Below are positions 1 through 44,080 of a stretch of 44,080 bases of DNA, piece by piece (position 1 is the first letter of the stretch; every line of letters begins with the position of its first letter). The notes under the pieces were generated by a model that saw only the letters and a program-made list of their open reading frames with translations, did no database searches and was not told the DNA's origin. Both the position numbers and the translations under genes were made by a program. Source of the stretch: Hyphomicrobiales bacterium (lineage in GTDB: Bacteria > Pseudomonadota > Alphaproteobacteria > Rhizobiales > Beijerinckiaceae); NCBI GenBank assembly GCA_025356415.1, contig JANXTB010000376.1:1-44080 (forward strand), in the 5' to 3' direction.

Positions 1-858
1 ATCGTAGCCTTTGGACCCGGCGCCTTCGCCATCCCACCGGATCTCGATGCCGAGTTCTCTGGCTGCAGCGACGATGAAATCGCGCACGCTGTACTGGACG
101 CCGGTGGCGATGACGAAATCTTCCGGCTTTTCCTGCTGCAGCATGAGCCATTGCATTTCGACGTAATCTTTCGCGTGGCCCCAGTCGCGGCGCGCGTCGA
201 GATTGCCGAGATACAGGCACTCCTGCAGGCCGAGCTTGATGCGCGCCAGCGCGCGCGTGATCTTGCGCGTGACGAAGGTTTCGCCGCGGATCGGCGATTC
301 ATGATTGAAGAGGATTCCGTTGCAGGCGTAGATGCCATAGGCCTCGCGGTAATTCACCGTGATCCAGTAGGCGTAGAGTTTGGCGACGGCATAGGGGCTG
401 CGTGGATAGAACGGCGTGGTCTCTTTCTGCGGCGTTTCCTGCACGAGCCCGTAAAGCTCCGACGTGCTCGCCTGATAGAAGCGGGTCTTCTTTTCCATGC
501 CCAGAATGCGGATGGCCTCGAGCACGCGAAGCGCGCCGAGCGCATCCGAATTGGCGGTGTATTCGGGCTCCTCGAAACTCACGGCGACGTGGCTCTGCGC
601 CGCAAGATTATAAATCTCGTCCGGCTGAACCTGCTGGATGATGCGCACGAGCGACGACGAATCCGTCATGTCGCCATGGTGCAGAATGAACCGGCGGCCC
701 TTTTCGTGCGGGTCCTGATAGAGATGGTCGATGCGGTCGGTGTTGAACAGCGACGTCCGGCGCTTGACCCCGTGGACTTCGTAGCCCTTGGAAAGCAGAA
801 GCTCGGCGAGGTAGGCGCCGTCCTGGCCGGTGACGCCGGTAATGAGCGCTATCTTCAT
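1..858 (-). CDS. gmd: GDP-mannose 4,6-dehydratase, C-terminus cut by window edge
   Basis: This enzyme converts GDP-mannose to GDP-4-keto-6-deoxymannose in the cytoplasm, the first step towards GDP-fucose, GDP-rhamnose and related surface sugars. Translating the minus strand gives the N-terminal nucleotide-binding motif [16 protein letters not shown] (GxxGxxG), the substrate-loop region STSELYG and the short-chain dehydrogenase pair [10 protein letters not shown] (Tyr-xxx-Lys). 286 codons are visible and the frame runs open off the left end, so the C-terminus is missing; this is also why it is absent from the ORF track, which shows only antisense shadows here. The start at 858 begins MKIALITG. 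An in-frame ATG at 882 has a better-placed AAAGG and would add eight residues. No other surface-sugar gene is visible. Confidence 0.95.
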
Positions 859-1030
859 TTCGCTGCGACCTGCTCCTTTCATAATCTGCCTTTCATCCCA
901 CTGTCGCCTTATAACAGCCCTCGAAAGGCATAGCGATGGCGCCCCGCCGCGCCCCTTTTCAGATAACGGAGTTATCGGCTCTGGCGCCTCCGCAGGCCTG
1001 CCGACGATCCGCCAACCAGATTCAACTAAA

Positions 1031-1312
1031 TCAGAGTTGGTAAATATAGGCGGCGGATATGCCGTGTCTCTCCGCAAGCTCCGCGACCGGCACGCCACGC
1101 TTGCGTTCGGAGATCAACATTTTCCGGAACTCCGCCAATTCTTTGCCGGTGCGGCGACGACGCTTCGCTTCCGGCGCGACTTCAGAACGGGTGAGCGCCT
1201 TGCCGCCTTTGGTCGTGACAGATCTGCCGGCATCCGGATGAGCATTTGCGATCAGCGCCCCGGCGAGAGAGATGATCTGGCGAAGCATGTCAATTTCGCG
1301 GGTCGACAGCAT
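1031..1312 (-). CDS. Small helix-turn-helix protein, function unknown
   Basis: A 93-residue basic protein. The middle is rich in Arg and Lys ([12 protein letters not shown]) and the C-terminus, [18 protein letters not shown], looks like the two helices of a homeodomain-like or transposase-type HTH, ending right after the recognition helix. Similar short HTH proteins are common in Hyphomicrobiales, some fused to or derived from transposases. I see no transposase core or terminal repeats here. It lies upstream of gmd in the same direction, with a gap of about 150 bases, so it may precede gmd in a transcript, but nothing proves it. Its ribosome binding site is weak, and an internal Met (MLRQI) is an alternative start. 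DNA binding is inferred from the motif only. Confidence 0.55.
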
Positions 1313-1659
1313 TGGAGCGTCTCTACTCAGCGACTATCAGTTACTTTGTTAACATAAATCCAGAAGTCCATCAATTGTTCGCAACGAACGCTCGCCAAGA
1401 CGTCGCACTTGCGATCTTGCGTCCAGGTTGCGTCCAAGGGCGCGTTATCGAAAACGAGCTGGTCGTCAGCCTTTGGCGCGAAAGCGCTCGCAGCTTGCAC
1501 GCCAGATCGCCTGACCCGATTCTTCGAGTCCCAATGATCCGCGAATTGTCGGCCGCGCGCCCAGCTCTGTCTCTGGCGCAGCGGCAGGGTCGATGCTATG
1601 CGGGAAGTTCTGGGCCGCACTCCTGGCCGGGAGAGCAAGCCAACGAAAAGGATCGCCAG
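1313..1659 (+). other. Divergent intergenic region without a supported gene
   Basis: This is the only stretch over 300 bases without a convincing gene. It separates the leftward small HTH gene from the rightward MFS gene and must hold both promoters. The left 60 bases are more AT-rich (GTTAACATAAAT) than the surroundings. The ORF track carries frames through it in both directions, but the rightward one is just an upstream extension of the MFS gene and the leftward one runs antisense to it. I see no clean promoter, terminator or RNA gene. Confidence 0.5.
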
Positions 1660-2853
1660 ATGTCCGTCGAAGCGCTCGATACACGACACGAGGTTCCCGT
1701 GATCGGGGTGGTCAGCTTCGGACACCTGCTCAGCCATCTCTACATGCTCGCCATTCCGCCACTCTTCCCTCTCCTGCGGACGGATTTCAACGTCGGCTAT
1801 ATCGAGCTTGGCCTCACCATCACGGCCTATGCGGTGACGACCGGCCTGCTGCAGACGCCTGTTGGATTCCTCGTGAACCGGATCGGCGGACAGCGCGTGC
1901 TCGCCGGCGGGCTGTTCCTGAACGCGCTCGCCATCGCGCTGACCGGCGTCGCCACGCAATATTGGCAGCTGGTCGCGCTCATGCTTCTGGCCGGCGCGGG
2001 ATCGAGCGTCTTCCACCCGGCCGATTATTCGATCCTCAACGCCCGCATTTCGACGAAGCGGCTCGGACGCGCGCTTTCCGCGCACACGCTGGCGGGCAAT
2101 TTCGGTTTTCTCACCGCCCCGCCGCTGATGGTCTTGCTCGCGGCGCTCGCAGGCTGGCGGCCCGCCGTCCTCATCATCGGGGCTGTCGGCATGGCGATGG
2201 CGGTTTCCATGCTGTTCATGTCCTCGATCCTCTCAGGCGAGGGCAAGACGCGGAAAAAGCAGGCCGATTCCTGGCGCGAGCTGGTCACTTCGCCAAAAAT
2301 CATGCTGCTCTTCACCTTCTATGTCCTCTCCTCGGCGGCCAATTCCGGCATGGTCCATTTCTCGGTCGTGGCGTTCAAGGACATCTACCACCTGCCGGTG
2401 ACGGCCACCGCCGTGGCGCTGACCGCCTATCAGGGGTTGCAGATGCTGGCCGTGCTGCCGGGCGGCTGGCTTGCCGACAAGGTCGAGAACCACGAGCTGC
2501 TGCTGGCGCTATGCTTTGGCGTCTCGGGTCTCTTCGTCCTGCTCGCAGGAGCTGGCGGGCTGCCGTTCTGGATGGCTGTCGGGCTGCTTGGCGGCGCCGG
2601 CGCCCTGCGCGGGCTCGTCAACGCGTCGCGCGACGTCTCCGTGCGCCATGCCGCCACCGACCGCATCAGCGTCGGCACGCTGTTCGGGTTCGTCACCACG
2701 GGCTATAGCGGCGGGCAGATCATCGGGCCGGCGCTCTATGGCTGGATCATGGATTTCGGGCGGCCCGAACTCGTGTTCTGGATTTCGGCGGCCTTCTCGA
2801 CGCTGGCCATCGGCACCATGCTGGTGAACAGGCTCGCGCCAAGACCTGCTTGA
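1660..2853 (+). CDS. MFS transporter (12-TM, drug/anion-exporter type)
   Basis: An inner-membrane major facilitator protein of 397 residues. It shows alternating hydrophobic helices, a short cytoplasmic loop after helix 2 (GFLVNRIGGQRVLAGG, the motif A position), the helix-4 sequence LLAGAGSSVFHPADYSIL, a long charged central loop (GEGKTRKKQADSWREL) between the two six-helix halves, and a second motif-A-like loop GGWLADKVENHELLLA. The HPADY motif is seen in fosmidomycin-resistance-like MFS proteins. The ORF track opens at 1312, but the ATG at 1660 has AAGGA seven bases upstream and starts MSVEALDTRHEVPVIG just before helix 1, so I chose it. The substrate is unknown. panD follows in the same direction after about 75 bases. 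Confidence 0.85.
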   Translation: MSVEALDTRHEVPVIGVVSFGHLLSHLYMLAIPPLFPLLRTDFNVGYIELGLTITAYAVTTGLLQTPVGFLVNRIGGQRVLAGGLFLNALAIALTGVATQYWQLVALMLLAGAGSSVFHPADYSILNARISTKRLGRALSAHTLAGNFGFLTAPPLMVLLAALAGWRPAVLIIGAVGMAMAVSMLFMSSILSGEGKTRKKQADSWRELVTSPKIMLLFTFYVLSSAANSGMVHFSVVAFKDIYHLPVTATAVALTAYQGLQMLAVLPGGWLADKVENHELLLALCFGVSGLFVLLAGAGGLPFWMAVGLLGGAGALRGLVNASRDVSVRHAATDRISVGTLFGFVTTGYSGGQIIGPALYGWIMDFGRPELVFWISAAFSTLAIGTMLVNRLAPRPA

Positions 2854-2867
2854 GCCCGGGGCTCGCA

Positions 2868-2884
2868 ACGCCTAAATGAGGCGT
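2868..2884 (+). other. Short hairpin between MFS gene and panD
   Basis: ACGCCT and AGGCGT form a perfect 6-bp stem around a 5-base loop (AAATG). No T-run follows, so this is not a standard intrinsic terminator. It could slow or process the transcript between the two genes. Confidence 0.3.
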
Positions 2885-2927
2885 CTAGGAACCGTCCGCC
2901 CCCAAGCTTGAAAGCATTGAAACCCGT

Positions 2928-3299
2928 ATGCGCTCGCTCATGCGTTCCAAGATCCACAACGCCACCGTCACCGAGGCGAACCTCGCCTATATCGGCTCGA
3001 TCACCATCGACACCGACCTGCTCGACCTCGTGAACCTGTGGCCGGGCGAGCGCGTGCTCGTGGTGTCCAACACGTCGGGCGCGCGGCTTGAAACTTATGT
3101 CATCGCCGGCGAGCGCGGTTCGGGCGCGATTTGCATGAATGGCGCCGCCGCCCACCTGATCAAGGCGGGCGAGCAGGTCATCATCATGGGCTTCGAGCTG
3201 TCAGATCGCCCGATCGAGCCGAAATGCGCGCTGGTCGATGGCAAGAACCGCTTCGTCCGCTTCCTGGCGGAAAAGGAAAAGACGGTTCTGGAGGACTAA
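2928..3299 (+). CDS. panD: Aspartate 1-decarboxylase proenzyme
   Basis: PanD decarboxylates L-aspartate to beta-alanine for pantothenate and CoA synthesis. The proenzyme cuts itself between Gly and Ser to form a pyruvoyl cofactor. The sequence shows that site as LAYIGSITID (Gly23-Ser24), the conserved Lys near residue 8 (RSKIHNATVT), the substrate-binding RLETYVIAGERGSG segment and the MNGAAAH loop. At 123 residues it is of normal family size. The ribosome binding site is weak; ATG at 2940 (MRSKIHN) is an equally possible start and would match the usual N-terminus better. No panB or panC lies nearby. It converges on the leftward crotonase gene with a five-base gap and no visible terminator. 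Confidence 0.93.
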   Translation: MRSLMRSKIHNATVTEANLAYIGSITIDTDLLDLVNLWPGERVLVVSNTSGARLETYVIAGERGSGAICMNGAAAHLIKAGEQVIIMGFELSDRPIEPKCALVDGKNRFVRFLAEKEKTVLED

Positions 3300-3304
3300 A
3301 CGCT

Positions 3305-4141
3305 TTAGAGCTTGTCCTCGCCGCGCCCTTTCGCCAGTTCCTTGGCTTGCGGCGTCTGCATGTAGAAATTCAGGAACTCGTAGCTCAGCGACGCATCGTG
3401 CACGAGGTTGAACTGCGCGAGCATCTGCTTGTTGAGCACGCGCTTGGTCATCGCCAACGCGTAGGCGTTGCGCTTCAACAGGCGTTGCGCGATCTCATCG
3501 GTCTTGGCGTCGAGTTCTGAGGCGGGCACTGCGTAATTCACCACGCCCATGCCGGCCAGTTCCTTCGCCGTGAAGGGCCGCGCCAGCATGAGATATTCCT
3601 TGGCCATGTTCATCGGCATTTTCAGCGGCGCGAAGACGGCGCCGCCGTCGCCTGTCACCATGCAATGGTCCGCAGAGCCAACCACCTTGCCGTCGATCTC
3701 CAGCTCGCCCGCGCTCATGTGATGATCGGCGATGATGGCGTCCTCGCGCGCCACGATGAAATCGCAGGCGAGCACGAGGTTTGCGCCGAAGCCCACCGCA
3801 TGGCCGTTGACCTTGGCGATCACCGGTTTCTCGATCGTGCACATCACCTCGACCGCGCGCGTGACGCCGCTCAGGATGTCCCAGTCATTGCCCGGATTGC
3901 CGTGATGCCCGTAGGACGAGGGCGGAATCGTGAAGACGTCGTCCTTGCCGGTGATGATGATCACGCGGATGGAATCGTCGTTGCGCAATTCATTCAGCGC
4001 GCGCGCAACCTCGCTGGCGCGTTGCGCGCCGCCTTTCTTTTCCGTGCGCATGAGATCACGAATATGAGGTTCAAGCCGCTTCAGCTGGATGGTCGCGACC
4101 TGACCGTCGCGGAGGATGTCGAGCAGCACGTAATCGGACAT
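3305..4141 (-). CDS. Enoyl-CoA hydratase/isomerase (crotonase) family, atypical active site
   Basis: A 278-residue crotonase-fold protein. The oxyanion-hole segment KPVIAKVNGHAVGFGANLVL and the CDFIVA strand are clear. Members act on acyl-CoA thioesters as hydratases, isomerases, hydrolases or decarboxylases. Aligning by eye to classical enoyl-CoA hydratase, the first catalytic Glu (GGGCEL) is Asn here (GFGANL) and the second (AQPE) falls on His (IADHH); the segment before GDGG is also about ten residues longer than usual. It is therefore probably not a plain hydratase. ATG at 4141 is preceded by GTGAGG; a GTG at 4153 overlapping the upstream stop is the alternative. It is the last gene of the bicupin/TctC operon, eight bases after the receptor gene. 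Confidence 0.85.
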   Translation of the reverse strand: MSDYVLLDILRDGQVATIQLKRLEPHIRDLMRTEKKGGAQRASEVARALNELRNDDSIRVIIITGKDDVFTIPPSSYGHHGNPGNDWDILSGVTRAVEVMCTIEKPVIAKVNGHAVGFGANLVLACDFIVAREDAIIADHHMSAGELEIDGKVVGSADHCMVTGDGGAVFAPLKMPMNMAKEYLMLARPFTAKELAGMGVVNYAVPASELDAKTDEIAQRLLKRNAYALAMTKRVLNKQMLAQFNLVHDASLSYEFLNFYMQTPQAKELAKGRGEDKL

Positions 4142-4149
4142 TTCAAGCC

Positions 4150-5190
4150 TCACTTGTCGGCGAGCAGGCGCGCGAAGCGCTGGCGGATGGATTCGGGCGT
4201 CTGCGCGGCTTTTTCGAGCAACGCATGCACGGCGGCGCCGTCGATGGGGCTGGTCATGATGCCGGCTTTCAGCATCTCGGCGCGGAACGTCTCGTCCGTC
4301 GCCATGTCCATGAAGGCTTTTCGAAGGATCGCCATACGATCCTCAGGCACGCCAGGCGGCGCGACTACCGGCAGCGCCATGAAGAACGGCAGTTCGGCGA
4401 AATCGAGCAATGCGAAATCGTCGCCGCCCTTCACCAGTTCGCGCGCGATCGGCACATCGGGATAATCGGGCAGGCGCGTGGTACGGCCAAAAGCGATCAG
4501 CGGTTTCAATTTCTTCTGCGCCCAGAGCTGCGGTCGGCCGACCTGAATGGCGCTGATGTCGACGATCTGCCCATCGACCTCGCCGCGCTCCATCGCGAGC
4601 CAGATTTCATTGGCGCCGGGAAACCCGCGCACGACATCGACATTCATGCCGACCATGTCCTTGGCCAGCAGCGCGAAGGTGATGTTGGTCGAGCCGCCGC
4701 GCGTGCCACCGAGGATCGCGGGCTTCGGAAGCTTGGCGAGTTCCGCGATATTGCTGGCGGGAAACGTGTCGTTGACGACCAACAGATAGGCGTCGTCCTT
4801 GTAGGACGACAGCGAGCCCAGCCAGTTGAGTTTCAGCGGATCGAAACTCGCATTCGGATCGTTGAGAAACGCGAGCTGCGGCAGAGCGCGGCTCATCACC
4901 ACGATGGACAATCCGTCGCGCTCCAGCGTGTTGCCGAGCTTGTTGGCGATGGCGAGCCCGCCGGCGCCAGGCTGGTTCTGCACGACGATATTTGGTTTGC
5001 CCGGAATGAAGCGTGCGAGATGGCGCGCGATGGTGCGCCCGGCGGTGTCGTAATAGCCGCCCGTCGACGAGCCGACGATGATGTTCAACGTGCGGCCTGA
5101 ATAGAAACTCGTTTGCGCTGTCGCTTGCGTGGCGATGGCCGGCACGAATGCGCCGGCCATCGTTGCGAGTGCGTGTCTGCGTGTCAGCAT
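4150..5190 (-). CDS. TctC-family (tripartite tricarboxylate) solute-binding protein
   Basis: A 346-residue periplasmic receptor of the Bug/TctC family. It has a signal peptide with an N-terminal Arg pair (MLTRRHALATMAGAF... cleaved near ATAQTSFY), then the family hallmarks FYSGRTLNIIVGSSTGGYYD, HLARFIPGKPNIVVQNQPGAG, the domain-2 sequence GTRGGS and the late AMERGEVDGQIV and PPGVPEDR motifs. Relatives bind small carboxylates and hand them to a TctA/TctB membrane pair, which this window does not encode. The ORF track extends to 5391, but the ATG at 5190 directly follows GGGGGAGGG and begins a proper signal peptide. Third gene of a leftward operon behind two bicupins, suggesting uptake of the substrate or product of that pathway (inference). 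Confidence 0.93.
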   Translation of the reverse strand: MLTRRHALATMAGAFVPAIATQATAQTSFYSGRTLNIIVGSSTGGYYDTAGRTIARHLARFIPGKPNIVVQNQPGAGGLAIANKLGNTLERDGLSIVVMSRALPQLAFLNDPNASFDPLKLNWLGSLSSYKDDAYLLVVNDTFPASNIAELAKLPKPAILGGTRGGSTNITFALLAKDMVGMNVDVVRGFPGANEIWLAMERGEVDGQIVDISAIQVGRPQLWAQKKLKPLIAFGRTTRLPDYPDVPIARELVKGGDDFALLDFAELPFFMALPVVAPPGVPEDRMAILRKAFMDMATDETFRAEMLKAGIMTSPIDGAAVHALLEKAAQTPESIRQRFARLLADK

Positions 5191-5218
5191 TGGACCCTCC
5201 CCCAGAAAGTCGCTTGCC

Positions 5219-6454
5219 TTACATGCCGTTGAATTCTTGCATCGGCCGCTCTTCGCCCTCCTTGGGCTCCTCGTAGATCCAGTCTTCCATGCGGGACTTT
5301 GCGCCCTCGCGCGCAAGGGTTTCCTCGTATTCCTTGCGGATATACGGATCTTCCATGTCGTACGGAATGGCATTGCCGCCGTCACGCACATCGATGGCGC
5401 CGAGGTCGCGCTCCTTCTCGCCGGGACGGCCCGGACGGCGCCCGCGCGAGTTGTTGGGGCCGAACCACGCGGTCATGCGCAGCGGACCTTTGCTGATGCC
5501 GAAATGCTGGTGATACCAGTCGCCGCTCATCGGCGCGGCGGAGACCATGCCGACCGGCTCGTAATCGACCCGGAACACCTGATCGGCCTTGCCGTCCTTC
5601 CACGGCGTCGAGCCGATTTCGGAGGGCCAGGTGTAAGTGTAGCCCTTGCCATTGACGCAGATGAGCACGGCGGCGGACGCGTGCTTGTGGGCTTTCGAAT
5701 AGCGGCCCGTTTCATGCTGGCCAATCCACATGTAGAAGCGCTGGCCAGCCATATGCGGCTCGATGCGGCGATAGCCGGGCGAGCGCCGGTTATCGAGCGG
5801 CAATTCGCAATTCATGATGTCGGGAATCATGTTCGTGCGGCGCATGGCCAGCCCACGCACGGGGTCGGACGCAATGTCTTCCTTAGGCTTGAAGTAATCG
5901 CTCTCGCCGGAGAACCGATCCTTGAATGCGTAAGGATTGTTGAAGATGAAATCCTCGTTGCCGTAGAGGTTCATGGCGTTGGGCGCCGACGTGCCCGCAA
6001 GCAGCAGGGCGGGCGACGACGACGCGTTGACGATACGGTGGAAGGCGTTCATCGGGATCGCAAAGAGCGAGCCCTTCTGCCATTCGAACACCTGCTTCTT
6101 GCCGCCCTCCTGCCAGACCTCGGTCGTGCCACGTCCCTCGATCACGAGGAACTGCTCTTCATAAAGATGCCGCTCGACATTGAGCGCGCCCGAACCCGGC
6201 ACTTCGATGACGTAGGAGCCCCAGAGCCCTTCCGTTCCCCAAAGCTGGATGAAGGAACCCTTGCCGCCCATCCGGCTCCACGGCTTCAGCGGCAGGTTCT
6301 GCACCTTGCTGACGCCTACCGCGCGCACGATCGGAATGCCCTGCTCTTCCATGAAAGTATCGTAAGGCATGGGCGGCTTCTTGAACGTGCCCAGCCCCGC
6401 CTTCTTGGTGAGGCCTGTGGGTTCGTGCCAATGGTCCTGTGCGTCGTGCGGCAT
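5219..6454 (-). CDS. Bicupin protein, possible metal-dependent dioxygenase or isomerase
   Basis: A 411-residue cytoplasmic protein with two cupin barrels. The first (around residues 90-150) has the His-Glu cluster ERHLYEEQFLVIEGRG and a later PMNAFHR. The second (around residues 255-350) has SKAHKHASAAVLICVNGKG and DWYHQHFG. These His clusters are typical of Fe/Mn-binding cupins such as ring-cleaving dioxygenases, but the classical second-motif Glu is not obvious in cupin 2. A charged C-terminal tail (YEEPKEGEERPMQE) follows. AAAGGGAGGA eight bases before the ATG fixes the start. It sits 31 bases after the paralogous bicupin and 28 before tctC, so the two bicupins may work as a pair. The substrate is unknown. 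Confidence 0.8.
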   Translation of the reverse strand: MPHDAQDHWHEPTGLTKKAGLGTFKKPPMPYDTFMEEQGIPIVRAVGVSKVQNLPLKPWSRMGGKGSFIQLWGTEGLWGSYVIEVPGSGALNVERHLYEEQFLVIEGRGTTEVWQEGGKKQVFEWQKGSLFAIPMNAFHRIVNASSSPALLLAGTSAPNAMNLYGNEDFIFNNPYAFKDRFSGESDYFKPKEDIASDPVRGLAMRRTNMIPDIMNCELPLDNRRSPGYRRIEPHMAGQRFYMWIGQHETGRYSKAHKHASAAVLICVNGKGYTYTWPSEIGSTPWKDGKADQVFRVDYEPVGMVSAAPMSGDWYHQHFGISKGPLRMTAWFGPNNSRGRRPGRPGEKERDLGAIDVRDGGNAIPYDMEDPYIRKEYEETLAREGAKSRMEDWIYEEPKEGEERPMQEFNGM

Positions 6455-6485
6455 GTGTCGTCCTCCCTTTGGGTTTTGTTCTTGG

Positions 6486-7598
6486 TCAGGCCGAAAAATA
6501 TTTATCCATGCCCGGTGTGATTCCGGCTTTCTTCATCTCGTCGAGCCAGATCGCGTGAATGCGCGGATCCTGATCTTCGAATTCGATCTGGTTGCCGCCC
6601 TGCTTGATGCTCATCGACGAGCGTTGCTTCTGGCCCTTGTCGCCGATCATCGTCTGGCGCTTCTGCATGGTGAAGGGATAGCGCACGTTGCCGATGCCCA
6701 TGGCGAGATAGCGCGCGGGCTCAAAGCTGGTGTTGAAGTGCTGGTGGATCTGGCTTTGGCACGGCGGAAACACGACGCCATGCTTCCATTCGATGCGCGT
6801 GTAATCCGCGTCGCCCTCATACCAGAGCAGCGAATAGCCATGCCCGGTGACGCAGATGACATGCGTTCCAGGCCCGTGCCTGTGGGCTTTCTTGTAAGTG
6901 CCGACTGGCATTTCCGACATGTGGCCAGACATGATGCCATCCGCCAGCACGAATTTGATATTGCTCGAACCGCCGCCGCGATCGGCATATTCGTGCAGTT
7001 TGATATTGGCCATATCGGGCACGAAATTCGTTTCCCAGAGATGGTTGCCCGGACGGATCGGGATGAAGTCGCCCTCGCCGGTCCAGTAGTTTTCCTTGCC
7101 GACGCGCTCCTGAAAGCTGAACGGATTGTCGAAGATGAAACGCTCGTTGTGGAACGTGTTCATCAGGAGCGGCATGTTGGTGGTCGAGACGATCAGCGCG
7201 CGGTCGCGTCCGCCCGCGTTGAAATGGCGGTGCGGCATGTTGATCGGAATCGAGAACATCGATTTCGCCGACCATTCAAAACTGCGCTTGGCGCCGTCCG
7301 GCAGTTCGATCTGCGTCGAGCCCTCGCCTTCCAGCACATAATAAATATCCTCATAGAGATGGCGCAGCGGCGCGGTGGAGCCGCCCGGCGCGATCTCGAA
7401 CAGGAACATATTGCAGAAATCGCCACGACCCTTCAGGTGCACGGCGGCGCCCTTCGCGCCGACCCGCGCCCAGGGCGACGTCTCCACTTCGAACAGGTCG
7501 ATGGCGTAATCGCCTTCCACCACGGGAATGCCCTCGGCATTCACCCAGTCGAGATAGGCGTCAATTCCGTAACGTGCGGCGGCGACTTCGTCGCTCAT
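6486..7598 (-). CDS. Second bicupin protein, paralog of the downstream gene
   Basis: A 370-residue bicupin. It shares its plan with the downstream 411-residue protein: an N-terminal lead (YLDWVNAEGIPVVEGDYAID), first cupin with RHLYEDIYYVLEGEG and PINMPHRHFN, a middle linker with NPFSFQER and FVPDMANIKL, and second cupin with YKKAHRHGPGTHVICVTGHG and QIHQHFN. The His triads of both barrels look intact, so metal binding is likely. The ORF track extends to 7790, but ATG at 7598 (MSDEVAAARY) sits seven bases after GGAGG and the upstream part overlaps the divergent promoter region. First gene of the leftward operon. Function beyond a cupin enzyme cannot be read from sequence; a heteromeric enzyme with the neighbour is one possibility. 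Confidence 0.8.
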   Translation of the reverse strand: MSDEVAAARYGIDAYLDWVNAEGIPVVEGDYAIDLFEVETSPWARVGAKGAAVHLKGRGDFCNMFLFEIAPGGSTAPLRHLYEDIYYVLEGEGSTQIELPDGAKRSFEWSAKSMFSIPINMPHRHFNAGGRDRALIVSTTNMPLLMNTFHNERFIFDNPFSFQERVGKENYWTGEGDFIPIRPGNHLWETNFVPDMANIKLHEYADRGGGSSNIKFVLADGIMSGHMSEMPVGTYKKAHRHGPGTHVICVTGHGYSLLWYEGDADYTRIEWKHGVVFPPCQSQIHQHFNTSFEPARYLAMGIGNVRYPFTMQKRQTMIGDKGQKQRSSMSIKQGGNQIEFEDQDPRIHAIWLDEMKKAGITPGMDKYFSA

Positions 7599-7629
7599 CC
7601 TGTTTCCTCCCCTGGCGGGTCTTTTTTTG

Positions 7630-7648
7630 GCGGCTGGTGACAAGCCGC
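7630..7648 (+). promoter_or_regulatory. Inverted repeat in divergent promoter region
   Basis: GCGGCT, seven bases, AGCCGC. It lies in the 126 bases between the divergent bicupin and solute-binding protein genes. The T-run next to it is on the wrong side for a terminator in either direction. It could be an operator that coordinates the two operons, but no regulator gene sits beside it. Confidence 0.3.
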
Positions 7649-7724
7649 GAACCCTGTGCGTAAAATTAGCAGCAGAATGAGCGCCGTGACAACAAGGGCG
7701 CCGCAATGGGAGGGAACCGCGCGC

Positions 7725-8804
7725 ATGTGGACGCCGCGTAGATTCACGTCGGGTACGATGGCCATGCTGGCTGGCTTGGCCGCCAGCCAACCTGCGCGCG
7801 CGCTCGACAATCCGCTCACCTATACGGGACCCGACCGTCAGGCGGCGCTTATCGAAGGCGCAAAAGCCGAGGGCGAAGTCGTTTTCTATTCGGCGATGAT
7901 CGTCAATCAGGCGCTGCGCCCGGTGTCAGAAGCTTTCATGAAGAAATATCCCTTCGTGAAGGTGAATTACTGGCGCGCGGAATCGGCGGGCATTTTCACC
8001 AAGCTGTCCGCTGAAGTGCGCGCCGGCAAGGTGGTGGCCGATGTGGTCGAGGGTACGGGCGTGGGCGAATCGGTCATCCAGGCCGGCTTCGCGCAGCCCT
8101 ATGCCACGCCCGCGATCGAGAATGTGCCCGAGCGCTACCGCGATCCCAATGGCCTGTGGACGCCGACGCGCCGCTCATTCTTCGGCGTCGGCTACAACAC
8201 CAAGCTCGTGGCGGCGGGCGACGTGCCGAAGACCTACGACGACCTGCTCGACCCGCGCTTCAAGGGCCGCATGGCGTGGCATGCGGGCAGCGCGAGCGGC
8301 GCCGATCTCTTCGTCACCAACCTGCGCATGGCATGGGGCGATGCGAAGACCAGCGATTATCTGCGCCGTCTTGGGGAGCAGAAGGTGGCGTCGCTCAGCG
8401 GCGCCAGTGCGCGTGGCCTCGTCGATCGCGTGATCGCGGGCGAGATGATGCTGGCGCTCAATATTTTCGCTCATCACCCGCTGATCAGCCAGGCCAAGGG
8501 CGCGCCCGTCAGCACGGCCCTGCTCGATCCGGTGGCGAGCACGGTCGGCACGATGATCATCCCCAAGGGGCTGCGGCATCCGCATGCGGCCATGCTGCTC
8601 TCCGACTTCATCCTGTCGCGCGAGGGCCAGACGATCCTCTCGGAGGCCGGGTACTTTCCGACCCACAAGGACGTAGCGACGCGCGCCGACCTCGCCCCGA
8701 TCGTCGAAGGTCTAGGGCGCGTGAGGGAACAATTCGTCCCGCCCGAGCGGCTGGTGAAGGACACCGCGGCGTCCGAGGACATGATCGCGCAGACGATGAA
8801 ATAA
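7725..8804 (+). CDS. ABC transporter solute-binding protein (iron/thiamine/2-aminoethylphosphonate type)
   Basis: A 359-residue periplasmic binding protein of extracellular solute-binding family 1. The N-terminus MWTPRRFTSGTMAMLAG...SQPARA is a signal peptide with a Tat-like RRF, then DNPLTYTGPDRQAALIEGAK and the domain-1 strand GEVVFYSAMIVNQALRPVSE. Later EGTGVGES, FGVGYNTKLV, DLLDPRFKGRMAWH, VDRVIAGEMMLALN and the C-terminal HAAMLLSDFILSREGQ are typical. Start: ATG at 7725 has GGGAGGG ten bases upstream; the ORF-track start at 7656 would bury the signal peptide. It is clearly a paralog of the protein at 10036. First gene of a rightward operon with an enolase-superfamily enzyme, a second receptor and a permease. 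The ligand is unknown. Confidence 0.9.
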   Translation: MWTPRRFTSGTMAMLAGLAASQPARALDNPLTYTGPDRQAALIEGAKAEGEVVFYSAMIVNQALRPVSEAFMKKYPFVKVNYWRAESAGIFTKLSAEVRAGKVVADVVEGTGVGESVIQAGFAQPYATPAIENVPERYRDPNGLWTPTRRSFFGVGYNTKLVAAGDVPKTYDDLLDPRFKGRMAWHAGSASGADLFVTNLRMAWGDAKTSDYLRRLGEQKVASLSGASARGLVDRVIAGEMMLALNIFAHHPLISQAKGAPVSTALLDPVASTVGTMIIPKGLRHPHAAMLLSDFILSREGQTILSEAGYFPTHKDVATRADLAPIVEGLGRVREQFVPPERLVKDTAASEDMIAQTMK

Positions 8805-8815
8805 GACGCATTGCG

Positions 8816-8839
8816 GGGCCGCGCTTGCCAGAGCGGCCC
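8816..8839 (+). other. Intercistronic hairpin 1
   Basis: GGGCCGC and GCGGCCC form a perfect 7-bp GC stem around a 10-base loop, 11 bases after the receptor stop codon. No T-run follows. Hairpins placed like this often protect the upstream receptor mRNA from 3' exonucleases. Confidence 0.45.
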
Positions 8840-8861
8840 GCGCACCGAATAATACGAACTT

Positions 8862-8883
8862 GCGTCGCCCTTCGGGGCAACGC
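8862..8883 (+). other. Intercistronic hairpin 2 with TTCG tetraloop
   Basis: GCGTCGCCC and GGGCAACGC pair with a single C-A mismatch around a TTCG tetraloop, closed by the especially stable C(UUCG)G. It follows hairpin 1 by 22 bases and precedes the epimerase ribosome binding site by about 40. It is likely an RNA-stability or partial-termination element that separates high receptor expression from lower expression of the downstream genes. Confidence 0.5.
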
Positions 8884-8935
8884 GCGAGCCACGCCAAAAG
8901 GCGGGCCGGATAAAAACATAAAAGGGAGGTCGCCC

Positions 8936-10006
8936 GTGCTGATCCGCGATTACGCTTCGCATCCAAATGTCATGCGCAAGGAAGATCCCACCTGGAAATT
9001 CGCGCTCGGCGCGAGCCCGGTGACGGAAGGCTCCATCCTGCGCATCGTGGACGAGGCCGGCAACGAGGGCTTCGGCTACGCTTCGGCCACACCGCATATG
9101 GGCGCGATTCCCGCCACGCTCGAAGCCGAGCTCGCTTACTTCAAGCCGCATCTCGTCGGCCATGACGCCGACAACATCGAGGCCATCGGGGCCGCGCTCG
9201 ATCGCGCCATGCGCGGCGCGCCGCAGGCGAAAGCCGCCATCGATTGCGCGCTGCATGAACTTCTCGCCAAACGGCTCGGCGTGCCGCTCTGTCAATTGTT
9301 TGGCGGCAAGGTGCGCGACAGGCTGCCGATCCTGCGCATCCTCGCGATCAAGACGCCCGATGAAATGGCCGCGCAAGCGCGCAAGCTGGTCGATCAGGGT
9401 TATCGCTATTTGAAGATCAAGGTGCACGGCGAAGTCGATCTCGACGTCGCGCGCGTGCGCGCCATTCGCAAGATGGTCGGCGACGACGTGCATCTGACCA
9501 TCGACGCCAACCAGTCCTACACGACCAAGAACGCGATCATCGCAATTGGCCGCATGGCCGATTACAACATCGACCTCGTGGAACAGCCTGTGCAGGCGGA
9601 CGATTTCGAAGGGCTCGCGCTCGTCACCCGCACCGTGCCGGTGAAGGTCGAGGCCGACGAGGCGGCGGGCTCGCTTGCGGAAATCTACCAGCTCGTCACC
9701 AAGCGCGCGGTCGACGCCGTGTCGCTGAAAATCCCGAAGCTTGGCGGCCTGCGCAACACCATCGCGGCGGCGCGGCTCTGCGAGCAGGCGGGCGTCGCCT
9801 ACCGCATGGGCGCGGCTGTGGGCTCGCGCCTCTTGTCCGCGCATGCGCTGCATCTCGCCTGCGCGCTGCCGGGCGTCGATTACGCCTGCGAACTGGGCGA
9901 ATTCGCGCGCCTGCTCGACGATCCGTTCGACGGCATTGAAATCGAAAACGGCGAATTGCGGCTGACGGATGGGCCCGGCTCGGGCGTCCGCTGGAAAGGC
10001 CCCTGA
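8936..10006 (+). CDS. Enolase-superfamily enzyme (muconate-lactonizing/dipeptide-epimerase subgroup)
   Basis: A 356-residue (beta/alpha)8-barrel enzyme that abstracts an alpha-proton from a carboxylate bound to Mg2+. The catalytic set is complete: KxK at K160-I-K162 (YLKIKV), metal ligands D190 (TIDANQS), E216 (LVEQPV) and D241 (EADEAA), and the partner base K265 (SLKIPKLGG). The spacing and the two-lysine arrangement fit the MLE subgroup (cycloisomerase, o-succinylbenzoate synthase, dipeptide or amino-acid epimerase). Start is GTG at 8936, with AGGGAGGT six bases before; the ORF-track extension back to 8156 is an overlap artefact with the receptor gene. Being bracketed by two paralogous receptors and a permease, it probably acts on the imported compound. 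Which reaction it performs is undetermined. Confidence 0.9.
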   Translation: MLIRDYASHPNVMRKEDPTWKFALGASPVTEGSILRIVDEAGNEGFGYASATPHMGAIPATLEAELAYFKPHLVGHDADNIEAIGAALDRAMRGAPQAKAAIDCALHELLAKRLGVPLCQLFGGKVRDRLPILRILAIKTPDEMAAQARKLVDQGYRYLKIKVHGEVDLDVARVRAIRKMVGDDVHLTIDANQSYTTKNAIIAIGRMADYNIDLVEQPVQADDFEGLALVTRTVPVKVEADEAAGSLAEIYQLVTKRAVDAVSLKIPKLGGLRNTIAAARLCEQAGVAYRMGAAVGSRLLSAHALHLACALPGVDYACELGEFARLLDDPFDGIEIENGELRLTDGPGSGVRWKGP

Positions 10007-10035
10007 GACCGGACCCGGCGCGCAAGGAGATCGAC

Positions 10036-11115
10036 ATGCCATCACTTCTGAACAAGACGTCGGCGCTCGCACTGGCGGGCGCCCTGCTGCTCTCCGCGCC
10101 CAGCGCCATGGCGCAGGAAATTCTGACGAGCCGCGCACCCGATCGCGACCAGCAATTGCTGGACGGCGCCAAGAAAGAAGGCCAGGTCGTTCTCTACTCG
10201 GCGGCCATCGTCAATCAGGCGCTGCGGCCGATGGCCGAAGCGTTCATGAAGAAATATCCCTTCGTGAAGGTGACTTACTGGCGCGCCGATACGGAAGAGA
10301 TCATCTCGAAACTCTCAGCCGAAGTGCGCGCAAAAAATGTCGTCGCCGATCTGGTCGAGGGCACGGGCGTCGGCGAACTCGCGGTTGAGTCAGGGCTCAC
10401 CGTGCCCTTCACGACGCCCGCAACCGACGCGCTTCCGGAAATGTACCGTGACCCGCGCGGCAATTGGGCCAGCACGCGCATCAGCTATTTCGGCCTCGCG
10501 TATAATACGAAGTTGGTGCCCGCCGATCAGGTTCCGAAAACCTACGAGGACCTGCTCGATCCCAAATGGAAAGGCAAGCTGTCGTGGCGCATCAACACGT
10601 CGAGCGGCACGCCTTTGTTCATCACCACCATTCGCCTGACGCTGGGTGAGGACAAGGCGAAGGAGTATTTCGACAAGCTGGCGCAGCAGAAGATCATCAA
10701 CTTCGGCTCGGGCAGTGCGCGCACGCTGGTCGATCGCGTCATCGCCGGTGAAATACCGATTGCGCTGAACATTTTCGCGCATCATCCCCTGATCAGCAAA
10801 GCCAAGGGCGCGCCGGTCAACACGCAGCTGCTCGGCCCCGTGCCTTCCACCGCCGGAACAATGGTCGTGCCCAAAGGCGTGCGCCACCCTTATGCCGCCA
10901 TGCTGCTCGCCGATTTCATCATCGCGAAGGAAGGCCAGAGCATTTTCGCGAAGGCGGAATATTTCCCCGTGCGCCCGGACGTCGCGCCGCTCGAGACGCT
11001 CGCGCCTGTGGTGCCGAAGGTCGCTGGCGTGCAGGAGCTTTTCGTCAGCTCCGAAAAGCTCAATCGTTATTACGAAAGCTCGCAGAAAATCTTCGAGGAC
11101 AAGTTCCGGCAATAA
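10036..11115 (+). CDS. ABC transporter solute-binding protein, paralog of the 7725 receptor
   Basis: A 359-residue periplasmic receptor with a clear Sec signal peptide (MPSLLNKTSALALAGALLL... cleaved after AMAQ). It shares long blocks with the receptor at 7725: IVNQALRPMAEAFMKKYPFV, LSAEVRAKNVVAD, EGTGVGE, NIFAHHPLISKAKGAPVNT, and the same overall length. The two copies thus arose by tandem duplication and have diverged, perhaps for two related ligands. AAGGAG six bases before the ATG sets the start. It lies 29 bases after the epimerase gene and 15 before the permease gene, so this copy is the most likely direct partner of that permease. Confidence 0.92.
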   Translation: MPSLLNKTSALALAGALLLSAPSAMAQEILTSRAPDRDQQLLDGAKKEGQVVLYSAAIVNQALRPMAEAFMKKYPFVKVTYWRADTEEIISKLSAEVRAKNVVADLVEGTGVGELAVESGLTVPFTTPATDALPEMYRDPRGNWASTRISYFGLAYNTKLVPADQVPKTYEDLLDPKWKGKLSWRINTSSGTPLFITTIRLTLGEDKAKEYFDKLAQQKIINFGSGSARTLVDRVIAGEIPIALNIFAHHPLISKAKGAPVNTQLLGPVPSTAGTMVVPKGVRHPYAAMLLADFIIAKEGQSIFAKAEYFPVRPDVAPLETLAPVVPKVAGVQELFVSSEKLNRYYESSQKIFEDKFRQ

Positions 11116-11130
11116 GGAAAACAACAGCCC

Positions 11131-12873
11131 GTGACGACCCAGATCGAAGAACCCCGGCGTCCCACCCTGCCTTGGCCAGCGCTTCGCTGGCCCGAAAACC
11201 TGCGCGTGTCGCCGCTGGTTTTGCTCCTGATCGCCGTCCTGCTGATCGCAGTCGTGCCGCCGGCTCTCTTCCTCATCAACGCCAGCCTGCATGAAACCCT
11301 GCCCGACGGCGCCAATGGCGCCTTCACATGGCGCTTCTACCAGCAACTCGTGTCGGGCCGCTTCTTCCTGCCGAGCCTCGTCAACACGATGATCTACGCC
11401 TGCGGCTCAGCCGTGATTGCTATTTCCATCGGCACCGTGCAGGCGCTGATCGTCGAACGCACCAATACGCCCGGCCGCAAACTGGCGTTCCTGGCCGCCA
11501 TCATCTCGCTCGGCGTACCGCATATTCTCTACACAGTCGCGTGGCTGCTGCTGCTCGGGCGTTCGGGTCCGGTGAACGATCTCCTCTCGAGCCTTTTCAA
11601 CACCACGCAGGCGCTCGATGTCTATTCGCTCTGGGGCATGATGCTGATCGAGGGTATTGGCTTCGTGCCGCTGACCTTCCTGCTGATGTCCGCCGTGCTG
11701 CGCTCCACCGACGCCTCCTTCGAGGAAGCCGCGATGATGTCGGGCGCCAGCCCCGTGCGCGCCTTCGCCAGCGTCACCTTGCGGATGGCTCTGCCCGCGC
11801 TCGCCGGGCTCACGCTGCTGATTTTCGTGAAGGCCTTCGAATCCTTCGAAGTGCCTGCGCTGGTGGGCCTTGCCGGCAACGTCAATGTCATCACGACGAT
11901 GATCTATCAAAGCTCGCGTCATGCAGGGTCGCCTAATTACGGCGAGGCGGGCGCCTATTCCGTCTGCCTCATCATCATCCTGCTCGGGCTGATGTTCTGG
12001 CAAAGCCAATTGTCGCGGCACGCCAAGCGCTACCAGACGATTACCGGCAAGGGGTTCCGGCCGCGCGTCATCGATCTCGGCGGGTGGCGTTATGGCGCGT
12101 CGGCGCTTCTCGTCGGTTTATTCCTGATGGTGACGGTGATCCCCGTCGCCATGCTCGCCTTCACGTCGTTCCAGCCTTTTTACGGCGGCGTGTCGCTTGA
12201 ATCCTTCACACGGCTATCGCTGGAAAATTATCAGGCGCTGCTCGGCCCCGGCTCGTTCCGCGATTCGATTCTCAATACGCTGACGCTGGGCGCCATGACG
12301 GCGACGCTCGTCGTGCCCTTCACGGCGCTCTGCGCGTGGCTCGTCGTGCGCCGCGCGCCGGGCGCCTGGATCATCGACCAAATCGCCTCCGTGCCGCTGG
12401 TGTTTCCGGCGATCATCCTCAGCGTCGCGTTTCTCGATGTCTTCGTGAATTCATCGCTGCCGCTTTATGGCACGCTGTTGTCGGTGATCCTTGCCTCGTC
12501 GGTGCGCTACCTGCCGTACGGCATGCGCTACGCGGTCGCGGGCGCCATGCAGGTGCACACAGATCTGGAGGAAGCCGCGACCATCTCGGGCGCAAGCCGC
12601 GCGCGTGTGTTCTTCAAGATCCTCGCGCCGTTGCTCGCAGCAACGCTGATCTCGTCATGGCTGCTGATCTTCCTGCTCTCGGTGCAGGCCGTCTCGCTGC
12701 CGCTGCTGCTCGTTGGCCCCGGCTCGGAAGTGATGGCCGTGACACTGTTCGAGCTCTGGCAAAACGGACAGGTGACGGAACTCGCCGCCATGGGCGTGCT
12801 GTGGATCGCGCTGATGACCTGCGTTAGCGTGATGTTCCATATGCTGACGCGGCGCCACCAGCTGAGTGTCTGA
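11131..12873 (+). CDS. Fused ABC transporter permease, two EAA domains
   Basis: A 580-residue inner-membrane protein built of two permease halves, like FbpB/ThiP-type importers that use one polypeptide instead of two subunits. Each half has about six membrane helices and one EAA loop for contact with the ATPase: FEEAAMMSGASPVRAF around residue 200 and LEEAATISGASRARVFFK around residue 490. Start is GTG at 11131, with AAGGAAA upstream. It ends the receptor-epimerase-receptor operon. No ATP-binding gene follows: the next gene runs the other way, starting 17 bases after this stop. The ATPase must be supplied from elsewhere, possibly from the importer at 39343. Confidence 0.93.
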   Translation: MTTQIEEPRRPTLPWPALRWPENLRVSPLVLLLIAVLLIAVVPPALFLINASLHETLPDGANGAFTWRFYQQLVSGRFFLPSLVNTMIYACGSAVIAISIGTVQALIVERTNTPGRKLAFLAAIISLGVPHILYTVAWLLLLGRSGPVNDLLSSLFNTTQALDVYSLWGMMLIEGIGFVPLTFLLMSAVLRSTDASFEEAAMMSGASPVRAFASVTLRMALPALAGLTLLIFVKAFESFEVPALVGLAGNVNVITTMIYQSSRHAGSPNYGEAGAYSVCLIIILLGLMFWQSQLSRHAKRYQTITGKGFRPRVIDLGGWRYGASALLVGLFLMVTVIPVAMLAFTSFQPFYGGVSLESFTRLSLENYQALLGPGSFRDSILNTLTLGAMTATLVVPFTALCAWLVVRRAPGAWIIDQIASVPLVFPAIILSVAFLDVFVNSSLPLYGTLLSVILASSVRYLPYGMRYAVAGAMQVHTDLEEAATISGASRARVFFKILAPLLAATLISSWLLIFLLSVQAVSLPLLLVGPGSEVMAVTLFELWQNGQVTELAAMGVLWIALMTCVSVMFHMLTRRHQLSV

Positions 12874-12890
12874 GGCGCCGCGCGCTTCTT

Positions 12891-14000
12891 CTAACGCTTC
12901 ATCGGCTCGCGCAATCCGGCGCGCTCCATGCGCGGCAGGAGTTCGTCGCGGATATGCGGGAAATCATCAATGTAGTTGATCATACCGCAAGCAAGGCCAT
13001 CAAGGCCCATTTCGTTGAGCTTCAGGAAAGTCTCCACGGCATCGTCGTAAGATCCCACCATAGGATAACCGGCGCCGCTGATGAGGCGCGCCTTCAAATC
13101 CGTCTGCTCCTTCATCCACGTGTTCAGCCGATTGCCGCGGAAGTCGGCCGCATAGGCGGCGGCTTCCCAATCGCCTTTCTCGTGCACGATGTAATGGTGA
13201 TAATCCTGCGCTTCCTTGCGGGTCTTGCGCACCATCAAATGGCAGCTCGCAAAAATGTTGCGTAATTGGCCCGGAGGCGCTGCAGCGCGGAAGCCGTCGA
13301 TCTTCGGCTTGAGCTCGTCGAGGTTCGGGATCGACGTGAACAGGCAATCCGCATTGCCGGCCGCGAACTCGCGCCCAGTCGGCGAATTGCCGGCGCTTAC
13401 GAGAATCGGCCGCGAGCCCCAATAGGGTTTCGGCTTGCCGAGCACGCCCTTCAGCTTGAAGATCTTGCCGTCGAAATCGAACGGCTCGTCCTCCGACCAG
13501 ATGCGCTTGACGATCTCGATCCATTCCTGGCTGTAGGCGTAGCGATCGTCATGCTCGCGCAGTTCGACGCCCATCATGCCGAACTCGACCGGGTTCCAGC
13601 CCGACACGATGTTCAGCCCGAAACGCCCGTGCCCGATGTGGTCGGCAGTGACCATCTGCTTGGCCGAAAACACCGGATTGCAGAAGGCGACATGCAGCGT
13701 GCCGAAGGTCGTGATGTCCTGCGTGGAGGCGAGCAGGCCGCAGGCCCATGTCAACGTCTCGAACGTCGTGCCCTGCGTATCGCTCTGGCCCTGATAGCCA
13801 TGCCAGCGGCCGATGGGCAGCAGGAATTCGAGGCCTGCTTCATCGGCGAGCCGAGCCGCGCGTACGTTATTGTCCCATGACGCATCCCAGCGCTCGGGGG
13901 CGAGCGTGAGGCTCAAACCGCCGGAACAATTCATGCCGAACAGTCCGAGCTTGAACTTGTTCTTGTTGTAGATACGGGTTTCGTCGCGATTGGCGGCCAT
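12891..14000 (-). CDS. LLM-class flavin-dependent monooxygenase, RutA/alkanesulfonate type
   Basis: A 369-residue bacterial-luciferase-like barrel that uses reduced FMN and oxygen. Visible hallmarks: FKLGLFGMNCSGG at the N-terminus, LPIGRWHGYQG (RutA-like), a strand ITTFGTLHVAF, ADHIGHGRFGLNIVSGWNP (the flavin/phosphate region of this family) and LVSAGNSPTGREFA near residue 220. Relatives open pyrimidine rings or desulfonate and oxidise small molecules; a separate flavin reductase would be needed and is not visible here. The ORF track joins it to an antisense frame over the amidohydrolase (825 aa); the true start is ATG at 14000 after GGAGGAGGGG. It is transcribed divergently from the amidohydrolase operon, so both may serve one pathway. 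Confidence 0.9.
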   Translation of the reverse strand: MAANRDETRIYNKNKFKLGLFGMNCSGGLSLTLAPERWDASWDNNVRAARLADEAGLEFLLPIGRWHGYQGQSDTQGTTFETLTWACGLLASTQDITTFGTLHVAFCNPVFSAKQMVTADHIGHGRFGLNIVSGWNPVEFGMMGVELREHDDRYAYSQEWIEIVKRIWSEDEPFDFDGKIFKLKGVLGKPKPYWGSRPILVSAGNSPTGREFAAGNADCLFTSIPNLDELKPKIDGFRAAAPPGQLRNIFASCHLMVRKTRKEAQDYHHYIVHEKGDWEAAAYAADFRGNRLNTWMKEQTDLKARLISGAGYPMVGSYDDAVETFLKLNEMGLDGLACGMINYIDDFPHIRDELLPRMERAGLREPMKR

Positions 14001-14049
14001 GTCGCCCCTCCTCCCCTGATCCGGCGCTCTGGTGGCGCCTGTGTCGCGC

Positions 14050-14077
14050 ATGATAGCCGCACCGTGGGCGATTGCAA
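14050..14077 (-). promoter_or_regulatory. Candidate sigma-70 promoter for the LLM monooxygenase
   Basis: On the minus strand TTGCAA (-35) and TATCAT (-10) are separated by 16 bases, leaving a leader of about 40 bases before the ATG at 14000. Five of six bases match in the -10 box and four of six in the -35 box. This is the best-looking promoter in the divergent region. Confidence 0.45.
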
Positions 14078-14141
14078 AAACTTGCCGAGCGTCCAGCGTC
14101 ATCCTAGTCTTGACCGATGTACGCCGCGCAAAGTTGGCGAT

Positions 14142-14155
14142 GGCCCACGTGGGCC
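14142..14155 (+). promoter_or_regulatory. Perfect 14-bp palindrome before the amidohydrolase gene
   Basis: GGCCCACGTGGGCC is a perfect palindrome that ends a few bases before the GGGGAGGA ribosome binding site of the 14169 gene. It could be an operator for a dimeric regulator, or a small RNA hairpin next to the ribosome binding site. No regulator gene is adjacent. Confidence 0.4.
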
Positions 14156-14168
14156 CGGGGAGGAACGC

Positions 14169-15410
14169 ATGGATTTGATCGCCGATCGCGGACGCCGCGT
14201 CAGTGTCGATGAACTCAATACGTCGAAGCTGCTCGCCCATGCCGCCGAGCAGGCGCGCGAGCGCAAGTACGAAGACATGATGATCGTCGATTGCGACGCG
14301 CATCATTATGAGAACGAGAGCTTCAGCGAAATTTTCGAATTCATGGAGAACGACGTTTTCAAGCAGCTGACCACCGGCGGCCGCTTGAAGAACGGCGTGC
14401 AGGCGCTGCTGCCGACGCAAATCGGGTATCAGGACATGGGCGGGCGCGTGACGCGCTATCCACTGCGCGGCAGCGAGAAAACCGACGCCGGAAAAATCCG
14501 CGACGTACAGCTCGGCGAGCGCTGGATGGACGCGATGGGCGTCGACTATTCGTGCCTGTTCCCGACCGGCATGCTCAACGTCGGCTTGCATCCGCAGAAG
14601 GAAATGGAAGTCGAACTTTGCTGGGCCTACAATCGCTGGCTCACCGAAGTCGTGCTGCCGGAAAACCATGGCCGTTTTTACACGCAGCTCGCGCTGCCGC
14701 TGTCCGATCCCGATGCGTCGCTGCGGCAAGTGGAAACATTCGGACATCGCAAGGGCGTCACCGGCTTCATGGTGACGACCGTGCGCACGCTTCCCGTGCA
14801 CGACAATTCGCTGATGAAAGTCTACCGCGCGATCGAAGAGCGCGGCCTGTCGCTGGCTTTCCACTCCGGTCCCAACTGGGGCGAGCCGGTGTTCAAGGGC
14901 TGCAACCGCTTCATCTCGGTTCATGCGCTCGGCTTCAGCTTCTACAACATCCTGCATTGCACGAACTGGGTCATCAACGGCATGGGCGAGCGCTTCCCCA
15001 AGCTGCCGGTGATCTGGATCGAGTCGGGTCTCGCATGGATCCCGTTCCTGATGCAGCGGCTCGACCACGAATACATGATGCGCCCGTCGGAAGCGCCGCT
15101 TCTGAAGAAGAAGCCGTCCGACTACATGCGTGACATGTTCTATTCGACGCAGCCGATGGAAATACAGGACATGGAAGCGCTGGAGACGACGTTCCGCATG
15201 ATGAACGCGGAAACGCAGCTCATGTACGCCTCCGATTATCCGCACTGGGACTTCGACCTGCCGTCGACGATCTACGATCTGCCGTTCCTGTCGGAAAAGG
15301 CCAAACATAATATTCTGGGCGGCACCGCCGCGCGGCTGTTCAAGCTGCCGCCACGCAATGAGAAGCAAAAAGCCAATCTCATTAAATATGGAAACTACAC
15401 GTCAGCCTGA
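14169..15410 (+). CDS. Amidohydrolase-family protein (ACMSD-like decarboxylase/hydrolase)
   Basis: A 413-residue metal-dependent TIM-barrel protein of the amidohydrolase 2 family, which includes aminocarboxymuconate-semialdehyde decarboxylase and other non-oxidative decarboxylases and hydrolases. Metal-site features: MIVDCDAHHYENES near residue 40, LSLAFHSGPNW near residue 230 and the terminal Asp motif YASDYPHWDFDLP. It is longer than the usual 300-340 residues because of inserts such as the FKQLTTGGRLKNG region. Start: ATG at 14169, preceded by GGGGAGGA; the ORF-track start at 14064 lies inside the divergent promoter region. First gene of an operon with two TctC receptors and an Asp/Glu-racemase-like protein, so it likely processes an imported carboxylate. 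Confidence 0.88.
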   Translation: MDLIADRGRRVSVDELNTSKLLAHAAEQARERKYEDMMIVDCDAHHYENESFSEIFEFMENDVFKQLTTGGRLKNGVQALLPTQIGYQDMGGRVTRYPLRGSEKTDAGKIRDVQLGERWMDAMGVDYSCLFPTGMLNVGLHPQKEMEVELCWAYNRWLTEVVLPENHGRFYTQLALPLSDPDASLRQVETFGHRKGVTGFMVTTVRTLPVHDNSLMKVYRAIEERGLSLAFHSGPNWGEPVFKGCNRFISVHALGFSFYNILHCTNWVINGMGERFPKLPVIWIESGLAWIPFLMQRLDHEYMMRPSEAPLLKKKPSDYMRDMFYSTQPMEIQDMEALETTFRMMNAETQLMYASDYPHWDFDLPSTIYDLPFLSEKAKHNILGGTAARLFKLPPRNEKQKANLIKYGNYTSA

Positions 15411-15463
15411 CGTGAAGCCTGCAGGAACGCGCGCGAGACGCGTCCGGCCATAGGGAGGGGATA

Positions 15464-16483
15464 ATGGGCAAAGCCGCAGGCTGGCGTGCGTTCGTCTTTC
15501 TATGCGCCTGCGCAGCGGCGCTCAGTGCGCGGGCGCAGGACAGCGACTTCTACAAGGGCCGCACGATGGACATGTTCGTCGGCTCAGAAGCCGGCAGCGG
15601 CTATGATGCCTATGCGCGGCTTGTCGCAGCGCATCTGCCCAAGCAGATTCCCGGACGCCCGAATATTCTCGTAAAGCAAATGGTCGGCGCGGGCGGCATC
15701 GTCGCGACCAATTATCTCGCGCGCATCGCGCCGCGCGACGGCACCGCCATTGCGCAGGTGCAGAACACCGTTCCCTTCCAGCCGTTGATCGCGCCCGGCG
15801 GCGAACAGTTTGACGCGACAAAACTTGGCTACATCGGTTCGGCGAACAGTGAAGTAGCGCTGGCCTTCACCTGGGTCACCTCGCCGACCGCGACGCTCGA
15901 AGATCTGCGCAATCGCGAGACGATCATGGCCGGCGTCATCGGTTCGATCAGCGCCAATTACGCGCGTGCGCTCACCGATCTCGCGGGCGCGAAGATCCGG
16001 CTGATCACCGGCTACGCGAGCGCGGGCCAAGCGATGCTGGCGCTGGAGAAAGGCGAGATCGAGGGCTATCCGGCGTTGTTCTGGTCGACGTTCAAATCAA
16101 CCAAGCCCGACTGGCTCGCGCAAAAGAAAGTGCATCTGCTCGTGCAGCTCGCGCTGAAGAAGCATCCCGAACTGCCCGACGTTCCGCTGATCTTCGACGT
16201 CCTGCACACGGATGCCGACCGCGCCGCCGCCGAACTGCTTCTCGCCCCGCAACTCGCGGGCCGCCCTTTCATTACACCGCCCGGATTGTCGCCCGAGCGT
16301 CTCGCGCTGCTGCAGCGCGCCTTCGCTCAGATGATGAGAGATTCGGAGTTTCGGGCCGAGGCCGCGCGACGCAACATGGAAGTACAATTCACCTCGGGTG
16401 AAGAAATCGCCGCCGTCGTAGCGCGCGCTTATGCGAGCCCTGCGGACGTCATCGCGCGCGTGCGCCGCATCAGTGCGCCCTGA
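15464..16483 (+). CDS. TctC-family solute-binding protein
   Basis: A 339-residue periplasmic receptor. The signal peptide (WRAFVFLCACAAALSARAQ) is followed by DFYKGRTMDMFVGSEAGSGY, the family's ligand-loop start, then PKQIPGRPNILVKQMVGAGG and a late LEKGEIEGYPALF. The usual glycine-rich domain-2 loop is replaced by VIGSISANYAR, which points to a ligand different from the window's other TctC proteins. GGGAGGGG lies directly before the ATG. It follows the amidohydrolase by 53 bases and precedes the racemase-like gene by 15. No TctA or TctB membrane gene is present. Confidence 0.93.
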   Translation: MGKAAGWRAFVFLCACAAALSARAQDSDFYKGRTMDMFVGSEAGSGYDAYARLVAAHLPKQIPGRPNILVKQMVGAGGIVATNYLARIAPRDGTAIAQVQNTVPFQPLIAPGGEQFDATKLGYIGSANSEVALAFTWVTSPTATLEDLRNRETIMAGVIGSISANYARALTDLAGAKIRLITGYASAGQAMLALEKGEIEGYPALFWSTFKSTKPDWLAQKKVHLLVQLALKKHPELPDVPLIFDVLHTDADRAAAELLLAPQLAGRPFITPPGLSPERLALLQRAFAQMMRDSEFRAEAARRNMEVQFTSGEEIAAVVARAYASPADVIARVRRISAP

Positions 16484-16498
16484 TCTGGAGGAAACAGC

Positions 16499-17227
16499 AT
16501 GTCCTTTTCAACCTGGCGCGGCACTGTGGGAATTGTGCGCCCGACCTATCGTCCCGGCGGCATGGAGGAGCTGATCAAGATGCTTCCCGATGGCGTCGGC
16601 GTGATCCCGCTGTTCGCCGAAATCGAACGCGGCACGCAGGACGAGTTCAAGGAAGCCATCGTGCGCTATCGCAAGAAAGTCGCGAAGCTCGCGGAGATCG
16701 GCATCGATGTCATCAACCCCTCTGGCGCGCCGCCCTTCATGGTGCTGGGCTATGCGGGCGAGGCCGCGCTGATCAAGGAATGGGAGGCCGAGTACAAGGT
16801 GCCGGTTTTCACATCGGGCACCACGCATGTCGACGCCTTGCGCGCGCTGCAGGCGCAGCGCTTCGTCGGCTTCAGCTATTTCGGCGGCGCCATCAACGAT
16901 ATCTATGCGCAATATTTCCGCGACGCGGGACTCGATGTGCTCGACATGGTCGGCCTCGATGTGCCGTTCCAGAAGGTGCAGGAATATTCGAGCCACCTCA
17001 TCTACAGCTGGATTCGCGAGCACATGCGCAAGCATCCAACGGCGCAGGCGATCTACATGCTGGGACCCGCGTGGCGCACGCTCGACATCATCGAGCATCT
17101 TGAGCGCGATTGCCGCGTGCCTGTTGTCCACGCGATTCCCTCGCAATGCTGGGATATCCAGCGCCACCTCGGCCTGCGTCAGCCGGTGCCGGGCTTTGGA
17201 CGCTTGCTTGCGGAGATGGTGGAATGA
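16499..17227 (+). CDS. Asp/Glu racemase superfamily protein, arylmalonate-decarboxylase/maleate-isomerase-like
   Basis: A 242-residue cytoplasmic protein of the superfamily that includes aspartate/glutamate racemase, maleate cis-trans isomerase and arylmalonate decarboxylase. Typical features are GTVGIVRPTYRPGGMEEL, GIDVINPSGAPPFMV, VPVFTSGTTHVDALRAL, FVGFSYFGGAINDI and PVVHAIPSQCWDIQRHLG. Racemases and isomerases use two cysteines. Here the first site reads PSGAPP without Cys while the second Cys is present (C217). That one-Cys layout is known from arylmalonate decarboxylase and suggests decarboxylation rather than racemisation (inference). GGAGG seven bases upstream sets the start. Its stop overlaps the start of the next TctC gene as ATGA, implying coupled translation. 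Confidence 0.82.
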   Translation: MSFSTWRGTVGIVRPTYRPGGMEELIKMLPDGVGVIPLFAEIERGTQDEFKEAIVRYRKKVAKLAEIGIDVINPSGAPPFMVLGYAGEAALIKEWEAEYKVPVFTSGTTHVDALRALQAQRFVGFSYFGGAINDIYAQYFRDAGLDVLDMVGLDVPFQKVQEYSSHLIYSWIREHMRKHPTAQAIYMLGPAWRTLDIIEHLERDCRVPVVHAIPSQCWDIQRHLGLRQPVPGFGRLLAEMVE

Positions 17228-18240
17228 AAGCGAAAACATTTCTTCGCGCGACGATTCTCGCCGTCATCGCGCTCGCCTCGCCTTCGCAAGCGGCTGATTT
17301 CTACGAGGGCAAGGTCGTCACCATCGTTGTCGGCTTCACGCCGGGCGGCACCTACGACCAGATGGCGCGGCTTTATGCGCGTCACATGCCGCGCTTCCTG
17401 CCCGGCAAGCCGACGATCATCGTGCAGAACATGCCCGGCGCCGGCAGCCTTGTCGCCACGACGCATCTCGCCAACAACGCGGCGCGCGATGGCACAGTGC
17501 TGGGCGTTGTCGGCGGCGGTACGGTTTGGGAATCGCTGCTGGGCAATCCGCAGGCGCGCTACGATCCCAAGACCTTCAACTGGATCGGCGGCAAGTCGCG
17601 CGACAACATCACCTGTCTCGTCTGGCACACGTCGCCGATCCGCACGATCGCTGACGCGATGAACAGCGAAGTCATCGTCGGCGCCACGGGGCCGGGCTCG
17701 CGCACCATGACCTTCCCCAAGGCGCTCAACGATATCGCGCATACGAAATTCAAGATCGTTTCGGGTTATCCCGGCGGCAATGAAATCACCATGGCGCTTG
17801 AGAAGGGCGAGGTCGGCGGCTATTGCGGCTGGGCGCTCGGCTCGCTGAAGCAACGCGCGCCGCAATGGTATGACGAGAAGAAGGTTCGCTTCCTCGTGCA
17901 ATTCGCGACCGCGCGCGACAAAGATCTGCAGGACGTGCCGCTCGCCGTCGATCTCGCGAAAACTCAGGCCGACAAGGACATCATGGAATTCCTGACGTCG
18001 GACGCCGTCCTCGCCTGGACGCTGCTGGCGCCGCCCGGCGTTCCTGCCGAGCGGGTGACGCTGCTGCGCGGCGCTTTTGAGGCTATGCTGCGCGATTCCG
18101 CAGCGCTCGCTGAAGCCGATCGCGAGAAACTGGAGATCGACCCGGTGCCGGGCGCAGAATTGCAGGCGCTTGTCGAAAAGCTTGCGCGCACCCCGCCTGC
18201 GACTCTGGAGGCGATCAAGCAGATCAACAGCGGCAAGTAG
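17224..18240 (+). CDS. TctC-family solute-binding protein, second in the operon
   Basis: A 338-residue periplasmic receptor. It has a short signal peptide (MKAKTFLRATILAVIALASP), then ADFYEGKVVTIVVGFTPGGT, RFLPGKPTIIVQNMPGAGS, the loop GATGPGSRTMTFPKAL and LEKGEVGGYCGWALGS. The ORF track starts at 17110 inside the previous gene; the ATG at 17224 overlaps the upstream stop (ATGA) and begins the signal peptide. It differs clearly from the TctC at 15464 in the domain-2 loop, so the operon seems to have two receptors for different ligands. It is the last gene, with only one base between its stop and the convergent glutamate-synthase-like gene and no terminator visible. Confidence 0.93.
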   Translation: MKAKTFLRATILAVIALASPSQAADFYEGKVVTIVVGFTPGGTYDQMARLYARHMPRFLPGKPTIIVQNMPGAGSLVATTHLANNAARDGTVLGVVGGGTVWESLLGNPQARYDPKTFNWIGGKSRDNITCLVWHTSPIRTIADAMNSEVIVGATGPGSRTMTFPKALNDIAHTKFKIVSGYPGGNEITMALEKGEVGGYCGWALGSLKQRAPQWYDEKKVRFLVQFATARDKDLQDVPLAVDLAKTQADKDIMEFLTSDAVLAWTLLAPPGVPAERVTLLRGAFEAMLRDSAALAEADREKLEIDPVPGAELQALVEKLARTPPATLEAIKQINSGK

Positions 18241-18241
18241 A

Positions 18242-19861
18242 TCAGGCGCGGGGCGCGAAGCTCTCTGCGTCGGCCATATCCCAGGCGCGCCGGAAGCGCG
18301 CCTCCAGCGTTCCCGCGAGCAGCTCTCCAGGCTCGAGACGCGGATAGAGATCAGCGAGCGTCGCGACTTCGCTTTGCGACACGCGGCGTGAAAAATGGAC
18401 CGCGTGGAATGAGCCGGGATGTTCGAGCCCCGCAGCCGCCGTGATTTCGGCGAGCGCTTCCATGGTCGCATGATGATAATTGGCGACGCGCTGCGCCTTG
18501 TCGGGCACGACGAGCGCGCGCTGGCGCAGCGGATCTTGCGTGGCGACGCCCGTCGGGCATTTGTCGGTATGGCACGATTGCGACTGGATGCAGCCTAGCG
18601 CAAACATGAAACCGCGCGCCGAATTGCACCAGTCGGCGCCAAGCGCGAGCGCGCGTGCGATATCGAAGGCCGTGGCGATCTTGCCGCTGGCGCCGACCTT
18701 GATCCGCTCGCGCGCGTTGATGCCGATCAGCGCATTGTTGACGAAGCTCAGCCCCTCGCGCAAAGGCTTGCCGATGTGATCTATGAATTCGAGCGGCGCC
18801 GCGCCGGTGCCGCCTTCCTTGCCATCGACGACGATGAAATCGGGATAGACGCCGGTCGCCGTCATCGCCTTGCAGATGGCGAGAAATTCCCAATCGTGCC
18901 CGACGCAGAGTTTGAAACCGACAGGCTTGCCGCCCGAAAGCTCGCGCAATTGTGCGATGAAGCGCATCATTCCGGTCGGCGTGGAAAAAGCCGGATGGCT
19001 GGCGGGCGAAATGCAATCCTGCCCCATTTCAACGCCGCGCGTCGCGGCAATCTCGGCCGACACTTTGGCGGCGGGCAGTACGCCGCCATGGCCGGGCTTG
19101 GCGCCCTGGCTCAACTTCACTTCGATCATGCGAATTTGCGGATCGGCGGCGGTCTGCGCGAAGCGCTCGGGCGAGAACGAACCATCGACGTGACGCGCGC
19201 CGAAATAGCCGGAGCCGAGCTCCCAGATGATGTCGCCGCCGCCGGCGCGATGATAGGGGCTGAACCCGCCCTCGCCCGTGTCATGCGCGAAGCCGCCCTT
19301 GCGTGCGCCCTCGTTCAGCGCGTGGATCGCATTCGGGCTCAGGGCGCCGAAGCTCATGGCGGAAATGTTGAAGATCGAGGATTCGTAAGGCTGCGCGCAA
19401 TCGGGCCCGCCGATGCTCACTTGAAACTTGGTGGATGCAATCGGCTTGGGCGCCAGCGAATGGTTCATCCATTCAAAGCCGTCGGCGTAGACGTCGTAGG
19501 CCGTGCCGAAGGGACGCTTGTCGAGTTCCAGTTTCGCACGCTGATAAACGATGGCGCGCTTGTCGCGGCTGAAGGGAAGGCCGTGCTTTTCGTCCTCGAA
19601 GAAATATTGCCGCATCTCGGGGCGGATCGATTCCAGCAAGAAACGCAGATGCGCGGCGATCGGATAATTTCGCAGGACCGCGTGCTTGGTCTGCAGCAAA
19701 TCGTGCAAGCCGATCATCATGAGCCCGGCGCCGATCAGGAAGCCGAGCACCGGCACGAGAGACATCACTCCCGCCAGCAGCGCAACGAGGCTCGCGAGGC
19801 AGAGCGCGACCGACGCCGCGAGCGGCAGGAAGCGTGGATGCAGGAAAAGTATATAGGGCAT
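18242..19861 (-). CDS. Membrane-anchored FMN-binding glutamate synthase-domain protein
   Basis: A 539-residue protein. Two hydrophobic helices at residues 10-52 anchor a large cytoplasmic domain related to the FMN/Fe-S synthase domain of GltB. Markers are FNISAMSFGALSPNAIHAL, DTGEGGFSPYHR, EVKLSQGAKPGHGGVLP, FIVVDGKEGGTGAAP and a cysteine cluster GCIQSQSCHTDKCPTGVATQ that should hold the Fe-S centre. It lacks the glutaminase domain and no gltD lies nearby, so it is not a complete glutamate synthase; stand-alone relatives are widespread and poorly characterised. Start ATG at 19861 has AAGGA seven bases upstream, but that site forms the edge of a long hairpin (19871-19911) that may control translation. 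Confidence 0.9.
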   Translation of the reverse strand: MPYILFLHPRFLPLAASVALCLASLVALLAGVMSLVPVLGFLIGAGLMMIGLHDLLQTKHAVLRNYPIAAHLRFLLESIRPEMRQYFFEDEKHGLPFSRDKRAIVYQRAKLELDKRPFGTAYDVYADGFEWMNHSLAPKPIASTKFQVSIGGPDCAQPYESSIFNISAMSFGALSPNAIHALNEGARKGGFAHDTGEGGFSPYHRAGGGDIIWELGSGYFGARHVDGSFSPERFAQTAADPQIRMIEVKLSQGAKPGHGGVLPAAKVSAEIAATRGVEMGQDCISPASHPAFSTPTGMMRFIAQLRELSGGKPVGFKLCVGHDWEFLAICKAMTATGVYPDFIVVDGKEGGTGAAPLEFIDHIGKPLREGLSFVNNALIGINARERIKVGASGKIATAFDIARALALGADWCNSARGFMFALGCIQSQSCHTDKCPTGVATQDPLRQRALVVPDKAQRVANYHHATMEALAEITAAAGLEHPGSFHAVHFSRRVSQSEVATLADLYPRLEPGELLAGTLEARFRRAWDMADAESFAPRA

Positions 19862-19870
19862 CGCGCCGTC

Positions 19871-19911
19871 CTTGACGTATGGGCCGGCGAAACTGCCGGC
19901 CCAATGTCAAG
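19871..19911 (-). promoter_or_regulatory. Long leader hairpin overlapping the ribosome binding site of the 18242 gene
   Basis: CTTGACGT(A)TGGGCCGGC pairs with GCCGGCCCAATGTCAAG: about 17 base pairs with one bulged A and one G-T pair (on the plus-strand reading), closing a 6-base loop. On the minus strand the last bases of the stem (CAAG) run into the AAGGA ribosome binding site, ten bases before the ATG. No T-run follows in either direction, so it is not a standard terminator. A structure that hides the ribosome binding site is the natural reading. Confidence 0.55.
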
Positions 19912-19973
19912 CTAGGCCCCGCCTCCCGGCGCGTCCAGCAAAGGATGGCGCGGGTGCGGGGGGTGCGGCGATG

Positions 19974-20726
19974 TCACTCGACGAAGGGCTGCATGCCCAT
20001 CTGGCGCAGGAAGGGCTCTGACGAGGGAGCCACCAGAAACTTCACGAGCTTGCGCGCGGTCTCCGGGTCTTTTGCGCTGGTGCTGACGCCGGCGGCGAAT
20101 CCGATCCATGTCTGCAGTTCGTCAGGCAGAAGGCCTGCCATATCGACGCCCTTGACGCCCCACATGCGCGAGGCGACGACGACCACCATGTCGGCTTCGC
20201 CGGTCGCCACCACTTCGACATTATATTCGCCCGGCATGGGCATGAGACGCGACTTCATTTCATTTTCAATGCCGAGGCGCTTCACGAGATTGGCGAAATA
20301 AATGCCGCTCGCGCCCTCTTCCGGATAAGCGACTTTCTTGGCTGACAGCAGCGCTTTCTTGAAACCGTCGGCGGTCGACAGGTCGGGACGCGGTGCCCCT
20401 TGCTTGATGCCAACGCCGACGCCGATGCGGCCGATCACGGCGCGCGTGTCGGGCACGACCTTGCCGGCTTTAATCAATTCGTCGAGCACCGGAGGATTGA
20501 GCACCGTCACATCGAACGCTTCGCCATCCAGCACGCGCTTGCGGATTTGCGGGTTCACCGCGACATCGAGGATGATCCTAGTTCCGGTCTCGCGCTCGAA
20601 GCGCCCGCTCAATTCCGCGACCGCGGCCTTGCCGCCATTGCCGCTGAGGATTTTCAATTCAGCCGCCTGCGCGCCGCACGACAGGAACAGCGCGGCGACG
20701 GCCGCCAGCGCGATACGAGATTTCAT
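19974..20726 (-). CDS. ModA-like substrate-binding protein
   Basis: A 250-residue periplasmic type-II binding protein resembling molybdate/tungstate receptors (ModA/PBP2 superfamily). Signal peptide MKSRIALAAVAALFLSCGAQA, then ELKILSGNGGKAAVAEL, FERETGTRIILDVA, FDVTVLNPPVLDELIKAGKV, AYPEEGASGIYFANLV, and a C-terminal KLVKFLVAPSSEPFLRQMGM. In true ModA an early Ser and a later Ser/Thr bind the oxyanion; GNGG here and VLNPP lack the canonical pattern, so an organic ligand is also possible. Start ATG at 20726 (after GGGTGGAAAC), not the 20879 extension. No modB or modC is present. It lies 112 bases upstream of the glutamate-synthase-like gene, same direction. Confidence 0.85.
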   Translation of the reverse strand: MKSRIALAAVAALFLSCGAQAAELKILSGNGGKAAVAELSGRFERETGTRIILDVAVNPQIRKRVLDGEAFDVTVLNPPVLDELIKAGKVVPDTRAVIGRIGVGVGIKQGAPRPDLSTADGFKKALLSAKKVAYPEEGASGIYFANLVKRLGIENEMKSRLMPMPGEYNVEVVATGEADMVVVVASRMWGVKGVDMAGLLPDELQTWIGFAAGVSTSAKDPETARKLVKFLVAPSSEPFLRQMGMQPFVE

Positions 20727-20890
20727 GTTTCCACCCATTTTGTGTTTTTGAAATGCGCCGCATGGAACTCTGGATCGGCGCGCGCTGCAAGCTGCGATCG
20801 CGCTGCATCGCAACATCGAATCCTTTTGCGCTTCGTGAACAACGTGACGTAAGCTTCTACATTGCTTGTGTGCCGGCATGGAGAGACTCC

Positions 20891-21076
20891 ATGAATTTGA
20901 ACATGACTGAATTTGTCATCGACGGTGTGATCGCCTCCTCGCGCGAGGCGATGGCCGTCTCGAATGCATTGCGAGAGAAGGGCGAGGACGAACTCGCAGC
21001 CCTTTGGGCGCAGTATGCGCAATACCTCGTCGCATCGGAGCTTTACGTCGGGCCGCCCACATCGGGCCTGAATTGA
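20891..21076 (+). CDS. Small hypothetical protein, 61 residues
   Basis: A short protein, MNLNMTEFVIDGVIASSREA..., predicted to be mostly helical and acidic, without signal peptide or membrane helix. GGAGAG lies five to six bases before the ATG at 20891, and codon use matches neighbouring genes. It is divergent from the ModA-like gene and converges with the small membrane protein gene at 21084, seven bases away. I do not recognise the family. Confidence 0.5.
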   Translation: MNLNMTEFVIDGVIASSREAMAVSNALREKGEDELAALWAQYAQYLVASELYVGPPTSGLN

Positions 21077-21083
21077 GCGCGCT

Positions 21084-21284
21084 CTAGCGCCCGGCGAACT
21101 GCTGATAGATGTAATAGATGAGCGCGAGCCCGGCGACGCCCAGCATCGCGAGCGCCAGATATCCGACCTGCCGATTGAAATCATCGCTCGCCTGCCGGAG
21201 TGCGCGCGAGCGCTTGAACATGAGTGACCGCACGAAAGCCAGGACCGGAAGAGCGGCCGCGCAGTAGAGAAGGAACTTGATCAA
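21084..21284 (-). CDS. Small two-helix membrane protein, TTG start
   Basis: A 66-residue protein with two membrane helices: residues 1-20 (KFLLYCAAALPVLAFVRSLM) and residues 40-62 (QVGYLALAMLGVAGLALIYY), joined by a basic, polar loop (KRSRALRQASDDFN). The start is TTG at 21284, with AAAGG six bases upstream inside the tail of the preceding tiny gene. It is the third member of a three-gene cluster of very small proteins, two bases after the His-rich one. The family is not recognised; a small subunit or anchor for a membrane complex is possible. Confidence 0.6.
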   Translation of the reverse strand: MIKFLLYCAAALPVLAFVRSLMFKRSRALRQASDDFNRQVGYLALAMLGVAGLALIYYIYQQFAGR

Positions 21285-21286
21285 GG

Positions 21287-21394
21287 CTAACCTTTCGCGG
21301 GCGCATGCTGATGCGCCACGTGATGCGGCGAAAAGGGCGGTTTGTCCATGGCGTCATGCGCGGCGCCGGCGGAAGGCGTCACTTTGTGAACCAT
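21287..21394 (-). CDS. Tiny His-rich protein, 35 residues
   Basis: MVHKVTPSAGAAHDAMDKPP..., ending SPHHVAHQHAPAKG, with six His in 35 residues and no membrane helix. The evidence that it is translated is a perfect AGGAGG seven bases before its ATG, placed inside the end of the upstream tiny gene, with which it overlaps by 16 bases. The ORF track shows it only as the tail of a longer frame (21287-21580). The His cluster could bind a metal or heme-related partner; that is speculation. Too short for most annotation pipelines. Confidence 0.5.
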   Translation of the reverse strand: MVHKVTPSAGAAHDAMDKPPFSPHHVAHQHAPAKG

Positions 21395-21501
21395 GCGAAG
21401 ACCTCCTGAAAGGTCATCGGGCGTGGCGAGCCATACGCCATGCCGAGCACCGCCAGCAGCGTGATGAGCATCATGTAGAGCGTGATCTGACCCTTCGTCA
21501 T
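21379..21501 (-). CDS. Tiny single-helix membrane protein, 40 residues
   Basis: MTKGQITLYMMLITLLAVLG... with one membrane helix at residues 6-23 and a short amphipathic tail PMTFQEVFAWFTK. It is not in the ORF track because of its length. It has no obvious ribosome binding site, but it contains the AGGAGG of the next gene and overlaps it, giving an operon of three consecutive small genes (40, 35 and 66 residues). The size and shape recall small accessory subunits of respiratory or transport complexes. It is divergent from a diheme cytochrome c gene 188 bases away. Confidence 0.5.
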   Translation of the reverse strand: MTKGQITLYMMLITLLAVLGMAYGSPRPMTFQEVFAWFTK

Positions 21502-21689
21502 GCCGCGATGTTAGCTGCGAAACTGAAGCCCGTCTCGGGAGCAACGCGTATGGCCAAGTCAGCGCTGTCACGGCCAGCATGATCGGAAACGTGCCTCGGG
21601 AGATAGATTTTTAAAATGCAGTCTCCCGCTCGACTTACGATCTTGTAAAGTTCAGCTTCCACACTCTCCTCAACGACAGGAACGCAAGG

Positions 21690-22517
21690 ATGATCGACCG
21701 CACGAAGAGTCTGCTGACGGCTGTTGTTCTGGGCCTTGCCTGCGCGCCAGCCCTCGCCGAGACGCCGCTGGAGCGGGGCTCTTATCTCGTGAACGGGATC
21801 ATTGGCTGTGGCGATTGTCACACGCCGCGCGGCAAGCCGCCGGGGCCATTCCTGTCGGGCGGCAACAAGCAGATGGGCGGCCAGGCTGTCACGGCGAACA
21901 TCACGCCCGACGTGGAAACGGGCATCGGCGGCTGGACCGACGAGCAGATCATCACGGCCCTGCGCGAAGGCAAGCGCCCGGACGGCTCGACGATCGGCCC
22001 GCCCATGCCGGTGCGGGATTACCGCGCCATGTCGGATGACGACGTAAAAGCGGTCGTCGCCTATCTGCGCACGGTTCCGCCGGTGAAGAACGTCGTCGCC
22101 AAGTCGCAATACAAGAACCCGCTGCCCGCGAGCTACGGGCCGCCGGTCGGGCACGTGCCGAACCCGCCCGCCGACGATCAGATTGCGCAAGGCGCCTATC
22201 TCGCCGGGCCGCTCGGACATTGCATGGAGTGCCACACGCCGATGGGCCCCGAGGGCCGCGCCGATATGGAAAACCGTCTGGGCGCGGGCGGCCAGGACTT
22301 CCGCCTGCCAAACGGCGTGGTGACATCCGCCAACCTGACGCCGACGGGCCTGTCGCGCTACACGGATGCGCAGTTGAAAACGATCATCACTACGGGCAAG
22401 CGTCCGGACGGAACGGAAATCACCGGCCCGATGGAAGTGTCGCTCTACGCCAAACTGACGCCGAAAGATCTCGACGCCATCGTCGCCTATCTGCGCAGCC
22501 TTCCGCCCAAGGGCTGA
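21690..22517 (+). CDS. Periplasmic diheme cytochrome c
   Basis: A 275-residue c-type cytochrome with two covalent heme sites: CGDCH at residues 40-44 and CMECH at residues 178-182. The signal peptide LLTAVVLGLACAPALAE sends it to the periplasm. Each half repeats the same layout: heme motif, TPRGKPPGPF/TPMGPEGRAD, an ANITPD/ANLTPTG turn, GKRPDG, a Met ligand region (GPPMPVRDY, GPMEVSLYAKL) and a closing VVAYLRTVPP or IVAYLRSLPP helix, which indicates internal duplication. AGGAACGCAAGG precedes the ATG. Proteins like this pass electrons from periplasmic dehydrogenases to oxidases; no dehydrogenase is adjacent. Two bases separate it from the convergent TctC gene. Confidence 0.92.
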   Translation: MIDRTKSLLTAVVLGLACAPALAETPLERGSYLVNGIIGCGDCHTPRGKPPGPFLSGGNKQMGGQAVTANITPDVETGIGGWTDEQIITALREGKRPDGSTIGPPMPVRDYRAMSDDDVKAVVAYLRTVPPVKNVVAKSQYKNPLPASYGPPVGHVPNPPADDQIAQGAYLAGPLGHCMECHTPMGPEGRADMENRLGAGGQDFRLPNGVVTSANLTPTGLSRYTDAQLKTIITTGKRPDGTEITGPMEVSLYAKLTPKDLDAIVAYLRSLPPKG

Positions 22518-22519
22518 AA

Positions 22520-23533
22520 CTAGTTGCTGCCGATCAGCTGTTTCGCCAGCGTAACCGCTGATGCTGGCGAGGCGATGATTTCGCGCGCTGTCTTGTCGAG
22601 CGAGGCGCCATCGGTGGGCTCGATTTCCATCTTCAGCTTTTGCGCTTCGGCCAGAAAATCCTTGTCCTGCATGGTTTCGTCGAAAGCTTTGCGCAGGATC
22701 GCGACGCGATCGGCAGGCACGCCCGGCGGGAAGAAGAAGGCGCGCGCAAACTGGCCCGAGGCGGAGATCAGTCGCACCGCGGCTTTCTCGTTTTCGCCTT
22801 GCGCGAGTTCAAGCAGCGTGGGCACATCCGGCAGCGTGGGATCGCGCGTCAGGCCATCGACGACCAGCGGCTTGAATTTTTTCTCGGCGATATATTGCGG
22901 GGCGGCGATGACGACACTGATCCAGTTGGCGCCGCGACCCTGGATTTCGCCGCGCTCCATGGCGAGGTTGAGATCCGCCGTGCCGTTGTAGCCCAGCACG
23001 ATCTTGTATTTCGTGCCTATCAGCTGATTGAGCGCGGCCGGCACCGTATAGGTCGGTGAATTGCGCCCGGTGGCGCCGATGATCGTCTCGATCTTCTTCG
23101 CATCCTCGAGCGTCTGCGCGGGCGCCGTGTGCCAGACGCCGAGCATATTGCGGAGCGGCGCCATATTGCCAATCCACTGCCACTTGGTGACGTCATACTT
23201 GCCGGCCACTTCGGTTTCGGTGATCTGGCTGGTGACGTTGGTCTGCTGCACAATGCCGATCGTCAACCCGTCGCGCGGCGCGGCATGCTCCATCTGGATC
23301 GCCGTGGCGACGCCGCCGCCGACACCCCCCGCGATCTTGACGACCATGGTCGGCGCGCCGGGGATATGCTTGCCGATGTGATTGGCGAGCGTGCGCGCAT
23401 AAACGTCATAGGATCCGCCAGCGCCGGCCCCGACCAGAATGGAAATGTTTTTGCCGGCGTAAAAATCGGCCGCGGACGCAGGCGCTCCGGCGATCAGGAG
23501 AGACGCGGTCAGCGCGCCGAGGATCCGGTTCAT
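22520..23533 (-). CDS. TctC-family solute-binding protein
   Basis: A 337-residue periplasmic receptor. Signal peptide MNRILGALTASLLIAGAPASA, then ADFYAGKNISILVGAGAGGS, HIPGAPTMVVKIAGGVGGGV, the domain-2 loop GATGRNSPTYTVPAAL, AMERGEIQGRGANW and FFPPGVPADRVAILRKAF. GGTGGAAAC before its ATG is identical to that of the ModA-like gene. It stands alone: convergent with the cytochrome gene, divergent from the receptor at 23702. The shared 168-base upstream region holds direct repeats that could regulate both receptors. Confidence 0.93.
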   Translation of the reverse strand: MNRILGALTASLLIAGAPASAADFYAGKNISILVGAGAGGSYDVYARTLANHIGKHIPGAPTMVVKIAGGVGGGVATAIQMEHAAPRDGLTIGIVQQTNVTSQITETEVAGKYDVTKWQWIGNMAPLRNMLGVWHTAPAQTLEDAKKIETIIGATGRNSPTYTVPAALNQLIGTKYKIVLGYNGTADLNLAMERGEIQGRGANWISVVIAAPQYIAEKKFKPLVVDGLTRDPTLPDVPTLLELAQGENEKAAVRLISASGQFARAFFFPPGVPADRVAILRKAFDETMQDKDFLAEAQKLKMEIEPTDGASLDKTAREIIASPASAVTLAKQLIGSN

Positions 23534-23605
23534 GTTTCCACCCTTCGAATTTCTTATCTTGGCTATCGAGCAGATTTCTCGAGGTGAAATCCAGCCTTCG
23601 ACATG

Positions 23606-23639
23606 GCTTTTGAATGAGCCTGCGCCGCTTTTGAATTAG
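23606..23639 (+). promoter_or_regulatory. Direct repeat pair GCTTTTGAATNAG, candidate operator
   Basis: GCTTTTGAATGAG (23606-23618) and GCTTTTGAATTAG (23627-23639) match at 12 of 13 positions and start exactly 21 bases apart, two turns of the DNA helix. They lie midway between two divergent receptor genes, about 65 to 95 bases before the rightward start. A regulator dimer binding one face is a reasonable reading. Confidence 0.45.
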
Positions 23640-23650
23640 GCGGCAGGCTC
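23616..23650 (+). repeat. Inverted repeat overlapping the direct repeats
   Basis: GAGCCTG-CG-CCGC pairs with GCGG-CAGGCTC (11 bp with a 2-base bulge) around an 11-base AT-rich loop that contains most of the second TTTTGAAT copy. It could be an operator or an RNA hairpin in a leader. It has no T-run, so termination is unlikely. Confidence 0.35.
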
Positions 23651-23701
23651 TCGCAAATTCCAAGCTGCATCAACGATAAAGACTTATCCCAGGAGGAAGA
23701 A

Positions 23702-24763
23702 ATGGCTCGACTCGCGCCGATCCGCGCCGCTGCCCTGCTCGCGACCGCATTCACGGCTGCCGCCCTCCTCGCCCCGGCCGCCGAGGCGCAGAGCGAACAG
23801 GAGCTCTACGCGAAGGCCAAACAGGAAGGCACACTGATCTTCTTCGGCTCAGGCCAGGCTGAAACCAACGAGCGCCTGATCCGCGAATTCGAGGCGAAAT
23901 ATCCGGGCATCAAGGTCGTCTACACGGGCGGTTTCAGCAATGTCTTCAATCAGGAGGTCAACAAGCAACTCGCTGCGAAAGACCTCAAGGTCGATCTGAT
24001 CAGCTTGCAGACTGTGCAGGATTTCCACGAATGGAAAAAGCGCGGCGTACTGCTGAATTTCAAGCACGAGGGCTTCGATCAGATCAATCCCGCCTACCGT
24101 GACCCGGACGGCGCCTTCACGACCATCCAGGTCAATTACATGAGCTACGGCTATAATCCGAAGCTCTTGAAGCCTGAGGATGTGCCGAAGTCCGCGCTCG
24201 ATTTTCTCAAACCCCAGTTCAAGGGCCGCATCACGCTCACCTATCCGCACGATGACGACACGACCTTGTTCTTGTTCGAACTGCTGTCGGACAAATATGG
24301 CCCGACTTTCGTCCCCGACCTGTTGAAACAGGAACCGAAATTCGTGCAGGGGCATCTGGGCGTGTCGCGCAGCATCGCGTCTGGCGAATCTCTCGCGTCC
24401 TTTGACGTGACGAGTTCCGCCGACAATCTGAAGCGCGCCGGCCAGCCGATCGAGCGCGCCTTTTCGCAGGAAGACGCCACGCCCATCACCACGCTGACGA
24501 TGGGCATCTTCAAGGATGCGCCTCACGTCAATGCGGCGAAGCTTTATGAAAATTGGCTGATGTCGAAGGATGTGCAGAGCCGCTCGCAGACCTATTCGGC
24601 GCGCACTGATGTGCCGCCGCCCGCAGGGCTGCCTGATTTGAAGACGCTGAAAGTGGCTTTTAATTATATCGAGTTTCTCGACAGCGAAGAGCATCTGAAA
24701 GTGCGCCGCGCCAAATATGAGAAGCTCATCGGTCCGGTTGTCGCCACCGGCTTCGCGCGCTGA
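23702..24763 (+). CDS. ABC-type solute-binding protein, extracellular family 1
   Basis: A 353-residue periplasmic receptor related to ferric iron, 2-aminoethylphosphonate and other family-1 binding proteins. Signal peptide to about residue 29 (AAALLAPAAEAQ), then QELYAKAKQEGTLIFFGSGQ, FEAKYPGIKVVYTGG, VDLISLQTVQDFHEWKKRGV, SYGYNPKLLKPEDVPKSALD, FKGRITLTYPHDDDTTLFLF and VNAAKLYENWLMSKDVQ. It differs markedly from the tandem pair at 7725 and 10036. AGGAGG right before the ATG. It has no permease or ATPase partner, and a strong terminator 24 bases after its stop shows it is a single-gene transcript. Confidence 0.9.
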   Translation: MARLAPIRAAALLATAFTAAALLAPAAEAQSEQELYAKAKQEGTLIFFGSGQAETNERLIREFEAKYPGIKVVYTGGFSNVFNQEVNKQLAAKDLKVDLISLQTVQDFHEWKKRGVLLNFKHEGFDQINPAYRDPDGAFTTIQVNYMSYGYNPKLLKPEDVPKSALDFLKPQFKGRITLTYPHDDDTTLFLFELLSDKYGPTFVPDLLKQEPKFVQGHLGVSRSIASGESLASFDVTSSADNLKRAGQPIERAFSQEDATPITTLTMGIFKDAPHVNAAKLYENWLMSKDVQSRSQTYSARTDVPPPAGLPDLKTLKVAFNYIEFLDSEEHLKVRRAKYEKLIGPVVATGFAR

Positions 24764-24786
24764 TCAGACCGGACGCCAACAAAAAG

Positions 24787-24820
24787 CCCGGCGCTGGAAA
24801 CAGCGCCGGGTTTTTATTTT
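24787..24820 (+). terminator. Strong intrinsic terminator, probably bidirectional
   Basis: CCCGGCGCTG and CAGCGCCGGG form a perfect 10-bp stem around GAAA, followed by TTTTTATTTT. On the other side AAAAAG gives a T-run for the minus strand. It sits between the end of the 23702 receptor gene and the end of the leftward eight-gene operon, so it can close both transcripts. Confidence 0.93.
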
Positions 24821-24834
24821 GGAAACATCCTAGA

Positions 24835-25635
24835 TCAACCGTGCTTGCGGCACCAGTCGATGACGATGCGGTTGAACTGCTCCGGATCTTCGATGTTCGG
24901 CAAGTGCCGCGCCTTCGGGATCATGAGGAATTCGCCCCGTTGTACAGTCCTGGCGATCATGGCGTTTTCTTCCGGGTTGGCGCCGGGATCATCCTCGCCG
25001 CACAGCACATAAGTTGGCGCCGCAATCTTCGAAAGCTGATCCGTCCATTTGAAATTCTGGATCGCCGCCGCGCAGCCGATGTAGCCGGTCGGCGTGCAGG
25101 CCGCGACCGTCTCGCGAATCTGTTTCCAGCGGCCGGGATTACGCGCCTTGAACTCCGGGCTCAGCCAGCGCCCGAGCGTCGTGTCGGCGATCGGCTCCAG
25201 CGAATTGTCGCGGCGGATCTGCACGATGCGCGCGCCCCAGCGCTCCTGCGCGTCGGCCGGCGACTGGCTCTGCGTGTCGCACAGGATGAGCGAGCGCAGG
25301 CGCGAGGCATGGTTGATCCCCAGCCCCTGCCCGATCATGCCGCCGATCGACAAGCCCCAATAAATCGCCTTGTCGATGCCCAGTTGGTCCATCACCTCGA
25401 CGGCGTCGCCGACGAGATCGTCCATCGCATAGAGGCCCGGCGCCGGATCGCTGCCGCCGTGGCCGCGCAGATCCGCGCGCAGCACGCGGAAACCGGCCGC
25501 CGTGAAAGCGGGAACCTGTTCCGCCCACATGCCCATGTCGGATGCGAGCGCGTGGCCGAAAAAAACCACGGGCGCATCTTCACGGCCCACGATGTCGTAG
25601 GCGATGCGAAGGCCATTCTTTTTTCTGTAGAGCAT
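24835..25635 (-). CDS. Alpha/beta hydrolase, enol-lactonase or meta-cleavage hydrolase type
   Basis: A 266-residue cytoplasmic alpha/beta-fold hydrolase. The triad is complete: nucleophile in GLSIGGMIGQ (GxSxG), acid in LCGEDDPGAN and His in KARHLPNIED. The oxyanion region is VVFFGHALASDMGMW. The sequence is most like 3-oxoadipate enol-lactonases (PcaD), and similar enzymes cut ring-cleavage products. The start at 25635 (MLYRKKNGLRIAYD) lies 14 bases after the FAH-family stop; the ORF-track extension overlaps that gene. It is the last gene of the eight-gene operon headed by an extradiol dioxygenase, which supports a role in breakdown of the ring-opened product (inference). Confidence 0.88.
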   Translation of the reverse strand: MLYRKKNGLRIAYDIVGREDAPVVFFGHALASDMGMWAEQVPAFTAAGFRVLRADLRGHGGSDPAPGLYAMDDLVGDAVEVMDQLGIDKAIYWGLSIGGMIGQGLGINHASRLRSLILCDTQSQSPADAQERWGARIVQIRRDNSLEPIADTTLGRWLSPEFKARNPGRWKQIRETVAACTPTGYIGCAAAIQNFKWTDQLSKIAAPTYVLCGEDDPGANPEENAMIARTVQRGEFLMIPKARHLPNIEDPEQFNRIVIDWCRKHG

Positions 25636-25649
25636 GTGCGCGTCCCCGT

Positions 25650-26513
25650 TCAGGCCTGATGCGCGCGCACGGGCACGTCCATGCGTCCGATCAGCGGGCA
25701 CTCGAGCGTGATCACATCGCCGGGCTTCACCGGGCCGACGCCCGAGCAGGTGCCGGTGTAGATCACATCGCCCGGATAAAGCGTGTAGAAGGACGTGGCG
25801 AATTCGATGAGGCGGCGGACGTTGTAGATCAGATAGGCCGTGTTGGTCTTCTGCCGCGTCTCGCCATTGACCTTGAGTTCGAGGGTAACGTCGGTCACAT
25901 CCGGAATTTCATCCGCCGTCACCATCCAGGGGCCGAGCACCGCATAACCGTCCGGCGACTTGCGGAACGAGCGGTCTTCCGGACCGCGGATCGTCATGTC
26001 GAGGCCCAGCGTATAGCCCGCGACGCAATCGAGCGCGTTGTCCATGGTGAGGTTAGTGGCCTGCTTGCCGATGACGACGACGAGTTCGAGCTCATGATCT
26101 GTGCGGCGCTCGGGGAAGCGCACCGGCACGCCCTCTGAGGGACCGACGATGGAGGTCGCCGCTTTCAGGAAGAGCCCGTCAGTGCCGATCTTCGCCGTGT
26201 GCTTGGAGCCGCCCGCCTGACGCGCCGCCTCCATTTCGATGATATGGTCCTGATAATTGGTCGGCGCCGCGACGGCCTTGGGCACGCGCGCGATCGGCGA
26301 GAGCAGTTTCACCGACGACACATCGACGCCCGGCGCCTTCTTGGCGGCCTCCATCAACTGATCCTTGATCTGCGGCAGCGCCGCGACCACGGCGTCGCAT
26401 TTCGCGGCGTAGGGCGTGCGCGCGCGAACCTCGGTCTGCACGTCGGTCACATCGTGAATCTTGTCACCGATGACGACGCCGAGACGGTCATCTCCAAAAC
26501 GACAGATACGCAT
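25650..26513 (-). CDS. Fumarylacetoacetate hydrolase (FAH) family protein
   Basis: A 287-residue cytoplasmic Mg2+-dependent enzyme of the FAH family, which includes fumarylpyruvate and acylpyruvate hydrolases, 2-hydroxyhepta-dienedioate isomerases and meta-pathway hydratases. Metal ligands are visible in RRTDHELELVVVIG (E-x-E) and GLDMTIRGPE (Asp), followed by NTAYLIYNVRRLIEF and PGDVIYTGTCSGVGPVKPGD, the latter being the typical C-terminal block. The N-terminus MRICRFGDDRLGVVIGD is the usual extra strand domain. AAGGAG precedes the ATG. It lies 20 bases after the PrpD gene. In the operon it would act on the ring-opened or hydrated acid after dioxygenase action (inference). Confidence 0.92.
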   Translation of the reverse strand: MRICRFGDDRLGVVIGDKIHDVTDVQTEVRARTPYAAKCDAVVAALPQIKDQLMEAAKKAPGVDVSSVKLLSPIARVPKAVAAPTNYQDHIIEMEAARQAGGSKHTAKIGTDGLFLKAATSIVGPSEGVPVRFPERRTDHELELVVVIGKQATNLTMDNALDCVAGYTLGLDMTIRGPEDRSFRKSPDGYAVLGPWMVTADEIPDVTDVTLELKVNGETRQKTNTAYLIYNVRRLIEFATSFYTLYPGDVIYTGTCSGVGPVKPGDVITLECPLIGRMDVPVRAHQA

Positions 26514-26533
26514 GTTCTTCTCCTTGAATCAGA

Positions 26534-27934
26534 TCAGGCGCGCAGCGCCGCGACAATGTCCTGCGCCGATGCGAGGCGCTCGGCGTTGAGCACGAGATCG
26601 ACCACGCGATCGACCTTGTCGTTGCTGAATTGCGTCGACGCCAGCTTCCGGAACTTGGAAACGACATCCGCCTCAGTCGCAAACTTCGCCTCGCTGCCGC
26701 GCGGCGCCTCGACGGTTTCCATTTCGACATCGCCGTTCTTGAAGCGAATCTCGACACGCACCTTGTGGCGGAAGCGCGAACCCAGCGCGGTGATCGCCGG
26801 ATCCTCGACCACGTCGACAAGACGCGACACCGCGATGCGGTCCGGATCGGCGACCTTGTCCTGCGTGAATTGCGCGACGAAGACATCGCCTTCCAGCAGA
26901 TAGGTCGCGATGCAATAGGGCAGGTTCAGTTGCGCGGAGGTCAGGCCCTCGGGCTTGTAGGGCCAGCCGACGTGATCTGCGGTGACCTGCGAACCATGCA
27001 CGATGATCTTCTCGATATCGGCGAGCTTGAAAGGATGGCGCGCCTCAATCTCGCGAATGCCGTCGAGCGTCGTGTGATTGCTGCCGACGCAGGAATAGAA
27101 TTTCAGCGCGATCTGCATGGTCTCGAAACGTTCGCCGAGTCCGGCCGACAGAGCCTCGAGATTGTAGCGATCATGCGAACGCGAGAAGGTCGAGCAGAAC
27201 CCGCCATATTCGCTCTCGAACACATCCTGAATGCCGGTGTATCCGCGCCGCGCCAGCATGGCGCCGTAATAGCCGCTCTGCGCGGAACGCCCCGCATGCA
27301 TGCGCTTGACCATCGAGCCATATTGCGCGGCCATGAGGCCGGCGGCCTGCGTGCCGGCGATGCCGAGCGCGTTCACGGTCTGGCCAACATCAAGCCGCAT
27401 CGCCGCGGCGGCGCCCGCGGCCGCGGAATAGACGCCGAGCGTCGCGCCCGAGTGCCAGCCCTGGCCGATATGCTCTTGCCCCATGCAGATGCCCACACGC
27501 GGGCCGATCTCGTAGCCCGCAACCGTCGCTGCAAGAAAATCCTTGCCGGTGATGGCGGCGTTCTTTTCAAGCACCGCGAGGACCGGCGGCAACGTCACCG
27601 CGCCGACATGCAGCACGCCGACGCGATGCACGTCGTCGAGCTCGAAGCTCTGCACCAGCGCGCCGTTGATCAGCACGGCGTGCGGCGCGGACAGCTTTTC
27701 CTTCGTGCCCCAGACCGATGTCGTCGTGCTGGAGTCCTCGTCGCCCAGCGCCTCGCGCAGGATCTTGCTCCACGGCAGATCGACGCCATAAATCGCGCAG
27801 CCGAGGGAATCCAGAACCAGCAGCTTGATGCGCGCGAGCACCTCCGCGGGAATGCGATCATAGGTGAAACCGCTCACGAATTCCGCGATCGCCTGCGTGT
27901 GCGGGTTGCCCCCGGCTCCATGTGACTTGGCCAT
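26534..27934 (-). CDS. MmgE/PrpD-family protein (first of a tandem pair in sequence order)
   Basis: A 466-residue protein of the MmgE/PrpD family, whose known members are 2-methylcitrate dehydratase, cis-aconitate decarboxylase and iminodisuccinate lyase. Hallmarks: N-terminal helical bundle (AIAEFVSGFTYDRIPAEVLA, LVLDSLGCAIYG), INGALVQSFELDDVHRVGVLHVG, YEIGPRVGICMG, GWHSGATLGVYSAAAGAA, GSMVKRMHAGRSAQSG and, in the smaller C-terminal domain, FYSCVGSNHTTLDG. Full length. It follows its paralog by 16 bases. Catalysing a (de)hydration or lyase step on a polycarboxylate fits, but the substrate cannot be named. The identity with a true PrpD is doubtful because no methylcitrate synthase is present. 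Confidence 0.92.
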   Translation of the reverse strand: MAKSHGAGGNPHTQAIAEFVSGFTYDRIPAEVLARIKLLVLDSLGCAIYGVDLPWSKILREALGDEDSSTTTSVWGTKEKLSAPHAVLINGALVQSFELDDVHRVGVLHVGAVTLPPVLAVLEKNAAITGKDFLAATVAGYEIGPRVGICMGQEHIGQGWHSGATLGVYSAAAGAAAAMRLDVGQTVNALGIAGTQAAGLMAAQYGSMVKRMHAGRSAQSGYYGAMLARRGYTGIQDVFESEYGGFCSTFSRSHDRYNLEALSAGLGERFETMQIALKFYSCVGSNHTTLDGIREIEARHPFKLADIEKIIVHGSQVTADHVGWPYKPEGLTSAQLNLPYCIATYLLEGDVFVAQFTQDKVADPDRIAVSRLVDVVEDPAITALGSRFRHKVRVEIRFKNGDVEMETVEAPRGSEAKFATEADVVSKFRKLASTQFSNDKVDRVVDLVLNAERLASAQDIVAALRA

Positions 27935-27950
27935 TTTTCTTTCCCTGCCC

Positions 27951-29303
27951 TTAATGTATCCAGTCGATGCGGCTCGCCTGCTCGAGGCTGCAGAGCCGTT
28001 CGAAAAGTTTTTCCGGATCTGCGTCCGGGTCCTGCCCTGTCATGATCGTGAACCGGGCGCGCAAATCATCCATACTCAATGGACACGACGGTGTCCCCGG
28101 AAAGTCGCTGACTTCGCGCTCGAAAACCCGTCCGTCCGTACATGTCAGCACGGAGCGGGTCATCCAGTCGGAATGGCTCTTGCGGCCATCGCTGACCACG
28201 TCGATCTTGGCGCAGAGCTGCCGCACGGCCTTGTTGTGGAGTTTTGCAGGATCGAAGCTCGCGGGGTCCGCCGCCTTGCCGGTCAGCGCGCAGGCGACCG
28301 AAAACGGGATGCTGTAGTTCGCCATGGCGAGATCGGCCGGCGACTTGTTGCCGTTCAGCTCGGCCATGCGCGACGTGCCGTAAATGATGATCGATTGCAC
28401 GTCCTGCGGCTTCAGTCCTAGCTCGGTTTGCCAGCATTCGATCGCGTAGATCGGCGTGTGCGCGGTGATGTGGCAGGGGTAGCGCTTGAGGCAGAGATTG
28501 AGCGTCTCGTAGTCAACTCCGAGCCCCTCGGTCAGCGTCTCGACGCGATACTTTTCACAATAGGTTGCGAGAAATCCCTTCTGGCCTTCGAGGATCTGAT
28601 GCGGGCCCGAAAAGCCGCGCTCGGCGAGACGCGCGGCGAACAGACCATTTTGCGCGGCGCGCCCGATGTGTAAGCGCTTCACCATCGCGCCCTGTCCCTC
28701 GAATGCGAATTGCATGAGGCCGGCCGACATGGAGCCTGCAATGCCGAAAGCCGAATTCATGGTCGCGGCATTGAATTTGTAGATCCGGCCCACGGCGGCT
28801 GCGGCGCCGAATGGCCCGGTGAGACCTGGCGCATGAAAGCCGCGCGGCTCGGCGGAATGCAGGGTCGCGGCGCCGATGCGCATCAGCACTTCGAAACCGG
28901 CGATCACGCCCGCGAGAAAGTCGCGCCCGCTGGCCTGCCTGTCCTGCGCAGCAGCCAGCGCCGCCGCAACCACGATGGCGCCGGGATGCACGCCGGCGCC
29001 GGGCTTGCGCAGGCTGTCGAGTTCCAGCGCATGGGAGAGCAGGCCATTGGCGAAGGCTGCCTGCTCGGGGGCGAGAGACACTTCGCCGGGACCGATCAGG
29101 CGCGAGAGGCCGAGACCGCCTTCGCTGGCATGCGCCATGGCGATCTGTCCCCATTGCGTCGTGCGACCGCGACGGCCGATGGCGATCGTGTCGATAATGC
29201 ATTCGCGCGCTCGCGCGATGACGTTGTCGGGAACGTCCTCAAGTTGCAGACCGGCCGCGTAGGCCGCCAGCTCCGCGCTATAGGCCTTGGTCGAAGCGCT
29301 CAT
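27951..29303 (-). CDS. MmgE/PrpD-family protein, second paralog
   Basis: A 450-residue MmgE/PrpD protein. Matching blocks to its neighbour include ECIIDTIAIGRRG, ANGLLSHALELDSLRKPGAGVHPG, LAGVIAGFEVLMRIG, FHAPGLTGPFGAAAAVGRIY, GAMVKRLHIGRAAQNG and RYPCHITAHTPIYAIE. It differs at the region around the conserved His (LRKPGAGVHPG against VHRVGVLHVG), so the pair may catalyse distinct steps. It starts on ATG at 29303, which overlaps the CapA-like stop (ATGA), hence coupled translation; no separate ribosome binding site is obvious. Proteins in this family are homodimers; a heteromeric pair is possible but unproved. Confidence 0.92.
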   Translation of the reverse strand: MSASTKAYSAELAAYAAGLQLEDVPDNVIARARECIIDTIAIGRRGRTTQWGQIAMAHASEGGLGLSRLIGPGEVSLAPEQAAFANGLLSHALELDSLRKPGAGVHPGAIVVAAALAAAQDRQASGRDFLAGVIAGFEVLMRIGAATLHSAEPRGFHAPGLTGPFGAAAAVGRIYKFNAATMNSAFGIAGSMSAGLMQFAFEGQGAMVKRLHIGRAAQNGLFAARLAERGFSGPHQILEGQKGFLATYCEKYRVETLTEGLGVDYETLNLCLKRYPCHITAHTPIYAIECWQTELGLKPQDVQSIIIYGTSRMAELNGNKSPADLAMANYSIPFSVACALTGKAADPASFDPAKLHNKAVRQLCAKIDVVSDGRKSHSDWMTRSVLTCTDGRVFEREVSDFPGTPSCPLSMDDLRARFTIMTGQDPDADPEKLFERLCSLEQASRIDWIH

Positions 29304-30355
29304 TTTTGCGCATCCGGCGCGCGAACGACGACTTCATTGCCTTCGCGGTCGAGCCGCGCGCCGAGTTCGAGGCTGCGCTTCTGCAGGTCGCGTAGCTCTT
29401 CGGTCTCGTCCGCGAGATCGCAGATGTAGGTTTCGTTGATGTCGTTGTGACGGACGAATTCGAAAGCGGCGCGAGTCAATGTGCTCCCGTCGAAATCGAG
29501 CTTCGCCATCATGCCGATCCAGTTTCCATGCGTGTGGCCGCCATGCCCGGTGTGAAACGAGAAACTGCCGAGGCCGTAGAAAATAGGCTTGCCGCGATAG
29601 ACTTCGACGCCGAGCGAGTAATGCGGGCCGTGGCCGATGACAGCATCCGCGCCCATGTCGATCGCGTGATGCGCGATCTCCTTCATGTATTCGAGCACAT
29701 CCTTGTTGAGGCCCCAGTGGAACGACGCAATGACGATGTCGGCGTTTTCACGCGCCGCCTTGATGTCGTCTTCGAGACGCTTCAGGTGATCCTTGTCGGC
29801 CCAGGTCACGATATAGGGCGGTATTCCGGGCCGGTTCATCGGCGGAATTTCACGCTTCATTTTATACATCGGTACTTGGTACGCGGTATGCCCGCGCAGC
29901 ACCGCGATCCCCGCCGCATGTTTTGTGGCTTCATGATTGGTCGCCCAGAACACCGAGCTTTTCTGGATGAACCCGATGCGCTGGCCCTTGCGCGTCACGA
30001 TGGCGGGCGCGCGCGCTTTCACATCAGACGCGCCGGCGCCCGTATGCGCAATGCCGGCGGCGTCAAGATAAGCAATGGATTCGTTGATCGCCTGCTCGCC
30101 GTAATTGACGTTGTTGGCCAGTCCGACAACGTCGATCCCGTAGCGCTTCAAAGCGGTCTGCGCGACATCCGGATTGGCGAAGAAGCCTTCAACGCTCGTC
30201 GAGCCTTCGTTGATCCTGTCAGACAGGCAGCATTCGAGATTCGAAAACACGAGATCGGCGGATTCGAAGGTCTTGCGCATCCGGCGGAATGGAACGTCGG
30301 GGTCGTCGACGTTCATCAAGTTGACGTCGCCTGTGAGCATCAGACTGAAAGACAT
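29300..30355 (-). CDS. CapA-family metallophosphatase-like protein, altered metal motif
   Basis: A 351-residue protein of the CapA/PgsA family (calcineurin-like fold; known for poly-gamma-glutamate synthesis). Visible: LMLTGDVNLM, ADLVFSNLECCLS, VIASFHWGLN, GADAVIGHGPHYSLGVEVY, GLGSFSFHTG. Two features are odd. There is no signal peptide or membrane helix, and the usual NNHxxDYG metal motif reads NNVNYGEQ, two residues shorter and without His or Asp. The start at 30355 (AAGGA seven bases upstream) is preferred over 30400. Embedded in a ring-cleavage operon between a receptor and two PrpD genes, it is more likely a soluble enzyme of that pathway than a capsule gene (inference). Confidence 0.82.
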   Translation of the reverse strand: MSFSLMLTGDVNLMNVDDPDVPFRRMRKTFESADLVFSNLECCLSDRINEGSTSVEGFFANPDVAQTALKRYGIDVVGLANNVNYGEQAINESIAYLDAAGIAHTGAGASDVKARAPAIVTRKGQRIGFIQKSSVFWATNHEATKHAAGIAVLRGHTAYQVPMYKMKREIPPMNRPGIPPYIVTWADKDHLKRLEDDIKAARENADIVIASFHWGLNKDVLEYMKEIAHHAIDMGADAVIGHGPHYSLGVEVYRGKPIFYGLGSFSFHTGHGGHTHGNWIGMMAKLDFDGSTLTRAAFEFVRHNDINETYICDLADETEELRDLQKRSLELGARLDREGNEVVVRAPDAQK

Positions 30356-30365
30356 GGCGCGTTCC

Positions 30366-31370
30366 TTATTCAACGATTTCATTGAGGCCCGGAACGACAA
30401 GAGAGGCCGTCGGAATCACTGACGACATATCCTTCAACGCCACCATGTCCTTCATCATGTTCGCGAGCGGAGCCGTATGAATGGCGCTCGTGTGGGCGAA
30501 GAAGTCGATGGACGCCAGGAAGTCGTAACTCTCGGCGATTTCCTCGCGATTACCCTTTGATGCTTCCACGAGAATATCGATGGCCTCGTTGCGATTGTCC
30601 TTGTTGTAGAACCACGCTATGGCCTCGTCCACGGCGGCGTTGATCTCGCGCGCTTCCTTCATGTTCGCCTTGGCCCAGCGCTGCGACACCTGCATGCCGG
30701 TCTGCGGCAGGTCCTGCGCGTAATCCTTGACGAGACCCAGCGATGTAAACCCTCGTTTCACCGCGGCAAAATTGAACGGCGGCACGAGCATGGTCGCATC
30801 GATGGCGCCCGACTGCAGGGCCGCGAAACGCGCGCCGGTCGCGCCAATGACGATGATGTCGTAATCACCGTCCTTGAGGCCAGTCGAGTTCATCACGCGA
30901 TCGAGAAAGATCTTGTTGATGTCGCGCAGGCCGCCGATGGAGATCTTCTTGCCCTTCAGGTCTTTCAGGCTCTTGATCGCGGGCTGGCCGATCATCACGT
31001 AATTCGGCGTCTGCCCGATGATGCGCATGATCGCGACGGGCGCGCCTTTCTCGACCGCATGAAGCGGCTCGGCGAGTCCGTTGACCGCCACAAGATCGAG
31101 CGATCCAGCCGCGAGCTGCTGTACGAGGCCCGGCGCCGTCGGCACGAAGACGACATCGGGCTTGATGCCATGACGCGCAAAGAAGCCTTTCTTCATCGCG
31201 ATGAGAAACGGCCAGACGCCAGACGTATACGAGCCCAGCACGCCGGTCACGACGACCTTTTCGGCCGCGACCGAAGCCTGCGGCTGGACGAAAGCCATTA
31301 CACAGAGCGCCGCGCCGAGAAGACCGGCGCGAATGCTTTTGCCTCCGGCATATTCGCCATCTCGTGTCAT
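30366..31370 (-). CDS. NMT1/TauA-like ABC solute-binding protein
   Basis: A 334-residue periplasmic receptor of the nitrate/sulfonate/taurine (NMT1/SsuA) type. A long signal segment (SIRAGLLGAALCVMAFVQPQASVAA) is followed by EKVVVTGVLGSYTSGVWPFL, AMKKGFFARHGIKPDVVFVP, GLVQQLAAGSLDLVAVNGLA, SLKDLKGKKISIGGLRD and a long helical C-terminus. GGGAGGGG is right before the ATG. It follows the signal-less relative by 32 bases and precedes CapA by 10. No permease or ATPase gene of the SsuBC type is in the window. Likely captures the pathway's substrate (inference). Confidence 0.9.
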   Translation of the reverse strand: MTRDGEYAGGKSIRAGLLGAALCVMAFVQPQASVAAEKVVVTGVLGSYTSGVWPFLIAMKKGFFARHGIKPDVVFVPTAPGLVQQLAAGSLDLVAVNGLAEPLHAVEKGAPVAIMRIIGQTPNYVMIGQPAIKSLKDLKGKKISIGGLRDINKIFLDRVMNSTGLKDGDYDIIVIGATGARFAALQSGAIDATMLVPPFNFAAVKRGFTSLGLVKDYAQDLPQTGMQVSQRWAKANMKEAREINAAVDEAIAWFYNKDNRNEAIDILVEASKGNREEIAESYDFLASIDFFAHTSAIHTAPLANMMKDMVALKDMSSVIPTASLVVPGLNEIVE

Positions 31371-31402
31371 CTTTCCCCTCCCGCTTTTTTTTAGATTTTT
31401 TA

Positions 31403-32341
31403 TCAGCCGTGTTCGACAAGCACGTTTCCGTCAGACCGTAGCTTTTGGGTGGCGCGATGGTAGGAGCTGTCGACATAATCAGAAGGCTTGCCCGGTGTGA
31501 CGCCAGCGCCGAAATGGCGCCTCAGCTCAAGGGTATTTACGAACCCCGCTTCATCGATGGTCGCTGTCGGCTCGAGGCCATAGCGATCGAGCCGCAGCAA
31601 GCGAACGCATTCGCTCGCCACATCCGGTTCCGTGCCAAGTTGGCCGGTGAGGATCGCGACGCAAGCCTCGTGATTGGCCTCATCGAGCACGAAGTCGAGG
31701 CAATCAATGTAGGCGGCGATGTAGCGCGTCACGAGATCGCGGTTGGCTTCCGCCCAGGCGCGCAGGGCGAAAGCTGACCCGGCCTGATACGGACCGATGA
31801 AATCCGTCGTGTCGCCGAAGCTTTTCAGGCCGAGCTTTTTGGCCTCCAGCGTGTAAGGCAGATTGAGTACGGAGGCCGTGTTGGCGCGATCATCCAGCAT
31901 CGCCTTGATGCGCAATTCGCCACGCCCCACCGCCACAACCGCATAATCCTCGCCGCGCTTCAGGCCGGCGTCTTCGAACATGCGGTACGCCTGAAACGCG
32001 AAAGCCGTGTCGGGCGCATCGACGACGAGGCGGCCGCCGCGCATCTGCGCGAGGTCGTCGATCTCCGGCTGCACGATCAACTCGTTCATGCCGGCGTCGC
32101 CGCCCATAAAGACGACGATGTCGACCCCATCGACGTCGCGCAGCGCTACCGCATTGTCGATCGCGACATGCACGATGTGAAAGTCGCCGCGCGCGAGACC
32201 ATCACGCTGAGCACGTGAATTGTCGGTCGACACGACTTCAAGCGCAATGCCGCGCTTTACGAATACGCCTAGATCGAGACCCACGCGCAGCGGCAGGGAC
32301 TTGGCGGTCGGATTGCAATTGACGACGAGATGGTCAGCCAT
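31403..32341 (-). CDS. NMT1/THI5-like protein without signal peptide
   Basis: A 312-residue protein with the type-II periplasmic-binding fold of the NMT1/THI5 family: LPLRVGLDLGVFVKRGIALE, GLARGDFHIVHVAIDNAVAL, GGRLVVDAPDTAFAFQAYRM, LDDRANTASVLNLPYTLEAK. It starts MADHLVVNCNPTAKSL with no hydrophobic leader, so as drawn it stays in the cytoplasm. Its start is four bases from the dioxygenase stop and no upstream in-frame leader is available. It may be a cytoplasmic ligand-binding protein, an enzyme like THI5-type proteins, or a receptor that lost its leader. Confidence 0.8.
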   Translation of the reverse strand: MADHLVVNCNPTAKSLPLRVGLDLGVFVKRGIALEVVSTDNSRAQRDGLARGDFHIVHVAIDNAVALRDVDGVDIVVFMGGDAGMNELIVQPEIDDLAQMRGGRLVVDAPDTAFAFQAYRMFEDAGLKRGEDYAVVAVGRGELRIKAMLDDRANTASVLNLPYTLEAKKLGLKSFGDTTDFIGPYQAGSAFALRAWAEANRDLVTRYIAAYIDCLDFVLDEANHEACVAILTGQLGTEPDVASECVRLLRLDRYGLEPTATIDEAGFVNTLELRRHFGAGVTPGKPSDYVDSSYHRATQKLRSDGNVLVEHG

Positions 32342-32345
32342 GGCC

Positions 32346-33317
32346 TCAGCTCGCCGGCGGCGCGACGAACGCCTCGGACGAAAACGGCACGCTGTGTTCC
32401 GCGTCCTTCATTTCCTTCGAGGGCGGGCCCGCCGCGCCCCATTGATCGTTGCGCCCGGGCTGCGGAACCCATTTCTCGACCGCGCCCGGCGCATAGGTTT
32501 CATCGATCTGCTGCACTTCCGCGGTGTATTCGAGCGGCAGGCCCTCGAAGCCGGAAAAATAAGCGAAGATGTTGTTGCCCGGCCCATGGCGGCCGACGCC
32601 CCAGCCGATGCTGAAGCCGGCGTCACGCATCCGTCCGATGCCGCGCATGACCGCGTCAAAGCCGCTCATCTCGAACGCGAGATGATGCAGCGTGGAGACG
32701 TCCGAGGGCACGACGGCGATCGTGTGGTGATCGGAATTGCAGTTCAGGAAAAACATCTTCCGCGTCCGGTCGACGACGCGAAAGCCGAGCGCGCCGGCGT
32801 AGAATTTTTCGAGCACGTCAGGTTGCGGCGTGTTCAACACGAGATGCGACAGCTTGAGCGGAGCATCATTGCGCGTCGCCTCCGCGGCGTCGCGCGCATC
32901 ATCGGCGACCAGCATGATGAGGCGCCCCTCGGGATCGCGGAACGACAGGCCGTAGCCGCCGCCGGGCTCCGACAGGACCTCGACGTCGCCGACATGCACG
33001 CCTTGCGCCTGCAGCACGGCCCGCCTTTCCTCCAGCGCAGCACGGGACGCCGCGCGGAAATCCGCCCTCAGGACCTCGGTCTTGTCGCGCTTGTGCAGGC
33101 CAATCAAGTAGCCGCTGGCGCCAACCGCACGCAGATAGACGGACGAGGGCGTGCGCGCCATCACCTCGAGCCCCCATGGGCCGGCAAAGAAATCCACCGC
33201 GGCGGCAAGGTCCATGACGCCGAACTGGACGCTCCGGAGCGCGTAGACGAAGGCGCGCTGGGCGCTCTCCTGCAAGCTTTTCATCGTTACACCTGAGTTA
33301 TTCATCATGGACGCCAC
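32346..33317 (-). CDS. Type I extradiol ring-cleavage dioxygenase (two VOC domains)
   Basis: A 323-residue protein of two vicinal-oxygen-chelate domains, the plan of BphC-type catechol 2,3-dioxygenases that open a diol ring next to the hydroxyls using Fe(II). The C-terminal domain keeps all expected residues with the right spacing: H158 (LSHLV), H198 (SDHHTI), H212 (LHHLAFE), H244 (GRHGPGN), Y253 (FAYF) and E263 (PLEYTAE). The N-terminal domain lacks these, as usual. Start: GTG at 33317 with AGAGGA eight bases upstream; ATG at 33308 or 33284 are alternatives. First gene of the leftward eight-gene operon, divergent from the double-HTH LysR. The substrate is unknown. Confidence 0.88.
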   Translation of the reverse strand: MASMMNNSGVTMKSLQESAQRAFVYALRSVQFGVMDLAAAVDFFAGPWGLEVMARTPSSVYLRAVGASGYLIGLHKRDKTEVLRADFRAASRAALEERRAVLQAQGVHVGDVEVLSEPGGGYGLSFRDPEGRLIMLVADDARDAAEATRNDAPLKLSHLVLNTPQPDVLEKFYAGALGFRVVDRTRKMFFLNCNSDHHTIAVVPSDVSTLHHLAFEMSGFDAVMRGIGRMRDAGFSIGWGVGRHGPGNNIFAYFSGFEGLPLEYTAEVQQIDETYAPGAVEKWVPQPGRNDQWGAAGPPSKEMKDAEHSVPFSSEAFVAPPAS

Positions 33318-33358
33318 GAGGGCGTTCCTCTAGCGTTGGGTTTGGGAGGAATTCTCGA

Positions 33359-33414
33359 TTTTTCGGAGGCCGCTGGCCAATCTGAAAAACGGGAAATCTG
33401 ATAGCTTTTTCGGA
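33359..33414 (+). promoter_or_regulatory. Triple TTTTTCRGA operator cluster between dioxygenase and LysR genes
   Basis: TTTTTCGGA at 33359-33367, its inverse TCTGAAAAA at 33381-33389 (8 of 9 bases match) and TTTTTCGGA again at 33406-33414. Centres are 22 and 25 bases apart, near two helical turns each. They fill the divergent region and are natural binding sites for the adjacent LysR-type regulator, which carries two DNA-binding domains. Confidence 0.6.
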
Positions 33415-33422
33415 TCAAAGAA

Positions 33423-33440
33423 CTCGAGCCATAACTTGAG
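33423..33440 (+). promoter_or_regulatory. Imperfect palindrome before the LysR gene
   Basis: CTCGAG, CCATAA, CTTGAG: five of six arm bases pair. It ends ten bases before the LysR start codon at 33450, overlapping where a ribosome binding site would be expected (none is clear). It may be an autoregulatory site. Confidence 0.35.
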
Positions 33441-33449
33441 CGACCACAC

Positions 33450-34715
33450 ATGAACCATCTCAAACGCCTACCGAGTTTCCGGCATCTGCGCGTCTTCGAG
33501 GCGATCGCCGAATGCCGGAATTTCAGCCGTGGCGCGGCGTCTGTTCATTTGTCACAACCAGCTGCGACGCAGGCGGTTTTCAATCTCGAGAAATGGGTCG
33601 AGGCGTCGCTTTTTTATCGCAACAAGGGCGGCACTTATCTGACGACCGAAGGCGATATTTTCCGGCTCGGCGTGAGGCGCCTGTTTGAGGCCGTCGAGCA
33701 AAGTCTGGCGCATGATTTGTTCGACGGGTCGAGCGAGCGCGCCAAGCAACTCGCGCCCCGCATCAAATCCTCGCACGTCAACGTGCTGCGGGCGATTTCC
33801 GAATTCTCGTCCCTGGAGCTCGCCGCGAACTTCCTCGGCCTGTCGCGTGCTGCGGTGCAGCGTATCGCGCGCGATCTTGAGGCTACGCTCTCGTCCACGC
33901 TGTTCGAGCGGACGCCGCGCGGCGTATCGGCCAATGCGCTGGGCATGCGCGTCAGCGCCTCGTTCCAAAAAGCCTTTCTGGTGATCGACAACGCTGTCGA
34001 AGAGATCGCCTCGCTGCAAAAGCAGTTCTCGACGCATCTCTACATTGGCGCACAACCGCTCGCCTCCACCTCATTGCTCGCCGCGGCCGTCAACGATCTG
34101 CTTGCGCAGCACCCGCAAACGCAGGTGCGCATCATCGAGGGCTCGTACCAATATCTACTGCAGGAGCTGCAGTCAGGCCGGCTCGACATGATGTTCGGCG
34201 CGCTGAAGTGCCCGAAATCCCTGGACAATGTAAACGAGATCGCGCTGTTCCAGGAGCCCTATTGCGTCGCCGCGCGCGCCGGTCATCCGCTGACCAAGAA
34301 GGCAAGGGTGACGTTGCGCGATCTGGCCGAGGTCGACTGGGTTCTGCCGGGCGCCGGAACGCAACGCCGTCTCGCATTCGAGATGATGTTCAAGGATCAT
34401 CCCAAAACGCCGACCTCGCAGATCGACGCGACATCCGTCTCCGCGCAGATCGCGTTTCTCACATCGAGCGATCGTCTCGCCTTGCTGACGCCGCTTGAAT
34501 TGGCGCTGGATCCGCATATGGGGAGCCTCGCGCAGATCAATTTCGACACCAAGATCGCGCGCAAGCCGGATGGCGTCACGGTGCGCTCGGACTGGCGGCC
34601 CAATGTCGTGCAGACGGCTTTTCTCGAGGGCCTGCGCAAGCGTGTTGCGACATCGACCTTGAGCCCCTCGGCGAAGATGCCGACGGGCTTCCCCGCGCTC
34701 GATCGCGCCGGCTGA
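33450..34715 (+). CDS. LysR-type regulator with two tandem HTH domains
   Basis: A 421-residue regulator, about 120 longer than normal LysR proteins. The first winged HTH spans residues 8-67 (FRHLRVFEAIAECRNFSRGA, VHLSQPAATQAVFNLEKWV). The second spans about 106-166 (NVLRAISEFSSLELAANFLG, LSRAAVQRIARDLEATLSST, FERTPRGVSANALG). The effector-binding domain follows from about residue 195 (THLYIGAQPLASTSLLAAAV). Both HTHs look intact, so each chain should carry two DNA-reading heads. It is divergent from the dioxygenase operon across 132 bases with three repeats and is thus its likely switch. No frameshift is visible, so this is one gene and not two fused by error. Confidence 0.9.
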   Translation: MNHLKRLPSFRHLRVFEAIAECRNFSRGAASVHLSQPAATQAVFNLEKWVEASLFYRNKGGTYLTTEGDIFRLGVRRLFEAVEQSLAHDLFDGSSERAKQLAPRIKSSHVNVLRAISEFSSLELAANFLGLSRAAVQRIARDLEATLSSTLFERTPRGVSANALGMRVSASFQKAFLVIDNAVEEIASLQKQFSTHLYIGAQPLASTSLLAAAVNDLLAQHPQTQVRIIEGSYQYLLQELQSGRLDMMFGALKCPKSLDNVNEIALFQEPYCVAARAGHPLTKKARVTLRDLAEVDWVLPGAGTQRRLAFEMMFKDHPKTPTSQIDATSVSAQIAFLTSSDRLALLTPLELALDPHMGSLAQINFDTKIARKPDGVTVRSDWRPNVVQTAFLEGLRKRVATSTLSPSAKMPTGFPALDRAG

Positions 34716-34719
34716 AGGC

Positions 34720-34744
34720 GCCCCGCACAAGCGATAAGCGGGGC
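34720..34744 (+). other. GC hairpin after the LysR gene
   Basis: GCCCCGC and GCGGGGC form a perfect 7-bp stem with an 11-base loop, five bases after the regulator's stop. There is no T-run, so it would be a weak terminator at best. The next gene in the same direction starts 70 bases later. Confidence 0.35.
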
Positions 34745-34813
34745 ACGAAAACCAATAGCAGCGGCGCCGCGCCTTGCCCTAAGATGCGGGCGAATATCCA
34801 ATGAGGGCTTGTC

Positions 34814-35710
34814 ATGTATCTGCTGGGAGACTCCATCCCCGCTTCGCCTCCGGGGCTGCGGTTTCGTGAACTTTTGACCAAGGCCGGGATCCTCGGCATT
34901 CCCGGCGCCCATAACGGGATGGCGGCGCTGCAAGCCAAGCGCGCTGGGTTCGAAGCGCTCTATCTGTCGGGCGCCGCCGTGTCGGCCTCCATGGGCCTGC
35001 CCGATCTTGGCATCCTCACTATCGAGGACATGGCCTTCTACATCCGCCAGGTGTCGCGCGCCTCCGGCCTGCCCGTGCTCGTAGATGGCGACACCGGCTA
35101 TGGCGAAGCGCTCAATGTCATGAACATGGTGCGCTCCTTCGAGGACGCCGGCGCCGGCGCCGTGCATCTGGAAGACCAGATTCTGCCCAAGAAATGCGGT
35201 CATCTCAGCGACAAGAAGATCGCCAGCCGCGACGACATGGCGGCCAAGGTCGCCGCAGCGGCGCGCGCGCGCCGCCACCTCTACATCGTCGCCCGCACGG
35301 ATGCTGCCGCGAGCGAGGGGCTGGATGGCGCCGTCGAACGCGCCAAGGCCTATCTGGCGGCGGGCGCCGACGCCATCTTCCCGGAGGCGCTGACGGATGA
35401 GGGTATGTTCCGCGAATTCGCGCGCCGCATCGACGCGCCGCTGCTCGCCAACATGACCGAGTTCGGCCGCACGCCGTTTTTCACCAAGGACCAGTTCCGC
35501 GACATGGGCTACCGCATGATGATCTGGCCGGTGAGCTCGCTGCGCGTCGCCAACAAGGCGCAGGAAAATCTGTACCAGACGATCAAGGCGAAGGGCTCGA
35601 CGGAATCCCTGTTGCCCGTCATGCAGACGCGCGCCGAGCTTTACGAGACGATCGGCTATCACGAATTCGAGTCGCTCGATCAGTCGATCGCCCGCTCAAT
35701 TATCCCGTAG
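34814..35710 (+). CDS. Isocitrate lyase/PEP mutase family enzyme, methylisocitrate-lyase-like
   Basis: A 298-residue (beta/alpha)8 enzyme that cleaves or forms C-C (or C-P) bonds next to a carboxylate with Mg2+. The diagnostic loop EDQILPKKCGHLSDK (KKCGH) is that of methylisocitrate and isocitrate lyases. Others: GIPGAHNGMAALQAKRAG, YLSGAAVSASMGLPD, VLVDGDTGYGEALNV and IVARTDAAASEG. Size fits PrpB. GAGGG seven bases upstream of ATG at 34814 sets the start. Methylcitrate synthase is not in this window, so a place in the classical methylcitrate cycle is unproved; it may instead cleave a related 2-hydroxy or 2-methyl acid made by the neighbouring PrpD-containing pathway. Confidence 0.9.
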   Translation: MYLLGDSIPASPPGLRFRELLTKAGILGIPGAHNGMAALQAKRAGFEALYLSGAAVSASMGLPDLGILTIEDMAFYIRQVSRASGLPVLVDGDTGYGEALNVMNMVRSFEDAGAGAVHLEDQILPKKCGHLSDKKIASRDDMAAKVAAAARARRHLYIVARTDAAASEGLDGAVERAKAYLAAGADAIFPEALTDEGMFREFARRIDAPLLANMTEFGRTPFFTKDQFRDMGYRMMIWPVSSLRVANKAQENLYQTIKAKGSTESLLPVMQTRAELYETIGYHEFESLDQSIARSIIP

Positions 35711-35719
35711 CGAATAACT

Positions 35720-36106
35720 TCAAGCCGGGCTCGGAAGCACCGGCTTGAAGACGCCCGTCGCCTTGGCGACGATGCGGCCCGCCTCGTTGCGCACTTCGCC
35801 TTCGCAAAAGACGATGTTACGCCCGCCGCCGGTGGCGCGGCCCTCAGTCACGAGGCGACCTTCGCCGGGCGCCAGAAACGCCGTCTGCAGGTCGATGGTG
35901 ATGAAGCCGGTCGCGCCCTCGACGCTGTCGCGCGCGGCGCGGCCGAGCGCCACGTCGAGCATGGTCATCAGCAGCCCGCCATGCGCATGGCCGCGCGTGT
36001 TGGAAATCGGCGACGCCACCACGACGGACAGGCGAGAAACGCCTGCGGGCGCCTCCTCCGTTACAACACCGCAATGCTGCAGGAACGGTATCGTCTGCTC
36101 GCTCAT
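35720..36106 (-). CDS. PaaI-type hotdog thioesterase
   Basis: A 128-residue single hotdog-fold protein. The signature GHAHGGLLMTMLDVALGRAA (HGG...D on the central helix) and GFITIDLQTAFLAPGEG are typical of PaaI/YbgC-like acyl-CoA thioesterases, which release CoA in aromatic and beta-keto acid breakdown. The start overlaps the BKACE stop (ATGA), giving coupled translation. It converges with the lyase gene nine bases away. As the last gene of the LLM-BKACE operon it probably hydrolyses the CoA ester formed by BKACE (inference). Confidence 0.88.
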   Translation of the reverse strand: MSEQTIPFLQHCGVVTEEAPAGVSRLSVVVASPISNTRGHAHGGLLMTMLDVALGRAARDSVEGATGFITIDLQTAFLAPGEGRLVTEGRATGGGRNIVFCEGEVRNEAGRIVAKATGVFKPVLPSPA

Positions 36107-36984
36107 CGCGGCGCCAGTTTCAAGATCTCGCGGGCTTCCGCGGGCGAGGCGATATTGCCGCCGATGTGCTGCACGAGCCGCACGGCGCGGCGCACCAGTT
36201 CCGCATTGTCGCGCGCCTGTACGCCGCGCTCCATGTAAAGATTGTCCTCGAGCCCAACCCGAACATGCCCGCCCAGCACGACCGCCTGCGCGAGCATCGG
36301 GAATTCATGACGGCCGATGCCGAAGGCCGCCCATGTGGCGCCTTGCGGCATGAGGGTCTTGAACAGCATCATGGTTTCGGGCGTCGCAGGCGCCCCCCAC
36401 GGCACGCCGAGCACGGCCTGGAACAGCGGATGTGGGCCAAACATGCCCTTTTCCGCGAGATGTCGCGCCAGCGCCATGTGCCCTGTGTCAAAGACCTCCA
36501 GCTCGGGCTTGACGCCGAGACGCGCAATCTCTGTCGCCATCATTTCGATGTGGCGCTGCACGTTGACCAGCGTCACGCCGGCGAAATTCAGCGTGCCCAT
36601 GTCGAGGGTGCAGATCTCCGGCCGCAAGGCCGCAACGTGCGCGATGCGCTCCATCGGCGTGCGCAGGTTCGAGCCCGCTGCCGCTGTGTTATGCGCCTCG
36701 TCGGAGGGGTTGAAGCGCGCGCCCGGCCCCGTTGTCAGGTTGATGATCACCTCGCTGCCGCTTTCGCAGATGCGCTCCACGACGTCGCGATAAAGCGCGC
36801 CATCCATGCTCGGCTTGCCGGTCACAGGATCGCGAACATGGATATGCGCCACCGCCGCGCCGGCGCGACACGCTTCGATGCACGCGTTGGCGATCTGCTC
36901 GGGCGTGACGGGCACGGCCGGAAAACGGAAGGCGGTGTCGTCGCCGCCCGTCACCGCGCAGGTGATGATGGTTTTCGCGTTCAC
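36103..36984 (-). CDS. Beta-keto acid cleavage enzyme (BKACE, DUF849)
   Basis: A 293-residue zinc-dependent TIM-barrel enzyme. BKACE proteins, known from 3-keto-5-aminohexanoate cleavage in lysine fermentation, transfer part of a beta-keto acid to acetyl-CoA, yielding a CoA ester and acetoacetate. Zinc ligands H47 and H49 are in AHIHVRDPVTGKP, and the distal Glu lies in RVGLEDNLYMERG; INLTTGPGARF and LDMGTLNF are family blocks. Start: GTG at 36984 with GAGGGG nine bases upstream, giving a normal N-terminus MNAKTIITCAVTGG; the ORF-track start at 37038 would overlap the LLM gene. Second gene of a three-gene operon. The side chain of the substrate is not predictable by eye. Confidence 0.92.
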   Translation of the reverse strand: MNAKTIITCAVTGGDDTAFRFPAVPVTPEQIANACIEACRAGAAVAHIHVRDPVTGKPSMDGALYRDVVERICESGSEVIINLTTGPGARFNPSDEAHNTAAAGSNLRTPMERIAHVAALRPEICTLDMGTLNFAGVTLVNVQRHIEMMATEIARLGVKPELEVFDTGHMALARHLAEKGMFGPHPLFQAVLGVPWGAPATPETMMLFKTLMPQGATWAAFGIGRHEFPMLAQAVVLGGHVRVGLEDNLYMERGVQARDNAELVRRAVRLVQHIGGNIASPAEAREILKLAPR

Positions 36985-36997
36985 GCTGCTTCGCCCC

Positions 36998-38116
36998 TCA
37001 TGCCACGGCCCGGACAGGCTGGGCGCCGATGGCCGCATTGACGCGCGGCAGGACTTCCGTCGCCATCAGCTCCATCGAGCGCTTGGTCAGATACGGATCG
37101 ACCCAGTCCATCCCCGCATAGACGAGTTCGCCGAAGTCGCCGACCTCCTCGCGCAGCGCGAGGATCTTGTCGACGACCTTGTTCACCGTTCCGTAGAGCA
37201 CGAGATTGTCGAGGACGTAATCGACCGTGATTTCCGAGTCCGGCTGATCGCGGTCGTTCTTGAAAATGATGTGACGGTTGGCGCGCATCATCTTCTGCAG
37301 CATCTGGTGATAATAGGCGCGATAAGGGCTCTTCGCGTCTTCTATCGCGTAGCGGCGCGCGGTCGCCTCGTCATCGGCAACGAACACCGTGCGGGCGATG
37401 CGCCAGTCTTCGGGATTGGCGACGGCGCCAACCTCTTCCTTGCCCTTCACATAATTGGGCCAATGCGTCTTGACCCACTTGGAGAGCAGGAAGTTGGCCG
37501 ACAGCGGATGGAAGTCGCGACGGCCCATGGCGATGACGCCCTTCGAGAAAGGCGCCACGACCGTGCCGACGATCTCTGGCCGGGGCTGCTGATAGGGCTT
37601 CGCCAGATATCCGACGCCAAGATCGAGCTTGCCGGTCTTGCGCGTCGACACCTTGAACTGGTTGCCGGGCAGATCGATGTCGTAGGGCGGGTCGCGTTTC
37701 CAGATTTCGAGGATCACGTCGATCGAATCCTCGAACATTTTCTGGCGGTCGAAATCCAGCGTCTGCAGCGCCTCGGCGTCGGTTGGCAGCGCGCCCGCGC
37801 TGATGCCGAAAATGAAGCGGCCCCTCGTCAGATGATCCATCATCGCGGCGTTGGAGGCGATCAGCGTCGGGTGCATCTGCGAGAGGTTGGACGTGCCGGT
37901 CGCGAGCTTGATGGTTTTCGTCTCGGAGATCAGGCTCGACAGGAAGATCATGCTGTTGGTGACGTTTTCCAACTTGTCGGTCAGGTGCTCGCCGACAAAC
38001 GCGTCATGAAAGCCAAGCTTGTCGGCGAGGATGATCGCCTCGCGATCCTCCTTGAGCGTCTCGGCCCAGTTCCGCTCGATTGGATGCATCGGCATGGTGA
38101 AATAGCCCAGACGCAT
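36998..38116 (-). CDS. LLM-class flavin-dependent monooxygenase, limonene-monooxygenase-like
   Basis: A 372-residue luciferase-like oxygenase starting MRLGYFTMPMHP, with FHDAFVGEHLTDKLENV, KLATGTSNLSQMHPTLIASN, MMDHLTRGRFIFGISAGALP, and a long loop before NFLLSKWVKTHWPNYVKG. This subgroup contains limonene 1,2-monooxygenase-like and Baeyer-Villiger-type proteins. GGAGG lies five bases before the ATG. First gene of the LLM-BKACE-thioesterase operon, 13 bases before BKACE, and divergent from a LysR gene. A plausible sequence is oxygenation of a terpenoid or ketone, then C-C cleavage of a derived beta-keto acid (inference). Confidence 0.9.
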   Translation of the reverse strand: MRLGYFTMPMHPIERNWAETLKEDREAIILADKLGFHDAFVGEHLTDKLENVTNSMIFLSSLISETKTIKLATGTSNLSQMHPTLIASNAAMMDHLTRGRFIFGISAGALPTDAEALQTLDFDRQKMFEDSIDVILEIWKRDPPYDIDLPGNQFKVSTRKTGKLDLGVGYLAKPYQQPRPEIVGTVVAPFSKGVIAMGRRDFHPLSANFLLSKWVKTHWPNYVKGKEEVGAVANPEDWRIARTVFVADDEATARRYAIEDAKSPYRAYYHQMLQKMMRANRHIIFKNDRDQPDSEITVDYVLDNLVLYGTVNKVVDKILALREEVGDFGELVYAGMDWVDPYLTKRSMELMATEVLPRVNAAIGAQPVRAVA

Positions 38117-38314
38117 GTCTGTCCTCCATGTAAATCCGTGCGGCGCTTGAGGGCCGCCCTTCTGGAGTCAAGTCTAAGAGCCGCGAGCCGTCCGCCGGAA
38201 CCGCCATTTACGAAATAGACCTGTTCCTCAAAACACTTCATCCGAGCGCCCCTTGACCGACCGGAGGGCGTGGCCGATGCTGCGCGCGGTTTGTTTTCCG
38301 GGGAGGAATGCGCC

Positions 38315-39229
38315 TTGGACAAGTTTCAGGCGATGCTTGTCTTCAAGGCCGTGGTCGATCACGGCGGCTTCACCGCCGCCGCGCGCAAGCTCAACATCTC
38401 GCCCTCCGCCGCGACCAAGAACATCACGAGCCTCGAAGACAGCCTCGGCGCGCAATTGCTCAGCCGCTCGACGCGACGCATCAACCTCACCGACTACGGG
38501 CGCGACTTCTACCATTCCTGCGTCACTATTCTCGATGCGCTGGAGGAGGCGGAATCCTCCGTGCGGGCCAAGAACAAGGCCGCCAAGGGGCTCGTGCGGA
38601 TCGTCATGCCGTACTCATTCGGGCGCGTGACGTTCACGCCCGAGCTGCCGTCCTTCTTCGCGGAAAACCCTGAAATCAGCCTCGATGTGCACTTCAGCGA
38701 CGATCCGCTCGACATCATCAAGGAAGGATTCGACCTCGCCGTGCGCTCGCGCGAGCTGGAGGATTCGCAGCTCATTCAGCGCGTCCTGCACAAGGGGCCG
38801 ATTATCACCGTGGCCTCGCCGGAGCACCTCGCCCGGCACGGCGCTCCACAGACGCCGCAAGACCTTGCAAGCCGGCCCTGCATCGTCGGCAATTACGGCG
38901 CGGAATGGCGGTTCAAGGACCCGGACGGGACGGACCTGCGCGTGCCCGTGCAGAGCGTACTGACGCTTCGCAATGGCGACGCCGTGCGCGAGGCCGCCGT
39001 CGCCGGGCTCGGCTTCGCGCAATCGACCTGGTGGCTGTTCCGCAAGGACCTGCAGAACGGCAATCTCGTTGCGGTGCTGGAGGATTTCGAGCGCGAAGCG
39101 GTGCCGATCTCGGTCTGTTACCCGGCCAAAAAGCATGTGCCGCACAAAGTGGCGCGCGTGCTGGATTTCCTGACGCGCATCACCGATGCGCGGCCCTCCC
39201 GGCGACCGCGCCTCGCTGCGGCGCAATAA
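38315..39229 (+). CDS. LysR-family transcriptional regulator, TTG start
   Basis: A 304-residue regulator of normal LysR size. N-terminal HTH at residues 1-60: QAMLVFKAVVDHGGFTAAAR, NISPSAATKNITSLEDSLGA, RSTRRINLTDYG. The effector domain begins with LVRIVMPYSFGRVTFTPELP; ISLDVHFSDDPLDIIKEGFD is typical of the CrgA/DsdC-like subgroup. The TTG at 38315 has GGGGAGGA seven bases upstream and puts the HTH at the very start as usual; GTG at 38270 is only one base from its GGAGGG. Divergent from the LLM-BKACE-thioesterase operon across about 200 bases, which it most likely controls. Confidence 0.9.
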   Translation: MDKFQAMLVFKAVVDHGGFTAAARKLNISPSAATKNITSLEDSLGAQLLSRSTRRINLTDYGRDFYHSCVTILDALEEAESSVRAKNKAAKGLVRIVMPYSFGRVTFTPELPSFFAENPEISLDVHFSDDPLDIIKEGFDLAVRSRELEDSQLIQRVLHKGPIITVASPEHLARHGAPQTPQDLASRPCIVGNYGAEWRFKDPDGTDLRVPVQSVLTLRNGDAVREAAVAGLGFAQSTWWLFRKDLQNGNLVAVLEDFEREAVPISVCYPAKKHVPHKVARVLDFLTRITDARPSRRPRLAAAQ

Positions 39230-39269
39230 AACCTATTGGCCGACTTTCGGAAAATATGAATTCTCAATT

Positions 39270-39298
39270 TTGCGCTGGCCCCAAGGCTGGGCTCTAAT
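39270..39298 (+). promoter_or_regulatory. Candidate promoter for the ABC importer operon
   Basis: TTGCGC and TCTAAT spaced by 17 bases, ending about 45 bases before the ATG at 39343. The -10 box matches five of six positions, the -35 three of six. Confidence 0.35.
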
Positions 39299-39342
39299 AG
39301 GCTCGCAGCCGGACCGAGAGAGTTCAGTCAAAAGAGCGAAAC

Positions 39343-40455
39343 ATGCACATGCCGGGAGGAAATGCGATCGGGGGCGTCGGTCCGCAGCTTGCTGCGGATG
39401 CCGCGGCCTTCATCAGCGTGTCCGGCTTGTCGAAATCCTATGGCGCGTTTCAGGCTCTGGCCGATGTGAGCTTTTCCATTGATGCGGGCCAGGGACTCGC
39501 GTTGCTCGGCCCCAGCGGCTGCGGCAAGACCACCATCCTGCGCTGCATCGCGGGGCTTGAGACTCCAGATACGGGCCGCATCGAGATCGGCGGCGTCACG
39601 GTTTTCGACGCGCAGAAAAAGATCGACCTCGCCCCCGAGCGTCGAGAACTCGGCATTGTCTTCCAGTCCTATGCGATCTGGCCGCATATGAGCGTCGGCG
39701 AGAATGTCGGCCTGCCGCTAAAGGTGCGGCGTGTGGCGGGCGCAGAGATTACGCGCCGTATCGATGAGGCGCTGGCGTTGGTCGGCCTGAAGGGCTGGCA
39801 TGAACGCTCTGCCATGGCGCTGAGCGGCGGGCAGCAACAGCGCATCGCGCTGGCGCGCGCCATCGTGCACCAGCCGCGCCTCGTGCTCTTCGACGAGCCT
39901 ATGTCGAATCTCGATACGCAATTGCGCGAAGACATGCGCGTCGATCTTCGCTTGATGCAAGAGCGCATCGGCTTCACCAGTGTGTATGTCACCCACGACC
40001 ACGGCGAGGCCTTTTCGCTCGCCCGCGACGTGCTGGTGATGAACCACGGCAAGGTCGAGATGAAAGGCGAACCGCATCAGGTCTATTTTAATCCTGCCAC
40101 ACCGTTCGTCGCGAAATTCTTTGGCTATAATGTCGTGGAGGGCGTCGTCGCCTCCGCGCAGGAGATCGAACTCGCGCCGGGACTTCGCCTCGCCGTCGGC
40201 CCGCATCTTCTGCCGCCGGGCGCGCCTGTCACGTTGTGCGTGCGCAAGGAAGACATCTCGCTCGTCGATGGCGACAGCGGACTTGCCTGCGAGATCGAGA
40301 CGCAGCTTTTCCAGGGCGGACATGACGAACTGGTCGTCGCCTGCGGGCCGCTTCGCCTGCGCGTCATCCAGCCGCCACGCCGCATACCCCACAAAGACAT
40401 CCGGCTGACCATTCCGCCGGAGCGATGCATCGTTCTCGCCAGACCGGCGCAATAA
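39343..40455 (+). CDS. ABC transporter ATP-binding protein (iron/spermidine-putrescine type)
   Basis: A 370-residue ATPase. Walker A GPSGCGKTT (residues 56-64), Q-loop VFQSYAIWPHMSV (Q108), signature LSGGQQQR (160-167), Walker B LVLFDEPMSNLD and H-loop VTHDHGEA (H218, where the usual HDQ reads HDH). About 120 C-terminal residues form a TOBE-like regulatory domain (LCVRKEDISLVDGD). It energises the permease encoded two genes on and is the only importer ATPase in the window. The receptor gene follows 30 bases later. Start choice is fairly uncertain: ATG at 39343 and 39349 are both possible. Confidence 0.94.
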   Translation: MHMPGGNAIGGVGPQLAADAAAFISVSGLSKSYGAFQALADVSFSIDAGQGLALLGPSGCGKTTILRCIAGLETPDTGRIEIGGVTVFDAQKKIDLAPERRELGIVFQSYAIWPHMSVGENVGLPLKVRRVAGAEITRRIDEALALVGLKGWHERSAMALSGGQQQRIALARAIVHQPRLVLFDEPMSNLDTQLREDMRVDLRLMQERIGFTSVYVTHDHGEAFSLARDVLVMNHGKVEMKGEPHQVYFNPATPFVAKFFGYNVVEGVVASAQEIELAPGLRLAVGPHLLPPGAPVTLCVRKEDISLVDGDSGLACEIETQLFQGGHDELVVACGPLRLRVIQPPRRIPHKDIRLTIPPERCIVLARPAQ

Positions 40456-40485
40456 TAACAAAACTAACTTATCAGGGAGGAACGC

Positions 40486-41571
40486 ATGAAGGCTCTCAGG
40501 ACTGTTCTCTCGCTAGTCTGTCTCGGGCTCGCGGCGACGCAGTCGCACGCGCAGACTCCAGCTTTGTCGGCCGCGACGGGGGCTGAAAAGGAGCGTATCG
40601 CCGGCCTCGTCACTGAGGCGACGAAGGAAGGCAAGCTGACCTATTGGGACACTGTCATGCAGCCAGCGACGAAGAACGCGCTGCAAGCGGCCTTCGTTGC
40701 GCATTACGGACTGCCGAAAAACTTTCAGATCGAGTTCAGCGAAATCGCGCCGAGCAACATGATCACGCGCCTCGAGCAGGAGGCAAAAGCCGGCCGCGCG
40801 ACAGTCGACGCCGCCGCTGTCGCGTCGCCGATTTGGGTCGCGGCGCAAGCGCGGGCAGGCGCGTTGATGAAATATGATTCACCCGAATATGCAAACTACA
40901 GTCTCGTCGCGCAGGCGGGATTGATCGAGCCGGGCTCTTACGCTTTCAACGGCGCCTACGTCTTCGTGCCGCTCTGGGATCCCGAGAAGCTGAAGGTCGC
41001 AGGAGATTCCTGGAACGACGTGATTGCGGCGGCGCAGGAAGGCCGCGTCAGCGTCGGCAATGGCGCGGCGTCGGACGCCACGATCATGACCTACATCGGC
41101 CTGCGAACCGCGATGGGTAAGGATTACGTGGCCAAGCTCGCGGCGAAGAAGCCGGTGTTTATTCCCAAATCCGAAACCATTGCCTCGCGCGTGGTGTCGG
41201 GCGAGGACACGATGGCTTTCATGGGCATGCCAACGCGCGCCTATCAACTTAACGCCAAGGGCGCCAAGCTCTCTTACCTGATGCCCAAGGAAGGCGTGAC
41301 GCTGCTGCCGCAGAATTTCTTCATCCTCGCCAATGCGACGCATCCGGCGGCGGCGAAACTCTGGTTTGATTTCATTCTCTCCGAGCAGGGCCAGAAGATT
41401 ATCGTCGAGAAGGAAGCGATGATCTCGGGCCGCAATCATTTCATCAGTCCGATCCCCGAATACGCGCCGCAGATCGACAAACTCAAGCTCGTACGCATCG
41501 ACTGGAACAAGATGACGCCGGACGATCTGCAAGCGGCGCGCCGCGAGTGGATGGACCTGTTCAAGCAATGA
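40486..41571 (+). CDS. ABC transporter solute-binding protein
   Basis: A 361-residue periplasmic receptor of extracellular family 1 (ferric/phosphonate-like). Signal peptide MKALRTVLSLVCLGLAATQSHAQ, then LVTEATKEGKLTYWDTVMQP, ITRLEQEAKAGRATVDAAAV, VPLWDPEKLKVAGDSWNDVI, VVSGEDTMAFMGMP, and AKLWFDFILSEQGQKIIVEK. No Tyr cluster typical of iron ligands is evident, so iron is not assured. CAGGGAGGA before the ATG. Lies between the ATPase and the permease; the three genes together form a complete importer. Confidence 0.92.
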   Translation: MKALRTVLSLVCLGLAATQSHAQTPALSAATGAEKERIAGLVTEATKEGKLTYWDTVMQPATKNALQAAFVAHYGLPKNFQIEFSEIAPSNMITRLEQEAKAGRATVDAAAVASPIWVAAQARAGALMKYDSPEYANYSLVAQAGLIEPGSYAFNGAYVFVPLWDPEKLKVAGDSWNDVIAAAQEGRVSVGNGAASDATIMTYIGLRTAMGKDYVAKLAAKKPVFIPKSETIASRVVSGEDTMAFMGMPTRAYQLNAKGAKLSYLMPKEGVTLLPQNFFILANATHPAAAKLWFDFILSEQGQKIIVEKEAMISGRNHFISPIPEYAPQIDKLKLVRIDWNKMTPDDLQAARREWMDLFKQ

Positions 41572-41586
41572 GGCAGACGCGCGCAC

Positions 41587-43314
41587 GTGGCTGATTACAT
41601 GGTTTCGACAAGCGGGCGCGCGCACATCGACGCGCCCGCGCCCGCAACCGACAAAGACTCGCGCTGGCTCGAAAGGCTTGCGCCGCTGGCTGCTGTCTGG
41701 ATCGGCCTGCTGCTGGCGCTGGGCCCCGTGTTCGCAACTTTGCTGCGCAGCCTCATGGTGGATGGCGCGCCCGACGGGTTGGCGTTCGACAATTTCACGC
41801 GGCTGTTCGCCGATCCGCGCGCGCGGCAGGCCGCTCTCAACACGCTGATCATCGGCGTCGGCGTCACGCTGGCCTCTTCGTTGCTCGGGTTCATGCTGGC
41901 CTGGATCGTGTCGCGCACCGATATCCCGGGACGCAGGAGCTTCGAGATTCTCAATCTCGTGCCGTTCTTCACATCGCCCTATGTCGGCGCCATGGCGTGG
42001 CAATATCTCACCGCGCCGCATAGCGGCATTCTGCCCAATCTCGCGCGCAGCTGGTTCGGCATCGACCTCTCCTTCATCCGCATCAATTCGATCAGCGGCG
42101 TGATCTGGGTGCTCGTGCTGTTCTACACGCCCTTCATCTATCTCTTTGTCATCGGGCCCATGCGCAATCTCAACGGCGCGCTCGAAGACGCCGCGCGCGT
42201 GCATGGGCTGAGCTTCTTCCAGACGATGCGGCGCGTGACCTTGCCGCTGCTCGCGCCCGCGCTGCTGTCGGGCGCCATCGTCGTCTTCGTCACCAGCGCC
42301 GGCCTGTTCGACGTGCCGGTCATTCTGGCGACGCCCTATTCGATCCCAACCGTCCCGGCGCTCATCTATGAATCCATCGGCTATCCGTCCGACTTTGGCC
42401 GCGCCGCCGCGCTTGGCGCCATGATGATGGGCGTCATCATCATGCTCGTCGTCGCGCAGCGCCAATATCTCGGGTCACGCCGCTTCGAGACTGTGAGCGG
42501 AAAAGGCTACAGCCCGCGCGTCACGAAGCTGCGGCCCGCTGCGCGCAATGCGGCGCTTGCCCTGGAGCTCGTCTACATCGGCTGCGGCGCGGTGCTGCCG
42601 CTGATTTCTATAATTATGGTGTCGCTTTCGCCCTTGTGGCGCGGCTATTTCGAGCCTTCGAAAATCACGCTCGCTAATTTCATTTATGTGCTCGACGAAT
42701 TCGAGCTGACGCGCGGCGCCATCGTCAACAGCGCGATCCTGTCGATTGCGGGCGCGAGCCTGATTGTCGCGCTCGGTTTCCTGCAGGCCTATAGTTTGCA
42801 AACGCGCAAGAACCGTTGGGCCAACGCACTACAGCCGCTGCTCTCGCTGCCTAATGGCATTCCGGGAATTATCTTCGGACTTGGCATTCTCATCATCCTC
42901 ATCCGCACGCCCCTCTACGGCACCTACTGGATCATTCTTTCCGCCTATGTGGCGCATTACTTTCCCTTCGCGCTTCGCTCGATCGGCGCGGTGCTGATGT
43001 CGCTCAGCCCCGAGCTCGAACAAAGCGCGCGTTCATCGGGCGCAAGCTGGCTGCAGACAATGCGGCTTGTCGTCATTCCGCTGGCGCGTCCGGGCCTCGT
43101 CGCAACGTGGCTGATGGTGTTCATCATCCTCGTTCGTGAACTGGGCTCGACGATCCTGCTTTATGCGCAAGGGACGGAGACAATCAGCGTCGCCATGCTG
43201 ATCCTGAGCGAGCAGAATTTTTTGTATGTCGCAGCGCTCGCCGTCGTTCAGGTGGCGCTGCTGGGTGGCGCCTTCATCCTGATGAGCCGCAACAGCAAGT
43301 CGCTGTTCGACTGA
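41587..43314 (+). CDS. Fused ABC transporter permease, two EAA domains
   Basis: A 575-residue inner-membrane permease formed of two homologous halves of about six helices each. The two ATPase-docking loops are LEDAARVHGLSFFQTMRRVT near residue 200 and LEQSARSSGASWLQTMRLVV near residue 480. The same plan as the permease at 11131. GTG at 41587 is taken as start; an ATG four codons in (MVSTSGRAH) is equally possible because no clear ribosome binding site is close to either. It ends the importer operon and is followed at once by a terminator. Confidence 0.93.
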   Translation: MADYMVSTSGRAHIDAPAPATDKDSRWLERLAPLAAVWIGLLLALGPVFATLLRSLMVDGAPDGLAFDNFTRLFADPRARQAALNTLIIGVGVTLASSLLGFMLAWIVSRTDIPGRRSFEILNLVPFFTSPYVGAMAWQYLTAPHSGILPNLARSWFGIDLSFIRINSISGVIWVLVLFYTPFIYLFVIGPMRNLNGALEDAARVHGLSFFQTMRRVTLPLLAPALLSGAIVVFVTSAGLFDVPVILATPYSIPTVPALIYESIGYPSDFGRAAALGAMMMGVIIMLVVAQRQYLGSRRFETVSGKGYSPRVTKLRPAARNAALALELVYIGCGAVLPLISIIMVSLSPLWRGYFEPSKITLANFIYVLDEFELTRGAIVNSAILSIAGASLIVALGFLQAYSLQTRKNRWANALQPLLSLPNGIPGIIFGLGILIILIRTPLYGTYWIILSAYVAHYFPFALRSIGAVLMSLSPELEQSARSSGASWLQTMRLVVIPLARPGLVATWLMVFIILVRELGSTILLYAQGTETISVAMLILSEQNFLYVAALAVVQVALLGGAFILMSRNSKSLFD

Positions 43315-43322
43315 GCGACGCA

Positions 43323-43351
43323 AAAACTCGCCCTGTTGGGGGGCGAGTTTT
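43323..43351 (+). terminator. Intrinsic terminator, probably bidirectional
   Basis: AAAACTCGCCC and GGGCGAGTTTT form an 11-bp stem around a 7-base loop, ending in a T-run on the plus strand (and, through the A-run, on the minus strand). It lies between the end of the importer operon and the end of the leftward hydrolase gene. Confidence 0.85.
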
Positions 43352-43371
43352 GTCGTTGTCCTTTTGACGGT

Positions 43372-44080
43372 TTAGCCGCTGACAAATTCGTCGATGATGC
43401 GCGACAGTTCCGCCGGATCGTCCAGCATCGGGAAATGCCCGCAATCGGCCATCTTGAACCTTGGCGCGGTCGGCAGGAGTTTCGCGAAGAGATCCAGCGC
43501 ATGCGGATGCGGAGACCTGTCGCCGTAGATCACCGCGGTTTGCGCCTTGATGGCGGGGATATTCGCAAAGACATCATATTCGCGAAGCGACCACATGACA
43601 TCCATCATCGACCAGGTGCCAGCCTTGCTGCGATCGATGTTCCAGCGCTCCAGCATGGGATCGGTGAGATTGCGCAGGCGCGGTCGGACCTGCTCCTTGC
43701 TCTGCATCACCATGCCGTAGCCAACCTCGGTCGGATACCAGCGCTCGACCCATTGCTCAGGCGTGCGCATCGGCGATTCCACCACGAATAATTTGTCGAT
43801 CCGTGCGGCGTGCCGCACGCCAAGATCGATCGCCACGGCGCCGCCTATGGAGGAACCAAGCACGCTGGCTTTGCTCATGCCCAAGGCATCCATGAAGGCA
43901 ACAATAAAATCCGCGTAATCACCGACGCTGTAATGGCGCCGCAACTGCTCGGAATCGCCATGGCCTGGATAATCGACCGCGATGGCGCGATATTTCTTCG
44001 CCAGGATCGGCAGCACGTCCTCATATTCGTAAGCCGAATGGCCATTCGAATGCATCAGAATGATCGGCGCGCCAGACCCG
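43372..44080 (-). CDS. Alpha/beta hydrolase, N-terminus cut by window edge
   Basis: The visible 235 residues run off the right end; the frame continues past the ORF-track Met at 44055 (GAPIILMHSNGHSAYEYE), so that Met is internal. Oxyanion segment LMHSNGHSA, nucleophile LGSSIGGAVAID (GxSxG), acid loop VIYGDRSPHPH and catalytic His in DCGHFPMLDD give a complete triad. Related enzymes are lactonases, carboxylesterases and meta-cleavage hydrolases. It is not close to the hydrolase at 24835: different lid region (MRTPEQWVERWYPTEVGYG). Upstream partners lie outside the window. Confidence 0.85.
   Translation of the reverse strand, partial: GSGAPIILMHSNGHSAYEYEDVLPILAKKYRAIAVDYPGHGDSEQLRRHYSVGDYADFIVAFMDALGMSKASVLGSSIGGAVAIDLGVRHAARIDKLFVVESPMRTPEQWVERWYPTEVGYGMVMQSKEQVRPRLRNLTDPMLERWNIDRSKAGTWSMMDVMWSLREYDVFANIPAIKAQTAVIYGDRSPHPHALDLFAKLLPTAPRFKMADCGHFPMLDDPAELSRIIDEFVSG

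Follow-up and report, generated by a model that had tools for sequence, protein, structure and literature searches.

A soluble CapA-like protein lacking the NNHxxD loop in a catabolic operon of a Hyphomicrobiales bacterium

The CapA-containing operon

The window, i.e., the whole 44,080-nt stretch of DNA analysed here (positions 1-44080), carries many genes for solute-binding proteins (several TctC/Bug, iron-type SBPs and NMT1) amid genes of aromatic and carboxylate catabolism. One of its operons has the order VOC/extradiol-like protein, NMT1b, NMT1a, CapA, PrpD1, PrpD2, FAA hydrolase and PcaD-like hydrolase (Table 1). The segment from NMT1a to the FAA hydrolase is conserved in six other Hyphomicrobiales/Beijerinckiaceae loci (L003-L008), where the PcaD-like hydrolase gene comes next wherever the contig goes on and the ORF was called; this conserved order upholds the catabolic-operon setting given to the soluble CapA in a preliminary description of this DNA. 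Linked capB/capC-type capsule genes were found neither in the window operon nor among the annotated genes of the orthologous loci. The two NMT1 genes are 32 bp apart (31371-31402), and ABC permease/ATPase genes lie between them in L003 and in the Beijerinckiaceae loci L005-L007; the genes for the core of the transporter appear to have been lost from the operon in the window.

Table 1. Coordinates of the operon genes and of the CapA motifs in the window.
Feature	Position	Strand	Basis
PcaD-like alpha/beta hydrolase; true start probably within the ORF (orthologues mostly 266 aa)	24835..25701	-	
FAA hydrolase family, HpaG/didehydro-deoxyrhamnonate hydrolase-like	25650..26513	-	domain match
PrpD2, MmgE/PrpD family	26534..27934	-	domain match
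PrpD1, MmgE/PrpD family; start overlaps the CapA stop (ATGA), translational coupling	27951..29303	-	domain match, sequence overlap
CapA-like protein, PGA_cap, calcineurin-like fold, soluble, 351 aa	29300..30355	-	ORF, Pfam, Foldseek
Motif V, G-H-G-P-H (241-245); His245 = MslH His295	29621..29635	-	HMMER alignment, conservation
Motif IV, H213-W-G; counterpart of MslH metal ligand His259	29711..29719	-	HMMER alignment, conservation
Motif III, NNVNYG (81-86); keeps the ligand Asn82, lacks the catalytic His by deletion, Asn in place of Asp, loop two residues shorter	30098..30115	-	alignments, clade
Motif II, E41-C42-C43; metal-ligand Glu, then clade-specific Cys	30227..30235	-	clade conservation
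Motif I, G-D-V-N (9-12); Asp10 kept, clade-specific Asn12	30320..30331	-	clade conservation
NMT1a, periplasmic substrate-binding protein of NMT1/SsuA type; gene upstream of CapA, 10 bp from its start	30366..31370	-	
NMT1b, second NMT1-like binding protein	31403..32341	-	domain match
VOC/extradiol-dioxygenase-like protein	32346..33317	-	domain match
LysR regulator, divergent	33450..34715	+	domain match

The CapA ORF begins with ATG downstream of an AAGGA ribosome-binding site, and its stop codon overlaps the PrpD1 start in an ATGA (junction sequence ...CAAAAATGAGCG...), so that the coupling proposed earlier is visible in the sequence itself. Its product passes the gathering score of PF09587, PGA_cap (E 7.6e-52; 176.7 bits for a cut-off of 27). 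No membrane anchor was detected in it, the best 19-mer reaching a Kyte-Doolittle mean of 0.72, in keeping with the description of the protein as anchorless. The accompanying premise that CapA proteins usually act at the membrane does not fit the sampled family: only 4 of 104 proteins have a candidate anchor, and the anchorless state is thus not unusual.

An AF2 model (pTM 0.82) resembles solved members of the calcineurin-like (metallo-dependent phosphatase) superfamily. Foldseek gives MslH as the best PDB match (E 5e-22), with purple acid phosphatases around 1e-6 and Vps29 also among the matches. Model confidence is low in the motif III loop (mean pLDDT 63 for residues 81-90) and in the lid (residues 135-186, mostly below 50).

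Comparison with the MslH active site

MslH, a lasso-peptide C-terminal Trp epimerase of the same CapA/PGA_cap calcineurin-like fold (PDB 8GQ9/8ITG, PMC10406935), is the best PDB match by sequence as well as by predicted fold, and its structures are the only solved relatives recovered by sequence search (profile search E 6.6e-26). The window protein scores 88.3 bits with the NCBIfam model epimerase_MslH, below the cut-off of 700. In MslH, Ca is held by Glu44, Asn87, His259, and His261, and acid/base chemistry is assigned to two dyads, His88/Asp91 and His295/Asp11; the H88A and D91A variants have no epimerase activity (PMC10406935). HMMER aligns Glu41, Asn82, His213, and His245 of the window CapA with Glu44, Asn87, His259, and His295, while Asp10 is equated with Asp11 by the common GD motif, located just ahead of the aligned stretch; GHGPH is also common to both proteins. 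Three of the four Ca ligands are therefore present, and nothing in the HWG motif corresponds to His261, an absence common to HWG-type CapAs.

The preliminary description had read the family motif NNHxxDYG as NNVNYGEQ, two residues short, with the other CapA motifs kept. Both points hold: HMMER alignment to MslH and MAFFT alignment give ANN-VNYGEQ for this stretch, and GD (9-10), NLE (39-41), HWG (213-215), and GHGPH (241-245) are in place. The NNHxxD loop with its catalytic His and Asp is typical of PF09587, even if the Pfam model does not require it. It is the role then given to the missing His and Asp, that of metal ligands, that was mistaken, since their equivalents in MslH, His88 and Asp91, form a catalytic dyad and the neighbouring ligand Asn87 is kept as Asn82 (PMC10406935). 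The GNH histidine of the superfamily is likewise not a metal ligand (PMC3407115). As judged by alignment, what has been lost is a catalytic acid/base dyad rather than a set of metal ligands, with His245/Asp10 the only one of the two MslH dyads left.

Origin and remodelling of the His-less clade

All 14 homologues at 61-84% identity share the sequence ANNVNYG, more distant ones read NNVN[YI]G, NNQNYG or SNV[AT][YF]P, and the His-less loop extends throughout a 30-member clade of Hyphomicrobiales/Beijerinckiaceae, Acetobacteraceae, other Alphaproteobacteria, and Betaproteobacteria. This conservation, in 14 and then in 30 homologues, rules out sequencing error, a frameshift or chance as the source of the motif. 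On a 104-row tree built with the motif columns masked, two changes suffice for the His-less loop, one for the clade and one for L146; the loop of the clade arose once. On an 85-row tree the 18 NNVN rows form one group (100/100), whose sister is the SNV pair (100/95). The sample is homology-driven rather than random, with 26 CapAs from one genome (G1105); a search around that genome added ten members, and family searches around G061 and G450 returned only themselves. L146 (G1105:C174:7702-8484), a CapA paralogue beside PrpD and TctC genes, has lost the same His and Asp independently (SNMTGYWG versus SNHTGDWG).

Among orthologues, dN/dS is about 0.04-0.12, distant pairs being near synonymous saturation, and the lineage of the window CapA is under purifying selection. 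The annotation of PF09587 as capsule synthesis could suggest a relic capsule or poly-gamma-glutamate protein drifting in a catabolic locus; such low dN/dS values, the single old origin of the variant and the lack of an anchor make this very improbable, as does the fact that capsule genes were not seen among annotated neighbours. A check for capsule loci around clade homologues gave the same picture, none being seen around members, whose neighbouring genes are annotated in part only.

Far from being degenerate, as the metal site had been called, the ligand positions are invariant in the clade (D10 and E41, 29/29 each; N82, H213, and H245, 30/30 each), and the loss concerns the acid/base dyad. 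Flanking them are residues almost confined to the clade: Asn12 (Asp+2, D-x-N; 29/29 in the clade, 0/73 outside), Cys42 (Glu+1, E-C; 29/29 and 3/73) and Cys43 (Glu+2, E-C-C; 27/29 and 0/73). In the DxH signature of the superfamily, the ligand stands at Asp+2 (PMC3407115), the Glu+1 residue of YmdB, Asn40, is a metal ligand (PMC10406935), and VPS29, whose motif-II residue is Asn39, holds Zn near its pocket through Cys41 (motif-II residue +2) and His10 (PMC3101248). The gap of 31 residues between D10 and E41, from motif I to motif II, matches that between D8 and E39 of YmdB. The same spacing separates Asp8 and Asn39 of VPS29. Because the ligands are invariant and new clade-invariant residues flank them, the site appears rebuilt rather than decayed; the clade-specific residues suggest a remodelled metal centre, in which Asn12 and Cys42/43 are perhaps metal-binding, as candidates placed from sequence positions. 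Compared with MslH, the window CapA thus lacks His88/Asp91 and the His261 ligand, and has D-x-N and E-C-C instead. The residues so gained form a specific set of candidates for compensating the loss, within a known fold.

Association of CapA genes with PrpD genes

If the NNVNYGE motif were tied to PrpD, a possibility raised in the preliminary description, the two should always be found together. The Acetobacteraceae members of the clade (L009-L016) have no PrpD neighbour, and its betaproteobacterial members adjoin TctC or mandelate-racemase-type enolase genes, with one flanked by PrpDs. Conversely, soluble CapAs with a normal NNHxxD loop lie beside PrpD in N. aromaticivorans pNL2, in Croceicoccus and in Betaproteobacteria. 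Overall, PrpD is found within 2 kb of 10 of 31 His-less and 23 of 73 His-bearing CapAs, and PrpD proximity switches at least 17 times on the 104-row tree. A link between motif and PrpD is therefore rejected, and the two are independent in this homology-driven sample; the soluble catabolic CapA beside MmgE/PrpD is a more general pattern than the His-less motif. Among the papers searched, none was found that links CapA-family proteins to MmgE or PrpD, and the pattern may still be described elsewhere.

The genome of L013 (G1105, Betaproteobacteria bacterium NC_groundwater_1277, a 4.2-Mb MAG) holds 26 CapA-family, 116 MmgE/PrpD, and at least 150 TctC (Bug) matches, an extreme expansion of paralogues. 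There, CapA-PrpD proximity within 2 kb amounts to 12 cases, for 3.7 under uniform expectation. It exceeds that of TctC genes, taken as controls, only marginally (p 0.055 at 2 kb; 0.0076 at 6 kb), and part of it thus reflects a general clustering of catabolic genes.

Proposed function

We would give an about even chance to the window CapA being a soluble metal-dependent enzyme of carboxylate catabolism with a rebuilt active site, a reading supported by an operon that combines uptake proteins with carboxylate enzymes. Repurposing for catabolism is a more probable origin for it than decay of a capsule protein, and it is predicted to be neither an MslH-type two-base epimerase, which the loss of the second His/Asp dyad makes unlikely, nor a polyglutamate synthase. 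In the proposed mechanism, a divalent metal would be held by Glu41, Asn82, and His213, and a second metal position could be formed or completed by Asp10, Asn12, and His245, perhaps with Cys42. A substrate carboxylate or a metal-bound water would be activated at this centre, with His245/Asp10 or a Cys as the remaining acid/base, and the product would be passed on to the coupled MmgE/PrpD enzymes. The substrates of characterised MmgE/PrpD enzymes have a C4-dicarboxylate unit in common, and this family has been proposed to work by an enolate mechanism (PMC12290011). The operon context cannot identify the reaction, because other, His-bearing CapAs occupy similar operons.

Three other readings were weighed. 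The main non-enzymatic rival is a pseudoenzyme, a metal-stabilised binding module that would help to assemble the PrpD enzymes or part of a transporter, or regulate them. It is modelled on VPS29 of retromer, which has a metallophosphoesterase fold, a phosphatase-like metal pocket with weak metal binding, no phosphatase activity and a scaffold role, and whose Zn residues His10 and Cys41 occupy the positions of Asn12 and Cys43 (PMC3101248). VPS29 shares with the window CapA a Cys two residues past the motif-II ligand; it is nevertheless a distant, eukaryotic scaffold with Asn in place of the Glu bridging residue. The tight translational coupling of CapA to PrpD1 and the presence of Vps29 among the Foldseek matches favour such a role, which we nevertheless regard as rather unlikely: every first-shell ligand is invariant over a diverse clade, and binding to PrpD fails to explain this conservation because PrpD does not adjoin CapA in most of the clade.

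Cys serves as base in other racemases. An epimerase or isomerase in which one base has been exchanged, with His245/Asp10 kept and Cys42 or Cys43 in place of His88/Asp91, might convert a small hydroxy- or amino-dicarboxylate that is then passed to PrpD. This reading would draw on the precedent of MslH as a two-base epimerase with a CapA fold and on the occurrence of an invariant Cys beside a metal ligand in the very clade that lost the His/Asp. It is also favoured by the presence of C4-dicarboxylate epimerases and isomerases among MmgE/PrpD proteins (PMC12290011). Against it, the isomerase step could come from PrpD itself, and a Cys would have to reach the substrate face; we hold this version to be unlikely.

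A metal-dependent phosphoesterase, or another hydrolase that dispenses with the GNH histidine, would resemble E. coli YfcE, in which Cys-74 replaces that residue and artificial phosphodiesters are still hydrolysed (PMC3407115). The remaining motif regions are indeed largely intact in the clade. However, the first His of GHxH is Gly (G243 in 27/30 members), as in the non-phosphatase MslH, and the operon indicates no phosphorylated intermediate. YfcE-type phosphodiesterases also differ in not being PGA_cap proteins, in having their other motifs intact and in their context. The phosphoesterase reading appears quite improbable.

To return to the metal-dependent carboxylate enzyme, a broader and more tentative proposal is that the clade is a CapA-fold family that lost the widely conserved catalytic His/Asp once, gained an Asn/Cys-augmented metal centre and may carry out an undescribed reaction, for instance an elimination or an isomerisation by Cys and His, on carboxylates imported by Bug- or SsuA-type binding proteins. 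It would belong to a large group of soluble CapAs that has gone unrecognised, catabolic in role and associated with MmgE/PrpD enzymes. Capsule synthesis is the routine annotation of CapA-family proteins; with many of them soluble and in catabolic loci here, such annotations may mislead. A clade without the base, with the metal ligands and with candidate compensating residues also offers a natural experiment in which the chemistry of this fold has been altered.

Related proteins and loci

CapA-PgsA of poly-gamma-glutamate synthesis has the Pfam family (PF09587) and motif order of the window CapA, which differs in its lack of an anchor and of capsule genes, its His-less loop and its catabolic operon. 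Similar in context are the soluble NNHxxD CapAs of N. aromaticivorans pNL2 (WP_011906658), Croceicoccus and Variovorax (the latter beside LeuC/LeuD), likewise near MmgE/PrpD, TctC, LeuC/LeuD or aromatic genes; they retain the His and Asp, usually have GHHxH and fall outside the NNVN clade. In the two sphingomonads (L039 of pNL2 and L087 of Croceicoccus), CapA belongs to a conserved triplet with a hypothetical protein of about 345 aa and MmgE/PrpD; the pNL2 hypothetical has no Pfam match, and the triplets lie next to aromatic or tannase/TonB genes. In six Acetobacteraceae loci (L010, L011, L012, L014, L015, and L016), CapA is convergent, tail to tail, with bacA/uppP, encoding undecaprenyl pyrophosphate phosphatase. 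Finally, the sister group of the clade (L037 and L038, SNVAYP/SNVTFP) is found near genes for an Opp-type ABC transporter and mandelate-racemase-type enolases, with a GH42 beta-galactosidase gene additionally near L038.
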